This document shows positions 1 through 64,000 of a stretch of 64,000 bases of DNA, piece by piece. The translations under genes were made by a program, and so were the position numbers. The stretch is from Lachnospiraceae bacterium. GTDB lineage: Bacteria; Bacillota; Clostridia; Lachnospirales; Lachnospiraceae. Under the pieces are notes generated by a model. It saw nothing but the letters and a program-made list of their open reading frames with translations. It was not told the origin of the DNA and did no database searches. The stretch lies in assembly GCA_024697225.1 (NCBI GenBank), contig JAILGA010000104.1, positions 1-64,000 on the forward strand, given 5' to 3'. The first letter of the stretch is position 1. Each line of letters opens with the position of its first letter.

Positions 1-6
1 CCCGGA

Positions 7-1899
7 TCAGAACCCGTTGTTTTCCTCCTCAACAGTTCCCCAATAATCCGAAGCCTGAGCCTCCTGTCCTTCAAGTTCAAGGACCTTCCGGAACTGGGTC
101 TCATACAGTTCCTTGTAAATCCCGCCCTCTTTAAGAAGTGAATCATGATCTCCCTGCTCGGCGATCACCCCGTCCTTCACGACCAGGATGCTGTCCGCTT
201 TGAGGATCGTAGAAAGCCTGTGCGCGATGACAATGCTTGTCCTCCCCTTCATCAAAAGCTCGAGCGCATCCTGGATGGCATTTTCGGATATGGAATCCAG
301 CGCGCTTGTCGCCTCATCGAGGATGAGGATCTTCGGATCCTTGAGTATCACACGCGCGATGGAAAGCCTCTGCTTTTCCCCGCCTGAGAGTTTGAGTCCC
401 CTGTTCCCGACCATCGTGTCATAGCCGTCAGGCTGACCTGTGATAAAATCATGTATATTCGCGTTCTTACACGCTTGTATCATCTCCTCCTCAGTGGCAT
501 CATCCTTTGCGTACATAAGGTTCTCACGGATGGTACCGTTGAAAAGATAAGTATCCTGCGTAACGACACCGATATTGGATCTGAGCCAGGAAAGATCAAA
601 ATCCCTCACGTCCGTTCCGCCTATCTTCACAGAGCCCGCAGCCACATCATAAAGTCTGGGGATGAGATTTACGATGGTAGATTTTCCCGAGCCTGAGGGT
701 CCCACGATCGCATACATCTGTCCGCCAGGCACTGCAAAATTCACATCCTTAAGTATGGGGACTTCCGGGTCATAGGAAAACGCCACATGATCATAGACGA
801 TATCCCTGCAGGTGACATCGGGTTTTGCGCCGTTTTCGGGGCTTACGATGGAACTCTTCCTGTCAAAATATTCAAATATCCTGCTGAAAAGCGCAAGCGA
901 CCGCGTGAATTCGACATGGACATTTAAGAGGCTCCGCACCGGCATATTGATCCTGTTTATAAGAGCCACCATAGCCGTGATCGTACCAACAGTCAGCGCG
1001 CTGTCCATCCTGGAAATAATGAGATAACCGCCTGCAAAGTAGATAAGAAGCGGTCCCAGTTGTGTGAACATCCCGAGAATGACTACAAACCAGCTGAAGC
1101 TGCGCTGTTCCTTCAGATTGAGTGCCGCAAGCTCCGCATTGACCTTCTTGAATTTGTCGTACTCCTTCTCTTCCCTCGTAAATAGCTTGACCAGCATGGA
1201 ACCGCTGACGCTCAGCGACTCATTGATCATCTGGTTCATCTCGTCATTTTTTTCCTGGGAATCCGTGCGTATCTTCCACTGACTTTTGCCGACAGTCTTT
1301 GTGGGAAGTATGAGCAGAGGGATTATCACGATGCCCACTATGGCGAGCTGCCAGCTCATGGTGAAAAGTGCTACGAGGGTGGTCACCACCACGGCAACAT
1401 TTGAGACGATGCTGGTCAGGACACCGGTTATGACGCTGCTCACGCCGCTGATGTCCGTATTCATGCGGGTTATGATATCTCCCTGCTTTTCCGTTGTGAA
1501 AAACGAATGAGGCATGTACTGCAGATGATGATACATCTGATTCTTCATGTCAAAGATGATACGCTGGGATATCCATGAGTTGATATACGATTCGAGGACT
1601 CCTATGATCTGGGATACTGCCAGTGTTGCGAATGCCATGAGAAGAAGGCGTATCAACAGCGTCATATCCTTGTTTATCAGCGCCTCATCCACGATCTTTC
1701 CGGTTATGATGGACGGCAGAAGTCCTACCACCGCAGAAATGAGGATCGCTGCAAAGACAAGGGAAAACTGAAGCCAGTACGGCTTCAGATACGAGAGTAT
1801 CCTTTTTATCAGTGCTTTATCGACCTTCGGAAGATTTTCCTTTTCTTCGTCGGTAAGAAATCCGCGAGGTCCAAAGCCTCTCATTGACGGCTGTGCCAT
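7..1899 (-). CDS. ABC transporter, fused permease/ATP-binding protein (multidrug/lipid exporter type)
   Basis: 6-TM N-terminus, Walker A GPSGSGKST, signature LSGGEKQR, Walker B ILILDEATSALD. Confidence 0.95.
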   Translation of the reverse strand: MAQPSMRGFGPRGFLTDEEKENLPKVDKALIKRILSYLKPYWLQFSLVFAAILISAVVGLLPSIITGKIVDEALINKDMTLLIRLLLMAFATLAVSQIIGVLESYINSWISQRIIFDMKNQMYHHLQYMPHSFFTTEKQGDIITRMNTDISGVSSVITGVLTSIVSNVAVVVTTLVALFTMSWQLAIVGIVIIPLLILPTKTVGKSQWKIRTDSQEKNDEMNQMINESLSVSGSMLVKLFTREEKEYDKFKKVNAELAALNLKEQRSFSWFVVILGMFTQLGPLLIYFAGGYLIISRMDSALTVGTITAMVALINRINMPVRSLLNVHVEFTRSLALFSRIFEYFDRKSSIVSPENGAKPDVTCRDIVYDHVAFSYDPEVPILKDVNFAVPGGQMYAIVGPSGSGKSTIVNLIPRLYDVAAGSVKIGGTDVRDFDLSWLRSNIGVVTQDTYLFNGTIRENLMYAKDDATEEEMIQACKNANIHDFITGQPDGYDTMVGNRGLKLSGGEKQRLSIARVILKDPKILILDEATSALDSISENAIQDALELLMKGRTSIVIAHRLSTILKADSILVVKDGVIAEQGDHDSLLKEGGIYKELYETQFRKVLELEGQEAQASDYWGTVEEENNGF

Positions 1900-1924
1900 G
1901 ATCTACGGTCCCCCATTATACGCG

Positions 1925-2902
1925 TCACAGGCCATGCAGGCCCTTGAAGATCACTACAACAAAAGGTATTGTGACAACAGAGACAAGTGTAGACATTATG
2001 ATACCCCTTGAGAACAGCGTATCGTCCAGTCCCAGCTGTCTCGAAACTATCATCGGCATATTGCCGGCGGGAACCGCCAACAGAAGAAGCACCGTTGACA
2101 GCATAAAGTCATCGCTTATGAAAAACGACAGGATAAACGCCGCAATAACGGGCACTGCCACCCCTCTCAATATGACAAATACCCACAGTTTAACATCCGT
2201 CACAAATTCACGTATGGAGGAACTCGCCACTGATACGCCCAGAACCAGCATGGACAGGAAAGTCGTGCAGCGGCCCGCATACAGAAGCGGATCCGAGATA
2301 ACAGACCACACCGGCGGTTTGAAGAGATAAACACATACGGTCAGCACGGCGCTTATGGTTCCGGCATTAATCATTCCGAGGAGCGCATTTGCAGGGGCGG
2401 TTTTGCTCTGCTTTTTGTCTTGTCCGCCGCCCTCTCCCGCCGGAGCCGAACGCTTTATCAGCGCCATGCCGACGGAATAGAACAGTATGCAGTAGATCAG
2501 ATTGTTTATCGAGACATAGACCATCGCCCTTGTACCGAGCGTTGCAAGAGCGAGCGGAATGCCTATGAATCCGACATTTGCAAAAACCGTCATCAGCATG
2601 ATGGCAGTCCGCCCGTAGCTGTCCTTTCTGAGGATGCAGCCGATGATCCAGCCAAAGATACCCGCCAGAAGATAAGCTGCGATCGAGATCGCAAAGACCT
2701 GTGCGATCTCACCCGGCGGTATCTTCGCATCCTCCTCGATCGCCGAGGAGAGAAGTATCGCCGGGTTTGTCACATTTATGATTATCCAGGATATCTGCTT
2801 TACCGTTTTGTCGGCGAGAAATCCTTTTTTATACAGAAACGCGCCAAGAGCGATGAGTATGAGTATAACGAGCATCTGCTCTATGACCAGGGTTGTATCC
2901 AT
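1925..2902 (-). CDS. AEC (auxin efflux carrier) family transporter
   Basis: 10-TM pattern, typical AEC N-terminus and internal hydrophilic loop. Confidence 0.85.
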   Translation of the reverse strand: MDTTLVIEQMLVILILIALGAFLYKKGFLADKTVKQISWIIINVTNPAILLSSAIEEDAKIPPGEIAQVFAISIAAYLLAGIFGWIIGCILRKDSYGRTAIMLMTVFANVGFIGIPLALATLGTRAMVYVSINNLIYCILFYSVGMALIKRSAPAGEGGGQDKKQSKTAPANALLGMINAGTISAVLTVCVYLFKPPVWSVISDPLLYAGRCTTFLSMLVLGVSVASSSIREFVTDVKLWVFVILRGVAVPVIAAFILSFFISDDFMLSTVLLLLAVPAGNMPMIVSRQLGLDDTLFSRGIIMSTLVSVVTIPFVVVIFKGLHGL

Positions 2903-2904
2903 TT

Positions 2905-3444
2905 TCAGTAGTTCTCTTCATGAACCTCAAAATATGCCTGGGGATGATTGCAGACCGGGCAGACCTCGGGTGCCTCTGTACCCACAACAATGTGACCGCA
3001 GTTGCGGCACTCCCACACCTTTACCTCGCTCTTTTTGAACACTTCCTGTGCTTCCACATTCTTAAGAAGTGCCCTGTAGCGCTCCTCATGCTGCTTTTCG
3101 ATCGCGCCCACGCCGCGGAACTTCTCGGCGAGTTCGGGAAAGCCCTCTTCCTCGGCTGTCTTTGCAAAACCCTCATACATATCGGTCCACTCGAAGTTCT
3201 CGCCGTCAGCAGCCGCGGCGAGATTCTGCGCGGTGTCGCCTATGCCTTCAAGCTCCTTGAACCAGAGCTTTGCATGCTCCTTTTCATTGTCCGCTGTCTT
3301 CAAAAAGATGGCTGCGATCTGCTCATAACCCTCTTTTTTTGCCTTTGATGCAAAATATGTATACTTGTTCCTTGCCTGCGACTCTCCCGCAAAAGCCTCC
3401 AGGAGATTTTTTTCGGTCTGTGTTCCGGTGTACTTATTTGCCAT
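2905..3444 (-). CDS. Rubrerythrin
   Basis: Diiron ExxH motifs ([16 protein letters not shown]) and C-terminal rubredoxin CxxC pairs (CRNCGH, CPVCNHP). Confidence 0.97.
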
Positions 3445-3558
3445 GATCGTGATCCTCCTCTCAATGAAAACCTGTTAAGTTCCTGTCTGTTAATGTCAAA
3501 TATTTTACAGTCTGTGACGGATACCGTCAATAAACAAAGGTTCGGGACTGATAATCCC

Positions 3559-4506
3559 CTACTGTTCTTCAAAAAACTCCAGCATCCTGTCGTTGGATAT
3601 CCTGCTTTCAAGCCACTCCCAGTGGGAGATATTAAAGACATGCTGCAGATGTACAGCGTCCTCTTTCTTCCAGATCAGGGTTTCGTATTGCTGTCCGGTG
3701 CGCTCCATCGTTTCGATGAGACTTTTTGACTGCTCATAGAGCGATTCGGTCTCGGAGCCTATGAGAAGTATGGGCGGCAGCGAAACTTTCTCCATCGTCT
3801 CCGAGGCACTCATATGGCCGTTCCAGGGGGCTTTCTCGCCCATATCGCCAAGCATCAGTTCCCGATATGCTTTTGCGGATTCATCTCCCTTCTCAGTTCC
3901 CTCCGCGTCAAGTATGTACAGTCTGTCCATTTCCGCGCAGGGACAGCACACACAAAGCGCCGTCAGCGGGAACCCGAAGGGTCTGACATCATATGCCTTC
4001 TGCAGCTCGGTATCCTTCTGGATACAGGCCACGAGATTAGTAAGATGTCCTCCCGCGGAGTCACCGGTGAGGAGCACCCGGTCAAGGTCAAAGCCGCGCT
4101 CCGGGCCGAACTGCTCAAGCCAGTGCATGCTGTCATATATATCGGCAACAAGTCCCCTGAGATCTGTCTCCTGCAGCAGTCTGTAATTCATGCCCATCAC
4201 GGCATAGCCCCTTGACGCCAGATAGCCGAGATATCTCTCCGAATCATCCACCGTGCCGTACAGCCAGCCGCCTCCGTGTATGTCGATTATGGTCGGAAGC
4301 TTGTCATCTCCCGCTTCCCAGGTATCGGGGTAATAGAGATTGAGCACGTGCATAGGATCATAATCGCCGGTATAAGGTATATGCGCCTCCTTCTTCCAGC
4401 CGGTGCTGTCGACACCGTATTTCCAGCCGGCGTCATTGTTCTTCTTTATGTTGTCCCAGAATGTAAAGAGCTCCTGCTTCCACTTATCCATGGTCGAACA
4501 CCTCAC
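3559..4506 (-). CDS. Alpha/beta hydrolase (esterase/lipase, HGGGW type)
   Basis: Oxyanion HGGGW, nucleophile GDSAGG, C-terminal HLQHVF. Confidence 0.9.
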   Translation of the reverse strand: MRCSTMDKWKQELFTFWDNIKKNNDAGWKYGVDSTGWKKEAHIPYTGDYDPMHVLNLYYPDTWEAGDDKLPTIIDIHGGGWLYGTVDDSERYLGYLASRGYAVMGMNYRLLQETDLRGLVADIYDSMHWLEQFGPERGFDLDRVLLTGDSAGGHLTNLVACIQKDTELQKAYDVRPFGFPLTALCVCCPCAEMDRLYILDAEGTEKGDESAKAYRELMLGDMGEKAPWNGHMSASETMEKVSLPPILLIGSETESLYEQSKSLIETMERTGQQYETLIWKKEDAVHLQHVFNISHWEWLESRISNDRMLEFFEEQ

Positions 4507-4511
4507 TTTCC

Positions 4512-4541
4512 AAAAGGGGAACCGTTTCCGGTTCCCCTTTT
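4512..4541. terminator. Rho-independent-like hairpin between cstA-like gene and esterase
   Basis: 13-bp stem AAAAGGGGAACCG-tttc-CGGTTCCCCTTTT. Confidence 0.7.
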
Positions 4542-4566
4542 CTTAACGCATAGATTGTCTGTATTA

Positions 4567-6294
4567 TCAGGCTGTCTTGCCGTTCTTCTGTGCCAGAAGA
4601 GTCTTGGCCGCTATGGAGGCAAGTACCACCGACAGCACGACCAGAAGTACAGCGATGGCTGCCTGGATGAGTGCCCAGAAGTCTGCGGCGCCCGAAGTGA
4701 AGGCCTTCATCTTTGCGATGATGGTCTGGATCAGCGAGCAGATCGTGACCACGAGCATGAAGCACATCGGAATATAGAACATCTTGTTGTTCTTTCCGAC
4801 AGCGCCCAGCCATGTGCAGACTGCAAGCAGACCGATGGCGGCGAGCAGCTGGTTCGCAGCGCCGAACAGCGGCCAGATCTTGGTGTAGCCTGTCATACCG
4901 AGAGCGATGCCAAGGACAACCGTGATGGCAGTGGCAACATAGGGATTTCCGAGGATCCTCTTGTAGCCGGTAGCGTCCGTGTACTTCTGGCCGTCATCGA
5001 GGAAGAACTCCTGGAACATATATCTCGCAAGACGGGTTGCGGTATCGAGCGATGTCAGGCAGAATACCGAAACCGCAAGGATCAGCATCTGATACATGGT
5101 ACTCTGGAGACCCGGTGCAAAGCTTCCGATCATCGCGGAGAGACCGCCGGCGAAAACCTGTGTGGGGCTTGCATATTCTCCGTTTGCCGCAGCTGTCCAC
5201 ACGAAACCGATGGCGCACAGGGAAATGACAGCAACCAGACACTCGATGAGCATCGAGCCGTATCCGACAGGCTGCGCATGCTTCTCATTGTCGAGCTGCT
5301 TGGAAGATGTTCCGGATGAAACCAGTGAATGGAAACCGGATATGGCACCGCAGGCGATGGTGACGAACAGAGCCGGGAATGCGGTACCGGTCGTGAATAC
5401 GCCCACGCCCTTAAGAGCGGCGTCGCCAAAAGCGGGGATCGCGAAGCTTCCGTTGCCGGAGAAGCCTGATCCGATAACAGCAAAGACACCGGCCGCGATC
5501 ATGAAATAGAGCAGGAATGAGCTCAGGTAATCACGGGGCTGGAGCAGGATCCACACGGGAGTGACGGATGCCACCAGAATATAGGCACCCACAACCCACA
5601 TCCAGGTGTTGTAGGAAAGAGAAATGGGATGGAAATTCAGGCCGATGACAACGATAAGAATGATGCCCACGCATCCGATCACAGACGAGATACCGATCGG
5701 TGCATTTTTGCGGTATACGAAAAATCCGAAGGCTATAGCGAGCAGGATGAACAGGATCGATATCATCGCTGTCGACTCGTTGGCCGCGAGAGCCGCGCCC
5801 TCGATAGCGGCGCCGGCCGCATTGGTGTTGCCGAAAGTGCTTGCAACGATGGATGCAAAGGCAGCCACGACCAGGAGCAGTGTCAGATAACCAAAGGTCA
5901 GGAACAGTTTCTTTGCCATTCTTCCCATGGAGTCATCGATGATCTCACCGATGGACTGGCCTCTGTGGCGAAGTGAAGCGAATAGAGCACCGAAATCATG
6001 TACGCCTCCGAAGAAGATACCGCCGATGAGGACCCAGAGAAGTACCGGAACCCAGCCGAAAACCGCCGCCTGAATGGGGCCGTTTATAGGGCCTGCACCT
6101 GCTATCGATGAGAAATGGTGACCCAGGACAACGGGCGTCTTTGCCGGGACGTAATCCACGCCATCCTCGAGTTCGTGTGCGGGCGTCTTTCTGCTCGGAT
6201 CGATCCCCCACTGTTTTGCAAGCCATCCGCCGTAGAAAATATATCCCACGACCAGGACAACTGCGCTGATGATCAGTAACAATGCTGCATTCAT
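4567..6294 (-). CDS. cstA: Carbon starvation protein CstA family (peptide/pyruvate transporter)
   Basis: Highly hydrophobic CstA-like protein (GHHFSSIAGAGPINGPIQAA, GGVHDFGALFASLRHRGQSIGEI). Confidence 0.95.
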   Translation of the reverse strand: MNAALLLIISAVVLVVGYIFYGGWLAKQWGIDPSRKTPAHELEDGVDYVPAKTPVVLGHHFSSIAGAGPINGPIQAAVFGWVPVLLWVLIGGIFFGGVHDFGALFASLRHRGQSIGEIIDDSMGRMAKKLFLTFGYLTLLLVVAAFASIVASTFGNTNAAGAAIEGAALAANESTAMISILFILLAIAFGFFVYRKNAPIGISSVIGCVGIILIVVIGLNFHPISLSYNTWMWVVGAYILVASVTPVWILLQPRDYLSSFLLYFMIAAGVFAVIGSGFSGNGSFAIPAFGDAALKGVGVFTTGTAFPALFVTIACGAISGFHSLVSSGTSSKQLDNEKHAQPVGYGSMLIECLVAVISLCAIGFVWTAAANGEYASPTQVFAGGLSAMIGSFAPGLQSTMYQMLILAVSVFCLTSLDTATRLARYMFQEFFLDDGQKYTDATGYKRILGNPYVATAITVVLGIALGMTGYTKIWPLFGAANQLLAAIGLLAVCTWLGAVGKNNKMFYIPMCFMLVVTICSLIQTIIAKMKAFTSGAADFWALIQAAIAVLLVVLSVVLASIAAKTLLAQKNGKTA

Positions 6295-6310
6295 GTTGCT
6301 TTTTCCTCCT

Positions 6311-6850
6311 TTACCCTTTTTTGAATATATCGGTCAAAAGCGTTTTCAGCTCTTTACCCGCGTAATTGGTAAGGACGCTTTCGCTGTCAAGGAAAGCGCA
6401 GGCGATTCGGGCCTGAGAGTGTCCCCTGAAGCCGAGAAGATATCCCTTATCATAACTGAACTTCTTCACGGCTTTTTTCACCTCATCCTCAGGCGTCTTC
6501 TTACAAATGATCACAAAGGTGAGGTAAGAACTCATGTGATCCTTTTCCGGATACTTCTCGCCCCTTCGCACGAGTTCCGGCTCCACATGCCCATCGATCA
6601 TGGTCCTGATCCCGGCGAGATGATCCGCCGTCAGACTTTCAGCCGTATCAAAGAAGACATGCTCGTAGGCCCGAATCGCCCACAGCTTTGCCTCCTTCTT
6701 CAGCACATATTTCTCACCCAGCGAAAAAAAACTGGCATAGGCCGGATATGTTCTGTCTCCGATCCTGTAATCCGAAGTGATATCGAAGTTGGCCTTATAT
6801 CTCTTAAGCAGTTCGCCAAGGTAATCTTCCGGCGTGAAGTCTGATGCCAT
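6311..6850 (-). CDS. Hypothetical protein upstream of cstA
   Basis: ORF MASDFTPEDYLGELLKRY...; SD GGGAGAAGGA before ATG; 16 nt from cstA start, so probably co-transcribed. Track ORF extends to 6898. Confidence 0.7.
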   Translation of the reverse strand: MASDFTPEDYLGELLKRYKANFDITSDYRIGDRTYPAYASFFSLGEKYVLKKEAKLWAIRAYEHVFFDTAESLTADHLAGIRTMIDGHVEPELVRRGEKYPEKDHMSSYLTFVIICKKTPEDEVKKAVKKFSYDKGYLLGFRGHSQARIACAFLDSESVLTNYAGKELKTLLTDIFKKG

Positions 6851-7072
6851 CTGTTCCTTCTCCCTACTTTTCCGATGCCATCTCCGATCTGATTTCATGC
6901 CTTAACAATATATTCCGTCCTGCCGTTTTCCGATGCCATCTGTACATATTATAAAAGATTAACGCATAAACTCTACTGTACCACTATGAAATTTCTTTTC
7001 AAGATAACAAATATAACCTCTTTTGAGGATAAAATCGCAACGAAAGTCTCCCGTTAATGTGATCAAAAAAAA

Positions 7073-7100
7073 GCACCGGATCCCCTGAGAGATCCGGTGC
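7073..7100 (-). terminator. Rho-independent terminator of sigma/anti-sigma/DUF4097 operon
   Basis: 10-bp perfect stem GCACCGGATC/GATCCGGTGC followed on minus strand by T8. Confidence 0.9.
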
Positions 7101-7118
7101 CTCTTCAACTTCAGAAGT

Positions 7119-8051
7119 TTACAGCACATTCAGGTCTATATCGCCCGAAGTTGATTCAATATTCAATTTGTTCGCTCCGCTGCCGCAGATATAGCTGCTG
7201 CCGTTCTTTGAAAGCGGCAGATCATACGAGAAATCTCCGCTTGTAGTGTCGATATTGGCGGTGAGATCGGCATTCTCCGGAACCGTTATTTCAATATCAC
7301 CCGAGGTTACGTGTATATCGGTGCTTCCCGGTGTTTTTGCAAATCTGAAGTTCCCATTTCCGCTCGTAGCCTCGCTTTTGATAGTCTTCACGTCATCCGC
7401 CTTCACACTGACAACTCCCGAGGTCACTTCGATATTCATATCGGAAACGGTTTTCGCATCGACTTTAATGTCGCCCGAGGTCGTCTTTATCCTTATACTC
7501 TCGCTTTTGCCCTTCTGAGCAAGCGTGATGTCGCCGGAGGTTGCCTCGACGGATATATCGCCCGCCTCACAGTCGGCTGTAATGTTGCCGGAGGTCACAT
7601 CTATACCAAGACTTCCTGTCTTTATCCCCTCGCAGGATATATCCGCGGATGTACCAGCCATTTTGACCGTATTCATATAAACGCTCTTCGGGACCTCGAT
7701 CACAAGGCTCTTCTCAATCCCGTCAAATGAAAGCTTTTTTCCGGATGCGCAGAACCTCACACGGAGCGTCGTGCCGTCAACCCAGGTGTGGACCTTTCTT
7801 CTGTCATCGAGTTCGACATTACTGGTCTCTTTTACGGAAGCAGTATTTGTATCTGATGACACGAGTCTGACGTTACCCGAAAGATAGTCCACATCTAAAT
7901 CCTCTATCCTGTCCGTTATCTCACAGTCACCGGGCGCGTATTCTTCCGCGTCACGGTAAACATATTTTGTATAGCTCATCGCGCATCCGCCGAGCATCCC
8001 CGTTATCGCAGCAAAAGAAACTGCGAGAAGAAATCCCTTAAGCCTGTTCAT
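7119..8051 (-). CDS. DUF4097-like beta-strand-repeat lipoprotein
   Basis: Lipobox-like MLGGC; repeated TSGDI/TSGNI motifs typical of DUF4097. Confidence 0.85.
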   Translation of the reverse strand: MNRLKGFLLAVSFAAITGMLGGCAMSYTKYVYRDAEEYAPGDCEITDRIEDLDVDYLSGNVRLVSSDTNTASVKETSNVELDDRRKVHTWVDGTTLRVRFCASGKKLSFDGIEKSLVIEVPKSVYMNTVKMAGTSADISCEGIKTGSLGIDVTSGNITADCEAGDISVEATSGDITLAQKGKSESIRIKTTSGDIKVDAKTVSDMNIEVTSGVVSVKADDVKTIKSEATSGNGNFRFAKTPGSTDIHVTSGDIEITVPENADLTANIDTTSGDFSYDLPLSKNGSSYICGSGANKLNIESTSGDIDLNVL

Positions 8052-9003
8052 CTGTCTGTCCTCCCTTTTTCTTCATTCTTAAAAAGCCTGCTGCAGCTAA
8101 GACCGCCGCGACACCGAAACCTATATACATAACGCCTGGCAACTCTATCTGATACGATACGACGGGCTGATCCGTATTCCTTAACATGAGCCACATGATC
8201 ACTTCGTTCCCCAGGAAGTTAAAAGCCGATATCGCCACAATACAGATGGCTGCTTTGATCAACCCGTTCACCGGAAGATATCTGATGACCAGGAAGATCA
8301 GCCATGCCATGATGAGTAACGGAAGGCTTATTGAAAAAGCCATCCCGAAGAAACCATGCTCCTGCACATACAGACCTATGCAGATCATCATCAGGATAAA
8401 TGTGATGGTATAAGCTGTCATAACTGTTATACCCTTGCGGTTGCCCAGGTGATCCCTTACCGGTCTCCTGCAGGCTATGAAGGGCGCAAAGCACACTGTA
8501 AGTCCGAAAAGTGTCGCGGGCGCCGCCGCCAGAAACCACGTTCCACCGCTGTAAATGCATATGACCGCCAGAAGCAGGATGACGCTTGCCGTAAAGGAGC
8601 ACATTGTAAGGAACATCCGGTTTTTTTCAGCGATCAAAGGAACCACAAAGAGTGAAGTCGGTATGAGCATCGCTGCAAACACTATGAAAAACCAGCTGAG
8701 CCTCTGGCTGCTTGCCAGGTTTACTATCAGGCAGATCAGTATGGGGAGAGCAAATATTCCCGCGATGATGCTGCCTATCATGGCGCTCTTTCTCTTAAAG
8801 TATTTCGACTGCGATCCGATGACGTCTTCCTTTTCCTTTACGATCATTTCGTCGATCGCCGTATCCTTCAGTGCATTATAAACTTCTGTGCACTTGGGGC
8901 ATTCCGCCAGGTGTTCGTCAACGGCCTTTCTGCTCTCCTCGCTGCAGGCGCCGTCCTTATACAAAGGCAGAAGATCCTCTATAACGCTGCATTCGTATTT
9001 CAT
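8038..9003 (-). CDS. Anti-sigma factor, zinc-finger (zf-HC2-like) N-terminus with multi-TM domain
   Basis: N-terminal HLAECPKC motif, multiple TM segments, immediately downstream of an ECF sigma gene (ATGA overlap). Confidence 0.85.
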   Translation of the reverse strand: MKYECSVIEDLLPLYKDGACSEESRKAVDEHLAECPKCTEVYNALKDTAIDEMIVKEKEDVIGSQSKYFKRKSAMIGSIIAGIFALPILICLIVNLASSQRLSWFFIVFAAMLIPTSLFVVPLIAEKNRMFLTMCSFTASVILLLAVICIYSGGTWFLAAAPATLFGLTVCFAPFIACRRPVRDHLGNRKGITVMTAYTITFILMMICIGLYVQEHGFFGMAFSISLPLLIMAWLIFLVIRYLPVNGLIKAAICIVAISAFNFLGNEVIMWLMLRNTDQPVVSYQIELPGVMYIGFGVAAVLAAAGFLRMKKKGGQTDEQA

Positions 9004-9518
9004 TTTCCGTCCATCCTTTCCTTGATAATGATCCTTGCACGATGATAGGTAACCCGGGCCCAGGTCTCTGTCTTACCGAAGACTGATGCTATCTCCTTAA
9101 AGGATAATTCGCCGAATATGCGGAGCTGGAACACTTCCTTGTACGGTTCTTCCATCTCGTGGAGGATGCGGTGTATCCGTATTGAAGTATCCGCATCCGT
9201 AATGCTTTTCTCGATGCTCTTATTTGTGTCAGGCTGCTCATCGAGAGGTGCGTCTTCGAATTTGGATTTCTTCCTGGTCTCATCGATAAAGAGATTCTTT
9301 GCGATCGCACACAGCCAGGTGAAGCACTCGCTCTCTCCTCTGAATGACTTTTCCGTGGATATCGCCCTGAAAAATGTCTCCTGGGTTATCTCCATGGCGT
9401 CATTGTGATCCCCCGCGAGCGTCATCACATACGAGAAAACCTTCATGTAAAAAGCATCATACAGTTTTTCGGCAGTTTTTTTATCCATCAGGTATCGTGC
9501 TTTCTTTTTTGATCTCAT
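9000..9518 (-). CDS. ECF-type RNA polymerase sigma-70 factor
   Basis: Sigma region 2 (DAMEITQETFFRA) and region 4 HTH (FKEIASVFGKTETWARVTYHRAR). Start at 9518 or 9488. Confidence 0.93.
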   Translation of the reverse strand: MRSKKKARYLMDKKTAEKLYDAFYMKVFSYVMTLAGDHNDAMEITQETFFRAISTEKSFRGESECFTWLCAIAKNLFIDETRKKSKFEDAPLDEQPDTNKSIEKSITDADTSIRIHRILHEMEEPYKEVFQLRIFGELSFKEIASVFGKTETWARVTYHRARIIIKERMDGK

Positions 9519-9524
9519 ACATTA

Positions 9525-9550
9525 GACGGACGAGTTTCGGATTCGTTACA
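9525..9550 (-). promoter_or_regulatory. Putative ECF-sigma autoregulatory promoter
   Basis: Minus strand TGTAAC-N16-CGTC, resembling ECF -35 (AAC) and -10 (CGTC) elements, directly upstream of the sigma gene. Confidence 0.55.
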
Positions 9551-9616
9551 AAAATTTTTCAGATTTTTGAGAAAAATTTATCTGCGCGTGAATCAGCGAT
9601 ATTGCCGCATGAAAAA

Positions 9617-9640
9617 TGCCCGGAAAAGATACACCGGGCA
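9617..9640 (-). terminator. Putative terminator of BMP-lipoprotein operon
   Basis: TGCCCGG...CCGGGCA stem with A/T-rich tail on minus strand, downstream of stop at 9692. Confidence 0.55.
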
Positions 9641-9691
9641 TGAACACATCCCGCCATGGCAGGAAAAGAGTATGCGGTTTCTGTTCTTTCG

Positions 9692-10885
9692 CTATACGAT
9701 CGTGATGATATCCAACAGTATATAATGGAATGTGGGATATGACGTATTTGCATTCTCGATATAGCCGCTGTGCAGATCGCAGGTATCCGAGGAGTCCTCG
9801 GGATTGACGCCTATATAATTGCCGCGGAAAACAAATTCCAGATAACCGTTCTTGAACATATCTATAGCTCCGTCCATGACCTCCTGTGTCCCGGGCGCGG
9901 CGACCTGCTGGTTCAGATCTATCATCTCGACCCAGCCTCTCTCAAATCCCGCGGATATATCGGTACCGTGAACACGGCCCGCAACGACCGATTCGATCGC
10001 CTTATCGTTCATAACGGCTTCCACGGCGCCGAGTATATACGGTTCCCAGCAGATTCTTGATGTGATCAGGGATGTACCCGGAGCAACCTCCGACATGCTC
10101 TGATTATATCCCACGAAATAGACGGGTATGTTTTCCTCCGCCGCCTCTTCACAGGCAATAGCCGGGCCGATCGTGTCCGTATGCTGTGAGATTATTACGC
10201 ACCCGTCATCTATCAGCTGTTTTGCAGAGAGTTTTTCCTGGGCATAGCTGCTCCAGGTCTCGGTGTAATGGACCCGCATAACTGCTTTCGGTACTATGGA
10301 TCTGACTCCCAGAAGAAAAGCGGTGTAACCAGAGATAACCTCCGGGGTGGGAAATGCAGCCACAAAGCCCACAACGGCCTGATCTTCGGTGATGAACCCC
10401 TCGGAGATCATCTGGTCGATCTTCATGCCCGCCGCTATACCGCTCACAAAACGTCCCTGATATGCCTCCCCCTTAAATGTGTGATAATTGGCAGGCACAG
10501 TCTGATCGCTCATGTCCATGTATGAAGTCTGACAGAACTGTATATTCGGATATTCCGGCGCGAGTTTGCGCACCAGTTCGCTGTATCCATTGAAAAAGAT
10601 GATGTCACAGCCCCGTCCGGCAAGATCCCTCAGGGGCTCCTCCATCTCGTCGTCAAGTACATTGCTGCAGGTAAGGATCTCCACCTGATCGCCGTATTCC
10701 TTTTCTATCGCGTCCTTTGCCAGAGAAAAGTTGTAGGTGTAGGGAGTGCTTTCATCGTTGTCATAAATGAAACCTATCTTAAGATCGGTCTTCCCTCCTG
10801 TCAGATTCAGATACCTGAAACCGGCAATGAGACAGGCCATTACCGCCAGACACGTCAGCGCAGTTGCCAAATATACCCGCTTCAT
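9692..10885 (-). CDS. BMP-family (PnrA-like) substrate-binding protein
   Basis: N-terminal signal/TM; KIGFIYDNDES, GYSELVRKLAPEYPNIQF, GRFVSGIAAGMK typical of BMP family; 4-nt ATGA overlap with upstream gene. Confidence 0.85.
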   Translation of the reverse strand: MKRVYLATALTCLAVMACLIAGFRYLNLTGGKTDLKIGFIYDNDESTPYTYNFSLAKDAIEKEYGDQVEILTCSNVLDDEMEEPLRDLAGRGCDIIFFNGYSELVRKLAPEYPNIQFCQTSYMDMSDQTVPANYHTFKGEAYQGRFVSGIAAGMKIDQMISEGFITEDQAVVGFVAAFPTPEVISGYTAFLLGVRSIVPKAVMRVHYTETWSSYAQEKLSAKQLIDDGCVIISQHTDTIGPAIACEEAAEENIPVYFVGYNQSMSEVAPGTSLITSRICWEPYILGAVEAVMNDKAIESVVAGRVHGTDISAGFERGWVEMIDLNQQVAAPGTQEVMDGAIDMFKNGYLEFVFRGNYIGVNPEDSSDTCDLHSGYIENANTSYPTFHYILLDIITIV

Positions 10886-13800
10886 ACCCCGGCTCCTTTC
10901 TGCTCATCGGCATCTTTCTTCTCTTCTTCCGGTGTCTTCTTCTCTTCATCTGAAGTCTTTTTCTCTTCATCTGAAGCCTTGTTCTCTTCGTCTAAAGCCT
11001 TCTTCTCTTCCCCCTCCGGCTTTTTGTGCATCTCAGCCTCCTGGATGCGCTTGTCTTCCTCGACACGCCGTGTCAACTCAGCGTCCTGCTTCACGTGCGA
11101 AAGCTCTTCCTTCTTTCTCTCTGCGATCTTGTCCAGATCGATCACGCCCTTGTCCACCAGGCGTAAAAATGCATCCAGCGCATCAGGATCGAACTGGCTC
11201 CCGCGTCCGCGCCTCATCTCGTTCATGACATAATCATTATCCATATGATTTCTGTAAACGCGGTTGGAGGTCATGGCGTCAAATGCGTCCGCCACACCTA
11301 TTATCCTCGCAAAGATGGGTATCTCCTCGCCCTTTAATCCGTCGGGATAGCCGCGCCCGTCATAGCGTTCATGGTGATATCTCGTTCCGTCGACGACATG
11401 CTCTACCAGAGTAAAGTCTTTCAGGATCTCCGCGCCTCTTGTCACATGGGACTTCATCACTGCATACTCCTCGTCGGTCAGTCTTCCGACCTTGTTCAAT
11501 ATCCGGTCAGGTATGCCGATCTTTCCGATATCATGCATCTGAGCGGCTTTTCTGAGACTTGAGAGCGCTTTCCTCTTCTCCCACCACTTAAAACAGCCCA
11601 TCTCCTGCGCTATCAGCACGGAATACTCCGCGACGCTTATGGAATGCTGGTGCGTGCGCACATCCTTGGCATCGACCGCGTTCGCTATAGCCATGACGGT
11701 CTCATTAGCCATATTCAGTTTGATCTGCTGGTTGTTGATAACCCTCTGCACCACGAGCCAGGTGAACCATACGATGATCGCAGAGAGGAGGAACAGCATG
11801 TAAAATGAGAATCCCCTGCGCTCATAGAACTCGCCTTCCTTTACTATCTCGAACTTTCGTTCCTCGAGCACATGTTCCCCGGTGCTGTCCAGGATCGCCA
11901 AATGGAAGGTATAAGTACCTGACGGCAGATTGACGTAGATTATATTGTTCAGGCTGTTCTGCGGCAGTATCGTCCACTGGGTATCATACCCCTCAAGAAC
12001 ATAACCGACTGTGGGCTCCTGTATGGTATAGTTTAATATCTCGGGGCTCAATTCCACGCGGCTGACGCCCTGTCCCACGGTGATGGGGCCCATTCGGGCG
12101 ATGGGCTGCAGCTCGCCGTCCATGCGGACAGAAGCCAGCTGCATGCGGTATGAACGCACATCGCTGTTATACTTATCCACATCGATGATATAGACACCGG
12201 TATCGCAGGGAAGGAAGAGCTCACCGTTCCCGTTGTAATAGTTCCAGGAATTGGCAGTAAGCGAAGTACCCAGACCTCTTCTGGCATCCAGAAGCTCCCA
12301 GGCTATCTCGCCGCCTTCCACCAGTTCGTCGCGCTCGACCACATAGATGCCCGCACTGGACATTACAAACAGCGTATCCTCATCCTTTACCCAGATATCA
12401 TAGTTATTGAAATAAGGGAACTTGTCCAGCACGCGGATCGAACCCCCGGGTTCCAGATAGCACAGGCTGTTGCTGGTGACGATGAACACACCGTCGGATT
12501 TCGGATCCTTGACAGTCCGCAGTATGACACCGCTTGAAAGCCCGTCATCCCTGGTCAGCATCTCTGAGACCTTTCCGTCCTTTAAGATGGCGATGCCGTC
12601 GCCGTCTGTACCCGCAAGGATCGTGCCGTCCCTCATCTCCGTGATGGACAGTATCATGGAATTGATGAGACCGTCCTCGTTGCGTATGGTCTGCGTGATC
12701 TTATGATCCCTTATGTAACTGATCCCGGTATCACCGGCAGCAAGAATAGTGCCGTCCGAGAGTCCCGTAACGATCCTGGCGCGGTTTCCGAAGCTTCCAT
12801 GATCGGCATCGTAGGACCATTCCTCCCCGCTCTCCGAATATTCCATAAGCCCGCTTCCATAGGTACATACCCACAGATGGTTGTTCTCGTCCACATACAT
12901 GCAGCGGATCCGCTTGCCGTCAAGTTCTTCGGTGAGTTTGTTCTGCAGCTGCCTGCGACAGCTTTTGTCAACCACATCAAGACCTTTGTCGGTACCGATG
13001 TAGTAGCAGTCCTGCCAGAATACTATGGTGTTGACAACCCTTCTCTCCATTCCCACGGCACTGTACACATCCTTGAAGGGGGATTTCGCGAGTCTGAGGA
13101 GGCCGAGCCTTGAGGAAGTGAACCAGAGATTGCCCTGATAATCGTAGAGCATATTATCTATGGAATTGTTGAAATCATTGGTGTTCAGTATATGGTATCC
13201 GCCTTTGTCTATGTAGGATACGCCGCTGTCCGTTGAAATAAAGAGAGTTCCGTCGCTCAGATAGTTCAGATTGTTGATGCTGACGACATTCTCGCAGGTC
13301 ATGACATCGAGTTCTTTCAACTCGTCCCCGGAGACATCATAGCTGTATATATGATCAGTCGAGGTGCCGACCATAAGGGTTCCGTCCGGCGCAAAAGCGC
13401 AGCACCTGAAGATCTCCTGTTCGTCAGGCATCGTCAGGGAACATCTGATCTCGCCACCGTCCAGCAGAAACAGCCGGCCGTCGGAGGATATGGTAGCCAC
13501 ATGACCGACCTCATCAGCTGTTATGCTGTCGGCATAATTGATCTCGTCCAGAGTATGCGCTGCCCTGAGACCGTTATTCATCATCAGTATCTGCATGCTG
13601 GCAGTCGTTCCCACGTAGTAATATCCATCCGCCGCCCGCACGATGCAGCGCACTGAATTGGACGGAAGGCCGTCAGACTGATCCAGTACATTAACGACCT
13701 TCTCGCGTATCACGATTGACAGACCGTTGTCATTGGTACCGATCCACAGTCGCCCCTCCTCATCTACATAGAGGCAGTTTACGTTTCTTACGGATTCATA

Positions 13801-14634
13801 GTCGTCAACCCAGCGGAATTCCCGCCCGTTGTAGCGGTACAGTCCCGCATAGGTCCCTATCCACAGCACCCCGTCGTTGGTCTGGGCGATGTCATTGGCC
13901 TCGCCGCAGGGCAGTCCGTTATTGCTGCTGTATACACTCTGAACATAGTCATTGTAATCCGTCGTTGCAGATGCGGCAGCTTTCACCCGCGCCGGTGCGA
14001 GCATGGATATTCCCAGAGATATGATAAGAAGTGCGACAGTACCCGCGGTACCCGCTGCCTTGCCGTCGTTCACTGTCCCGTCCTTTTTGCGGTTCCGGTA
14101 ATACCGGCGAAGCAGGATGACCAGATACACCGCCGCGATAGTCAGCACTTTATCGGCAAATTCAATGGCAAGCTGTCCCATGACGCAGCATATGAAAGGC
14201 GGCCATTCCTTGTCCAGCAGATAAGTGATGACACCGTCGCCCCACTTATTTCCGGTGAAGCCGTTGTCAAAGAACATATCCACAGGCACAGACACGATGA
14301 GTGAAATTATCACGGCCATTGATGCAGTCTTCATAAAGCCGTAAAACTGATCGAACCAGTGCTTCTTAGCGGCAACGCCGATGATGATACCCAGAGCGAC
14401 ACTGGTGATCGCGTAGGCCGCCGAAAGTTTGTTGACCACGCAGTAGGCCAGATTGCCGGTGACACCGACCATGGCGCCGCACACCGGACCCCCGATATAT
14501 GCACAAAGAGCAGTTCCGAAGGAATCGAGCCACAGCGGCAGTTCCAGCCATACAGCCAGAAGCTTTCCGCCCACATTAAGACACAGACATGTCGCCACAA
14601 ACAGAATGATCTTCCAGAGTTTCCATTTCTTCAT
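10882..14634 (-). CDS. Multidomain receptor: ECF-S-like membrane domain + two-component-type beta-propeller + Y_Y_Y-like domain + TM + HD-GYP
   Basis: Repeated DGxLWIGTxxGLxxY propeller motifs; HDIGK and YHHERYDGRGYPDG. Start set at MKKWKLWK with SD GGGAGGAAG (track ORF to 14685). Confidence 0.9.
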   Translation of the reverse strand: MKKWKLWKIILFVATCLCLNVGGKLLAVWLELPLWLDSFGTALCAYIGGPVCGAMVGVTGNLAYCVVNKLSAAYAITSVALGIIIGVAAKKHWFDQFYGFMKTASMAVIISLIVSVPVDMFFDNGFTGNKWGDGVITYLLDKEWPPFICCVMGQLAIEFADKVLTIAAVYLVILLRRYYRNRKKDGTVNDGKAAGTAGTVALLIISLGISMLAPARVKAAASATTDYNDYVQSVYSSNNGLPCGEANDIAQTNDGVLWIGTYAGLYRYNGREFRWVDDYESVRNVNCLYVDEEGRLWIGTNDNGLSIVIREKVVNVLDQSDGLPSNSVRCIVRAADGYYYVGTTASMQILMMNNGLRAAHTLDEINYADSITADEVGHVATISSDGRLFLLDGGEIRCSLTMPDEQEIFRCCAFAPDGTLMVGTSTDHIYSYDVSGDELKELDVMTCENVVSINNLNYLSDGTLFISTDSGVSYIDKGGYHILNTNDFNNSIDNMLYDYQGNLWFTSSRLGLLRLAKSPFKDVYSAVGMERRVVNTIVFWQDCYYIGTDKGLDVVDKSCRRQLQNKLTEELDGKRIRCMYVDENNHLWVCTYGSGLMEYSESGEEWSYDADHGSFGNRARIVTGLSDGTILAAGDTGISYIRDHKITQTIRNEDGLINSMILSITEMRDGTILAGTDGDGIAILKDGKVSEMLTRDDGLSSGVILRTVKDPKSDGVFIVTSNSLCYLEPGGSIRVLDKFPYFNNYDIWVKDEDTLFVMSSAGIYVVERDELVEGGEIAWELLDARRGLGTSLTANSWNYYNGNGELFLPCDTGVYIIDVDKYNSDVRSYRMQLASVRMDGELQPIARMGPITVGQGVSRVELSPEILNYTIQEPTVGYVLEGYDTQWTILPQNSLNNIIYVNLPSGTYTFHLAILDSTGEHVLEERKFEIVKEGEFYERRGFSFYMLFLLSAIIVWFTWLVVQRVINNQQIKLNMANETVMAIANAVDAKDVRTHQHSISVAEYSVLIAQEMGCFKWWEKRKALSSLRKAAQMHDIGKIGIPDRILNKVGRLTDEEYAVMKSHVTRGAEILKDFTLVEHVVDGTRYHHERYDGRGYPDGLKGEEIPIFARIIGVADAFDAMTSNRVYRNHMDNDYVMNEMRRGRGSQFDPDALDAFLRLVDKGVIDLDKIAERKKEELSHVKQDAELTRRVEEDKRIQEAEMHKKPEGEEKKALDEENKASDEEKKTSDEEKKTPEEEKKDADEQKGAGV
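10905..11010 (-). repeat. 21-nt tandem repeat encoding EEKKxxD heptads
   Basis: Five imperfect units of tcttctcttcatctgaagtct; protein EEKKALD-EENKASD-EEKKTSD-EEKKTPE-EEKKDAD. Confidence 0.85.
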
Positions 14635-14703
14635 ATGCCGTGACTTCCTCCCACATAATGCAGGACAATCGCACCAAACAATCATAAAAAAACGCTGATA
14701 ATT

Positions 14704-14732
14704 ATTATAACAAAGAAAGAATACTCTGTAAA
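14704..14732 (-). promoter_or_regulatory. Predicted sigma-A promoter for the propeller/HD-GYP gene
   Basis: Minus strand TTTACA-N17-TATAAT with extended -10 (TGTTATAAT). Confidence 0.65.
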
Positions 14733-14767
14733 ACAGTATATTATTGTGGCTGTAAAAGTACTGTTTT
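14730..14767. promoter_or_regulatory. Inverted repeat in divergent promoter region (putative shared operator)
   Basis: AAAACAGTA (14730-14738) ... TACTGTTTT (14759-14767), perfect 9-bp arms, 20-nt spacer. Confidence 0.55.
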
Positions 14768-14781
14768 CAATGATTGTGTGC

Positions 14782-14787
14782 TATAAT
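14782..14787 (+). promoter_or_regulatory. Predicted extended -10 for the plus-strand HD-GYP gene
   Basis: TGcTATAAT. Confidence 0.5.
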
Positions 14788-14843
14788 ATATTGTTATTTT
14801 TTCACCGTAACCGGCAAAACATCAATTGAGGAAAACGCAGCCG

Positions 14844-16976
14844 ATGAATCACAGCTCAGGATACGCACAACTTAAAAAGCAGAACTTATCGGCACTGTTC
14901 TTCTGTGCTGTCGCTGTCTGCGTGAATCTCCTGGCCGGACTCGCGGTGTCCGCGCTGGGGCTCCCACTGTATATGGACACTCTCGGCAGTATTGTGATGG
15001 CTGCGCTTGGCGGCACACTTCCGGGAGTCCTTGTTGCTTTCTTCACCAATATCATAAAGGGCTTTTACGCACCGACTTCCGTTTTTTACGCCTTTCTCAA
15101 CGTGCTGATCGCATTCTGTGCGGCAAGGCTCGGCCACCGCGGCTATTTCAAACACACCCGCGGCATAGTGGCCTCCATGCTCATATTCACCATGATAGGC
15201 GGGGTATTCGGATCTGTCATCCCCTTGTTCACGGAAGGACCTGCCATAGACAGCAATGCTCTGGGCAGTTTTCTCTATTCCACTGGCATTTTCGGTCCAG
15301 TGGCCGCGCATTTCATATCCTGTTTTCTGACGGATCTGCTTGATAAAGCCATCACGGTCCTTCTGGCAGCCGTTATTATCCGCCTGATACCGGAGAGATT
15401 TTACGATTACTTCAGCCTTAAGGCATGGATGCAGAAGCCCCTTTCCGACGAAAAGGCCTTCACCCACAGAAAGCAGCCCGTGCGTGTGATCTCGATGCAG
15501 GCCAAGTTCACACTCATCCTCAGTATATCCCTGATCGCAGTCTCCGTTATCATCATCACGATAAGCATGCTTATATACCACAGATCCCTTGTGAGCGAAC
15601 ACACAAGGATCGCCAAGGGCGCAGCCGGGATCGCAAAGAGCGTCATCGACGGCGACAGAGTAGATGACTATCTCGAAAGAGGCACCTATGCTCCGGGATA
15701 TAACGAGACAAAGAGGCTCCTTACCGATATCTATGCCGATTCCACCGATATCGCGTTTCTGTATGTATATAAGATAAAGGAAGACGGCATACATGTCGTA
15801 TTTGATGTCGACACTCCCGAGATAGCCGGTGACGCGACAGGCTCTCTCCTTCCTTTTGAAGAAAGATTTCTTCCGTATGTGCCCGCAATGCTTGCCGGCG
15901 AAGAGATCGAGCCCAATATCACAAAAGATGAATACGGATACCTGCTGACAGTATTTCAGCCTGTGTATGACTCCGCCGGAAACTGCGTGTGCTACACGGG
16001 CGTGGATGTGAACATGGCACGGCTCACAGCTATGGAGCGCGGTTTCCTCATCGAGCTGATATCAACATTTATAGGTTTCTTCATCTTCCTCATAGTTGTT
16101 GTGATCTGGCTTACCGAATACATGCTCATCATCCCCATAAACTCACTCACCGAGCGGGTCAACAGATTCGCTGATACCACGGATACTCAGGAGAGCATGG
16201 ATAATAACGCGAGAAAGATAAGAGGGCTCGATATCCACACGGGTGATGAGGTCGAGAAGCTCTATCTCTCCGTGAGCAGGCTGGTCTTGCAGCAGACCGA
16301 ACAGCTCCGCAACATACGCAAGCTTTCCGATTCCACCGCAAAAATGCAGGACGGACTCATCATCACGATGGCGGACATGGTTGAAAACCGCGATTCCGAT
16401 ACGGGTGCACACATCCAGAAAACCGCCGCCTATGTGAAGATAATCGTGGAAGGATTGAAGAAAAAGGGCTACTACACCGAAAAGATCACTCCCAAGTTTA
16501 TCTCGGACGTAGTCCGTTCCGCCCCGCTCCATGATGTAGGAAAGATCAACATCCCCGACGGCGTGCTAAACAAACCCGGTAAGCTTACCGACGAGGAATA
16601 TGCGATCATGAAGACACATACCGTATCCGGAAAGCTAATAATGGAGAATGCCATCGGCACCGTGTCGGGCGAAAACTATCTCAAGGAAGCCAGAAACATG
16701 GCCGCATATCACCACGAGCGCTGGGACGGAAAAGGCTATCCCGAGGGTCTCCACGGCGAGGTAATACCTCTTTCTGCTCGCATAATGGCTGTCGCGGACG
16801 TCTTTGACGCTCTGACCTCACCCAGGATCTATAAACCTGCTTTCCCTCTTGATAAAGCTCTTTCGATCATAGAAGAAGGCAAAGGTACCCAGTTCGACCC
16901 CAAATGCGTGGAGGTCTTTATGGAAAATCTTGACGAAGTAAAGATCATCCTGAGCAAATACAGCCGGGGCATATAA
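14844..16976 (+). CDS. ECF-S-like membrane domain + extracytoplasmic sensor + HD-GYP protein
   Basis: Hydrophobic N-terminus with [13 protein letters not shown]; second TM pair flanking ~150-aa sensor; [11 protein letters not shown] and [14 protein letters not shown]. Start at MNHSSG after AGGA (track ORF from 14826). Confidence 0.9.
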
Positions 16977-16989
16977 GGGGAGTATATCC

Positions 16990-18312
16990 ATGATCACACA
17001 CGATCTCACGCTGTTAAATATTGCTGTTTTTGTTCTCATAGTCTTTGTGACGGTACTGATCGCATGGCACGTCATCAAAACCACAGTCATACAAAAACAA
17101 TACGATGAGATAAAGAAGGCAAAGGATGACGCTGAGAGCGCCAACTCGGCCAAATCCAGATTCCTTGCCAATATGTCCCACGAGATCCGGACGCCCATCA
17201 ACACCATCATGGGGATGAACGAAATGGCACTCAGAGAGGACGCCTCAGGCGTGCCCAGAGAATACTACACGGCTATGAGAAACTATTCCCTGGATATACG
17301 CAATGCCGCGGAAACACTTTTGTCCCTCATAGATGATGTACTCGATATGTCCAGGATCGAGTCGGGCAAGATGCGTCTTGTCGAACAGGAATATGACACG
17401 CAGAAAATGCTCAGATCCATCGTATCGATGATAAGGATGCGCAGCATAGATAAGGAGCTCACATTTGACGTCAGCGTCGATGAACTCCTTCCGTCCCGCC
17501 TGTACGGGGATCAGGGAAAGATCAGGCAGATCCTGCTGAATCTTCTGACCAACGCCCTCAAATACACCGATATCGGGGGATTCTCGCTGAATGTCTCGAT
17601 GCCGGAAAGGCATGACGACGAATGCCTGCTCAGGTTTTCCGTCAAAGACACCGGAATAGGCATCAGAGAAGAGGATATCGACAAACTCTTCACCGCTTAC
17701 GAGCGCCTTGACGAGGAGAAAAACAGCGATATCCGCGGAACGGGGCTCGGGCTTGACATCTCACGAAGATTTGCGGAACTGATGAACGGCACTCTCACCT
17801 GCGAAAGCGTATACGGAAACGGTTCGGAATTCATACTGACCCTTAAGCAGAAGATCATCGATCCTTCTCCGACAGGTGTTTTCACAGAGCATGATGAAAG
17901 CGCGGCAAACGGCCCCTATGTGCCTCAGTTCATAGCGCCCGATGCCGATATCCTTGTAGTGGACGACACTCCCGTGAATCTGAACATAATCAAAGGTCTG
18001 CTGAAGGCGACGAGAGTATTTGTCACAACCGCATCAAGCGGCGAGGAATGCCTCGAGAAGATAAAGGAGACCAGATTCAACGTCGTTCTCCTCGATTACA
18101 TTATGCCGGGCATGGACGGTCTTGAGACCATAGCTGGGATCCGTGAGATCGACCCCGATCTCCCTGTTTATGCCCTGACTGCCAACTCGGCGAACACTGA
18201 AGACTTCTATATATCCAGGGGATTTACCGGTTATCTCACCAAACCTGTTGACAGCATTGCCCTCGAAAAAGCCATCATGCGGCATCTGCCTGAAGAGATG
18301 ATGGAAAAATGA
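16990..18312 (+). CDS. Hybrid histidine kinase (TM-HisKA-HATPase-REC)
   Basis: H-box [11 protein letters not shown]-box [10 protein letters not shown] boxes DTGIGI/GTGLGL, REC DDTPVN...[11 protein letters not shown]...KP. Confidence 0.95.
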
Positions 18313-18339
18313 CGTTTTTGCAAAGGAGATCTTTGCCTT

Positions 18340-20712
18340 ATGTTTGACCTGATAAAAGCCCACCAGCTGAATATCATGCTTGTATTGTGCGGAGCCTGCG
18401 CCACGATAGCGCTTCTCCTCATCATAACACAGTTTATATCAAGAAGCAGAAAGACCATCCTCATACTGATGGAAGTTGTCGCCCTGCTGCTTTTGTGGTT
18501 TGACAGACTGGCTTATATCTACTCCGGAAATATGACCCAGAAAGGATATATCATGGTGAGGGTCAGCAATTTCTTCGTATTTTTCCTCACCTCAGCGATT
18601 GTGCTCGTTTTTACGGGATACATTGTGGATCTCCTGACCCACGAAGGCGGAATGAAAAAGGCTCCCAGAAGGCTCTACATAGTCGGATATGCAGCTGCCG
18701 CAGGAATGCTGATGTCTGCCATCTCCGCGTTCACGAACCTGTACTACTATTTTGACGGAGCAAACAGATATCACAGGGGAAACGGCTTTCTGATAGCCTA
18801 TATAGTGCCTGTCATCTGTCCGCTCATACAGCTCAGCGTCATTATCCACTACAGGAAAAAATTCAGCCGGCTGATCTTCGCCTCCCTGCTGCTTTACATC
18901 ATTGTACCTATAAGTTGCGGGATCCTGCAGATCTTTGCCTACGGAATATCAATAGTGAATATGTCAATGGTACTGGTGTCGGTATCGCTGTATGCCTTTA
19001 CTCACCTTGATATCAACGATGAGGTCAAGCGCGCTCACGAGATCGAGATGAACAACATCCTGGGCGAGAGAGTGCGTCTGCAGCGGCTTTTCGACCAGAC
19101 GGCCAACGCCTTTGTCTCGGCAGTTGAAAAAAAGGACGATTTCACAAAGGGTAATTCCGCCAGAGTTGCCGGATATGCTAAAAGGATCGCAGAGCTCTCG
19201 GGCAAGAGCGCTGATGACTGTGAAAAAGTATACTATGCCGCCCTTCTCCACGATGTCGGGATGATAGGCATACCTGACAGCGTCATAAAGAACGAAGGTG
19301 ATCCGGAAAAATGGGACTATGAGATGATCCGCCAAAAACCGATCATCGGCGCGGAAATATTATCAAGCATCACAGAATATCCCTATCTCAGCCAGGGTGC
19401 CAGGTACAGCCACGAGAGATACAACGGTACAGGCTATCCCGAAGGGCTTAAAGGAAATGATATACCGGAGATAGCACGGATCATAGGTGTTGCCGACGCC
19501 TATGTCACCGCGACTTCAAAAAAAAGATACCGCGACGCCAGACCTGATTTCGTGGTCAGGGAGATGCTCGTCAAGGGCGCGGGCGAGACCTTTGATCCTG
19601 ATTTTTCCAAATGCATGCTCAAGGCCATTGACGAGGACGTAAGCGAGGAAACGCGCAAACGCAGTGCCCCGCTCGAGACAGGTCTCGAATGCGGCGCATA
19701 CAGAGACACAGTATCCCTCGGCATCTTAGCTGATGAGTCAGAAAAAAGGATCAGTTTCAGATGCGGACCCTCAGATGATGCCAAAGGAACCTTCAGCGCG
19801 CCCTCGATCATTCTGTTCGACTCCTACGATGAGCGCGTTCATACCGGCGAAAAGGCCATTAAGGAATACAGTTATCTTGAGTACGGTGAGATCTGGTTTG
19901 ACGACAATATGATAAACAACCAGATGCGGAAAGCCGAGGTAAACATAATATCACGCGCCGGAAAGAACGCTTCCGGAGGCGACGGCCCCGCCGAATACGA
20001 GATCATCGCGGGCAAATACGAGGACCACATCAGGCTCAGGATGCAAGGACCGGCGATGTCAAAGGAACTCATCATCGTTTTGCCCGACAGTTCCAAATCG
20101 GCCTATATCGGGATCACGGGCGAGAATTGCAGCATTACGGACATCTCTGTCGAACCGACTGGTGTTACTCTTGGGCAGGGGGACATCCCGCGTATAGCCG
20201 AGGCAATAAGCTATACCGATCACCTCGAATCCGATATCAGCAACGTCCAGATCGATACGAACAGATCAGCCTCGACCGAGGGCATAAAACTGAACGACAG
20301 TTTAAGGATCAGTTTCCATACCATGAGCCTTCCCGGTGCAAGCTTCATATGGCACTGTCCCTATATAATCCTGTTTAACTCTGATGACGGCCTCGTCGGC
20401 GGCGAAAACTATATCGAACACAATGTGATCAAGCTAAACGGCGAGAGCGATAATCAGGATGATCCTGCCCGAAACAGATTCGTCATGAAGAAAAAAGACG
20501 ACTTCCCGGGCTGGGAAGCCTGGAAAGCCGCCAATAAAGAAGGTCTTGACTGCGAGGTCACCATAGACAGGATCGGCGACCGTGTGATCATAAAAACCGA
20601 GAATCTGGGCATCAGCATCGAGAGCATCACTACTCTTCCCGATAAAAACGGAAACGTATTTGTAGCGCTCAGCGGTGATCAGTGCGCACTGACCGATATC
20701 AGGATCAGCTGA
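18340..20712 (+). CDS. Multi-TM protein with degenerate HD-GYP domain and two C-terminal beta-sandwich-like repeats
   Basis: 7-8 TM N-terminus; HDVGM and YSHERYNGTGYPEG; internal homology APSIILFDSYDE / CPYIILFNSDDG and GENCSITDISV / GDQCALTDIRI. Confidence 0.85.
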   Translation: MFDLIKAHQLNIMLVLCGACATIALLLIITQFISRSRKTILILMEVVALLLLWFDRLAYIYSGNMTQKGYIMVRVSNFFVFFLTSAIVLVFTGYIVDLLTHEGGMKKAPRRLYIVGYAAAAGMLMSAISAFTNLYYYFDGANRYHRGNGFLIAYIVPVICPLIQLSVIIHYRKKFSRLIFASLLLYIIVPISCGILQIFAYGISIVNMSMVLVSVSLYAFTHLDINDEVKRAHEIEMNNILGERVRLQRLFDQTANAFVSAVEKKDDFTKGNSARVAGYAKRIAELSGKSADDCEKVYYAALLHDVGMIGIPDSVIKNEGDPEKWDYEMIRQKPIIGAEILSSITEYPYLSQGARYSHERYNGTGYPEGLKGNDIPEIARIIGVADAYVTATSKKRYRDARPDFVVREMLVKGAGETFDPDFSKCMLKAIDEDVSEETRKRSAPLETGLECGAYRDTVSLGILADESEKRISFRCGPSDDAKGTFSAPSIILFDSYDERVHTGEKAIKEYSYLEYGEIWFDDNMINNQMRKAEVNIISRAGKNASGGDGPAEYEIIAGKYEDHIRLRMQGPAMSKELIIVLPDSSKSAYIGITGENCSITDISVEPTGVTLGQGDIPRIAEAISYTDHLESDISNVQIDTNRSASTEGIKLNDSLRISFHTMSLPGASFIWHCPYIILFNSDDGLVGGENYIEHNVIKLNGESDNQDDPARNRFVMKKKDDFPGWEAWKAANKEGLDCEVTIDRIGDRVIIKTENLGISIESITTLPDKNGNVFVALSGDQCALTDIRIS

Positions 20713-20713
20713 T

Positions 20714-21454
20714 TCAGTCCTTCTTTCCTATATACCATAAGCCGCAGGCGCACAGAAGCGCTCCGCCTGCGACATTTCCCACAGTGACCACCAGGATGTT
20801 AACGATCGCGCCGGCAGCTGATATCTCCGCGCCGCCGTAAAGCCCTGCTGCCATCATACCGGCGGGGATAAAATACATATTCGCGATACAGTGTTCAAAA
20901 CCGCTGAGCACGAACGCAAAGGTGGGAAGAAACGCCGCAAGGACCTTTCCCGCCGTATTGTCCGCCCGTATCGCATTCCATACGGCTATGCATACAAGAA
21001 TATTGCAAAGTATGCCCCGCATCAGCATCTGAGGTACCGATAAGCCGCACTTGCTCACTGCCGTCGATATCATGGTCTCGCCCACAGCCCCTGAAAGCAG
21101 TCCGCCCGTTCCACCATAAACTGCAAGGAAAGCGACGAACAGGCTGCCCGCGAGATTCCCCAGATATACAAATATCCAGTTTTTCAGCATCTGCATCGGA
21201 CTTATGGCTTTGGTGCAGACGGCGTAGGCCAGCAGATTATTGCCCGTAAAGAGCTCCGCTCCGACGAGCACCACCATGACGAGTCCTATGGGAAAGACAG
21301 CCGCCTGCGCCACTCTGAGCGAAGTGTCCGCGCCCGCTATCTGCGAGCACAGCGCTCCGAAAGCGATGAAAGCGCCCGCAAATATCCCGCTCACAAAAAG
21401 CTTTGCGGCTGATTTTGAAACTTTGCCCTCTGCAACAGCGTTATAGGTATCCAC
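20714..21454 (-). CDS. Formate/nitrite transporter family (FNT) protein
   Basis: 6-TM FNT-like: SGIFAGAFIAFGA, GAELFTGNN, WIFVYLGNLAGS, GFEHCIANMYFIP. Confidence 0.93.
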   Translation of the reverse strand: MDTYNAVAEGKVSKSAAKLFVSGIFAGAFIAFGALCSQIAGADTSLRVAQAAVFPIGLVMVVLVGAELFTGNNLLAYAVCTKAISPMQMLKNWIFVYLGNLAGSLFVAFLAVYGGTGGLLSGAVGETMISTAVSKCGLSVPQMLMRGILCNILVCIAVWNAIRADNTAGKVLAAFLPTFAFVLSGFEHCIANMYFIPAGMMAAGLYGGAEISAAGAIVNILVVTVGNVAGGALLCACGLWYIGKKD

Positions 21455-21472
21455 GCCTCATCCTGCCCTTTC

Positions 21473-22123
21473 TTACTTCGTGCCGAAGATCCTGTCGCCC
21501 GCGTCACCGAGGCCGGGACAGATATAGGCGTTCTCATTCAGCTCACGGTCAAGATGCCCCACGTAGATCTGGACATCGGGGTGCGTTCTGTGCAGGTTCT
21601 CAAGTCCCTCGGGTGCTGCTATTATGCACATAAACTTGATCCGGACGCCGCCCTTCTCCTTAATGAATCTGATGGAATCGACAGCCGATCCGCCTGTCGC
21701 AAGCATCGGGTCGGTCACGATGATGATGCGCTCGTTGATGGGATCCGGAAGCTTGCAGTAGTAGCTGTGCGGCTTGTGTGTATCGGGATCGCGGTACATT
21801 CCGATATGACCGACCTTAGCCGTAGGAAGAAGGCTCAGAATGCCCTCAGTCATCCCCAGTCCGGCTCGCAGGATCGGCACCACGGCCTGCTTGCGTCCCG
21901 CTATCACAGGAGCCATAGTCTTTTCTATGGGCGTCTCCACCTCTATCTCTTTTGTCTCGAGGTCGCGGAGCGCCTCATATCCCATCAGCATCGCGATCTC
22001 GCTGGCGATCTGTCTGAATTCCGCAGTGCCCGTATTCTTATCCCTGAGGCGCGTTATCTTGTGCTGAATGAGCGGGTGATCAAGTATAAAAACGTTCTCT
22101 TCTTTTGTGAAATCCATATGCAC
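21473..22123 (-). CDS. upp: Uracil phosphoribosyltransferase
   Basis: [26 protein letters not shown] motif, C-terminal [14 protein letters not shown]. Confidence 0.97.
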
Positions 22124-22162
22124 CTCCTGCTGATCTCGCGTTTTATTATTGTCAGTTCTTTC

Positions 22163-23542
22163 TTACTTGTCATCGTGAGTGTTGAAGTTCAGGCCTCTGT
22201 TCTTGTCCGCCTGGGGATTTGAGCCGAACTCATAATCCTTGCCGGGCAGAATTGCGTTCAGGACGATGCCCGCGATGGCTGCGATGGCGAGAGCTGTCAG
22301 AGTGACAGATGTTCCGCCTATCTCAAAAGTGATGCCATTGGAGAATCCGAGGCCACAGACAAGGATAACAGCGGCGATGATGAGATTTCGCGACTTGGTG
22401 AAATCAACATGATTCTCAATGACATTCCGCACGCCTATAGCGGAGATCATACCGTAGAGGATGAAGCTTATTCCGCCGACTATGGCCGAAGGCATCGTTC
22501 CGATAAGCTGAGCCACCTTGGGGATGAAGCTTAAGACCACCGCGTAGACAGCAGCGATGCGGACAACCTTGGGATCATATACCTTTGAGAGTTCAAGGAC
22601 ACCGGTATTCTCGCCGTAGGTTGTATTCGCGGGTCCGCCGAAGAGAGCCGCGATGGAGGTCGCAAGACCGTCGCCGAGGAGCGACCTGTGAAGGCCGGGA
22701 TCCTCAATGAAGTTCCTGCCCGTCGTGGCGGAGATGGCGGAGATATCGCCGATGTGCTCCATCATTGTGGCCAGCGCGATGGGCGCCATGACCAGTATCG
22801 CGGTTATATCAAACTTTGCGAGGAAGAACTGCGGAAGTCCGACGATACCCGCCTGAGCTATGGGCTCAAAGTTGAGGATCGCGCTGCCGTCGGCGTTGGT
22901 GATGCCGATGGCGTTAAAGATCAGCGCGCATACATAAGATATCACGACACCCATAAGGATCGGGATGATCTTGAACATCCCCTTGCCCCATATGTTGAAG
23001 ATGACAACCACCGCGAGGGCGATGAGGGCGAGAGGCCAGCACATCGACGCGTTGGATACCGCGGAGGGCGCGAGACTCAATCCTATGCATATGATGATCG
23101 GACCCGTCACGACGGGCGGCAGGAATCTCATCACTCGCTTGATGCCGACCAGTTTTATAATGCCCGCGAGAACCAGATACAGAAGACCCGCGATCACTAT
23201 GCCGCCGCACGCGTAGGGAAGTTTTTCCGCGGGGTTCATGAATTTGAATTTGCCGGTATCAAGTCCCGCGATCGTCGCGAATCCTCCCAGAAACGCAAAA
23301 GAAGATCCCAGAAACGCGGGGACCTTCAACTTTGTACATAAATGGAAAAACAACGTGCCCACGCCGGCGAAAAACAGTGTGACCTGCACGGACAGAACCT
23401 CCTGTCCGAAATAGGAGTTCACCAGTATCGGCACAAGTATCGTCGCGCCGAACATGGCGAACATATGCTGTACGCCAAGCAACAGCATTCGCCCGGTACC
23501 CAGTTCCTTTGCATCGTAAATTGCCTTTTTCTCTTCGCTCAT
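22163..23542 (-). CDS. uraA: Uracil permease (NCS2 family)
   Basis: NCS2 motifs (QHMFAMFGATILVPIL, GGPANTTYGENTGVLELSKVYDP); SD GAGGAGG before MSEEKK (track ORF to 23590); adjacent to upp. Confidence 0.93.
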   Translation of the reverse strand: MSEEKKAIYDAKELGTGRMLLLGVQHMFAMFGATILVPILVNSYFGQEVLSVQVTLFFAGVGTLFFHLCTKLKVPAFLGSSFAFLGGFATIAGLDTGKFKFMNPAEKLPYACGGIVIAGLLYLVLAGIIKLVGIKRVMRFLPPVVTGPIIICIGLSLAPSAVSNASMCWPLALIALAVVVIFNIWGKGMFKIIPILMGVVISYVCALIFNAIGITNADGSAILNFEPIAQAGIVGLPQFFLAKFDITAILVMAPIALATMMEHIGDISAISATTGRNFIEDPGLHRSLLGDGLATSIAALFGGPANTTYGENTGVLELSKVYDPKVVRIAAVYAVVLSFIPKVAQLIGTMPSAIVGGISFILYGMISAIGVRNVIENHVDFTKSRNLIIAAVILVCGLGFSNGITFEIGGTSVTLTALAIAAIAGIVLNAILPGKDYEFGSNPQADKNRGLNFNTHDDK

Positions 23543-23660
23543 CGTAACCTCCTCGAGAATTGTTAACAAACCCGATAAATAATACCACATTTACATATCA
23601 GTGAAAAGAAAAATACAACATCTTGTTTTATTTTCTGTTAATAAAGTTTATAAAATGTTA

Positions 23661-23687
23661 TTAGCACTCACTCTTGACGAGTGCTAA
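23661..23687. promoter_or_regulatory. CIRCE element (HrcA operator)
   Basis: Perfect TTAGCACTC-N9-GAGTGCTAA. Confidence 0.97.
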
Positions 23688-23702
23688 TAATCGTGCTATA
23701 TT
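23674..23702 (+). promoter_or_regulatory. Sigma-A promoter of hsp20
   Basis: TTGACG-N17-TATATT; -35 lies inside the CIRCE element. Confidence 0.8.
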
Positions 23703-23787
23703 TGTCATAGAACAAAGGAACAGAGAAACAAAACTCCGTCCCCTTGCCCGGTGACAAAGAGTTATGTTTTTGAAAAGGAGGTGTATT

Positions 23788-24246
23788 ATGTTAGTACCCA
23801 GCATTTTTGGAGAGAACCTGTTTGACGAGTTTTTTGATTTTCCGGCATTACCGGATCTCGGAAGGGACATGGACCGCACAGAGAGAAAGCTCTACGGACG
23901 CCACCCCGACAGGCTGATGAAGACAGATGTCCATGAACACGAGGATCACTTCGAGGTTGACATCGATCTTCCCGGATTTAAGAAGGAAGATATCACACTG
24001 GAGCTGAATCAGGGCTATCTTACAGTCAGTGCCACAAAGTCTGTAGACAATGATGAGAAGGAAAAGGGCAAACTGATCCGCCAGGAGCGCTATTCGGGTT
24101 CCATGCAGAGAAGCTTCTACATAGGTGAGAACATCACCGAGGAAGACATTAAGGCCGCCTTCAGACACGGCGTACTCAGCCTGAACATCCCCAGGAACAA
24201 GCAGGCTGCGATCCCCGAGAAAAAGACTATTGCCATCGAGGGATGA
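23788..24246 (+). CDS. Hsp20/alpha-crystallin small heat-shock protein
   Basis: ACD motifs (VDIDLPGFKKEDITLEL, GVLSLNIPR); SD AAAGGAGG; CIRCE upstream. Confidence 0.96.
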   Translation: MLVPSIFGENLFDEFFDFPALPDLGRDMDRTERKLYGRHPDRLMKTDVHEHEDHFEVDIDLPGFKKEDITLELNQGYLTVSATKSVDNDEKEKGKLIRQERYSGSMQRSFYIGENITEEDIKAAFRHGVLSLNIPRNKQAAIPEKKTIAIEG

Positions 24247-24299
24247 TGTCTGAAACTCCCCGTCCGGAGCAGGTTCCGGCGGGCGCATGATCTAAGAAA

Positions 24300-24335
24300 C
24301 CGGCGCATGGCTGATCTATGTCAGCCATGCGCCGG
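24300..24335 (+). terminator. Rho-independent terminator of hsp20
   Basis: 15-bp perfect stem CCGGCGCATGGCTGA/TCAGCCATGCGCCGG then ACTTTTTG. Confidence 0.93.
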
Positions 24336-24368
24336 ACTTTTTGTGTATTGCGATATCCTGATCAGATA

Positions 24369-25082
24369 CTATACTGCCGCAGAATTGCCGTTTGTCTCCC
24401 TGATTGCCTGATACAGTGCGGCATCGGCATTATGATAGTAGGGATTTCCATAGAACAGACCTACGAGGCCAAGTGTAATGAGAGAAAGAAATCCCCAGCC
24501 GATAAAGGAAAGATCGAAGACAAAGCATTTCCACTTCTGCCCCTTCATCATCATCCTCGAGCGCTTCAGCGCATCACCGATGCTCACAGCGGGATCCTCC
24601 GAAACGATATAGGGCACCAGGCGGTAAGAATAACACATGATGATACCGGGTATGAATAATAGGATGAATCCGATCGCTATGAAGATATCCCGGACAAAGA
24701 GTGCTACCGCCGCGGTGATGTAATTGTTTTTAAAGCAGTGAATCCACTCGCTGATCTTTGCGTTCTCCGACTGATTCACGAGGAAGAACCTGTTGCAGCC
24801 CGCCTCAAGAGGATTCAGGACAAAAATGTTGATGATGAAACTGACTACCATCGCAACACCCAGGATACCTCCGACAATGGCCAGTATGGTGACGGCATCG
24901 GGCGAATTCATGATGTCGCTCATGACCGCGTTCAATCCGCCTTCATCATCGGCGCCGCTCTTATAGGCAGCACTCGACGATGCAAAAAAGATCATATAGA
25001 TCAGCGCCGTCAGAACGCTCTTCCAATAGTTCCTTCTAAGGCATGCCTTTCCCTTTTCCTTTATTGCTCTTCTATTCCACAT
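24369..25082 (-). CDS. DUF975-like multi-TM membrane protein
   Basis: MWNRRAIKEKGKACLRRNYWKSVLTALI N-terminus and TM pattern typical of DUF975. Confidence 0.8.
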   Translation of the reverse strand: MWNRRAIKEKGKACLRRNYWKSVLTALIYMIFFASSSAAYKSGADDEGGLNAVMSDIMNSPDAVTILAIVGGILGVAMVVSFIINIFVLNPLEAGCNRFFLVNQSENAKISEWIHCFKNNYITAAVALFVRDIFIAIGFILLFIPGIIMCYSYRLVPYIVSEDPAVSIGDALKRSRMMMKGQKWKCFVFDLSFIGWGFLSLITLGLVGLFYGNPYYHNADAALYQAIRETNGNSAAV

Positions 25083-25246
25083 TTTTTGTGTACCTCCATG
25101 GTATATGTAGTAATATTGACATCCTATAGATTACATACAATAACACATGTTGTCAAATAAAATTGAAAATATACACTAATATTTGTAATTTTTTGTTTTG
25201 ATTTTTCGTATGTTATTGTATAATTACTTTATATGGTCTGAAAGGA

Positions 25247-25660
25247 ATGCATATGAAAAAACTCAACATTGAAGCAAAAACTGAAAATCTTGACCAGGTT
25301 CTGGCATTTGTCGAAGAACAGCTTGACGAGCTGGACTGTCCGCCCGCCAAGAGCATTCAGATAAGCGTGGCTGTTGAGGAGGTATTCGTAAATATCTCCA
25401 ACTATGCGTACTCACCTTCTGTAGGTCAGGCGGAGATCTTCTTTGATCACACGGACGACAGCAAGGAAATGATAATGACCTTTACTGACAGCGGTGTACC
25501 TTTTAATCCGCTTGAAAGAGAGGATCCTGATGTCACGCTTCCCGCCGAGCAGAGACAGATCGGGGGACTGGGCATCTTTATGGTCAAAAAGAGCATGGAC
25601 GACGTTAAATACGAATATAAGGACGGCAAGAACATACTGACCATACGCAAGTTTCTGTGA
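25247..25660 (+). CDS. Anti-sigma regulatory factor-like ATPase (RsbW/SpoIIAB-type HATPase_c)
   Basis: SVAVEEVFVNISNYAY N-box, DSGVPFNPL, GGLGIFMVKKSMDDVKYEY. Start may be 25253. Confidence 0.88.
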   Translation: MHMKKLNIEAKTENLDQVLAFVEEQLDELDCPPAKSIQISVAVEEVFVNISNYAYSPSVGQAEIFFDHTDDSKEMIMTFTDSGVPFNPLEREDPDVTLPAEQRQIGGLGIFMVKKSMDDVKYEYKDGKNILTIRKFL

Positions 25661-25731
25661 TATGAGCGGTTTTGACGAACAGGCCGTCAGACCGCGCAAA
25701 GAATAAATCATATTTGGGGGAGGGTATTCAC

Positions 25732-26130
25732 ATGGCATGTTTTATTGTTCCAACAGCAGAAGCAGTAATAGTAACAGCAGTTAAGAAGATCGAAAGGAAA
25801 AAGGAAGCAGCAGGTGCTCAGAGTCATGAAGTACAGGCTCACGAGGACAGAGTACCTCTTGCAAGGAAGCTCACCTGGCTCGCGAATATGCTCTGGGGCG
25901 GCGCTGTTCTTTTGGCTTTCGAGCACATCTGGCACGGGGAGGTAACTCTGTGGTTTCCTTTCCTCACAGCCATGAACGACGCTGAGGAAATGGCAACCAT
26001 GCTGCATGAGATGGCCACGGTCGGAGTATCTATGGCAGTTCTTATCAGTATTGTCTGGATCGGCATGTGCATCGCTGCCGATGCCATCGTAAGACGTCAT
26101 TCCTCAGAAACAGCGGAAAGCACAAGATAA
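25732..26130 (+). CDS. Small membrane protein, unknown function
   Basis: ORF MACFIVPTAEAVIVTAVKK... with two TM segments; SD GGGGGAGG upstream (track ORF from 25672). Confidence 0.75.
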   Translation: MACFIVPTAEAVIVTAVKKIERKKEAAGAQSHEVQAHEDRVPLARKLTWLANMLWGGAVLLAFEHIWHGEVTLWFPFLTAMNDAEEMATMLHEMATVGVSMAVLISIVWIGMCIAADAIVRRHSSETAESTR

Positions 26131-26142
26131 GGAGATATCTGC

Positions 26143-26457
26143 ATGACATTACTTATCACTGTTTTTGCCGCTGTTATCGCGACAGTAAAGTGGTATACAA
26201 GAAAAGACGACACCATGATGCTTGGCATCCTCTGCTTCCTGTACTGGGGTGCCTCCATCATGTGGCTGGTGGATGCGGTATTTGAGTATATGGAGCTCGG
26301 TGCGGAGTATTTCACGCCGGCTGCAGAAGACATGCTCAATGACACATTCCTTGGGCTGTCCGTCGTGGCACTTGGCCTTGTTATCTGGCTCGTGAGGCTT
26401 CTCATTGCGGATCCCCGCGGTGTGATCCATAAGGCACTCACAAGAAAGCAGGCCTGA
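26143..26457 (+). CDS. Small three-TM membrane protein, unknown function
   Basis: ORF 12 nt after the preceding gene; AAGGAG SD. Confidence 0.75.
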   Translation: MTLLITVFAAVIATVKWYTRKDDTMMLGILCFLYWGASIMWLVDAVFEYMELGAEYFTPAAEDMLNDTFLGLSVVALGLVIWLVRLLIADPRGVIHKALTRKQA

Positions 26458-26460
26458 ATT

Positions 26461-28656
26461 TCAGCCCTTTACGACCTTGTAGATATATCTGAATCTGCTC
26501 TTTTTTTTCAGATATTCCATAAGGATCGGACGGCAGGTGTAAGCTGTATCCGGAAGAGCCGAAACGCTATCGTTATATAATACGGATTCATAACAGGGGA
26601 TGAAGGAAAGCGCTTCTTCCCCTGTTTCTTTTCCTATCCTGTTCCTGTATTCGGAGAGAGTCTCACCGGCTCTTATCCCGTATCCTGCAAGTCGTAATAT
26701 ATCAAGACAGTCTTTTGATATGAGCGTGAGTTTCTCACTATCATCCAATCTCGCAAATCTCGCCCTGCCGATAAGTCGTCCGATCAGTAAAAACATCGCA
26801 AGAAATACCAGCACAGCCGCCATAGGGACAGCCACAACATTAAGATTCACGCGGATCTGCTCTTCTTCTGTCTCTTCTTCGGATCCAACTTTCACGGTCA
26901 CAGATTCTGCCCTCTCAAACACATCCGGCGTGATCACCGCTGAAGTATCATTAGCAGCCGGTATGGTGCTCATTGTCCACTCGGATTCCTTAAAAAATCC
27001 CGGTGTCGGATCAAAGGCCATCCAGCCTCTTCCCTCGAAATAAACCTCCGGCCACGCGTGCGCCATGCCCGTTGTCACTCTGTACGTACCCTTCCTGCCC
27101 ACCGGAACGCGGTAACCCTGCACGTACCGCGCGGGAAGCCCCTGCTCTCTGGCAAGCAGCACGAACGCCGATGCATAATAACTGCAATATCCTCTCCTGC
27201 TCTCAAGCAGGAAGAAATCCAGATAAGCAGACGGATCCTTTACTGAGACGGGTATATCCGGCGGATCCAGTGAATACTCCATAACCGAAAGCGCTCGCTC
27301 AAGCCTCTTCATCCTCTCGTAATCGCTCACGGAACCCTCATAGAGCTCATCAAGCTTTGTTGCAAGATCCTCCGAAAGTGTGATATCTGCGGTATATGTA
27401 TCTTTTACATGCCTTACATACTCGAGATATCTGTCAAAGGTCAGTGAATCGTCCTGTTTGCCCGATTTCATGGGCTCAGAAGTGAAAAACCAGACTTCCT
27501 CATCCGGGATCCCGCCATGTTCCATAAACTCGTAGAAGCCCGGGTTATCCGCATTCGGACGTATATAAGTCTCTGAGACCTTCAGATGCCAGGTATTGTA
27601 TTTATCAAACATGAAAGTACCGCCGACCTCACTGTATCCGATCTTCCCTGAAATCGGTTCCCTCTGGGTGAGCTTCGTGGGCGCGAAGAGATATTTTGTC
27701 TTGCTGTCAGTGTATTCCAGCACTATCGGTACGTCCTTGTAGTAATCGCGTCTTGCCAGTCCCACTGAAAGGACAGAGCTTATGCTTTCCGCCGCATCCA
27801 TGGCATGCATGGCATAATCCGAGGTATCCTTCATCTTCCACCCGTGCCCGTCAAAGGTATCAAACACAGCACCTGCCATATATACAGGCGCATTCACATC
27901 TGTCAGGGTTGTAAGTGAAAGGACCTCCTTATTCTCGCCCCTGAGGGAGGCGTTCAGCATCCCGTCGTCAGAGAAACCCGTGATCAGATCGCGCCCCGAG
28001 TCAAAGCTGAAGCTTATCCTTTCACAGACTCTCACTATCCTCGACCACGCATTGATGAAAAACTGCCAGTCATATGGCTCATCAGGATAATGTATAAGCG
28101 CTGCTCCCAGCACGATGACCGCGAGAAACGGCGCAGTGCAGATCATATACATCCTGAGATCTGTACTCCCCTCTTTTTTCCATCTTGCGGATACCTCCGT
28201 AACAACAGAAAACAGGATAAATCCCATGGCGCAGAAGACTCCTGCGGCATGCACGTTTATGAATGACAACAAAGAAAGCGCGAGCAAAATGAGCGCGCAG
28301 CCGGATATGACTATCCTTACTAAGCTTTGTCTCGCCGCCGGCACGCCCAGCGCAAAGGCCAAGGCCGATATGAGAAGCACCGGGGCGAGCCAGGGATGAT
28401 CTCCAAAAGATAAGTGCTCCTCAAAATGCCTGCGGACGATAAAAACGCCTATGAGTCCTGCGATAATTATTCCCATCAGCATTGCACGTCCGCGGGCCTT
28501 CATGTGAATTACAAGCGTGAGAAGAACAGCAGGCAAAAGTGCCGCGCCCGCGACTGCCCATGCTGTGGCTTCCGCCCCTGCGGCTCCTGTAAAGACAAAG
28601 GCCGCAGCCACGGAAAGTAATGCAGTATAAATGATCTCATAGAAAAAACCTGTCAA
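26461..28656 (-). CDS. Transglutaminase-like domain membrane protein
   Basis: Multi-TM N-terminus; RRGYCSYYASAFVLLAREQGLPARYVQGY and MAHAWPEVYFEGRGWMAFDPTPG core motifs. Confidence 0.95.
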   Translation of the reverse strand: MTGFFYEIIYTALLSVAAAFVFTGAAGAEATAWAVAGAALLPAVLLTLVIHMKARGRAMLMGIIIAGLIGVFIVRRHFEEHLSFGDHPWLAPVLLISALAFALGVPAARQSLVRIVISGCALILLALSLLSFINVHAAGVFCAMGFILFSVVTEVSARWKKEGSTDLRMYMICTAPFLAVIVLGAALIHYPDEPYDWQFFINAWSRIVRVCERISFSFDSGRDLITGFSDDGMLNASLRGENKEVLSLTTLTDVNAPVYMAGAVFDTFDGHGWKMKDTSDYAMHAMDAAESISSVLSVGLARRDYYKDVPIVLEYTDSKTKYLFAPTKLTQREPISGKIGYSEVGGTFMFDKYNTWHLKVSETYIRPNADNPGFYEFMEHGGIPDEEVWFFTSEPMKSGKQDDSLTFDRYLEYVRHVKDTYTADITLSEDLATKLDELYEGSVSDYERMKRLERALSVMEYSLDPPDIPVSVKDPSAYLDFFLLESRRGYCSYYASAFVLLAREQGLPARYVQGYRVPVGRKGTYRVTTGMAHAWPEVYFEGRGWMAFDPTPGFFKESEWTMSTIPAANDTSAVITPDVFERAESVTVKVGSEEETEEEQIRVNLNVVAVPMAAVLVFLAMFLLIGRLIGRARFARLDDSEKLTLISKDCLDILRLAGYGIRAGETLSEYRNRIGKETGEEALSFIPCYESVLYNDSVSALPDTAYTCRPILMEYLKKKSRFRYIYKVVKG

Positions 28657-28673
28657 TGATTCGCCTCACAGTT

Positions 28674-29840
28674 TTACAGCACTTCGGTCAGCTTCGATCC
28701 GACCGGTACCGGAACCACTTTTATGTGCGGACTGACTTCCACCGGGCTGCCCGACTTTCCCGGTTCGTCGTTTACATGATAGATCACCACGTCACTCCCC
28801 TGTCCGCTTATCTGCCTCGAAATCTCAAGTGCCTCCGCACATACCTCGACAGTGATGATAAAGACGATCCTGCTGTCAAACACACCTGCCCGCCCCGGGA
28901 GTGAGGCATACGATGTAGCGCTGTCTGCCGCCTGATCAAAAGAGAGCCCCGCCATTGCCCTGTAGAAAACCTCAAATGTTTCAGCCGAATCCACAGGAAA
29001 CTCCGATATATCCCGCCGCATGGAAAACACCGTGACCGGTATGTTTTTGTTCTTGAAGAACAGTGTGAGCGCTATCGCCGCCTCCAGCATCCTGTTCTCA
29101 AGAGGCAGATAGATACCCGGATCATCGCTCTTTTTAGCGGCATCCAGGATCAGCGCTATGCCCTCCTTCTCTTCGCCCGTATGCTCCCTCACCGACAGTT
29201 TCCCGGTCCTCGCCGTCAGTTTCCAGTTGATGCGCCTTATATCATCGCCAGGTATATATTCCCTTATCGTGACATCCGGCCGCGAGAGGTCGTTTCTTGA
29301 AATCCTGTCAGAGACAGTGTCCACGTCGGCGCTCTTTATCGCCTCGAGCTCGATGATATTTGGCACAACGTTGACCCACAGGGGTTCCCTGTTATTCCAC
29401 CTGATGCGGAACAGTTTCAGATAATCCCTCAGGACAACTGACTCTATCCCCACAAGGTACTCACCTCTGTATTTGCAGATAAGCTTTGTCTGTCTTGTTA
29501 TCTGTGCATGGGGAAGGAGCTCGTATTCGGTGCTGTCATCCAGTCCGTCTATCACGGAAAAGTCAGAGTAAAAGGTGATCCTGACACCCGAAAACGCGAA
29601 CAGATCCTCGTTCTGAAGTGTGAAATAGAATGGCACCACGTGATCGCTCACAATCTCATGTCCCTCAACGTGCTGGTATATCTTAAACCTGGCAAGCACA
29701 AGGAGCAGATATATGAGCGACATCACGGGTATGAATGTGAGTACCGCAAAAAAACCGTAGCTCACGGGTCCCCCGAAGAAGCTGATCCCGACGAGAGATA
29801 ACAGCCACAGTATGATCAGAATGATCAGATTGCGTGACAT
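28674..29840 (-). CDS. DUF58 domain protein
   Basis: REYIPGDDIRRINWKLTARTGKLSVRE motif. Confidence 0.95.
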   Translation of the reverse strand: MSRNLIILIILWLLSLVGISFFGGPVSYGFFAVLTFIPVMSLIYLLLVLARFKIYQHVEGHEIVSDHVVPFYFTLQNEDLFAFSGVRITFYSDFSVIDGLDDSTEYELLPHAQITRQTKLICKYRGEYLVGIESVVLRDYLKLFRIRWNNREPLWVNVVPNIIELEAIKSADVDTVSDRISRNDLSRPDVTIREYIPGDDIRRINWKLTARTGKLSVREHTGEEKEGIALILDAAKKSDDPGIYLPLENRMLEAAIALTLFFKNKNIPVTVFSMRRDISEFPVDSAETFEVFYRAMAGLSFDQAADSATSYASLPGRAGVFDSRIVFIITVEVCAEALEISRQISGQGSDVVIYHVNDEPGKSGSPVEVSPHIKVVPVPVGSKLTEVL

Positions 29841-29847
29841 TTATCTG

Positions 29848-30774
29848 TCACTCCATGGGAACTCTGGCCTTTAGCATGAGAGTATTGATCAGTGTATCGG
29901 TATTCTCCCTGCGTATCCTGGCCTCTGAAGTGAGATTCAGCCTGTGATGAAAGGTATTTACGCACACAGCCTTTACGTCATCGGGCTTGACAAAATCCCT
30001 TCCGTTAAGATATGCCCTCGCACGCGCCGCTTTGGCGAGAAAAATGGTCGCTCTGGGGCTGGTGCCCGCGACAAAGCTCTCCACGCTCCTTGTCAGCATT
30101 GATATCTCCTGAATGTATTCAAGTACCTTGTCGCTGATATGGACTTTTTCTACATCCTTTTTCATGCTTATCACATCGGAGGCGGAGCACACCGGATCGG
30201 CCGGGTCCTGGCCCTTATTGTCCAGATTGTTCCTCGTCAGCGCGACCTCTGATTCCTTCGTGGGATATCCTATGGAGAGGCGCATCATGAAGCGGTCGAG
30301 CTGCGCCTCCGGAAGCGGATAGGTTCCGAGGAATTCCACCGGATTCTGAGTCGCGATGACCATGAACGGATCCGGCAGCCTGTAGACCATGCCGTCTACG
30401 GTCACCTGTCCTTCTGCCATAGCCTCGAGAAGACTTGACTGTGTCTTTGGTGAGGTGCGGTTTATCTCATCCGCTAGCAGAAAACTGTGCATCACGGAAC
30501 CGGGTCGGTACTCGAATTCTCCGGTCTTCATATTGTAGACAGACACCCCGGTCACATCCGTCGGCAAAGTGTCCGGCGTGAACTGTATCCTGCCGAAATC
30601 CGCTCCCACCGCCTCCGCGAGCATCCTTGCAAGCGTCGTCTTGCCTACTCCGGGAACATCCTCAAGCAGTACATGCCCCCCGGCAAGAAGACAGGTCAGC
30701 ACATCCTCCACCACGTCCTCCTTGCCGATGAAATATTCATTTATCCTGCTGCGAAGCTTTTCTACCATGAACAT
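29848..30774 (-). CDS. MoxR-family AAA+ ATPase
   Basis: GHVLLEDVPGVGKTTLA, LADEINRTSPKTQSSLLEAM, ATQNP. Confidence 0.97.
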   Translation of the reverse strand: MFMVEKLRSRINEYFIGKEDVVEDVLTCLLAGGHVLLEDVPGVGKTTLARMLAEAVGADFGRIQFTPDTLPTDVTGVSVYNMKTGEFEYRPGSVMHSFLLADEINRTSPKTQSSLLEAMAEGQVTVDGMVYRLPDPFMVIATQNPVEFLGTYPLPEAQLDRFMMRLSIGYPTKESEVALTRNNLDNKGQDPADPVCSASDVISMKKDVEKVHISDKVLEYIQEISMLTRSVESFVAGTSPRATIFLAKAARARAYLNGRDFVKPDDVKAVCVNTFHHRLNLTSEARIRRENTDTLINTLMLKARVPME

Positions 30775-30967
30775 TCTCCTTATAATTTATGATCTATCAT
30801 ATACCGCAAGCTGTCTATTCTCTTCTTCAGCAGTATTATACTGTCATTTTCAGTATTAAACAATGAGCATACATAGCCGTATTCATGATTGCAAATGTAC
30901 ACGGCGTCTTATATAATTAAACAGTCGACAATCTGTTCTTCAATTTCTGCAAATGGAGGGTATTGAA

Positions 30968-31603
30968 ATGACGATTTATTCCGTAAACGATCCTGAATTC
31001 AAATCCTATGGCAAGGTACTCGAGGGCTACGATACCTCTGAACTCACTAAGGCTCTGGACGATTCGACTCCACTTCCGGACGGTGTGGATTATGTTATGA
31101 GTGAGGCTACTCTGGAGTATACGAACCTCTTTGGCGCGCTTCAGAACAACGCCTACGGCGGCATGCCCATTCAGATCGGCTACTGCAACGGCCACAACAC
31201 CAAGCTCAACTGCCTCGAATATCACAGGGACAGTGAGCTAAATATCGGTTCCACGGATTTCATACTTCTCCTTGCCAAGGCTGACGACATCGAGAACGGC
31301 AAGCTTGACACCTCCAGGGTCAAGGCTTTCCTTGCAAAGAAGGGCCAGGTCGTCGAGGTCTACGAGACCACTCTTCACTATGCTCCCTGCTCCGCAAAGA
31401 AGGGCGAGGGCTTCAAGGTCGCGATCGTTCTTCCCAAGGGCACGAACGGGGCTGTTCCGAACCTCAAAGCCATAAATGAGGAAGACAAGTGGATGACAGC
31501 CTGCAACAAGTGGCTGCTCGCACACGCGGAATCCTCAGAGGCTTCGACAGGCGCTTACGTAGGTCTTACCGGAGAGAATACTGATATAGAATCACTCATC
31601 TGA
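30968..31603 (+). CDS. DUF4867-like protein
   Basis: Sequence features recalled for DUF4867 (GYCNGHNTKLNCLEYHRDSELNIGSTDFILLL, ALHYAPC-like ETTLHYAPCS); ATG at 30968 preceded by GGAGGG. Confidence 0.75.
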   Translation: MTIYSVNDPEFKSYGKVLEGYDTSELTKALDDSTPLPDGVDYVMSEATLEYTNLFGALQNNAYGGMPIQIGYCNGHNTKLNCLEYHRDSELNIGSTDFILLLAKADDIENGKLDTSRVKAFLAKKGQVVEVYETTLHYAPCSAKKGEGFKVAIVLPKGTNGAVPNLKAINEEDKWMTACNKWLLAHAESSEASTGAYVGLTGENTDIESLI

Positions 31604-31619
31604 GGCATATAAAGAAAAA

Positions 31620-31653
31620 GCGGTCTCCCGGTTTCAGGGGAGACCGCTTTTTT
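31620..31653. terminator. Bidirectional terminator between DUF4867-like gene and MurF-like gene
   Basis: 10-bp stem GCGGTCTCCC/GGGAGACCGC with T6 on plus and T5 on minus. Confidence 0.92.
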
Positions 31654-31663
31654 CATGGCAGCA

Positions 31664-33292
31664 TCAATAGTCGTCAGGCAGGTCATTCTCAAGCAGTATG
31701 GCGCGCGGTCTCCCGGTTTCAAGGGAGACCGCTTTTTTCATGGCCTCCTGGATAGTCGCGCACGCAGAAATCTTCTCCGCAGGATACGAGGCTTTCTTTG
31801 CACCCTCAGCGATGGCCTCACTGTTTGTCTTACCAACAGTGAAGATATAGTCGCAGACCTTTGCGGCCTCCGCACCGAACTCACTGTTGTACTCCGCCTG
31901 CTTTTCACCAAGCTCCACCATGCCCGGCGTCACAAGTATCTTAAGCATGGAGCTGTCAAATGACCCGAGTGCCTCAAGTGCGGCTCTCGCCCCGGCGGGA
32001 TTGGCATTATATGCGTCATCAAGGATGGCTCCGTATGGCATCTTCTTCACTTCCAGCCTGTGCTCGGCAGGCTTTAGTCTTCTGGCTGCGCGCCTGCATT
32101 TATCAAGCGGAACGCCCAGTTCACAGGCCGCAGCTATGGCTCCGGTGGCATTTATCACATTGTGCCTGCCTACGAGCGGTATCTCGAACTGCGCACTCTC
32201 CTTCATCTCTTGCCCGTCTCTGACGATGACATGAGGAGTTGTGAGAAGAAATCTCGTGCCGTTCATATCGACCGAAAGGATCTCGCTTCTGTAGTCATTG
32301 CCTTCGTTCATACCGTAAGTGATCACATTATCCGGAGCAGCCGCCCGTATGTTCTCATCGTCGCCGTTGACCAGCCTGATTCCATTTGGTGTAGCATCCA
32401 GGAGCTCGAACTTGGTCTTTATTATATTCTCCCTAGTGTGGAAGGTTTCCAGATGCTGGTCTCCTATCGCGGTGATCACGGCATCCGCGGGATGCACTAT
32501 GTCACAGATCTCCTTTATGTCGCCCACATGCCTGGCACCCATCTCGCAGACAAAGATCTCATGCGTAGGCCGCAGATTTTCCCTTATCGTTCTCACTACA
32601 CCCATGGGCGTATTGAAACTTCCGGGCGTCATTAGCACAGAGTACTTCTCTGAGAGGATCTCGGTCAGATAATGCTTGACAGACGTCTTGCCAAAACTCC
32701 CTGTGATGCCAATTATCTTAAGTCCCGGATGCTCGTTTATCATCCTGACGGCATCCTTTATGAAGCCCTTCTGTATGTTTTTTTCTACAGGCGAGACCAT
32801 CAGCCCGCATAACGATATCAAAAGTGTATGAAATGACAGCCATAGTCCCTCAATAAAAAGGATTGCGGTAAATACCGGAAAGACCTGCATGCCTGACGTC
32901 ACAGGGATCGCTATGACAAGCATAACGGCAAACAGAGCGCATACCACCGCAATCTGTCTCTTTACTCTCGCAGTGACCACAAACTTCTTCTTGGCCTTCC
33001 TCGGAAAGAACACAAAGCAGGTTACAGCCGCGGAGATCAGAAGTATGAGTGCCGATGCTGCATTCCCCGACAACACCGCAAAAATGATCAGGCAGACAAG
33101 CGCCGTGATACCTGAAGCGATGACCGCAGGATGTGTCCTCATAACCCTGTAATAGCCCTGCTGCTGATAGGATGAGAGCTGGAACATGTGCAGATCATAT
33201 CTGACTGCCATTACGATCGCGGCAAGACAGATCAGTTCCACCGCCGCAAACATGATTATAGAAGTTACCGTTAATCCGGTTGTCATGTACAT
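31664..33292 (-). CDS. MurF-like Mur ligase with N-terminal transmembrane domain
   Basis: GITGSFGKTSVKHYL P-loop, CEMGARHVGDI, VIDDAYNANP-like AILDDAYNANPAG; ~150-aa hydrophobic N-terminus. Confidence 0.88.
   Translation of the reverse strand: MYMTTGLTVTSIIMFAAVELICLAAIVMAVRYDLHMFQLSSYQQQGYYRVMRTHPAVIASGITALVCLIIFAVLSGNAASALILLISAAVTCFVFFPRKAKKKFVVTARVKRQIAVVCALFAVMLVIAIPVTSGMQVFPVFTAILFIEGLWLSFHTLLISLCGLMVSPVEKNIQKGFIKDAVRMINEHPGLKIIGITGSFGKTSVKHYLTEILSEKYSVLMTPGSFNTPMGVVRTIRENLRPTHEIFVCEMGARHVGDIKEICDIVHPADAVITAIGDQHLETFHTRENIIKTKFELLDATPNGIRLVNGDDENIRAAAPDNVITYGMNEGNDYRSEILSVDMNGTRFLLTTPHVIVRDGQEMKESAQFEIPLVGRHNVINATGAIAAACELGVPLDKCRRAARRLKPAEHRLEVKKMPYGAILDDAYNANPAGARAALEALGSFDSSMLKILVTPGMVELGEKQAEYNSEFGAEAAKVCDYIFTVGKTNSEAIAEGAKKASYPAEKISACATIQEAMKKAVSLETGRPRAILLENDLPDDY
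31705..31744 (+). repeat. Second copy of terminator hairpin, inside the 3' end of the MurF-like gene
   Basis: gcggtctcccggtttcaagggagaccgcttttttcatggc, 39/40 identical to 31620-31659. Confidence 0.93.
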
Positions 33293-33311
33293 CTCCTTTT
33301 TTGAGAAAAGT

Positions 33312-34100
33312 TCATATCTGCAAAAAACTACCGAGTATGCTCATGAAATGTGACGGGTTTTCAAGGAATGAAAAATGCCCTGCACCCGGTATCACAGCAA
33401 GCCCGGCCTCCGGCATGAGTTCCGACATACGCCTGCCGTCAGACAGGGGCGTGGCGGTATCCTCGCTCCCCCAGATGAGAAGTACAGGCATGGTTATCTT
33501 GTCCATCTCGTCCGTAAGATCGGCATTCACCACATTTACCATGGTCTTTCGCATCACGGGAGTGGCATTTGCATAATCGGCCGAACCGAACTTTCTCTGC
33601 AGGCGGTCTATAAGCCCGGGGAATGCCTTTGCCAGCCCGGTCCTGGTCAGTATTTCCTTATAGCGTTTATACTTCTTCGTTCGCTCACTCTGCGCAGCTG
33701 TCTTTACAGGCACGATACCTGCGCTGTCTACAAGTATCATCTTTGCGATGTTCATATCCCCGGCCTTAAGTCCCGCTGCCATATGGATCAGCACCCTGCC
33801 GCCGTGGCTGTGCCCCAGAAATATGAACTCCTTTTCATCAGGCGCAGCCTTCGCGACAAAAGCCTTAACAAAAGCCACATAGTCATCGAGATCCATGGGC
33901 TCTGCAGGCTCTTCGCTCTTTCCGGCACCTGGGAAATCCGGCCCTATTACCCTGTATTTAGAAGACGCGAACTTATAGATCCCGTCAAAGAGATCCGTGT
34001 TCGCACCCCATCCGTGAAGAAGAATGAGAGCAGGCACACCGTCCCTGTGCACCCCCTCATCTCTGTATTCTATTTTAAGTCCGTTTACGGTTGTCTGCAT
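33312..34100 (-). CDS. Alpha/beta hydrolase
   Basis: LLHGWGANTDLF, nucleophile GHSHGG, C-terminal PGAGHFSFLENP. Confidence 0.92.
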   Translation of the reverse strand: MQTTVNGLKIEYRDEGVHRDGVPALILLHGWGANTDLFDGIYKFASSKYRVIGPDFPGAGKSEEPAEPMDLDDYVAFVKAFVAKAAPDEKEFIFLGHSHGGRVLIHMAAGLKAGDMNIAKMILVDSAGIVPVKTAAQSERTKKYKRYKEILTRTGLAKAFPGLIDRLQRKFGSADYANATPVMRKTMVNVVNADLTDEMDKITMPVLLIWGSEDTATPLSDGRRMSELMPEAGLAVIPGAGHFSFLENPSHFMSILGSFLQI

Positions 34101-34119
34101 TTCCCTGTCCCCGCGCAGC

Positions 34120-35730
34120 TCACTTCATCAGCATCCCGACAGCCACGGCAAGATCCGCGTTAAGCACCGGCTGGTTGATGATCCCCGGATAACCCTCCGT
34201 CGAAGCGTCGCTCTCAAATCCCATAAGATAACTCCTGCCGTATGGATTTCTGCCGCACACCGAGTGCAGATACTCGGCGATCAGCTGCGTATACTCATGG
34301 CTGTAGCTGACCCGGTCATTTATCGCGAGCACCATTATATCACGCAGCAAAAGAGTTGAACTCCCGAACGGATCATCCGCAAATCTCTCAGGATCCGTTG
34401 CAAAAGCCGAGCTGTTGGCCCTGTCAGCGATTTCCCTTGCCGATGATCTGAAGCACTCCATCAGCTTCTCACTGGCCTCTCTGTCAACAGGCTGCGTCGT
34501 TGAAAGATATGTCACGGCGCCTATGAACAGTTCCGGTTTTGAAGTGACCCTGCCGTAAAAATCCGCCGAATCACAAAAAGCGTCAATTAAATCCCTGTAT
34601 TCCTCCCCGCCGGTTGCCCTGTAGAGCTCGGCAGCAGCCGCAAAAGCCTCATCTCCGGGCTTGTTGCCCACGGCCTGCATATACCATGAGAGAGCCCTGT
34701 CCGCGGCTCTTAAGGCTTTAGTTGCAAAGATCTGGTCAACCCGTCTGTAATCATAACTGAACTTGGCAAGCGCTGTTGCAAAAGCAGCACTTGCGGCGGG
34801 ATCCACTCCCTGTACCTCAACGGGTGCCGCAAGCAGGTTAGACCCGTCATCTCCTATGGTATAGGCAGCCGCATAAACACCCCCGGAATCCGCATCCTGC
34901 ATCTTCATCAGCCAGCTTACTTCGATAAGACATTCATCGAGCAGATCGGATACCCCGTTTCCGCTCTCGGGGATCCCCGTATCATCACCGAAAGCCTCAG
35001 GCGCAGACTCATACGCGAGCAACAGCCTTGATACGGCATCGGCGCCGTCGGCGGAAAACCTGTCTGCACGCCCGTCCATATGCCAGCCGCCGGTCACATC
35101 TATCGTTCTGTCTGTACCGGCTATCACCGCATCGGTGGTATGGCAAACGCTGTGAGCCTCCTCGCCGGCATATTCGCGTGTTATGGCAATACCGCAGCGG
35201 TTTATGTAGTACCTGCGCATCACCATGTCCCTGATGGTCCTGTAGCCGTCAGGAAGTATTGCAAATGGCTCGGACTCTCCCATCCACTCCGCACTCAGAT
35301 AATATACACCGGGTTCCGTAAGTGATGAAAAATCACCTACACCTATGCTCTCATCGTGGCGAGAGCGGTTAACCTCACCGGAGAAGACAATCTCCCCCGT
35401 CTCGTCATTTTTCACCTCATATGAAGTCGGTATGACATCACCCACAAAAACCGCCGTCTTAGAAGCTTCTGCGTCATAACCGTTCATATCCACCAGGATC
35501 CCGGGAATCTGGGCGGCATATCCGTCAAAAGAGGCAAAAGACACCGACGGAGCAGAGGCCTCCCGCCCCTGCTCCGCACGTACAGCTTTGTCCTCGGTCT
35601 GTTCCCTGTTTATTTCCTCTGCCCTGTCATCACCCGGTATACGCGTATCGGACAGAGCCCCGCATCCCGCGAGTACAGCCGTCAGAGACAGGCATAGAAG
35701 AACATTTTTGATCCTGCCGCCGTAAAACAT
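34120..35730 (-). CDS. GH9-like lipoprotein (Ig-like N-terminus, probable non-catalytic GH9 fold)
   Basis: Lipobox LAGCG; Ig-like domain; CHTTDA, DVTGGWHMDGR, IPESGNGVSDLLDE, CGRNPYGRSYLMGF. Confidence 0.82.
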   Translation of the reverse strand: MFYGGRIKNVLLCLSLTAVLAGCGALSDTRIPGDDRAEEINREQTEDKAVRAEQGREASAPSVSFASFDGYAAQIPGILVDMNGYDAEASKTAVFVGDVIPTSYEVKNDETGEIVFSGEVNRSRHDESIGVGDFSSLTEPGVYYLSAEWMGESEPFAILPDGYRTIRDMVMRRYYINRCGIAITREYAGEEAHSVCHTTDAVIAGTDRTIDVTGGWHMDGRADRFSADGADAVSRLLLAYESAPEAFGDDTGIPESGNGVSDLLDECLIEVSWLMKMQDADSGGVYAAAYTIGDDGSNLLAAPVEVQGVDPAASAAFATALAKFSYDYRRVDQIFATKALRAADRALSWYMQAVGNKPGDEAFAAAAELYRATGGEEYRDLIDAFCDSADFYGRVTSKPELFIGAVTYLSTTQPVDREASEKLMECFRSSAREIADRANSSAFATDPERFADDPFGSSTLLLRDIMVLAINDRVSYSHEYTQLIAEYLHSVCGRNPYGRSYLMGFESDASTEGYPGIINQPVLNADLAVAVGMLMK

Positions 35731-35738
35731 CGGGGATC

Positions 35739-38084
35739 TCAGCCCTTTGAAGCCCTCAGTAGTCCGTTGTTGTAATTGATCAGGCAGCCGTCCAGAATGA
35801 TCTGACGCTCTTCATCCGTCAGGTCACCGACCGTCAGATCAAAAGCCTTTAATCCGCCATCCGTCACCGCGTACGCAGTAACCCTGTCCAGACTCTCCTC
35901 AACCATCTTTCTGATACCCGGTATAAAGACCCAGTCCAGATTCCTGAATGGCAGTTCGCCCTGCTCTATTACAAAGGGCAGCATACCCCAGTTTATGAGA
36001 TTCGAGCGGTAGCGCTTGGTAGCATATTCATTTGCGATATTTGCACATGCTCCCAGCACTCTCTGGCACGATGCGGCCTGTTCCCTCGCAGAGCCGTCTC
36101 CCGGTTTCACCGCAAAAATGGTTGAGCCTATGCCCGTATTCTCCCTGTCAATATCAGGATACTTCTCCATTACGGTCTTCACGGCGTCCGCTATATCGCC
36201 CTGCATATCCCCAAGGGCCTTTCCGTCGCGCCGCGCGGTCTCAAAAGCATATACCTCCTTAGCCCTTCCCACGTACTCCGGATCTTTTCTCGAGAGAGTA
36301 AACTCTGCGAGTCCAAGAGGATTGGATCTGTAGGATGAGGTCTCACCCGAAGGTATCAGCTCATCCGTCGTGGTCACCGGATCATGTATCTCCGATACGA
36401 CCTTAAGGAGCAGATTGTCAGTAAGCGCCACCATCTTCGGCCAGTCCTTGATATTGGGTCCAAGAACCAGTTCGGTCTCCGGTGATGCTTCGCCGTGGGA
36501 ATCAAACACACGGTTTTTGTAGATATCAGCATCAAAGAAATATTTGTACTTCTTTATCTCCCCGTCAAATTCCGTCGCCGGCGTGAGAATACCTTTATTT
36601 GCCGCGGTAGCCGCGATGGATCTCGCATCCATCAGTGCAACGGAGGCAACCTGGCCGTTCTGTATCTTTGAGCCCTCGCGGTTGGGGAAATTTCTCGTTG
36701 AATGGCGGATGGAGAATGCGTTGTTTGAAGGTGTATCGCCTGCTCCGAAGCAGGGGCCGCAGAAGGCCGTCTTTAAGATGGCGCCGGTCTTCAATATCTG
36801 TGCCGCCACTCCGTTTTTCAGAAGCTCCATGTATATGGGTGTGGACGCCGGATATACGGAAAGAGTGAAGGCATCGCTTCCGATGTCTTTTCCGGCGAGG
36901 ATATCCGCGGCAGCGCATATGTTCTCAAAACCGCCGCCTGCACAGCCTGCGATGATACCCTGGTCAACCATGAGTTTACCGTTCTTCACCTTGTCACGAA
37001 GCGAATAGGAAACCTTGTCACCGAAGCTCACACGCGCCCGTTTTTCGGTTTCGGCAAGAATGTCGTCAAGGTTGGCATTCAGTTCGTCTATCGTATAGGC
37101 ATTGCTGGGATGGAAAGGCATGGCGATCATCGGACGTATCGAGGAGAGATCCACCCTTACAAGTCCGTCGTAGTATGCCACTTCTCCCGGCCTCAGTTCC
37201 CTAAAATCCCCGGCTCTGCCGTGTACCTCATAGTATTCCTTAATCTCGTCATCAGTCTGCCATACCGAGGACAGACAGGTCGTCTCCGTGGTCATAACAT
37301 CGATGCCGATGCGGAAATCCGCAGACAGTTTTTCCACACCCGGTCCCACAAACTCCATGACCTTATTCTTGACATATCCGGATTCAAAGACGGCGCCGAT
37401 AATGGCTATGGCGACATCCTGCGGACCCACGCCCTTTACAGGCTCGCCGTCCAGATAAATCGCGACAACTCCGGGACGTTTGATATCCCAGGTCTGTCCC
37501 AGAAGCTGCTTTACAAGCTCCGGGCCGCCCTCGCCCACGGCCATGGTGCCCAGGGCTCCGTATCTCGTGTGGGAATCACTTCCCAGTATCATGCCGCCGC
37601 ACTCTGAGAGCATTTCTCTGGCATACTGGTGAATGACCGCCTGATGCGGCGGAACATATACACCACCGTATTTCTTTGCGGCGGAGAGTCCGAATACATG
37701 ATCGTCCTCATTGATGGTTCCGCCCACGGCACAAAGCGAATTATGGCAGTTTGTCAGTACATAGGGCATCGGAAAACGCTCGAGACCTGATGCTCTCGCA
37801 GTCTGGATAATACCCACATAGGTTATGTCATGGGATGTGAGCTTATCGAATCTTATCTTCAGATCATCGCTCTCATCCTCCCCTTTATTATGCTTTGCAA
37901 GGATCCCTGCCGCTATGGTCTCCTTCCTTGCCCTGTCTTTTTCCACCGGTTCGCCGGTGCGGCCTGATATCACCGCAGCCGCTTCATCCGAATCCTCGAC
38001 GACGAGATATCCGTCGACAAGATATGCTCCCCTGCCTTCAAGTACGGTTACTGCTGCCATTTCATTCCTCTTTCCATAACTCAC
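35739..38084 (-). CDS. Aconitase-superfamily hydratase (YbhJ-like)
   Basis: [60 protein letters not shown]. Confidence 0.88.
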
Positions 38085-40588
38085 ATTTGTACTTTATCAA
38101 GATGCCAGATCTCGTCCACATATTCCTGGATCGTGCGGTCTGACGAGAACTTTCCGGCGCAGGCCGTGTTCATCATGGCCATCTTTGCCCAGCGCTTCTT
38201 GTCCTTGTAGGCGATCGAGATCTCCTGCTGTGCCTCCGCATAGGATTCGAAATCCTTGAGGATGAAGTAGGTATCCGCTCTCGATGAATTCTGGGTGTTG
38301 AGCAGTGAATTGTACAGAGGTCTGAACAGCTCCCTGTCGCTGTCGAATGTTCCGTCCACAAGCTGATCCAGCACTCTGTGGACATTGGGGTTGTTCCTGT
38401 AGATCTCCTCCGGATTGTATCCGCCGTGCTGCTCGAAGTTTATGACTTCGTCTGAGGAGAGGCCGAAGATCACTGCGTTCTCCTCGCCGACCTCCTTGAC
38501 TATCTCCACATTTGCGCCGTCCATCGTACCGATGGTGACAGCGCCGTTGAGCATCATCTTCATATTGCCGGTGCCGCTGGCCTCCTTGGAAGCCGTGGAT
38601 ATCTGTTCTGAAACATCCGCTGCCGCAAAGATGATCTCGGCGTTGGAAACTCTGTAATCCTCGATGAAGACGACCTTCAGTTTGTCATTGACATCGGGAT
38701 CGTTGTTGATGACATCTGCCACGGAGTTGATGAGCTTTATCGTGAGCTTGGCATTGGCGTAGCCCGCGGCCGCCTTTGCACCGAAGATGTATGTCTTCGG
38801 GAAGAAGTCTGTGCCGGGGTGATCCTTGATCATGTTATAGATATGTATGACATGAAGTATGTTGAGGAGCTGTCTCTTGTACTCGTGAAGCCTCTTGACC
38901 TGCACGTCAAAGATGGAATCAGGATCGATCTCTACGCCGTTATGTGCCTTGACATACTTGGCAAGACGGACCTTGTTCTTCTTCTTGATGCTCATGAACT
39001 CCTTCTGGGCATCGCGGTCATCCACAAACTCCTTTAGCTTTCCGATCTGTGAAAGATCCGTGATCCAGCCCTCGCCGATCTTCTCGTTGAGCCAGTCGGA
39101 GAGAAGTTCGTTGCCGTGTGCAAGGAATCTGCGCTGTGTAATGCCGTTCGTCTTGTTGTTGAACTTCTTGGGCATCATCTCGTAGAAATCCTTGAGTTCC
39201 TGTTTCTTCAGGATCTCGGTATGAAGTGCGGCAACGCCGTTGACGGAATAGCTGCCCGCGATGGCAAGATGTGCCATTTTTACCTGATTATCATAAAGGA
39301 TCGCCATCTTCCTGATCTTCTCGGATACATCAAGACCCGGAGTTGCGGCATACTTCTTCATGATCTGGTCCACAAAGCGGCGGTTGATCTCGTCAACGAT
39401 CTGATAGATGCGGGGAAGGAGCCTCTGGAACAGGTCGATGGGCCACTTCTCAAGCGCCTCTGCCATGATGGTATGATTGGTGTAGCAGCAGGTCTTTATG
39501 GTGATATTCCACGCGGCATCCCATGTGAGTCCGTGCACGTCCATAAGATTGCGCATAAGCTCTGCCACAGCCACAGTGGGGTGCGTGTCATTGAGCTGGA
39601 ACACATTCTTCTCATAGAACTTCTTTATGTCCTTGTGATGCCTTAAATATCTCTCTATAGCCTCCTGCACGGATGCGGAGATAAAGAAGTACTGCTGCTT
39701 CAAGCGCAGCTCCTTACCTGAGACGTGATTATCATTGGGATAAAGCACATCACAGAGCTGGCTCGCAAGGTTTGCTTCCTCAACTGCCTTCTGGTAATCA
39801 CCTTTGTCAAAAGAGTCAAGATGGAAGCGTTCCATGGGCTGCGCGTCCCAGATCCTGAGAGTCGCCACAAAGCCGTTGCCGTAGCCCACGACAGGCAGAT
39901 CATAGGGAACCGCCTTTACGGCCTGATATCCCTTGTGCTCAAAAACTATCCTTCCGTTCTCATCGGTATAGGAATTGACATATCCGCCAAATCTTACCTC
40001 TTTTGCATACTCGGGTCTGGGAAGCTCGAAGGGATTGCCGTTATCCAGCCAGTTATCGGGCTTTTCCACCTGATAACCGTTTACGATCTTCTGTCTGAAC
40101 ATACCGTAGCGGTACCTTATGCCGCAGCCGTATGCCATGTAACCCAGGGTGGCAAGAGAATCGAGGAAGCACGCCGCGAGACGTCCCAGGCCGCCGTTTC
40201 CGAGTGCCGGGTCCGGCTCCTCGTCCTCAACAGCGTTAATGTCAACGCCAAGCTCATCAAGTGCCTCTCTGACAGCCTTGTATGCCCGCATGTTGATGAG
40301 ATCGTTGCCGAGAGCGCGGCCCATCAGGAATTCCATGGACATATAATATACGATCTTCACATCCTGCTCTATGGAAGAGCGCTGGGAAGTGATCCACATA
40401 TCGACGATCTGGTCCTTAAGGGCATAGGATACAGCCTGGAACAGCTGCTGCCCCGTTGCCTCCTCGATCGTCTTTCTGAAGAGAGTCTTGACATTGTACA
40501 GTACGCTTCTCTTAAAGAGTTCCTTGTCAAATTCGTCTCTCTTTGTGACTATGTCGGTGTTCTTCTGATTATCTTTTTTCTTTTCCAT
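38081..40588 (-). CDS. glgP: Glycogen/starch/alpha-glucan phosphorylase
   Basis: [22 protein letters not shown] site [28 protein letters not shown]. Confidence 0.98.
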
Positions 40589-40644
40589 GAACCTGCTCCT
40601 CTTTGTGTTGAAAGATAGTTGACAGTCCCGTTTATTCTAACATC

Positions 40645-40680
40645 AAAACCCCTGTGAGGCAACTGTCCCACAGGGGTTTT
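40645..40680 (-). terminator. Terminator downstream of ileS
   Basis: 12-bp stem AAAACCCCTGTG/CACAGGGGTTTT. Confidence 0.8.
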
Positions 40681-40694
40681 GTTTCACATCCGTC

Positions 40695-43600
40695 CTATTT
40701 TTTCCGTACTCCGAGCGTCACCCTGTCCTCTCCGAAATCCCACTCCTTCGCGCCGGGAAGAGCCGCATCGTATGAGATGCCATCGGCGAGCACCTTGACC
40801 GAGATTGCCCGGGAATTGGCCTTTACGACCTCCGCGACTTTCTCGCTTCCGGTTACGGAAACATCTATGCGGTCCATAACCTCAAATCCGGAATCCTTGC
40901 GCATATTCTGGAGTTTGGAAATGACCTCGTTCACTATGCCCTCATCCACAAGCTCCTTTGTGAGCTTTGTGTCAAGGACGGTCGTGATACCGTAGTCCTC
41001 CATTGACACATAGCCTTCCTTCTGCGTCATCTCGATGAGAAGGTCATCCTTTGTAAGCTCAACTGCATTGCCGTTCACATCAAGCTTCAGCACACCCGAT
41101 GCACCAAGCTCATCCATGGCCGCATTGCCGTCGATCTCCTTCAGCTTTCCGCCTATGGCACCCACGAGCTTTCCGTACTTGGGTCCCACTGTCTTTAGCT
41201 GCGGCTTGAAGCTGTAGCTTGTGAATTCCCTGACGTCCTCGGCAAATACGAGTTCCTTGACATTTAATTCCTCGCGGATTATGGCCTCGTACATATCGTT
41301 GCCCTTCACGGTGCAGTTTGCGTACTTCGACTCATCCATACGCACAAACATCCTTCCGATAGGCTGACGGTTCTTGATATTGGCGGTATTCCTGGCAGAT
41401 CTGCCGAGGACCACGATATCTCTCGCAAGCTCCATGTCATCCTCAAGCTTCCTGTCGATGAGCGATGCATCCGCCGCGGGATAATCGCAGAGATGAACGC
41501 TCGCGGGAGCATCAGGATAACTGTTGCACACCAGATTCCGGTAGATCGCCTCGGTCATGAACGGGATCATGGGAGCCGCAGTCTTGGAGAACTCAACCAG
41601 GCATGTATACAGCGTCATGTAGGCATTTATCTTGTCCTGCTCCATGCCCTTTGCCCAGAATCTCTCGCGGCATCTGCGCACATACCAGTTGGAGAGATCG
41701 TCCACAAATGCGGCGAGTTTCTTTCCTGCCTCCGGTATGCGGTAATTCTCAAGATCCTTATCGACACCTTCGATTACGGTATTTAGTCTCGAGAGGATCC
41801 AGAGATCCATGACCTCGAGTTTGTCCTTCTCCAGTTTGTATTTGCCGGCATCAAAGCCATCGATATTGGCATAGAGCACGAAGAATGCATAGGTGTTCCA
41901 AAGAGTTCCCAGAAAGCCTCTCTGCCCCTCAAGAACAGCCTTGCCGGAAAATCTTGAGGGAAGCCAGGGTGCGCTGTTGGTGTAGAAATACCACCTGATC
42001 GCATCGGCACCGTAAGTCTCGAGTGCCTCAAAGGGATCCACCGCGTTGCCCTTGGATTTGCTCATCTTCTGGCCGTTCTCGTCCTGAACGAGCCCCAGGA
42101 CTATTACGTTTTTGAAGGCTGGCTTGTTGAAAAGCAGTGTTGCCTCCGCATGCAGCGAATAGAACCAGCCTCTTGTCTGGTCGACCGCCTCCGAGATGAA
42201 CTGGGCGGGAAACTGCTTTTCGAACAGATCCTTATTTTCAAACGGATAGTGGAGCTGCGCAAAAGGCATGGCACCGGAGTCAAAGCAGCAGTCGATGACC
42301 TCCGGCACTCTCTTCATATCCTTGCCGCACTTGTCGCACTTTATCACATATCTGTCGATGTATGGCCTGTGAAGCTCTGTACTCTCAGCTGAAGCATCGC
42401 CGGTCTTCTCAGCGAGTTCCTTCCTGCTTCCTATCGCAGTCTGGTTTCCGCAGTCCGGACACTCCCAGATATTGAGTGGAGTTCCCCAATAACGGTTCCT
42501 TGAGATTCCCCAGTCCTGGATGTTCTCGAGCCAGTCGCCAAAACGTCCCTCGCCTATCGACTGCGGGATCCAGTTGATCTCCTTGTTGTTCCTTATAAGG
42601 TCGTCCTTTACCGCTGTAACCTTTATGAACCAGGACGAGCGCGCATAATAGATCAGCGGCGTTCCGCAGCGCCAGCAGTGAGGATAGTCATGCTCGAATT
42701 TCGGAGCCGAGAACAGCTGTCCTCTCCTGTCGAGGTCCTTTAAAACCTCGGGATCGGCGCTGATTGCACCCTCTTCCATCTCTTTTTCCGTCGGCTTGCA
42801 GCGCATGCCCGCAAAAGGAGTCTCGTCGATGAGTTTGCCCTGCTCATCGACCATCTGTACGAGAGGAAGATCGTAGGTGCGTCCGACCCTCGCGTCATCC
42901 TCACCGAAGGCAGGCGCGATATGGACTATACCGGTACCGTCATTCATCGTGACATAGTTATCGCACACCACGTAGAAGCCCTTCTTGTGCTGGCGCTCGG
43001 CATCGTTTGCCGCGCACTCATAGAGAGGCTCATACTCCCTGCGCTCAAGGTCCTTTCCGGTCATGGTCTCAAGGATTTCATATGCCGGTGCCGCATCGGC
43101 CCCGTCTTCCGTCTTACCCGCCGCGGCCGAAAGCACCGTATCGGCGAGTGCTTTTGCGAGATAGTATGTGTTGCCGTCGACGCATTTTGCCTTGATATAG
43201 GTCTCGTCGGGATTGACGCACAGCGCAACGTTGGAAGGCAGTGTCCAGGGTGTCGTGGTCCATGCAAGGAAATATGCGTCCTCGCCCCTGACCCTGAATC
43301 TGACCGTTGCCGAGCGCTCCTTAAGCTTCTTGTATCCCTGCGCCACCTCATGTGATGAGAGCGGCGTCCCGCAGCGCGGGCAGTAAGGAACAACCTTAAA
43401 CCCCTTGTAGAGCAGGCCCTTGTCCCAGATCTCCTTTAACGCCCACCACTCCGATTCGATGAAATTGTCATCATAAGTGATATAGGGGTGATCCATGTCC
43501 GCCCAGAAACCCACTGTGCCGGAGAAATCCTCCCACATGCCCTTGTACTTCCAGACGCTCTCCTTGCACTTTTTTATAAAAGGTTCGATCCCGTAGGCCT

Positions 43601-43925
43601 CGATCTGATCCTTGCCCTCGATGCCAAGTGCCTTTTCCACTTCAAGCTCAACCGGCAGACCGTGAGTATCCCATCCGGCCTTTCTCGGAACATCATAGCC
43701 CTTCATGGTGCGGTATCTGGGGATCATGTCCTTAATGGCACGTGTAAGCACATGCCCGATATGAGGCTTACCATTGGCGGTGGGAGGTCCGTCATAGAAC
43801 ATATACATGGGGCTTCCCTCGCGGATCCTGATGGATTCGCCGAAGACATCCCCGTCCTTCCAGAATTTCTCGATCTCCTTCTCACGCTCTACGTACCTGT
43901 TGTCGGTTTCCACCTTGGAATACAT
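40695..43925 (-). CDS. ileS: Isoleucyl-tRNA synthetase
   Basis: GPPTANGKPHIGHVLTR (HIGH), KMSKSKGNAVDP (KMSKS), large class I editing domain, WDTHGLPVE. Confidence 0.98.
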   Translation of the reverse strand: MYSKVETDNRYVEREKEIEKFWKDGDVFGESIRIREGSPMYMFYDGPPTANGKPHIGHVLTRAIKDMIPRYRTMKGYDVPRKAGWDTHGLPVELEVEKALGIEGKDQIEAYGIEPFIKKCKESVWKYKGMWEDFSGTVGFWADMDHPYITYDDNFIESEWWALKEIWDKGLLYKGFKVVPYCPRCGTPLSSHEVAQGYKKLKERSATVRFRVRGEDAYFLAWTTTPWTLPSNVALCVNPDETYIKAKCVDGNTYYLAKALADTVLSAAAGKTEDGADAAPAYEILETMTGKDLERREYEPLYECAANDAERQHKKGFYVVCDNYVTMNDGTGIVHIAPAFGEDDARVGRTYDLPLVQMVDEQGKLIDETPFAGMRCKPTEKEMEEGAISADPEVLKDLDRRGQLFSAPKFEHDYPHCWRCGTPLIYYARSSWFIKVTAVKDDLIRNNKEINWIPQSIGEGRFGDWLENIQDWGISRNRYWGTPLNIWECPDCGNQTAIGSRKELAEKTGDASAESTELHRPYIDRYVIKCDKCGKDMKRVPEVIDCCFDSGAMPFAQLHYPFENKDLFEKQFPAQFISEAVDQTRGWFYSLHAEATLLFNKPAFKNVIVLGLVQDENGQKMSKSKGNAVDPFEALETYGADAIRWYFYTNSAPWLPSRFSGKAVLEGQRGFLGTLWNTYAFFVLYANIDGFDAGKYKLEKDKLEVMDLWILSRLNTVIEGVDKDLENYRIPEAGKKLAAFVDDLSNWYVRRCRERFWAKGMEQDKINAYMTLYTCLVEFSKTAAPMIPFMTEAIYRNLVCNSYPDAPASVHLCDYPAADASLIDRKLEDDMELARDIVVLGRSARNTANIKNRQPIGRMFVRMDESKYANCTVKGNDMYEAIIREELNVKELVFAEDVREFTSYSFKPQLKTVGPKYGKLVGAIGGKLKEIDGNAAMDELGASGVLKLDVNGNAVELTKDDLLIEMTQKEGYVSMEDYGITTVLDTKLTKELVDEGIVNEVISKLQNMRKDSGFEVMDRIDVSVTGSEKVAEVVKANSRAISVKVLADGISYDAALPGAKEWDFGEDRVTLGVRKK

Positions 43926-43971
43926 ATGACCACCTCTCTATACATATATTTCAAGTCAAAACAATCTATTT

Positions 43972-44000
43972 ATTTTATTTTTTTTGATCCGTATTGTCAA
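43972..44000 (-). promoter_or_regulatory. Predicted ileS promoter
   Basis: Minus strand TTGACA-N17-TAAAAT. Confidence 0.75.
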
Positions 44001-44023
44001 GGCACGAAGAAGCATAGTATAAT
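43994..44023 (+). promoter_or_regulatory. Predicted nudC promoter
   Basis: TTGTCA-N18-TATAAT; -35 overlaps the ileS -35; -10 ends 6 nt before ATG. Confidence 0.7.
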
Positions 44024-44029
44024 CATTCC

Positions 44030-44932
44030 ATGCTGCAGGATATCTTGCCTCACAGGCTTAACAACGAATACCGTCCGGTCCCGCCCTCGGATGACGATCT
44101 CGTATTTGTCTTCTCCGAAAAGGGGACGAATGCGATGCTGCGCGCCTTTGACGACAACGGGCATCTTCTCGACCGGCCCGTTACCGATGAGTATCCTGTC
44201 ATACCCAGGCTGCTCTTTCCCCGTATCCTGGATTACAGGCAAAATGTCCCGGAGAGGATATCTTCTCTCATCTGGCTGTTTTCAATCGATGACTGTCAGG
44301 TATTTCTTGATGCGGGCCCCGATCCGGTGCTGATCCCCGGATATGCCTGGCTCCCGACAAAGCTGTTCAGGCGCGGGATCCCTGCGGAATTCTCATATGC
44401 CGGTGCAACAGCCTGGCATCTGAAGGAATGGTATATATCAAGCCGTTTCTGCGGCCGCTGCGGTGCCCCGATGAGACCCGACAGGAAAGAGCGCGCCATG
44501 CGCTGCACCTCCTGCGGAAGCATAGTCTATCCACGCATCAATCCCGCCGTGATAATAGGCGTGATAAAGTATGACAGCATCCTGCTCACCAGATATGCCA
44601 ACAGACCCTATAAAGGCCGCGCCATGATAGCTGGCTACTGCGAGATAGGAGAGACCCCCGAGCAGACAGTCGCCCGTGAAGTCATGGAGGAGGCCGGTCT
44701 CAGAGTCTGTGATATAAAGTACTACAAGTCCCAGCCCTGGGGCTTCGATTGCGGTCTGCTGCTCGGCTACTACTGCCGGGCAGTTGACAGCGACATCAGA
44801 ATGGAGACCGATGAACTTTCAGAGGCCTACTGGTGCAGGCGCTCCGATATAGGCAATGTGCCCGGCACCTCAAGTCTGACCAACGATATGATCATTAATT
44901 TCAGAGACAACGGAGCTGACTGTATCAGCTGA
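44030..44932 (+). CDS. nudC: NAD(+) diphosphatase / NAD-RNA decapping Nudix hydrolase
   Basis: Zn ribbon CGRCGAPM..CTSCG; Nudix box GYCEIGETPEQTVAREVMEEAGL; SQPWGF motif (here SQPWGFD). Confidence 0.95.
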   Translation: MLQDILPHRLNNEYRPVPPSDDDLVFVFSEKGTNAMLRAFDDNGHLLDRPVTDEYPVIPRLLFPRILDYRQNVPERISSLIWLFSIDDCQVFLDAGPDPVLIPGYAWLPTKLFRRGIPAEFSYAGATAWHLKEWYISSRFCGRCGAPMRPDRKERAMRCTSCGSIVYPRINPAVIIGVIKYDSILLTRYANRPYKGRAMIAGYCEIGETPEQTVAREVMEEAGLRVCDIKYYKSQPWGFDCGLLLGYYCRAVDSDIRMETDELSEAYWCRRSDIGNVPGTSSLTNDMIINFRDNGADCIS

Positions 44933-44944
44933 CAGGAGAACAAA

Positions 44945-47266
44945 ATGAAATTCACAGAAGGATACTGGCTGGGAAGCGAGAATGCCGTGCCATCTTATGC
45001 GGCACAGGCTTTTGATGTAAAAAAGATCGAAAACGGCATGCGGATATTCGCCCCGGAGCGCCCGATCCTTTCCCGTGCGGATGCTCTTGATCAGACCGTT
45101 CTCCAGCTCGACTTCGTATCTGCGGGCCACAATGATATCGCCGTGACAGTCACGCATTTCAAGGCCTATGACTGCAACGAGCCCAGATTTATCCTCAATA
45201 CTTCCCCCGATCCCGCAGGTGTTGAAATCACCGATGATGAGGCCGTGCTGAAAGCCGGTGATATCACGGTGCGCGTCAACAGAAAAAAGTGGGGCTACAG
45301 CTTTGAGGCTGACGGAAGGGTACTTACAACCTCCGGGTTCAGAAACACCGGATACATCCGATGGAACAAGCGTCCTTCCTCCATGCTGCTCGGTGATGAT
45401 TATCTCGCACAGAACCATGACCCGTACGTGATGACGGAGCTTTCGCTGAAGCCCGGTGAGACGGTTTACGGCTTCGGCGAAAAATTCACTCCATTTGTAA
45501 AAAACGGCCAGGTCATAGAGGAATGGAACGAGGACGGCGGTACAGCCAGTCAGGTGAGTTACAAAAACATCCCCTTTTATATGACGAGCGAAAGCTACGG
45601 CGTATTCGTTGATCATTCCGGGCCCGTCGAATTCGAGGTCGGCAGCGAAAAAGTGGAGTATGTGGGCTTTTGCACTCCCGGTGAAACACTCAGATATCAC
45701 TTTTTGTACGGCAAGGATCCCGCAGCACTTATGGAAGTATACACGTCCCTGACGGGACGCCCTGCCCTGCCGCCTGCATGGAGCTTCGGTCTGTGGCTTT
45801 CCACTAGTTTCAAGCCCCGATATGACGAGGAGACAACAAATGAAATGATATCGGGCATGGCTGAACGGGATATACCGCTCAGGGTCTTCCACATCGACTG
45901 CTACTGGCTCAGGGCGCTTCACTGGTGCGATTTTGTCTGGGACAGCGAACAGTTCGGCGATGTAAAAGGCATGCTGAAACGCTACCACGATAAAGGTCTT
46001 AAGCTGTGCGCCTGGGTGAATCCCTATGTGAGCCAGTACGGAGATACCTTTGATGAGCTCGCGGAGAAAAGATATTTCCTCATGAGAAGCGACAACAGGG
46101 GTGTAAAACAGGTTGACAACTGGCAGCCAGGTCTCGCCGTCATTGATTTCAGCAATCCGGAAGCAGCAAAATGGTATGCCGGAAAGATAAAGGAGCTGCT
46201 GGAACTCGGCATCGACTGCATCAAGACTGACTTCGGCGAAAGGATCCCCACGGACGTCTCTTATTATGACGGGAGCGACCCTGCGGCAATGCATAACATG
46301 TACTCATATCTATATCAGAAAACGGTGTTTGACGCCATCGAAGAGGTAAAAGGCAGAGGTGAGGCCCTTCTCTTTGCACGGAGCGCGACCGCGGGCTCTC
46401 AGAGTTTTCCCGTGCACTGGGGCGGGGACTGCAGCGCAAGCTATTCTTCAATGGCTGAAACTCTTCGCGGCGGTCTTTCACTTGCGATGAGCGGTTTTGC
46501 ATTCTGGAGCCATGACATCTCGGGATTTGAGGCGACAGCGACTCCTGATCTTTACAAACGCTGGACCCAGTTCGGTCTTCTGAGCACACACAGCCGCCTG
46601 CACGGCTCCGATACCTACAGGGTTCCGTGGATGTTCGACGAGGAATCAAATGACGTTTTAAGGGCATTCACAAAGCTCAAATGCACTCTCATGCCATATA
46701 TTTACCGCATGGCAGTCATTGCGCACGAGTCGGGCACTCCCGTCATGCGTCCCATGCCCTTTGAATTTCCTGACGACCCGGGCTGCAGATATCTGGATCT
46801 TCAGTATATGCTAGGCGATTCTTTGCTTATTGCCCCCATTTTTAATGACAGGGGAACAGGTGAATTCTACCTGCCAGAAGGCAAATGGATAAATATGCTC
46901 GATGATGAAGTGCTGGATGGCGGGCACTGGTACAAAAGACAGTATGATTATTTCCATCTGCCTCTCTTTGTGCGTGAAAACTCCCTTCTTGCCATAGGCG
47001 GAAACGATAATGTGCCGGATTACGATTATACCGCGGATCTCACACTGAAGTATTATCTGCCGAAAGAAGGGACAAAAGCCTGCGCCGAGATCACTGATCT
47101 TAAGGGTGAAACTGTGCTCACAGCATCAGCATTGCTTGCGGGAGATGATGTAACGATAGAGATATCGGATCCCGGTGTCAGAGCAAGAGCGGAGATCATT
47201 ACGTCCGCAGGCATGAAATACGAGGCATCTCTCGATGCCGGTATTTCACGCATAAGAATAGCCTGA
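44945..47266 (+). CDS. yicI: GH31 alpha-xylosidase (YicI-like)
   Basis: GH31 motifs DCIKTDFGERIPTDV (nucleophile D) and GGDCSASYSSMAETLRGGLSLAMSGFAFWSHDISGF. Confidence 0.95.
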   Translation: MKFTEGYWLGSENAVPSYAAQAFDVKKIENGMRIFAPERPILSRADALDQTVLQLDFVSAGHNDIAVTVTHFKAYDCNEPRFILNTSPDPAGVEITDDEAVLKAGDITVRVNRKKWGYSFEADGRVLTTSGFRNTGYIRWNKRPSSMLLGDDYLAQNHDPYVMTELSLKPGETVYGFGEKFTPFVKNGQVIEEWNEDGGTASQVSYKNIPFYMTSESYGVFVDHSGPVEFEVGSEKVEYVGFCTPGETLRYHFLYGKDPAALMEVYTSLTGRPALPPAWSFGLWLSTSFKPRYDEETTNEMISGMAERDIPLRVFHIDCYWLRALHWCDFVWDSEQFGDVKGMLKRYHDKGLKLCAWVNPYVSQYGDTFDELAEKRYFLMRSDNRGVKQVDNWQPGLAVIDFSNPEAAKWYAGKIKELLELGIDCIKTDFGERIPTDVSYYDGSDPAAMHNMYSYLYQKTVFDAIEEVKGRGEALLFARSATAGSQSFPVHWGGDCSASYSSMAETLRGGLSLAMSGFAFWSHDISGFEATATPDLYKRWTQFGLLSTHSRLHGSDTYRVPWMFDEESNDVLRAFTKLKCTLMPYIYRMAVIAHESGTPVMRPMPFEFPDDPGCRYLDLQYMLGDSLLIAPIFNDRGTGEFYLPEGKWINMLDDEVLDGGHWYKRQYDYFHLPLFVRENSLLAIGGNDNVPDYDYTADLTLKYYLPKEGTKACAEITDLKGETVLTASALLAGDDVTIEISDPGVRARAEIITSAGMKYEASLDAGISRIRIA

Positions 47267-47453
47267 CTCTTTACGATCCTGCGGTCATTTTCTGTTATTC
47301 AGTCCGTTCGCACCGTGTCCCTCAAGAACCATATCCTGCACCTTTGGAGAAACTGTATTTCGTCTGGCCGGCCTGCGTCTGACCTTTTGAAGTGGTTGCA
47401 TCTGTTTTTGTGATCAACTGCCAACCATAGTTCACCCGGTGCACAACAAAAAA

Positions 47454-47483
47454 CCGGGAACTGCGTATCATCGCAATTCCCGG
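47454..47483 (-). terminator. Rho-independent terminator downstream of tRNA-Gly
   Basis: Minus strand CCGGGAATTGCG-ATGATA-CGCAGTTCCCGG followed by TTTTTTGTTG. Confidence 0.9.
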
Positions 47484-47494
47484 GCAATAAAAAG

Positions 47495-47567
47495 AGCGAT
47501 AGACGGGGCTCGAACCCGCGCTCTCCACCTTGGCAAGGTGGCGCTTTACCAACTAAGCTACTATCGC
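47495..47567 (-). tRNA. tRNA-Gly (anticodon GCC)
   Basis: Cloverleaf: acceptor GCGATAG/CTATCGC, anticodon stem-loop CCACC-TTGCCAA-GGTGG, T arm GCGGGTTCGAGCCCCGT; CCA not encoded. Confidence 0.97.
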
Positions 47568-47593
47568 ACAGCGAAAATAATTTTATCCGAGCG

Positions 47594-48568
47594 CTATGAG
47601 TTTGTCAAGCACTTTTTATCGTTTTTTTCGATCCGTTTTTTATCCGTTTGCTTTCCGTCAGTATTGAGGATGACAACGGCCGCAAGGATCAGAAGGATTC
47701 CCAGTCCGGAAAGCAGTGTCAGCGGCTCTGAGAACACAAGTATCCCAAACAGAGTGGCCACCATCGGTTCGATCGTTGCGAGGATCCCCGCCCTGCTCGC
47801 CTCCACCGATCGCAGGCCGAGTGTATATGCCATAAAAGGTATCACCGCCGTCACAATGGCGGTCAGTACGCAGAACATTACCAGCATTCCGGGATTGTCC
47901 GAAGTCAAAAACCTGCCGAACATATCCCCTGGACGGCATATCACAAGGGAACCAAACGCGGCAAAAAGAAACGTATAGGCCGTAACCGTGTACGGCGAAT
48001 ACCTCTTCAAGGCCACAGTCCCAAGAATGCTGTATAATCCATATCCTATCCCGGAGCCAAGGCCGATCAGCAGTCCCGCGGGAGTGATCCCGCCGTCTGA
48101 GATCCCCGATACCAGCACGCAGCCCCCAAAGGCTGCGGCGAGCGCCAGAAGCTTTCTCGCGGTAAGTCTTTCATGGAAGAACAGTACCGACATCAGCATG
48201 ATCCAGACGGGGGAAGTATATAGCAGGATTGCAGCTGTTGAGAGAGGCATCATGGTTATGGCCGTAAAATAGCATACGGTAAAAAACAGGATGCTCCCGA
48301 AGCCCAGTCCCAGAAAGAGCGGAATGTCACGCCTATGGATCGCAAAACCGCGCCTGTCTCTGATAAAAAGTATTGCGCAAAAAGCCAGAGCTGCAAGGGT
48401 GACGCGTATGGAAACTATCTGTATGGAGTCAAAGCCTTCTGCCCCGAGCCTTCTCACAAAGATGCCCATGCTTCCCCAGAAGCAGCCTGCCAGGATTATC
48501 AGTGCCGTTCCGATCCTCTGTCTGTTCATAATGCGGCGTATTATATCACATTCCGGTCGTTTGTGCAC
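47594..48568 (-). CDS. EamA/DMT-family transporter
   Basis: 10-TM protein with two EamA repeats ([36 protein letters not shown]). Confidence 0.92.
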
Positions 48569-48652
48569 ATGATTGGCTTATGTCGGTGACAAGGCACTTG
48601 CCCCGCGGACACTATATGTTGTAAAATATACAAATATTATGGAGGACTTCAA

Positions 48653-50017
48653 ATGAAATTCCGGGAAAACAAAAGATATGCGCTGCCGGCTTTTTGTGCA
48701 ACGCTTGCGGTTGTGATCATTTTATTCATCATCAGCATCATAAAACTCAGTGCCTTTAACGCTGCGGATCACCGTCAGATGTTTACGGGTCAGGCACTCT
48801 TTGGCGAAGTCAACGCCAGAAAGCAAAAAGATGTATCCATAACCGTGGAACCCAGGGGCAGCACCTGGACAAAGGCCTTTGATTTCAACAACGAAGGAAT
48901 TACAGAACACAATTATCAGGCCTTTACTTACGATTTTTCCATCTCAAACAATACCAAGGATGAGGTGTCGGCTTTTACATTCAAACTGACTTTCGGAACC
49001 GAAGCCTATCTGATGTCCGCCTGGAACGGCGCACTTGAGATACATCAGGATCAGGACGGAACTGAATATATTGCGACAGTGCCAGATCTCAGGGAGTTTC
49101 ATCCTGAGAATTATGATCTTTATACCGTCAACTTTGACGGGGAGGATCTTATCAGGATGAGGCCGGGCGACTATCTGGTCTATCTGCCCAGTTCGAGCCA
49201 GGGCGCCATGGAGATTCCCATAAAGCCCTCAGAAGGCTCGGTTCCAGGCATTATCATGTATGTTGCCATCGGCAGCGACATAAACGATTCCACGCTGGTA
49301 TTCGACTACAAGCTGCACAGACTTCTTACGCAGGAGCCTCTGTTCTTGGTTGCCGTCGCAGGACTTGCAGTCTGGCTCATCGCTCTGCTCATCTACGCGA
49401 TCACCTCCATACAGATCAGGAAGTACAAAGAGCGCCACGAGCACGATAACGAAATCATCCAGGAATCAATAGAGACCTTCACGGGCTTCATCGATGCCAA
49501 GGATCCCTATACAAACGGCCATTCAAACAGAGTTGCCATGTACACCAGACAGATTGCCGAGGAAATGGGCTACAGCGGCGAAGAGCTTGACCGCATCTAC
49601 TATGTGGCGCTCCTCCACGACTGCGGAAAGATCGGCGTCCCGGACAACATCCTCGGAAAACCCGGCAGGCTCGATGACGATGAATTTGAGATCATAAAAT
49701 CGCACACAGTAAGGGGCGGAGAGATCTTAAGCCACTTCAAGAGTCTCTCAAATGTCGGCGAAGGTGCACTCTATCACCATGAGCGATATGACGGCAGGGG
49801 CTATCCCGAGGGGAAGGCCGGCGAAGATATACCTCTGATCGCAAGGATGATCTGCGTGGCGGACTCCTTTGACGCGATGAATTCCAACAGGGTATACAGA
49901 AAGAAGCTCACGAAGGAAGACATCATAAACGAGATCAGGGAGAACAAAGGAAAACAGTTCGATCCGGAAATAGCCGATACGTTCCTCAGGCTGTTGAAGG
50001 AGGGTAAGATAAAGTAG
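48653..50017 (+). CDS. Membrane HD-GYP protein with extracytoplasmic CBM2-like beta-sandwich
   Basis: TM - ~190-aa domain (FDFSISNNTKDEVSAFTFKLTFG..SAWNG..) - TM - HD-GYP (LLHDCGKIGVPD, YHHERYDGRGYPEG). Confidence 0.9.
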   Translation: MKFRENKRYALPAFCATLAVVIILFIISIIKLSAFNAADHRQMFTGQALFGEVNARKQKDVSITVEPRGSTWTKAFDFNNEGITEHNYQAFTYDFSISNNTKDEVSAFTFKLTFGTEAYLMSAWNGALEIHQDQDGTEYIATVPDLREFHPENYDLYTVNFDGEDLIRMRPGDYLVYLPSSSQGAMEIPIKPSEGSVPGIIMYVAIGSDINDSTLVFDYKLHRLLTQEPLFLVAVAGLAVWLIALLIYAITSIQIRKYKERHEHDNEIIQESIETFTGFIDAKDPYTNGHSNRVAMYTRQIAEEMGYSGEELDRIYYVALLHDCGKIGVPDNILGKPGRLDDDEFEIIKSHTVRGGEILSHFKSLSNVGEGALYHHERYDGRGYPEGKAGEDIPLIARMICVADSFDAMNSNRVYRKKLTKEDIINEIRENKGKQFDPEIADTFLRLLKEGKIK

Positions 50018-50029
50018 AAAGAAATCACA

Positions 50030-51232
50030 ATGAAAACCGGTTATAAGATGACGATAAAAGCCGCATATCTGGGCTATGTCGTTCAGGCAATAGTTAATAA
50101 TTTCGTGCCGCTCCTCTTCGTACAGATGCAGTCAGAGTTCGGGATCCCCCTGGGAAAGATCACTCTTCTGATCACCTTCAACTTCGGTATTCAGCTTCTG
50201 ATAGACATGTTCTCGGCGCCGTTCATCGACAGGATCGGCTACAGGGCATCCATGATAATATCGAACGCCTCTGTGATCGCGGGACTCCTTCTTCTGACAG
50301 TTTTGCCGGGAATATTTGTCGATCCATTCTTCGGCATACTGGTCCCGGTGTGCATCTACGCCATCGGGGGCGGTCTGCAGGAGGTGCTGGTAAGTCCAAT
50401 AGTAGAGGCGTGTCCGACCGACAACAAAGAAGCTCAGATGAGCCTTCTGCACTCGGCATACTGCTGGGGACACATGGCAGTCGTCCTTTTCTCGACCCTT
50501 TTCTTCCATTTTTCCGGGATTTCAAACTGGCGATATATGGCCGTACTGTGGTGCATAATCCCCGCTGTTGATCTCATCCTGTTTACCAGGGTACCGATAG
50601 CAGTATTGCAGCCGGACACCGAAGAAGGCGCCGGATTGGGCGCTCTTATGACCCAGGGCGTTTTCTGGCTGATGTTTATCATGATGATCTGCGCAGGCGC
50701 CTCCGAGCAGGCCGTGAGCCAATGGTCATCGGCATTTGCGGAGATCGGTCTGGGCGTATCCAAGACATTGGGCGATCTTTTGGGGCCCATGTTCTTTGCG
50801 CTCTGCATGGCTGTTTCAAGAACAATATACGGACTAAAAGGAGACCGGATCGATCTGGACTTCTTCATGAAGCTATCTACCTGGCTGTGCGTTCTTTCCT
50901 ATCTGGTGATCGTTCTTGTGCAGATTCCGGTCATCGCACTTCTGGGCTGCGGTCTTGCGGGATTTTCCGTCGGGATCTTCTGGCCCGGAACCTTCAGCAC
51001 CGCCTCTGCCAGGATCAAAGGAAGGGGCACGCTCACTTTTGCACTACTTGCCCTTGCAGGTGATCTGGGATGTTCCGGAGGCCCCACTCTCGCCGGTGCC
51101 ATAGCGGGCGCTTCCGATGACAACATGAGAGTCGGGATAGGCATCGCCATGATCTTTCCGGTCATAATGGCACTCTGCCTCGGCGTGAACGCGTATAAAC
51201 GGGACACAGGGACCATACACGGGGATGCGTAG
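50030..51232 (+). CDS. MFS transporter
   Basis: 12-TM pattern, MFS-like topology with large hydrophobic helices. Confidence 0.88.
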   Translation: MKTGYKMTIKAAYLGYVVQAIVNNFVPLLFVQMQSEFGIPLGKITLLITFNFGIQLLIDMFSAPFIDRIGYRASMIISNASVIAGLLLLTVLPGIFVDPFFGILVPVCIYAIGGGLQEVLVSPIVEACPTDNKEAQMSLLHSAYCWGHMAVVLFSTLFFHFSGISNWRYMAVLWCIIPAVDLILFTRVPIAVLQPDTEEGAGLGALMTQGVFWLMFIMMICAGASEQAVSQWSSAFAEIGLGVSKTLGDLLGPMFFALCMAVSRTIYGLKGDRIDLDFFMKLSTWLCVLSYLVIVLVQIPVIALLGCGLAGFSVGIFWPGTFSTASARIKGRGTLTFALLALAGDLGCSGGPTLAGAIAGASDDNMRVGIGIAMIFPVIMALCLGVNAYKRDTGTIHGDA

Positions 51233-51261
51233 ACCTTGGCGGCCTGCCTGCGAAATTTTCC

Positions 51262-51389
51262 GACAGGCAGGATGCAGTGTCCTCCGAGCCGCGAGTCCTT
51301 GTGTGCCACTCAGATGAGACTCCCAAGGAGGCTCGTCTGAGTGACCGGCACACCGGCGAGCGGGCGGAGGATGCAGCATCCTGCCGGTC
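51262..51389. repeat. 128-nt imperfect palindrome/long hairpin
   Basis: Outer arms GACAGGCAGGATGC / GCATCCTGCCGGTC, middle TCCTCCG/CGGAGGA and GTGTGCC/GGCACAC, inner CACTCAGATGAG / CTCGTCTGAGTG. Confidence 0.75.
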
Positions 51390-51444
51390 ATACAGTACAT
51401 AAGGCAGGTTTCAAGAATTATAAATGTTATAAGGGGGACATGAC

Positions 51445-52626
51445 ATGCAATACCGCACTGATCAAAGGAACAACAACGAACTCTCGGTTCTGGGCTTCGG
51501 CTGTATGCGTTTCACAAAAAAGGGAGGCTCATTCGACCAGGAGAAGGCTTTCCGCGAGCTGGCACGCGCTGTTGAGCTCGGTGTCAACTACTTCGACACC
51601 GCCTATGCATACGCAGGCAGCGAAGTCCTGCTGGGACGCTTTCTGAAGGAGTACGGCTGCCGCGATCGCATCAATATCGCAACCAAGCTTCCCCAGTACC
51701 GAATAAAAAAAGGCGAGGAATTTGATTCCTATTTCAACGAGGAACTGGAGCGTCTGATGACGGATCATGTGGATTACTACCTGCTCCATATGCTGAATGA
51801 TGTGAAGAGTTTTGAGAGACTGTGCTCTCTTGGTCTTAAGGAATGGATCAGGGCAAAGAAGGCCTCGGGGCAGATACGTAACATGGGATTCTCATTCCAC
51901 GGCGGCACACTGGCCTTTAAGGATCTCCTTGATGCCTATGACTGGGATTTCTGTCAGATACAGTTCAATTACATGGACGAACACACCCAGGCGGGTATCG
52001 ACGGTCTGAATTATGCCCATGAAAAAGGCATTCCCGTCATCATCATGGAACCCCTCCGCGGAGGACGTCTCGTTAACGCGCTTCCGAAGGATGCGCTGAT
52101 GGAATTCGAAAATATGAGCATAAAACGCTCCCCTGCGGAATGGGGACTGCGCTGGGTCTGGAACCACCCCCAGGTCAATGTCGTACTGTCGGGCATGAAC
52201 GACATCACACAGGTTGAGGAAAACTGCCGCATAGCTTCCGAGAGTCTTCCCGATTCCCTGAGTGAGGAAGAACTCGCTCTCTACGGCCGCGTTCTCACGG
52301 CCATACTCCACGACATAAAGGTGGGCTGCACCGGCTGCGGCTATTGCCAGCCTTGTCCCAGAAACGTGGACATACCGACCTGCTTCTCAACCCTCAATGC
52401 CAGCTATTCCGACAATTACGCCAACTCCTTCCGTGAGTACTTCATGTGCACAACTCTCAGGAAGGACCGTACCAATGCCGGCCTTTGCATAAAATGCGGA
52501 AAATGCGAGCAGCACTGCCCGCAGAGCATCAAGATAAGGGATATGCTGGATCTGGTCAAACGCAGATTTGAAAACCCGGTCTACAAGATCGCCGCAGCCG
52601 GTTCAAAGCTTATCATGAGATACTGA
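51445..52626 (+). CDS. Aldo/keto reductase with C-terminal 4Fe-4S ferredoxin domain
   Basis: LGFGCMRF, YFDTAYAYAGSE, CxxCxxCxxxCP motifs (CTGCGYCQPCPRNV, CIKCGKCEQHCPQ). Confidence 0.95.
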   Translation: MQYRTDQRNNNELSVLGFGCMRFTKKGGSFDQEKAFRELARAVELGVNYFDTAYAYAGSEVLLGRFLKEYGCRDRINIATKLPQYRIKKGEEFDSYFNEELERLMTDHVDYYLLHMLNDVKSFERLCSLGLKEWIRAKKASGQIRNMGFSFHGGTLAFKDLLDAYDWDFCQIQFNYMDEHTQAGIDGLNYAHEKGIPVIIMEPLRGGRLVNALPKDALMEFENMSIKRSPAEWGLRWVWNHPQVNVVLSGMNDITQVEENCRIASESLPDSLSEEELALYGRVLTAILHDIKVGCTGCGYCQPCPRNVDIPTCFSTLNASYSDNYANSFREYFMCTTLRKDRTNAGLCIKCGKCEQHCPQSIKIRDMLDLVKRRFENPVYKIAAAGSKLIMRY

Positions 52627-52809
52627 GGGAACGGCACCGGTCTTTTTCCCGTGACAGCATCCGCTCATGGAACATGAGGAGCAGTGACAGCCCTGACAGG
52701 ACTGTCCGCTCCTCATATCTTTTACCATCACATACAGTATCCGTGACACGATCGCGATCAGTATGATAAGGACCGCGATCGTGCCAAGATTGTCAATGAA
52801 CCATGTCAT
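52603..52809 (-). CDS. FeoB-associated Cys-rich membrane protein
   Basis: Single TM plus SCQGCHCSSCSMSGCCH; ATGA overlap with feoB stop. Confidence 0.93.
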   Translation of the reverse strand: MTWFIDNLGTIAVLIILIAIVSRILYVMVKDMRSGQSCQGCHCSSCSMSGCCHGKKTGAVPSVSHDKL

Positions 52810-55280
52810 CTGACGGCTACCTTTCTCTCAAGTGTCGTAGCTTCCTTATACGGTCTGAAGAGCAGCCACAGGAACGCGGCGATCAGGGCTATTGAAACGA
52901 TGACGCCTATCACATTTGCCGATCCGGCAAATGCACTTCCGAGCTGGTAGACCACAAGCGATACCAGATATGCGAATCCGCACTCGTAGCCGATCGCAAA
53001 CCAGGTCCACTTCGCGTTGTTCATCTCTCTCTTTATGGCGCCGATAGCCGCAAAGCAGGGTGCGCAGAGAAGATTGAAAATCAGGAAGCTCAGGCCCGCA
53101 GCCGTGGTAAATGCCGCAGCAAGAGCAGCCCAGGCGCTTCCTTCTCCGCCGTAAAGAACGCCCATGGTACCCACGATATTCTCCTTGGCAACGAGTCCCG
53201 TGACCGAAGCGACAGCCGCCTGCCAGTTGCCCCAGCCAAGAGGAATGAAGATCCAGGCCACTCCGTTTCCTACAGCAGCAAGGATACTGCTTCCGATCTC
53301 GTCCTCTTCCAGCATTCCAAATGCGCCCTCGGTCCAGCCGAAGCGGGACAGGAACCAGATAACTACTGTCGAGAGGAGTATGATGGTACCGGCCTTTTTA
53401 ATGAAACTCCAGCCGCGCTCCCACATGCTCCTTAAAACATTGGCGAGCGTGGGCCAGTGATAGGCGGGAAGCTCCATGACAAACGGCGCAGGGTCACCCG
53501 CGAACATCTTTGTCTTCTTAAGTATGATACCCGAACAGATAATGGCGGCGATGCCGATGAAATATGAACCCGTAGAGATCCAGGCGCTGCCGCCGAAGAT
53601 CGCACCGGCTATCATCGCGATGAAGGGCACTTTTGCACCGCAGGGAATAAAGGTCGTGGTCATGATCGTCATCCGGCGGTCTCTCTCGTTTTCAATGGTG
53701 CGGCTCGCCATAATGCCGGGGATACCGCAGCCTGTGCCGATGAGGATCGGGATAAAGCTCTTGCCCGACAGACCGAAGCGTCTGAAGACCCTGTCAAGGA
53801 CGAAGGCAACTCTTGCCATATATCCGCTGGCTTCGACAAAGGCCAGCATGAAGAACAGCACCAGCATTTGCGGAACAAAGCCAAGGACCGCGCCTACACC
53901 GGCCACGATGCCATCTAGGATCAGGCTCTTAAGCCATTCGGCGCAGCCGATCGCATCGAGACCGCTCTCGATAATGGCGGGGATACCGGGGATCCAGATA
54001 CCGAAGCCCGCGGGATCGGGTTCCTCAGTGCCCTTCTCTCCGAAGTAATCAACAGCATCGAGGTAGCTCATAGAATTGACTTCCTCCTCATCCGCTCCCT
54101 CCGGCACAGACTCGTAATAAACCGTGATCTCGCTCTGTTCAAGTGTCTCCTCGTCCTCAACAGTGTAGGATACCTCTGTGGCTTCGGGACTGAAGGCCTT
54201 CATGTCATCCACGGACATCTCCTCATCAAAGCCCGCGAAGGCATCGATCGCCTGCATGGCCGCAGTGTATTCATCCGCAGCCTCCTCAGCATCGGCCGAG
54301 CCGATCCCGAAGAGATGATAGCCGTCGCCGAAGAGGCCGTCATTTGCCCAGTCCGTTGCCGGCGCGCCGACACCCACCATTGCTATCCAGTATATGGCAT
54401 ACATCACGATCGCAAATATCGGCAGACCGAGCCACCTGTTGGTTACAATCCTGTCGATCTTATCCGAAGTGCTTAGTGCGCCGGCGTCCTTCTTTTTATA
54501 TACACCCTTTAAAACCTCGGCAATGTATACATATCTCTCATTGGTGATGATGCTCTCCGCATCGTCATCCAGTTCCTTCTCTGCGGCCTTTATATCTCCT
54601 TCCACGTGCTGGAGCTTATCCGACGGGATCCTGAGATTCGCAAGGACCTTGTCGTCACGCTCAAAGACTTTGATCGCATACCATCTCTGCTGTTCCTCCG
54701 GCATATCGTGAACGATCACCTCTTCGATGTGGGCCAGGGCGTGTTCCACCGGTCCGGAGAAGGTGTGCATGGGGATCCGCTTATCGGCTTTTGCCGCCCT
54801 GATCGCAAGCTCCGCGGCCTCCATCGTCTTATCACCCTTTAATGCCGAGATCTCAATGATGTCGCAGCCGAGCTTTCTCGCAAGCTCATTTGTATTCAGT
54901 GAGTCGCCGTTCTTTCTTACGACATCCATCATGTTGATGGCGATCACGACCGGAATTCCAAGCTCTATCAGCTGTGTGGTCAGATAGAGGTTTCGCTCCA
55001 GGTTTGTTCCGTCAACAATGTTCAATATGGCATCGGGTCTCTCGCCTATCAGGTAGTTTCTTGCTACCACCTCTTCCAATGTATAGGGCGAGAGCGAATA
55101 GATGCCGGGAAGGTCGACTATCTCCACATCGTCGTGCTTCTTAAGTTTTCCTTCCTTCTTTTCAACCGTTACGCCCGGCCAGTTTCCCACAAACTGGTTG
55201 GAACCGGTCAGATCATTGAACAGCGTGGTCTTACCGCTGTTCGGGTTACCTGCAAGTGCAATACACAAGCTCATCTTCAT
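52806..55280 (-). CDS. feoB: Ferrous iron transport protein B
   Basis: G domain GNPNSGKTTLFNDLTG, DLPGIYSL, IAINMMD; FeoB membrane core GTGCGIPGIMASR. Confidence 0.97.
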   Translation of the reverse strand: MKMSLCIALAGNPNSGKTTLFNDLTGSNQFVGNWPGVTVEKKEGKLKKHDDVEIVDLPGIYSLSPYTLEEVVARNYLIGERPDAILNIVDGTNLERNLYLTTQLIELGIPVVIAINMMDVVRKNGDSLNTNELARKLGCDIIEISALKGDKTMEAAELAIRAAKADKRIPMHTFSGPVEHALAHIEEVIVHDMPEEQQRWYAIKVFERDDKVLANLRIPSDKLQHVEGDIKAAEKELDDDAESIITNERYVYIAEVLKGVYKKKDAGALSTSDKIDRIVTNRWLGLPIFAIVMYAIYWIAMVGVGAPATDWANDGLFGDGYHLFGIGSADAEEAADEYTAAMQAIDAFAGFDEEMSVDDMKAFSPEATEVSYTVEDEETLEQSEITVYYESVPEGADEEEVNSMSYLDAVDYFGEKGTEEPDPAGFGIWIPGIPAIIESGLDAIGCAEWLKSLILDGIVAGVGAVLGFVPQMLVLFFMLAFVEASGYMARVAFVLDRVFRRFGLSGKSFIPILIGTGCGIPGIMASRTIENERDRRMTIMTTTFIPCGAKVPFIAMIAGAIFGGSAWISTGSYFIGIAAIICSGIILKKTKMFAGDPAPFVMELPAYHWPTLANVLRSMWERGWSFIKKAGTIILLSTVVIWFLSRFGWTEGAFGMLEEDEIGSSILAAVGNGVAWIFIPLGWGNWQAAVASVTGLVAKENIVGTMGVLYGGEGSAWAALAAAFTTAAGLSFLIFNLLCAPCFAAIGAIKREMNNAKWTWFAIGYECGFAYLVSLVVYQLGSAFAGSANVIGVIVSIALIAAFLWLLFRPYKEATTLERKVAVR

Positions 55281-55294
55281 ACCTCCTTGCTGTG

Positions 55295-55516
55295 TTATTC
55301 TACTTCTATCATCTCCGCGTCCGCTTTTCTGATCGAAAGCTCGTAGCCTCTGACCGTCACCTCTATGGGATCACCCAGCGGAGCCACCTTTCGCACATGT
55401 ACATCCGTTCCCTTTGTTATACCCATGTCCATGATTCTTCTCTTGACGGCACCCTCACCGTGGAGCTTCACCACTTTTGCCGTATCGCCTATTCTTACAT
55501 TTCTCAATGTTTTCAC
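55295..55516 (-). CDS. feoA: FeoA family protein
   Basis: Small SH3-like protein GEGAVKRRIMDMGITKGTDVHVRKVAPLGDPIEVTVRGYELSIRKADAEMI. Confidence 0.95.
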   Translation of the reverse strand: MKTLRNVRIGDTAKVVKLHGEGAVKRRIMDMGITKGTDVHVRKVAPLGDPIEVTVRGYELSIRKADAEMIEVE

Positions 55517-55537
55517 TTACTTCTCCTCCTCTTTTTG

Positions 55538-55750
55538 TCAGACCATTATCCTTTTAGCCAGTTCTTCGCTGACCGCCACCCTGCTCTCCTTGATCTTCAC
55601 TATCAGGTTTTCGCCGAGCGCGCTCACGACGCTCACTTCTCCGCCGACATTAAAGCCAAGGTCCTCAAGATGTTTCTTTACTTCCGGGCTCCCACCGATC
55701 CTTTTGATGATCTGAGTCTGTCCTGTGTCTGCATAGATCAATGGCATCAT
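55538..55750 (-). CDS. feoA: FeoA family protein (second copy)
   Basis: Small SH3-like protein VKKHLEDLGFNVGGEVSVVSALGENLIVKIKESRVAVSEELAKRI. Confidence 0.9.
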   Translation of the reverse strand: MMPLIYADTGQTQIIKRIGGSPEVKKHLEDLGFNVGGEVSVVSALGENLIVKIKESRVAVSEELAKRIMV

Positions 55751-55777
55751 ACATTCCCTCCTGAATCACTTATTGGT

Positions 55778-55857
55778 TTAGTCTATGCTAACTGTCACGT
55801 AAAAAATATTGGTTAGCATCGTCTAACCAAAAACATAGTATAGTTAGCGTATGCTAA
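55778..55857. promoter_or_regulatory. Three tandem TTAG-N6-CTAA operators (DtxR/MntR-like)
   Basis: Boxes 55778-55791, 55813-55826 (extended TTGGTTAG-N6-CTAACCAA), 55844-55857. Confidence 0.8.
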
Positions 55858-55865
55858 TTTGTCAA
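55837..55865 (-). promoter_or_regulatory. Predicted feo promoter
   Basis: Minus strand TTGACA-N17-TATACT; the spacer contains operator box 3. Confidence 0.85.
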
Positions 55866-56043
55866 GTGTCTTATTTATAGAAAGTTTACATTTCCGTTTT
55901 AGGAGCAACATTTTTTTTTGACGTTTTTTGCCAAATATGCTATATAATTATGTTTGTTGTTTTATATGCCTGACAGACAAAAATTCTTACATAAAAAGCA
56001 ACGACTTCAATCATAAGTCTGCTATTCAAGGAGGAACGGTACA

Positions 56044-58059
56044 ATGAAAGAAAAGAAGAGAGGGTCTCTGAAGAAATCACTTCTCGGAAAGATCATAATA
56101 TTTGTGGCGATCATAATAGTGATCATCACTCAGATAACGGTAAAGCTGGCAGTTGATAACATCCAGTCACTTACCAACAAGATCCTTGCCGATGAATCCG
56201 TGAACTATGCAAATACGGTCTCAAACTGGTGGAGCCACATAGAGGAGCGCACCAAGCAGACCGCCGATGTCGTGAGGAATCTGCCCGAGATCTCGCATGA
56301 CGACATGCTGGCTATGCTTCTCAAGCTTACCGCGGAGGATCCCGATTCACAGGATATTTACATGGCATACGGAAATGATAATGTATTCCTTGACGGATCA
56401 GGCTGGATCCCGGACGATACTTTTGTATTCACCGACAGAGCCTGGTATCAGGGCGCCATTGCCAAGGGCGGGGCCATCTATTCCTCTGAGCCGTACATCG
56501 ACGCGTCAACAGGCAAGACCTGCCTCGCCTGTTCGATCATGATAGCCGACGGCATCGTATTGAGCAGTGACATCAACTTTGACAAGGTCGCTGAACGGGT
56601 CAACAGCTTTCAGTCCATTTCACCCGAGGCGAAATTCTATATCATAAATAAGGAGACAAAGGATGTACTCATAAGCAACAACGCATCCTGTGTCGGGGAA
56701 CAGGTCGGCGCTTCAGGCGATCCCATCGTACAGGCCATGAGCGATATATTCAGTTCCTTCAATACCGGTCTTACGGCGGATGAGAGCAAGGTTCTCACTC
56801 TCAAGACCTCAGCCGGGACGGTCATGATCACTGCCACAGATATCCCCGATACCACCTGGATGGTTGTAAGTGCCGCGCCCTCCACCCTCTTAAGCGATGC
56901 CATATGGAAAGTCATGATCTTCACATTTGCCAGTGCCATCATCCTTCTTATCGCACTCTCGATCATCATGTACTTCATAATCAATAAGGCACTCAACCCT
57001 GTTGCCACCATTACCGAGCGCATCACGGACATCAGCAAGGGCGACTTCACCGTAAGCATCGAGCCTGAAGGGAACAACGAGATCACTACTCTCGCAGAGA
57101 GTCTCAACGAATATATAAACAAGATGAGAGCCACTCTCAACTCGCTCTCGGATATCTCCGGTGCCATGAACAGCAGAGCCAGCGAGTGCTTCGACATCTC
57201 GCATATTCTTGCGGACAGTAACCGCAATCAGGGCGGTTCTCTTGAGAGGCTCAATTCTACACTGGGCGACATGAATTTATCTCTCGGCGATATTGCAAGC
57301 GCTGCAGCGGATCTGGCATCCACTTCCGGACAGCTGGCAGTTAATGCCGACAACGTCCGTGAGCTGTGCAACGAGACCCTCGAGGCCTCAGGCAAGGGCA
57401 AAGATGAGATGGAGAGCATGACAAAGAATGTCAGAACTCTCAACGAGACGATAGCCGGTCTCACCGAGCTCATCCACGCTACAGCGAAATCCATCGACGA
57501 GATCACAGGTATCACGGATACTATCACCGCGATCTCCTCTCAGACCAACCTCCTTTCCCTCAACGCTTCGATCGAGGCAGCCCGTGCGGGAGAGATGGGC
57601 AAAGGCTTCGCTGTCGTCGCGAGCGAGGTCGGTACCCTGGCAACCCAGTCCACTCAGGCGACCGAGACCATCCGCAGACTGATTGACGAGGTCACGCACA
57701 ATATCAATGAGATCAACAAGAAGGCCGATATCTGCATGAAGGATATGGAAGCCTGCATCAGCGGTGTGGACGGTGCGAACGAGTCCTTTGACCTGATCAT
57801 CGGTGATATAGCAAAGGCCACGGACGGCATCGTGGAGATCGCAAACGGCATAAACAGGATCAACGAAGTAGCAACGAACAATGAGACCACCACGAGAGAA
57901 CAGGCCGAGAATATCAATAGCGTGCTCAGCCTCAGCGACATGATCGTCGATGAGAGCAACAGACTCAATGCAGAGACAGACAATATCACCAATATTTCCG
58001 AAAACCTGAACCAGTATTCAGACAAGATCAATTCGGATCTGTCACAGTATACTGTCTGA
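56044..58059 (+). CDS. Methyl-accepting chemotaxis protein (Cache-like sensor, HAMP, MCP signal)
   Basis: Two TMs flanking Cache-like domain; hairpin tip [39 protein letters not shown]. Confidence 0.96.
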
Positions 58060-58095
58060 TCACAGCTATCCGGATCAAAACAAATCAGGAAAAAA

Positions 58096-58123
58096 GCGCC
58101 GCACCGGTTTCCCGGTGCGGCGC
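58096..58123 (-). terminator. Terminator downstream of flotillin-like gene
   Basis: 12-bp perfect stem GCGCCGCACCGG/CCGGTGCGGCGC followed on minus strand by T6. Confidence 0.92.
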
Positions 58124-58163
58124 TCATTATTTACAGGTTCTTCCGATAACGATCCCGGAGTGT

Positions 58164-59657
58164 TTACTCCTTCGTCACTTTCACCTCTGCCCCTGTCAGA
58201 TCCACCTTGCGATTGACCTTTGCATCATAGGTGTTGGCTCTCATGATCTCCGTGAAATCAACCCCTGTTGCCTCGCTCATGGTATCAAAGACCTGTTTCA
58301 TGACCACGGGCAGGTTGCCGGATATCTGACTCGCTCCGTTTGCCCCGTCGCCTGTGCCGTAGATATTGATCTTATCGATCTGCGACAGAGGCTTTGCGAT
58401 CTCCGCAGCCATCTCAGGCATGATCTTAATCATCATCTCCGCCATGGCGGCTCCGTTGTACTTCTTGTAGGCCTCTGCCTTCTTTTCCATCGCCTCGGCT
58501 TCCGCGATACCCTTTGCGCGAATGGCCTCCGCCTCTGCAAGACCCTTTGCAGCGATACCTGCTGCCTCTGCGTCATATTTTGCCTTGATACCTGCGGCTT
58601 CCTGCTCGGCCGCATACTTCAGTGCCTCAGCCTGCGCCTTCTTCGCCTCGGCGTTCTGCTCCTGCTCATATTTCTCGGCCTCGGCGTTCTTCTGGCGCTT
58701 TACGAGTTCGGCTTCAGCTGCCTGTGCTGCGCGATACTTCTCTGCATCAGCCTTCTTCTCGATCTCGGCTGCCAGCTCCTGCTGCTTGACTATGACTTCC
58801 TTCTGTCTGAGCTCTGCTTCCCTCTCGGCCTTTGCGATCTGGGCATTCACGGTTGCTGCCTGGATGGTCTTCTCCTGCTCCTGCTCCTGGATCTTGTAAG
58901 CAGCATCAGCCTCGGCATTCTTGGTGTCGGCCTGTTTCTTGAGTTCCGCCTGTCTGATGGCCAGCGCGTTGTTCTTTTCGGCTATCTCTGTCTGCGCCAG
59001 CACTCTCGCGTCATTGGCCGCCTTGTCCGCCTCTGCCCTTGCTATTGCCACATCCCTGTCGGCCTGTGCCTTTGCAATGGCAGCATCCTTCTTTATCTTG
59101 GCGGTATTGTCCATTCCCAGATCGCTTATGAGGCCGTTCTCATCGGTGACATTCTGGATATTGCAGGAGAGGATCTCGATACCCAGCTTGCTCATATCCC
59201 TGGACGCCTTTTCCATGACCTGATCCGAGAATGAATCCCTGTCAGTATTTATCGCCTTGAGTGCCAGTGTTCCGATTATCTCACGCATATTGCCCTGCAG
59301 CGAATCCTGGAGATCCATTGTGATCTGCTCGGACGTCTTGTTCAGGAAGTTCTTGGCAGCCAGCTGTATGGCATCCGGATCCGTTCCTATCCTTACCTTT
59401 GCGACAGCATCCACATTGACATTGATGAAATCGTTTGTGGGGACTGACTGCTCGGTCTTGATATCGACGGTCATCTGCCCCAGGTACAGTTTGTCTACTC
59501 TCTCGAGGAACGGGATCTTGATGCCTGCCCTTCCGATCAGTATACGCGGGCGGCGCCTCAGTCCCGAAATGATGAAGGCTTTGTCCGGCGGAGCCTTCAC
59601 ATATCCCGCTGCCGCTACTAGTAACAGTGCCACAACTACGACTAAAAGAATGATCAT
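58164..59657 (-). CDS. Flotillin/SPFH-domain protein
   Basis: N-terminal TM hairpin, PPDKAFIISG SPFH, long E/A/K-rich coiled coil with EAEAIRAKGIAEAEAM; SD AAAGGAGG before MIILLV (track ORF to 59798). Confidence 0.95.
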   Translation of the reverse strand: MIILLVVVVALLLVAAAGYVKAPPDKAFIISGLRRRPRILIGRAGIKIPFLERVDKLYLGQMTVDIKTEQSVPTNDFINVNVDAVAKVRIGTDPDAIQLAAKNFLNKTSEQITMDLQDSLQGNMREIIGTLALKAINTDRDSFSDQVMEKASRDMSKLGIEILSCNIQNVTDENGLISDLGMDNTAKIKKDAAIAKAQADRDVAIARAEADKAANDARVLAQTEIAEKNNALAIRQAELKKQADTKNAEADAAYKIQEQEQEKTIQAATVNAQIAKAEREAELRQKEVIVKQQELAAEIEKKADAEKYRAAQAAEAELVKRQKNAEAEKYEQEQNAEAKKAQAEALKYAAEQEAAGIKAKYDAEAAGIAAKGLAEAEAIRAKGIAEAEAMEKKAEAYKKYNGAAMAEMMIKIMPEMAAEIAKPLSQIDKINIYGTGDGANGASQISGNLPVVMKQVFDTMSEATGVDFTEIMRANTYDAKVNRKVDLTGAEVKVTKE

Positions 59658-59903
59658 AACACGCCTCCTTTCAAGAGCTTGTCTGTGTGTTGCGAGTATA
59701 CTATCATGCCTGAAACGGCAGATAAAGTCACAGCTTTGCGGGATAAATCGCGATAATTTCACTTTTTTGGCAAAATATCCCTTTGACTGCAGGCTCATTT
59801 ACCACCGCCGACACATCAATACTAACATACCGAACTGGTGAATTCATCATGCTTATGATAAACTTATTCTGTTGCGGACATCTGCTGAATAAACCGGAGG
59901 TGT

Positions 59904-62462
59904 ATGATGAGACAGACGATCCTTGATGAGAAATGGACCTTTCGAAGAGGTTTTCTGGATTCCATAGGGCAGCTGGATGAGGATCCGGGGACCACGGTTG
60001 ATCTTCCCCATGACGGTATGATAAATACGCCGGTCTCGCCCGATGCGCCTGCGGGATCTGACAGCGGTTACTTCACGGGCGGAATGACCAATTACACAAA
60101 GTACGTGATGTTCCCCGAAGAATGGAAGGACGGCTGCACCGGGCTCTATTTCGACGGGGCGATGATGAACGTGACGGTTGAGATAAACGGCTGCCTCGCC
60201 GGACGTCATCACTACGGATACTCCCCTTTCTACATTGATCTCACCCCATATGTGACCTTCGGGAAGGAAAACCGCATCACGATCAATACCAACACAAGCA
60301 TGCAGCCCAATTCAAGGTGGTACACGGGTTCGGGACTCTACCGCGGCGTCAGGCTCTGCCACGGCCCAAGGATACATATAGCACCGGACGGCATATTTGT
60401 ATATACAAAAGAGATCACGGATACGCACGCTTTTCTCGAAGCCCGTATCGAAGTGGAGAACGCGGCTTCAGTGAGCAGACTGGCCGAAGTTACGCTCTCC
60501 CTTTCGGAAGAGGGAGGCGATCCAGGTGCCGCAGTCACGGCAAAAAAAGTGATCCATATCTCAGCCGGCAGTACGGGCACTGCCAGAATGGCGTTTCCCG
60601 TCGCATCCCCGAAGCTTTGGAGCGCAGATGATCCGAACCTATATTCCGTAAAGGCATCGGTCCGCGACCTCGGCGAATACAGAACACACTGCGACGGAAT
60701 ACTCTCTGCAACGGACAATACTGCATCAGACGCATCCGTTTCCAGTTTTGATACTGATGAAGCCTCTGCTCTGTTCGGCATCCGTACCGTCACCGCAGAC
60801 CCCATCCGCGGACTTCGTATCAACGGTGCGGAAACCAAACTGAAAGGCGGCTGTCTGCACCATGATAACGGTCTCCTGGGCGCTGTATCTCTGTATGAGA
60901 CCGAGTCAAGAAAGGTTAAGAAGCTCAAGGAAGCGGGATTCAACGCGGTCCGCACCGCCCACAATCCCCCGTCATCCGCGCTTGTAGAGGCCTGCGACAG
61001 ACTTGGCATGTACATCTTTGACGAGGCATTCGATGCCTGGGGCATTGCAAAGAGAGGCGGCGACTACAGCCAGTTCTTTGAAGCAGATCACGAGAAGGAT
61101 CTGACAGCTTTTGTAAAGAGAGACAGGATACACCCCTCCGTCATCATCTGGTCGACGGGAAATGAGATTCCCGAGCGGGGAGGCCTGGGTAACGGATATG
61201 CCCTTGCGGATGAGCTGGCGGATATAATAAGACGACTCGACGCTACGAGGCCTGTAAGCAACGGGATCTGTTCCATGTGGAGCGGTCTCGATGACGAACT
61301 CGCCATCGGACAGAGGCAGGAACAGAACGCGGGAAATGAGGCGGGAAGCACCCTGTGGGAGCGCGCCACCGAACCCTTTACAAACGGACTGGACATGGTG
61401 GGCTACAACTATATGGAAGATATATATGAGAGAGACCATGAAATGTTCCCCGAGCGTGTAATCCTTGGTTCCGAGAACTTCCCCCAGCAGATCGGCTACC
61501 GCTGGCCACTTGTTGAGAGCCTGCCCTATGTGACAGGTGACTTCACATGGACAGCCTGGGATTACCTGGGCGAAGCGGGCATCGGTAAAGCGGCATATGT
61601 AGAAAAAGATGATCCGCTTGTAGAAAAAGGGCCTTGGGCACTTATGCCCCAGTTTACCTCTCACTTCCCCTGGCGCACGGCAAACTGCGCGGATTTTGAT
61701 ATCACTGGTCACAGATGTCCCCAGGGTGATTACAGGAGCGTCGTCTTCGGCAGTGACAAGACATATCTGTACAGCATGCATCCCGATACCTTCGGAAAGG
61801 TACAGGTCATGAGCATGTGGGGATTCCCGGGAGTTCTGTCTTCCTGGAACTATAAAGGGTACGAAGGAAAGCCCGCCATGCTTGTTGTCTACTCCCGCGC
61901 CGAGGAGGTGGAAGTGCTTGTAAACGGAAAGAGCCTTGGCAGAAAGAAAGTCGGAAATGAAAAGCCCATGCCCTGCTCCGTCACATTTGAGACCGTATAT
62001 GAACCGGGAAAAGTCGAATCCATAAGCTTCAGTGGCGGAAAAGAGATCAGCCGTGACACGCTGATTACTGCCGGAGAGCCTGCACAGATCGCACTTATAC
62101 CCGAGAAGGATGAAATGCGCGCAGACGGCCATGACGTGATATATGTAGAGATAGAGATCCGCGATAAGGACGGCAATATCGTTCCTGATACTGACCTGAA
62201 GCTCACCGCAGAAATAGAAGGAAATGCGGTTCTCGCGGCCTTCGGCTCAGGAAATCCGGTGACCGATGAGGATTATACAGATCCTCACACGACCTCCTTC
62301 AGAGGCCGTGCCATGGCTGTGATACGTGCGGCTTACGAAGCAGGTGCAATAGGCCTGAAGGTCTTGGCGGATGGTCTTACCGCTGTATCCGCCGACGGCA
62401 ACGCACTTCCGGCAGAGGGGCTGGCACTTCGTTCGTATATGGATGAAAGCCGCGAATCATAG
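59904..62462 (+). CDS. Glycoside hydrolase family 2 (beta-galactosidase-like)
   Basis: GH2 motifs: GSGLYRGVRL, KLKGGCLHHDNGLLGA, FNAVRTAHNPPS, IIWSTGNEI (acid/base E), ILGSENFP (nucleophile E). Confidence 0.95.
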   Translation: MMRQTILDEKWTFRRGFLDSIGQLDEDPGTTVDLPHDGMINTPVSPDAPAGSDSGYFTGGMTNYTKYVMFPEEWKDGCTGLYFDGAMMNVTVEINGCLAGRHHYGYSPFYIDLTPYVTFGKENRITINTNTSMQPNSRWYTGSGLYRGVRLCHGPRIHIAPDGIFVYTKEITDTHAFLEARIEVENAASVSRLAEVTLSLSEEGGDPGAAVTAKKVIHISAGSTGTARMAFPVASPKLWSADDPNLYSVKASVRDLGEYRTHCDGILSATDNTASDASVSSFDTDEASALFGIRTVTADPIRGLRINGAETKLKGGCLHHDNGLLGAVSLYETESRKVKKLKEAGFNAVRTAHNPPSSALVEACDRLGMYIFDEAFDAWGIAKRGGDYSQFFEADHEKDLTAFVKRDRIHPSVIIWSTGNEIPERGGLGNGYALADELADIIRRLDATRPVSNGICSMWSGLDDELAIGQRQEQNAGNEAGSTLWERATEPFTNGLDMVGYNYMEDIYERDHEMFPERVILGSENFPQQIGYRWPLVESLPYVTGDFTWTAWDYLGEAGIGKAAYVEKDDPLVEKGPWALMPQFTSHFPWRTANCADFDITGHRCPQGDYRSVVFGSDKTYLYSMHPDTFGKVQVMSMWGFPGVLSSWNYKGYEGKPAMLVVYSRAEEVEVLVNGKSLGRKKVGNEKPMPCSVTFETVYEPGKVESISFSGGKEISRDTLITAGEPAQIALIPEKDEMRADGHDVIYVEIEIRDKDGNIVPDTDLKLTAEIEGNAVLAAFGSGNPVTDEDYTDPHTTSFRGRAMAVIRAAYEAGAIGLKVLADGLTAVSADGNALPAEGLALRSYMDESRES

Positions 62463-62507
62463 AAAACATATATCACACATCAACTGCAGAATAAATGACG
62501 AGGCATA

Positions 62508-63818
62508 ATGACTATGACTGAACATACGACAGACATCAAAGCCGCCGTGATATTGAAAAAAGGTGAAGGCCGCACACTCAAAGCCGGAGGCCCCTGGGTA
62601 TACGACAATGAGATCGACAGGACGGAGGGAATCTATGAAAACGGCGATATCATAGCCGTTCGTGATTTCGACGGCTTCTTTCTCGGCTGGGGATTCATAA
62701 ACGATCACTCGAAGCTCAGAGTACGCATCATGTCAAGAAGAGAGGATGTGCCCGTGACCCCTGCCCTCATTGAGAGCAGGATAAGGGCCGCATGGAAATA
62801 CCGGAAAGCTGTCATGGCGGATTATATATCGGAATTCCTGTCACCTGAAGATGCAGGATCTGACTACATACCGGGTGCAAAGGAATATACCGAACTGTCC
62901 TGCAGACTTGTATTCGGCGAAGCGGACCTGCTGCCCGGTATAACCATAGATAAATTCTCCGATGTGCTGGTCATCGAATCCCTTGCTCTCGGTACCGACC
63001 TCATGAAGGAAAGCATACTCGAAGCATGTAGAAAAATCCTTCTCGAAGACGGTGTAAATATCCGCGGCATCTACGAGAGAAGTGATGCAAAGGTGCGGGA
63101 GCTGGAGGGTCTCGAAAGAGTGAAGGGCTTTATCGGCGAACCCTTTAACACAAATGTTCTGATCGAAGAAAACGGGATCAGTTATTATGTGGATGTGGAA
63201 AACGGACAGAAGACCGGTTTCTTCCTCGATCAGAAATTCAACAGACAGGCCGTCAGAGGACTCTGCAGAGGCAAAAAGGTCCTCGACTGCTTTACCCACA
63301 CGGGCTCCTTCGCGCTCAATGCAGCGGTTGCCGGCGCTTCCGAAGTCCTTGCCGTCGACGCCTCGGACACAGGAATAGCGCAGGCAAAGGAAAACGCGGA
63401 GCTGAATATCCTTCTGGATGAGATCCGGTTCGAAGTCGCAGACGTCTTTGATCTGCTTCCCGCCCTTGAAGAAAAGGGCGAGAGCTTTGATGTCGTGATT
63501 CTCGATCCTCCGGCCTTTACAAAATCCCGTGCCTCTGTCAAAAAAGCCGTCACAGGCTATCGCGAGATCAATATGCGAGGCATGCGGCTGGTCCGAAACG
63601 GCGGCTTTCTGGCAACCTGCTCCTGCTCCCACTTCATGGAACCGGAACTTTTTGCAAAAACGCTGCAGGAAGCGGCAAAAGGTGCCCGCCGCACCCTCCG
63701 TCAGGTCGAATTCCGCACACAGTCCCCGGATCATCCCATACTCTGGACGGGCTCGGGCGGCACCGAGAACTCATATTACCTCAAATTCTATATCTTCCAG
63801 GTATTTGAGGAAAAATAG
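62508..63818 (+). CDS. rlmI: Class I SAM-dependent rRNA (cytosine-C5) methyltransferase, RlmI-like
   Basis: N-terminal PUA-like; ENGQKTGFFLDQKFNR, VLDCFTHTGSFALNAA, VILDPPAFTKS. Confidence 0.93.
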   Translation: MTMTEHTTDIKAAVILKKGEGRTLKAGGPWVYDNEIDRTEGIYENGDIIAVRDFDGFFLGWGFINDHSKLRVRIMSRREDVPVTPALIESRIRAAWKYRKAVMADYISEFLSPEDAGSDYIPGAKEYTELSCRLVFGEADLLPGITIDKFSDVLVIESLALGTDLMKESILEACRKILLEDGVNIRGIYERSDAKVRELEGLERVKGFIGEPFNTNVLIEENGISYYVDVENGQKTGFFLDQKFNRQAVRGLCRGKKVLDCFTHTGSFALNAAVAGASEVLAVDASDTGIAQAKENAELNILLDEIRFEVADVFDLLPALEEKGESFDVVILDPPAFTKSRASVKKAVTGYREINMRGMRLVRNGGFLATCSCSHFMEPELFAKTLQEAAKGARRTLRQVEFRTQSPDHPILWTGSGGTENSYYLKFYIFQVFEEK

Positions 63819-63850
63819 GTGCCGGCAAACACCTGTTTACATAAGTCCGA

Positions 63851-64000
63851 CTATAGCGGCTCCCTCTCATTATACATGTCGACCATCTCCCTTATCTTCG
63901 GGGCAGGCTTTGTGATGTTCTGCATCGACTCTCCTCTGTTCATTGTGTCGATAATGGCGGCGATATACCTCTCCATATTGACTCCGCAGTAATACTCTCT
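63851..64000 (-). CDS. C-terminal fragment of a protein truncated by the window edge
   Basis: Open frame to right edge: ...EYYCGVNMERYIAAIIDTMNRGESMQNITKPAPKIREMVDMYNEREPL*. Confidence 0.6.
   Translation of the reverse strand, partial: REYYCGVNMERYIAAIIDTMNRGESMQNITKPAPKIREMVDMYNEREPL

Follow-up and report, generated by a model that had tools for sequence, protein, structure and literature searches.

A degenerate HD-GYP protein of rumen Lachnospiraceae as a candidate membrane c-di-GMP receptor with predicted cytoplasmic lectin-fold modules

What role can be left to an HD-GYP domain whose catalytic residues have been replaced? The question is raised by one gene in the window, by which we mean the whole stretch of 64,000 nucleotides analysed here (Lachnospiraceae bacterium, assembly GCA_024697225.1, contig JAILGA010000104.1). 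This gene (18340..20712, + strand), whose ATG start is preceded by AAGGAGAT, encodes a protein of 790 residues with three parts: a seven-helix transmembrane (7TM) module, a pseudo-HD-GYP domain and a tandem concanavalin-A-like sandwich. The layout follows from the open reading frame and a full-length AlphaFold2 model built with 43 sequences in the input (pLDDT 86.6). About 29 full-length close orthologues of this focal protein occur in the genus.

The N-terminal 7TM input module (residues 1-224; 18340..19011, + strand) has its N-terminus outside, as judged from the model, hydropathy and positive-inside loops. Its outer loop 4 carries the conserved motif YxFDxxNxYxRG, in which Y136, N142, Y144 and R146 are invariant. 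The Pfam search matched no family to the module, and its Foldseek similarity to 7TM receptors is weak and no proof of kinship (E about 2e-3, TM 0.45-0.5); in L036/L037 the same module also forms the N-terminal part of a hybrid histidine kinase. From the seventh helix, a long stalk helix (residues 205-265; 18952..19134, + strand) runs unbroken into the HD-GYP domain in the model. The sequence-only reading of this DNA had put the C-terminal part in the cytoplasm, having seen no transmembrane segment between it and the HD-GYP domain. The seven-helix topology, the hydropathy and the loop charge agree: the positive charge lies in loops 1, 3 and 5, which sets the C-terminus inside, and beyond residue 230 no hydrophobic stretch could cross the membrane (best 19-residue mean 1.14). 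On these grounds both the HD-GYP domain and the C-terminal modules are predicted to sit in the cytoplasm.

The HD-GYP domain (about residues 258-421; 19111..19602, + strand) belongs to PF13487 (E 5e-28; 98.3 bits against a curated cut-off of 27.2) and is the only part of the protein that Pfam recognises; its modelled fold matches PA4781 with a TM of 0.81 (Foldseek). In the alignment, the positions of PmGH E185/H189/H221/D222/K225/H250/H276/H277/D305 are occupied by F/N/H/D/M/K/S/H/D, with the further changes D308 to V, R314 to K and K317 to R. The focal protein keeps the GYP motif, the glutamate of HHE, H221, D222, H277 and D305, and departs from the phosphodiesterase ligand set (H221, D222, H250, H276, H277, D305 and Lys225) at H250 (K), H276 (S) and K225 (M). 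In the three other HD-GYP proteins of the window (P0003, P0004 and P0005), H189, H221, D222, K225, H250, H276, H277 and D305 are all intact. PmGH is left with essentially no activity when H189, H250 or H276 is changed to alanine (PMC4159591). Loss of the E185 and H189 equivalents alone is not decisive, since the archetypal HD-GYP protein RpfG lacks both (two of the eight PmGH ligands) and a binuclear site has been proposed for it all the same (PMC4159591). With both H250 and H276 replaced, the second metal site should be gone, and judging by its residues it is near certain that the domain has lost c-di-GMP hydrolysis. Mapping onto PmGH upholds the initial impression that several metal ligands and the catalytic lysine are lost while GYP is kept, with two amendments. 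The change of GHS to GNS was rightly read as a substitution, but GHS is not the common form in the window, being found in P0004 only (the others have GAH and HQH). The change of FDA to YVT had been counted as a ligand loss, but the aspartate of this motif is no metal ligand: D308 is strongly conserved and not among the ligands (PMC4159591).

The same losses recur far beyond this genome. From the genomes of the genus and of the GTDB species we obtained 132 usable proteins combining HD-GYP with the C-terminal modules, and built a tree from the C-terminal modules only, by a quick method with SH-aLRT support and no bootstrap. The 99 proteins with degenerate HD domains, from Butyrivibrio and other Lachnospiraceae, form one branch (SH-aLRT 97), answering an earlier call to look for homologues with the same degenerate residues. 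Intact homologues had been named as evidence that would speak against a non-catalytic domain; they are confined to separate sister clades with this architecture and do not refute it, as all close orthologues of the focal protein share the catalytic-residue loss. The next neighbours on the tree are intact (L036, L037) or partly degenerate (L033), and the deeper clades are all intact or nearly so. Given that the HD-GYP family is catalytic and that the degenerate proteins share one branch, the simplest reading of the sequences is one catalytic loss, L033 and L035 having undergone partial losses of their own. L068, the one candidate degenerate protein outside the clade, was rejected as truncated; it was left out of the residue counts together with L142, the HD domain of both being cut in the available sequence.

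Within the clade, H250 is replaced by K in 77 of 98 members and H276 by S in 72; K225 has become M, L or I in 88/98 and D308 V in 72/98. H189 is often not kept either, and relatives show further erosion of catalytic residues. Other positions are preserved: G284 and P286 (95/98), Y285 (87/98), E278 (95/98), Leu220 (94/98), a basic K/R at 314 (77/98) and R at 317 (76/98), with G282 and I294 likewise conserved in most members. Close pairs of clade members with full-length domains gave dN/dS values of 0.01-0.14 in the HD part. The degenerate domain is maintained under purifying selection, and such values imply that it does something without catalysis; decay of the gene in a single genome is rejected by clade-wide fixation together with low dN/dS. 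The claim of a non-catalytic domain is borne out, as far as residues can tell, by the ligand set and this fixation. Three members from different assemblies (L084, L091 and L147) have gone further: about 60 residues are deleted, the GYP loop is gone and the HD motif is changed, with the frame still open. Despite deletion of the nucleotide pocket, they retain the stalk, 7TM and lectin-fold parts in frame, which indicates that c-di-GMP binding is not essential to every member.

The gene closes a conserved operon. Its first gene (14826..16976, + strand; L005 in our ligand comparison), a conserved upstream neighbour, encodes a membrane HD-GYP protein of 716 residues with intact catalytic residues (PF13487, E 3e-32), and the second (16990..18312, + strand) a hybrid histidine kinase of 440 residues with HisKA, HATPase and receiver domains (Pfam). 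The intergenic gaps are 13 and 27 bp, the latter between the kinase and the focal gene. In 86 of the 89 clade members with enough flanking sequence, the nearest upstream neighbour, on the same strand, codes for one of three products, a tandem receiver, a hybrid kinase or a membrane HD-GYP protein with intact catalytic residues, the order being HD-GYP, kinase, (receiver), pseudo-HD-GYP. The tandem-receiver gene that follows the kinase in many relatives is absent from the window operon, and its closest counterpart in the rest of the genome shares just 43% identity. The kinase of the window has one transmembrane helix and no sensor domain; in many relatives it has a Reg_prop-like propeller that matches the propeller part of P0005. 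At L072, L073 and L147 an intact paralogue lies immediately downstream of the pseudo-HD-GYP gene. A downstream gene as conserved output was considered and rejected, downstream genes not being shared among the clade loci. Upstream and divergent lies a gene (10882-14685, - strand) for a membrane protein that combines a Reg_prop/Y_Y_Y propeller, an intact HD-GYP domain and a tail of charged, E/K-rich repeats. The host genome holds 34 GGDEF and 14 HD_5 matches and one to PilZ; dozens of diguanylate cyclases against a single PilZ protein leave most c-di-GMP receptors of these bacteria unaccounted for.

We propose, on an even balance of probability, that the focal protein is a membrane receptor: a non-hydrolysing, c-di-GMP-binding switch coupling the 7TM input to a cytoplasmic lectin-fold output. 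The outside-facing 7TM module would act through the continuous stalk helix on an HD-GYP domain that, on strong sequence evidence, has no metal centre and does not hydrolyse c-di-GMP. This domain would be kept as a dimerising switch, most likely binding c-di-GMP metal-free as DvhD does, and would hand its state to the tandem sandwich, an output or ligand-reading domain by its predicted fold. The active HD-GYP protein of the operon, the hybrid kinase and, in relatives, the tandem receiver may be its partners, joining a phosphorelay to c-di-GMP. Several lines support this receptor reading: ligands essential in PmGH are missing, the same changes are fixed in the clade under purifying selection, and the nucleotide-side residues are kept or conservatively changed. 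The closeness of the fold to DvhD, one PilZ match against 34 GGDEF and 14 HD_5, and the conserved operon position point the same way.

DvhD of Desulfovibrio vulgaris has an HD-GYP domain that binds c-di-GMP without hydrolysis (PMC13090378), and among ligand-bound structures this domain, in complex with c-di-GMP, comes closest in fold to our model (PDB 9rbz/9rc0; TM 0.84). Both are membrane proteins with a stalk helix ahead of a degenerate HD-GYP domain, non-hydrolysing in DvhD and presumably so in the focal protein, and the pattern expected of a DvhD-like receptor, metal ligands lost with the domain conserved, is found throughout the clade of 99. In DvhD, however, the HD motif itself is lost (SQ) and K582 kept, whereas the focal protein keeps HD and has M at K225; DvhD receives its input through a periplasmic dCache plus PAS domain, has neither a 7TM module nor a lectin-fold C-terminus, and controls an adhesin protease. 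Of the residues that contact c-di-GMP in DvhD (aligned, with hand-counted numbering), the focal protein retains L577, Y621 and Y652, and has K in place of R650, M in place of K582 and G in place of E668. Binding is plausible by this analogy; the loss of K225 (the phosphate contact K582 of DvhD) to M/L and the glycine aligned with E668 count against it. We can only speculate that the lysine at the H250 position replaces the charge of a metal close to the phosphates. PmGH and PA4781 share the HD-GYP fold and GYP loop, but both bind active-site metals and PmGH is active, while H250, H276 and K225 are all missing from the focal protein. LapD-type degenerate GGDEF-EAL receptors would offer a parallel as enzymes turned membrane c-di-GMP receptors; they are built from other domains, and their output is periplasmic.

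The core-deleted members invite an explanation in which no nucleotide takes part, the pseudo-HD-GYP domain being a mere dimerising stalk that transmits from the 7TM module to the lectin fold. L084, L091 and L147 have lost the whole pocket with the other domains in frame, K225 is not conserved, nor in many cases H189, and the stalk is modelled as continuous from the seventh helix. A pure spacer would have no need of the GYP motif, E278, G282, I294 and the basic residues 314/317, conserved in most members under low dN/dS. We regard such a scaffold as unlikely, though deserving weight, because the deletion members show that some proteins of the clade can do without binding.

The operon suggests another possibility, that of a regulatory pseudoenzyme that associates, in mixed dimers or complexes, with the operon's active HD-GYP protein or its hybrid kinase and sets their activity. 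Its arguments, the conservation of intact HD-GYP and kinase genes in the 86 of 89 flanked loci, the intact paralogue right downstream at L072, L073 and L147, and the lack of a sensor in the window kinase, are all drawn from gene order, and we find it distinctly improbable. As for an active phosphodiesterase with an unusual metal site, HD, H277 and D305 are present and RpfG sets the precedent of a proposed two-metal site without E185/H189 equivalents (PMC4159591); the replacement by K and S of two residues that the second metal requires (H250 and H276), the loss of K225 and the further erosion in relatives make it very hard to believe.

Very few degenerate HD-GYP receptors have been worked out (DvhD, 2026), and here a large clade of apparently single origin in rumen Lachnospiraceae comes with catalytic sisters that share its architecture and with members that have lost the active-site core. 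The series from intact through degenerate to deleted allows the conversion of phosphodiesterase to receptor to be tested directly. In the open-access literature we found no paper linking HD-GYP to concanavalin-A-like domains, and only general studies naming HD-GYP with Lachnospiraceae or Butyrivibrio; a cytoplasmic tandem lectin-fold output has no counterpart in the c-di-GMP signalling literature searched.

The C-terminal part, suspected earlier of holding two related modules, proves to consist of true repeats: repeat 1 (about residues 456-610; 19705..20169, + strand) and repeat 2 (about residues 630-790; 20227..20709, + strand) match each other in profile-profile comparison with probability 99.0% and E 2.8e-18 (24% identity over 145 columns). 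Structure prediction and a Foldseek search, suggested at the outset, returned an all-beta, lectin-type sandwich (AlphaFold2 pLDDT 92.8), with tandem galectins as the best solved matches (galectin-8, E 7e-6), then laminin-G, galectin-10 and VIP36. Over the whole length the TM is low (about 0.2), probably owing to different placement of the two domains; for a single domain it reaches 0.51. In the model, the modules adopt the concanavalin-A-like two-sheet jelly-roll sandwich shared by tandem galectins, laminin-G and VIP36. Unlike these, the focal domain is cytoplasmic, and searching the PDB sequences with a profile found no match; nor was a galectin-type sugar motif seen in the modules. Pfam gave no match over the cut-off for the C-terminal part of 50 members, including to any known CBM family.

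Module matches extend to 39 of 299 genomes in the wider family. Most weak ones are other proteins, with a signal peptide, one or two copies and a wall or membrane anchor; one also carries a Laminin_G_3 domain. Repeat 2 matches such secreted or anchored Lachnospiraceae proteins (L163-L170) with probability 99.6% and E 2e-24, the related regions lying at L163:2287-3705, L164:1405-2325, L165:1746-2612, L168:1881-2684, L169:1901-2587 and L170:3067-5151. These distant homologues have one or two lectin-fold-related domains, to which Pfam assigns no family; R-x-D is common to them, with a W after it in most, and these residues are changed in the focal clade. Intact HD-GYP homologues mostly keep R-x-D-G-E (R 25/30, D 26/30), while the degenerate clade has K-x-N-G-E (K 98/99, N 81/99), KLNGE replacing RxDGE in repeat 2 of the focal protein. 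Since the sisters L036 and L037 combine K-x-N with an intact HD domain, this change probably preceded HD-domain degeneration. A surface-type module appears to have been recruited to the cell interior, its site being altered afterwards.

More doubtfully, such an internalised surface lectin-type domain, under a 7TM/c-di-GMP-controlled receptor, might read an internal glycan (a stored, lipid-linked or imported oligosaccharide) together with the outside signal and c-di-GMP; the change from R-x-D to K-x-N in repeat 2 counts against a retained sugar site. By its distribution the HD-GYP/lectin-fold unit is one that moves between input modules: in proteins of about 1400 residues (L057:528-4811, L058:1475-5668 and L061:515-4639), HD-GYP with intact catalytic residues and the same terminal tandem follow a different N-terminus. 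L064 (279 residues) was rejected as a stand-alone lectin-fold protein; its N-terminus resembles the start of the 5TM module in the operon's first protein, its C-part starts inside repeat 1, and it looks like a deletion remnant.
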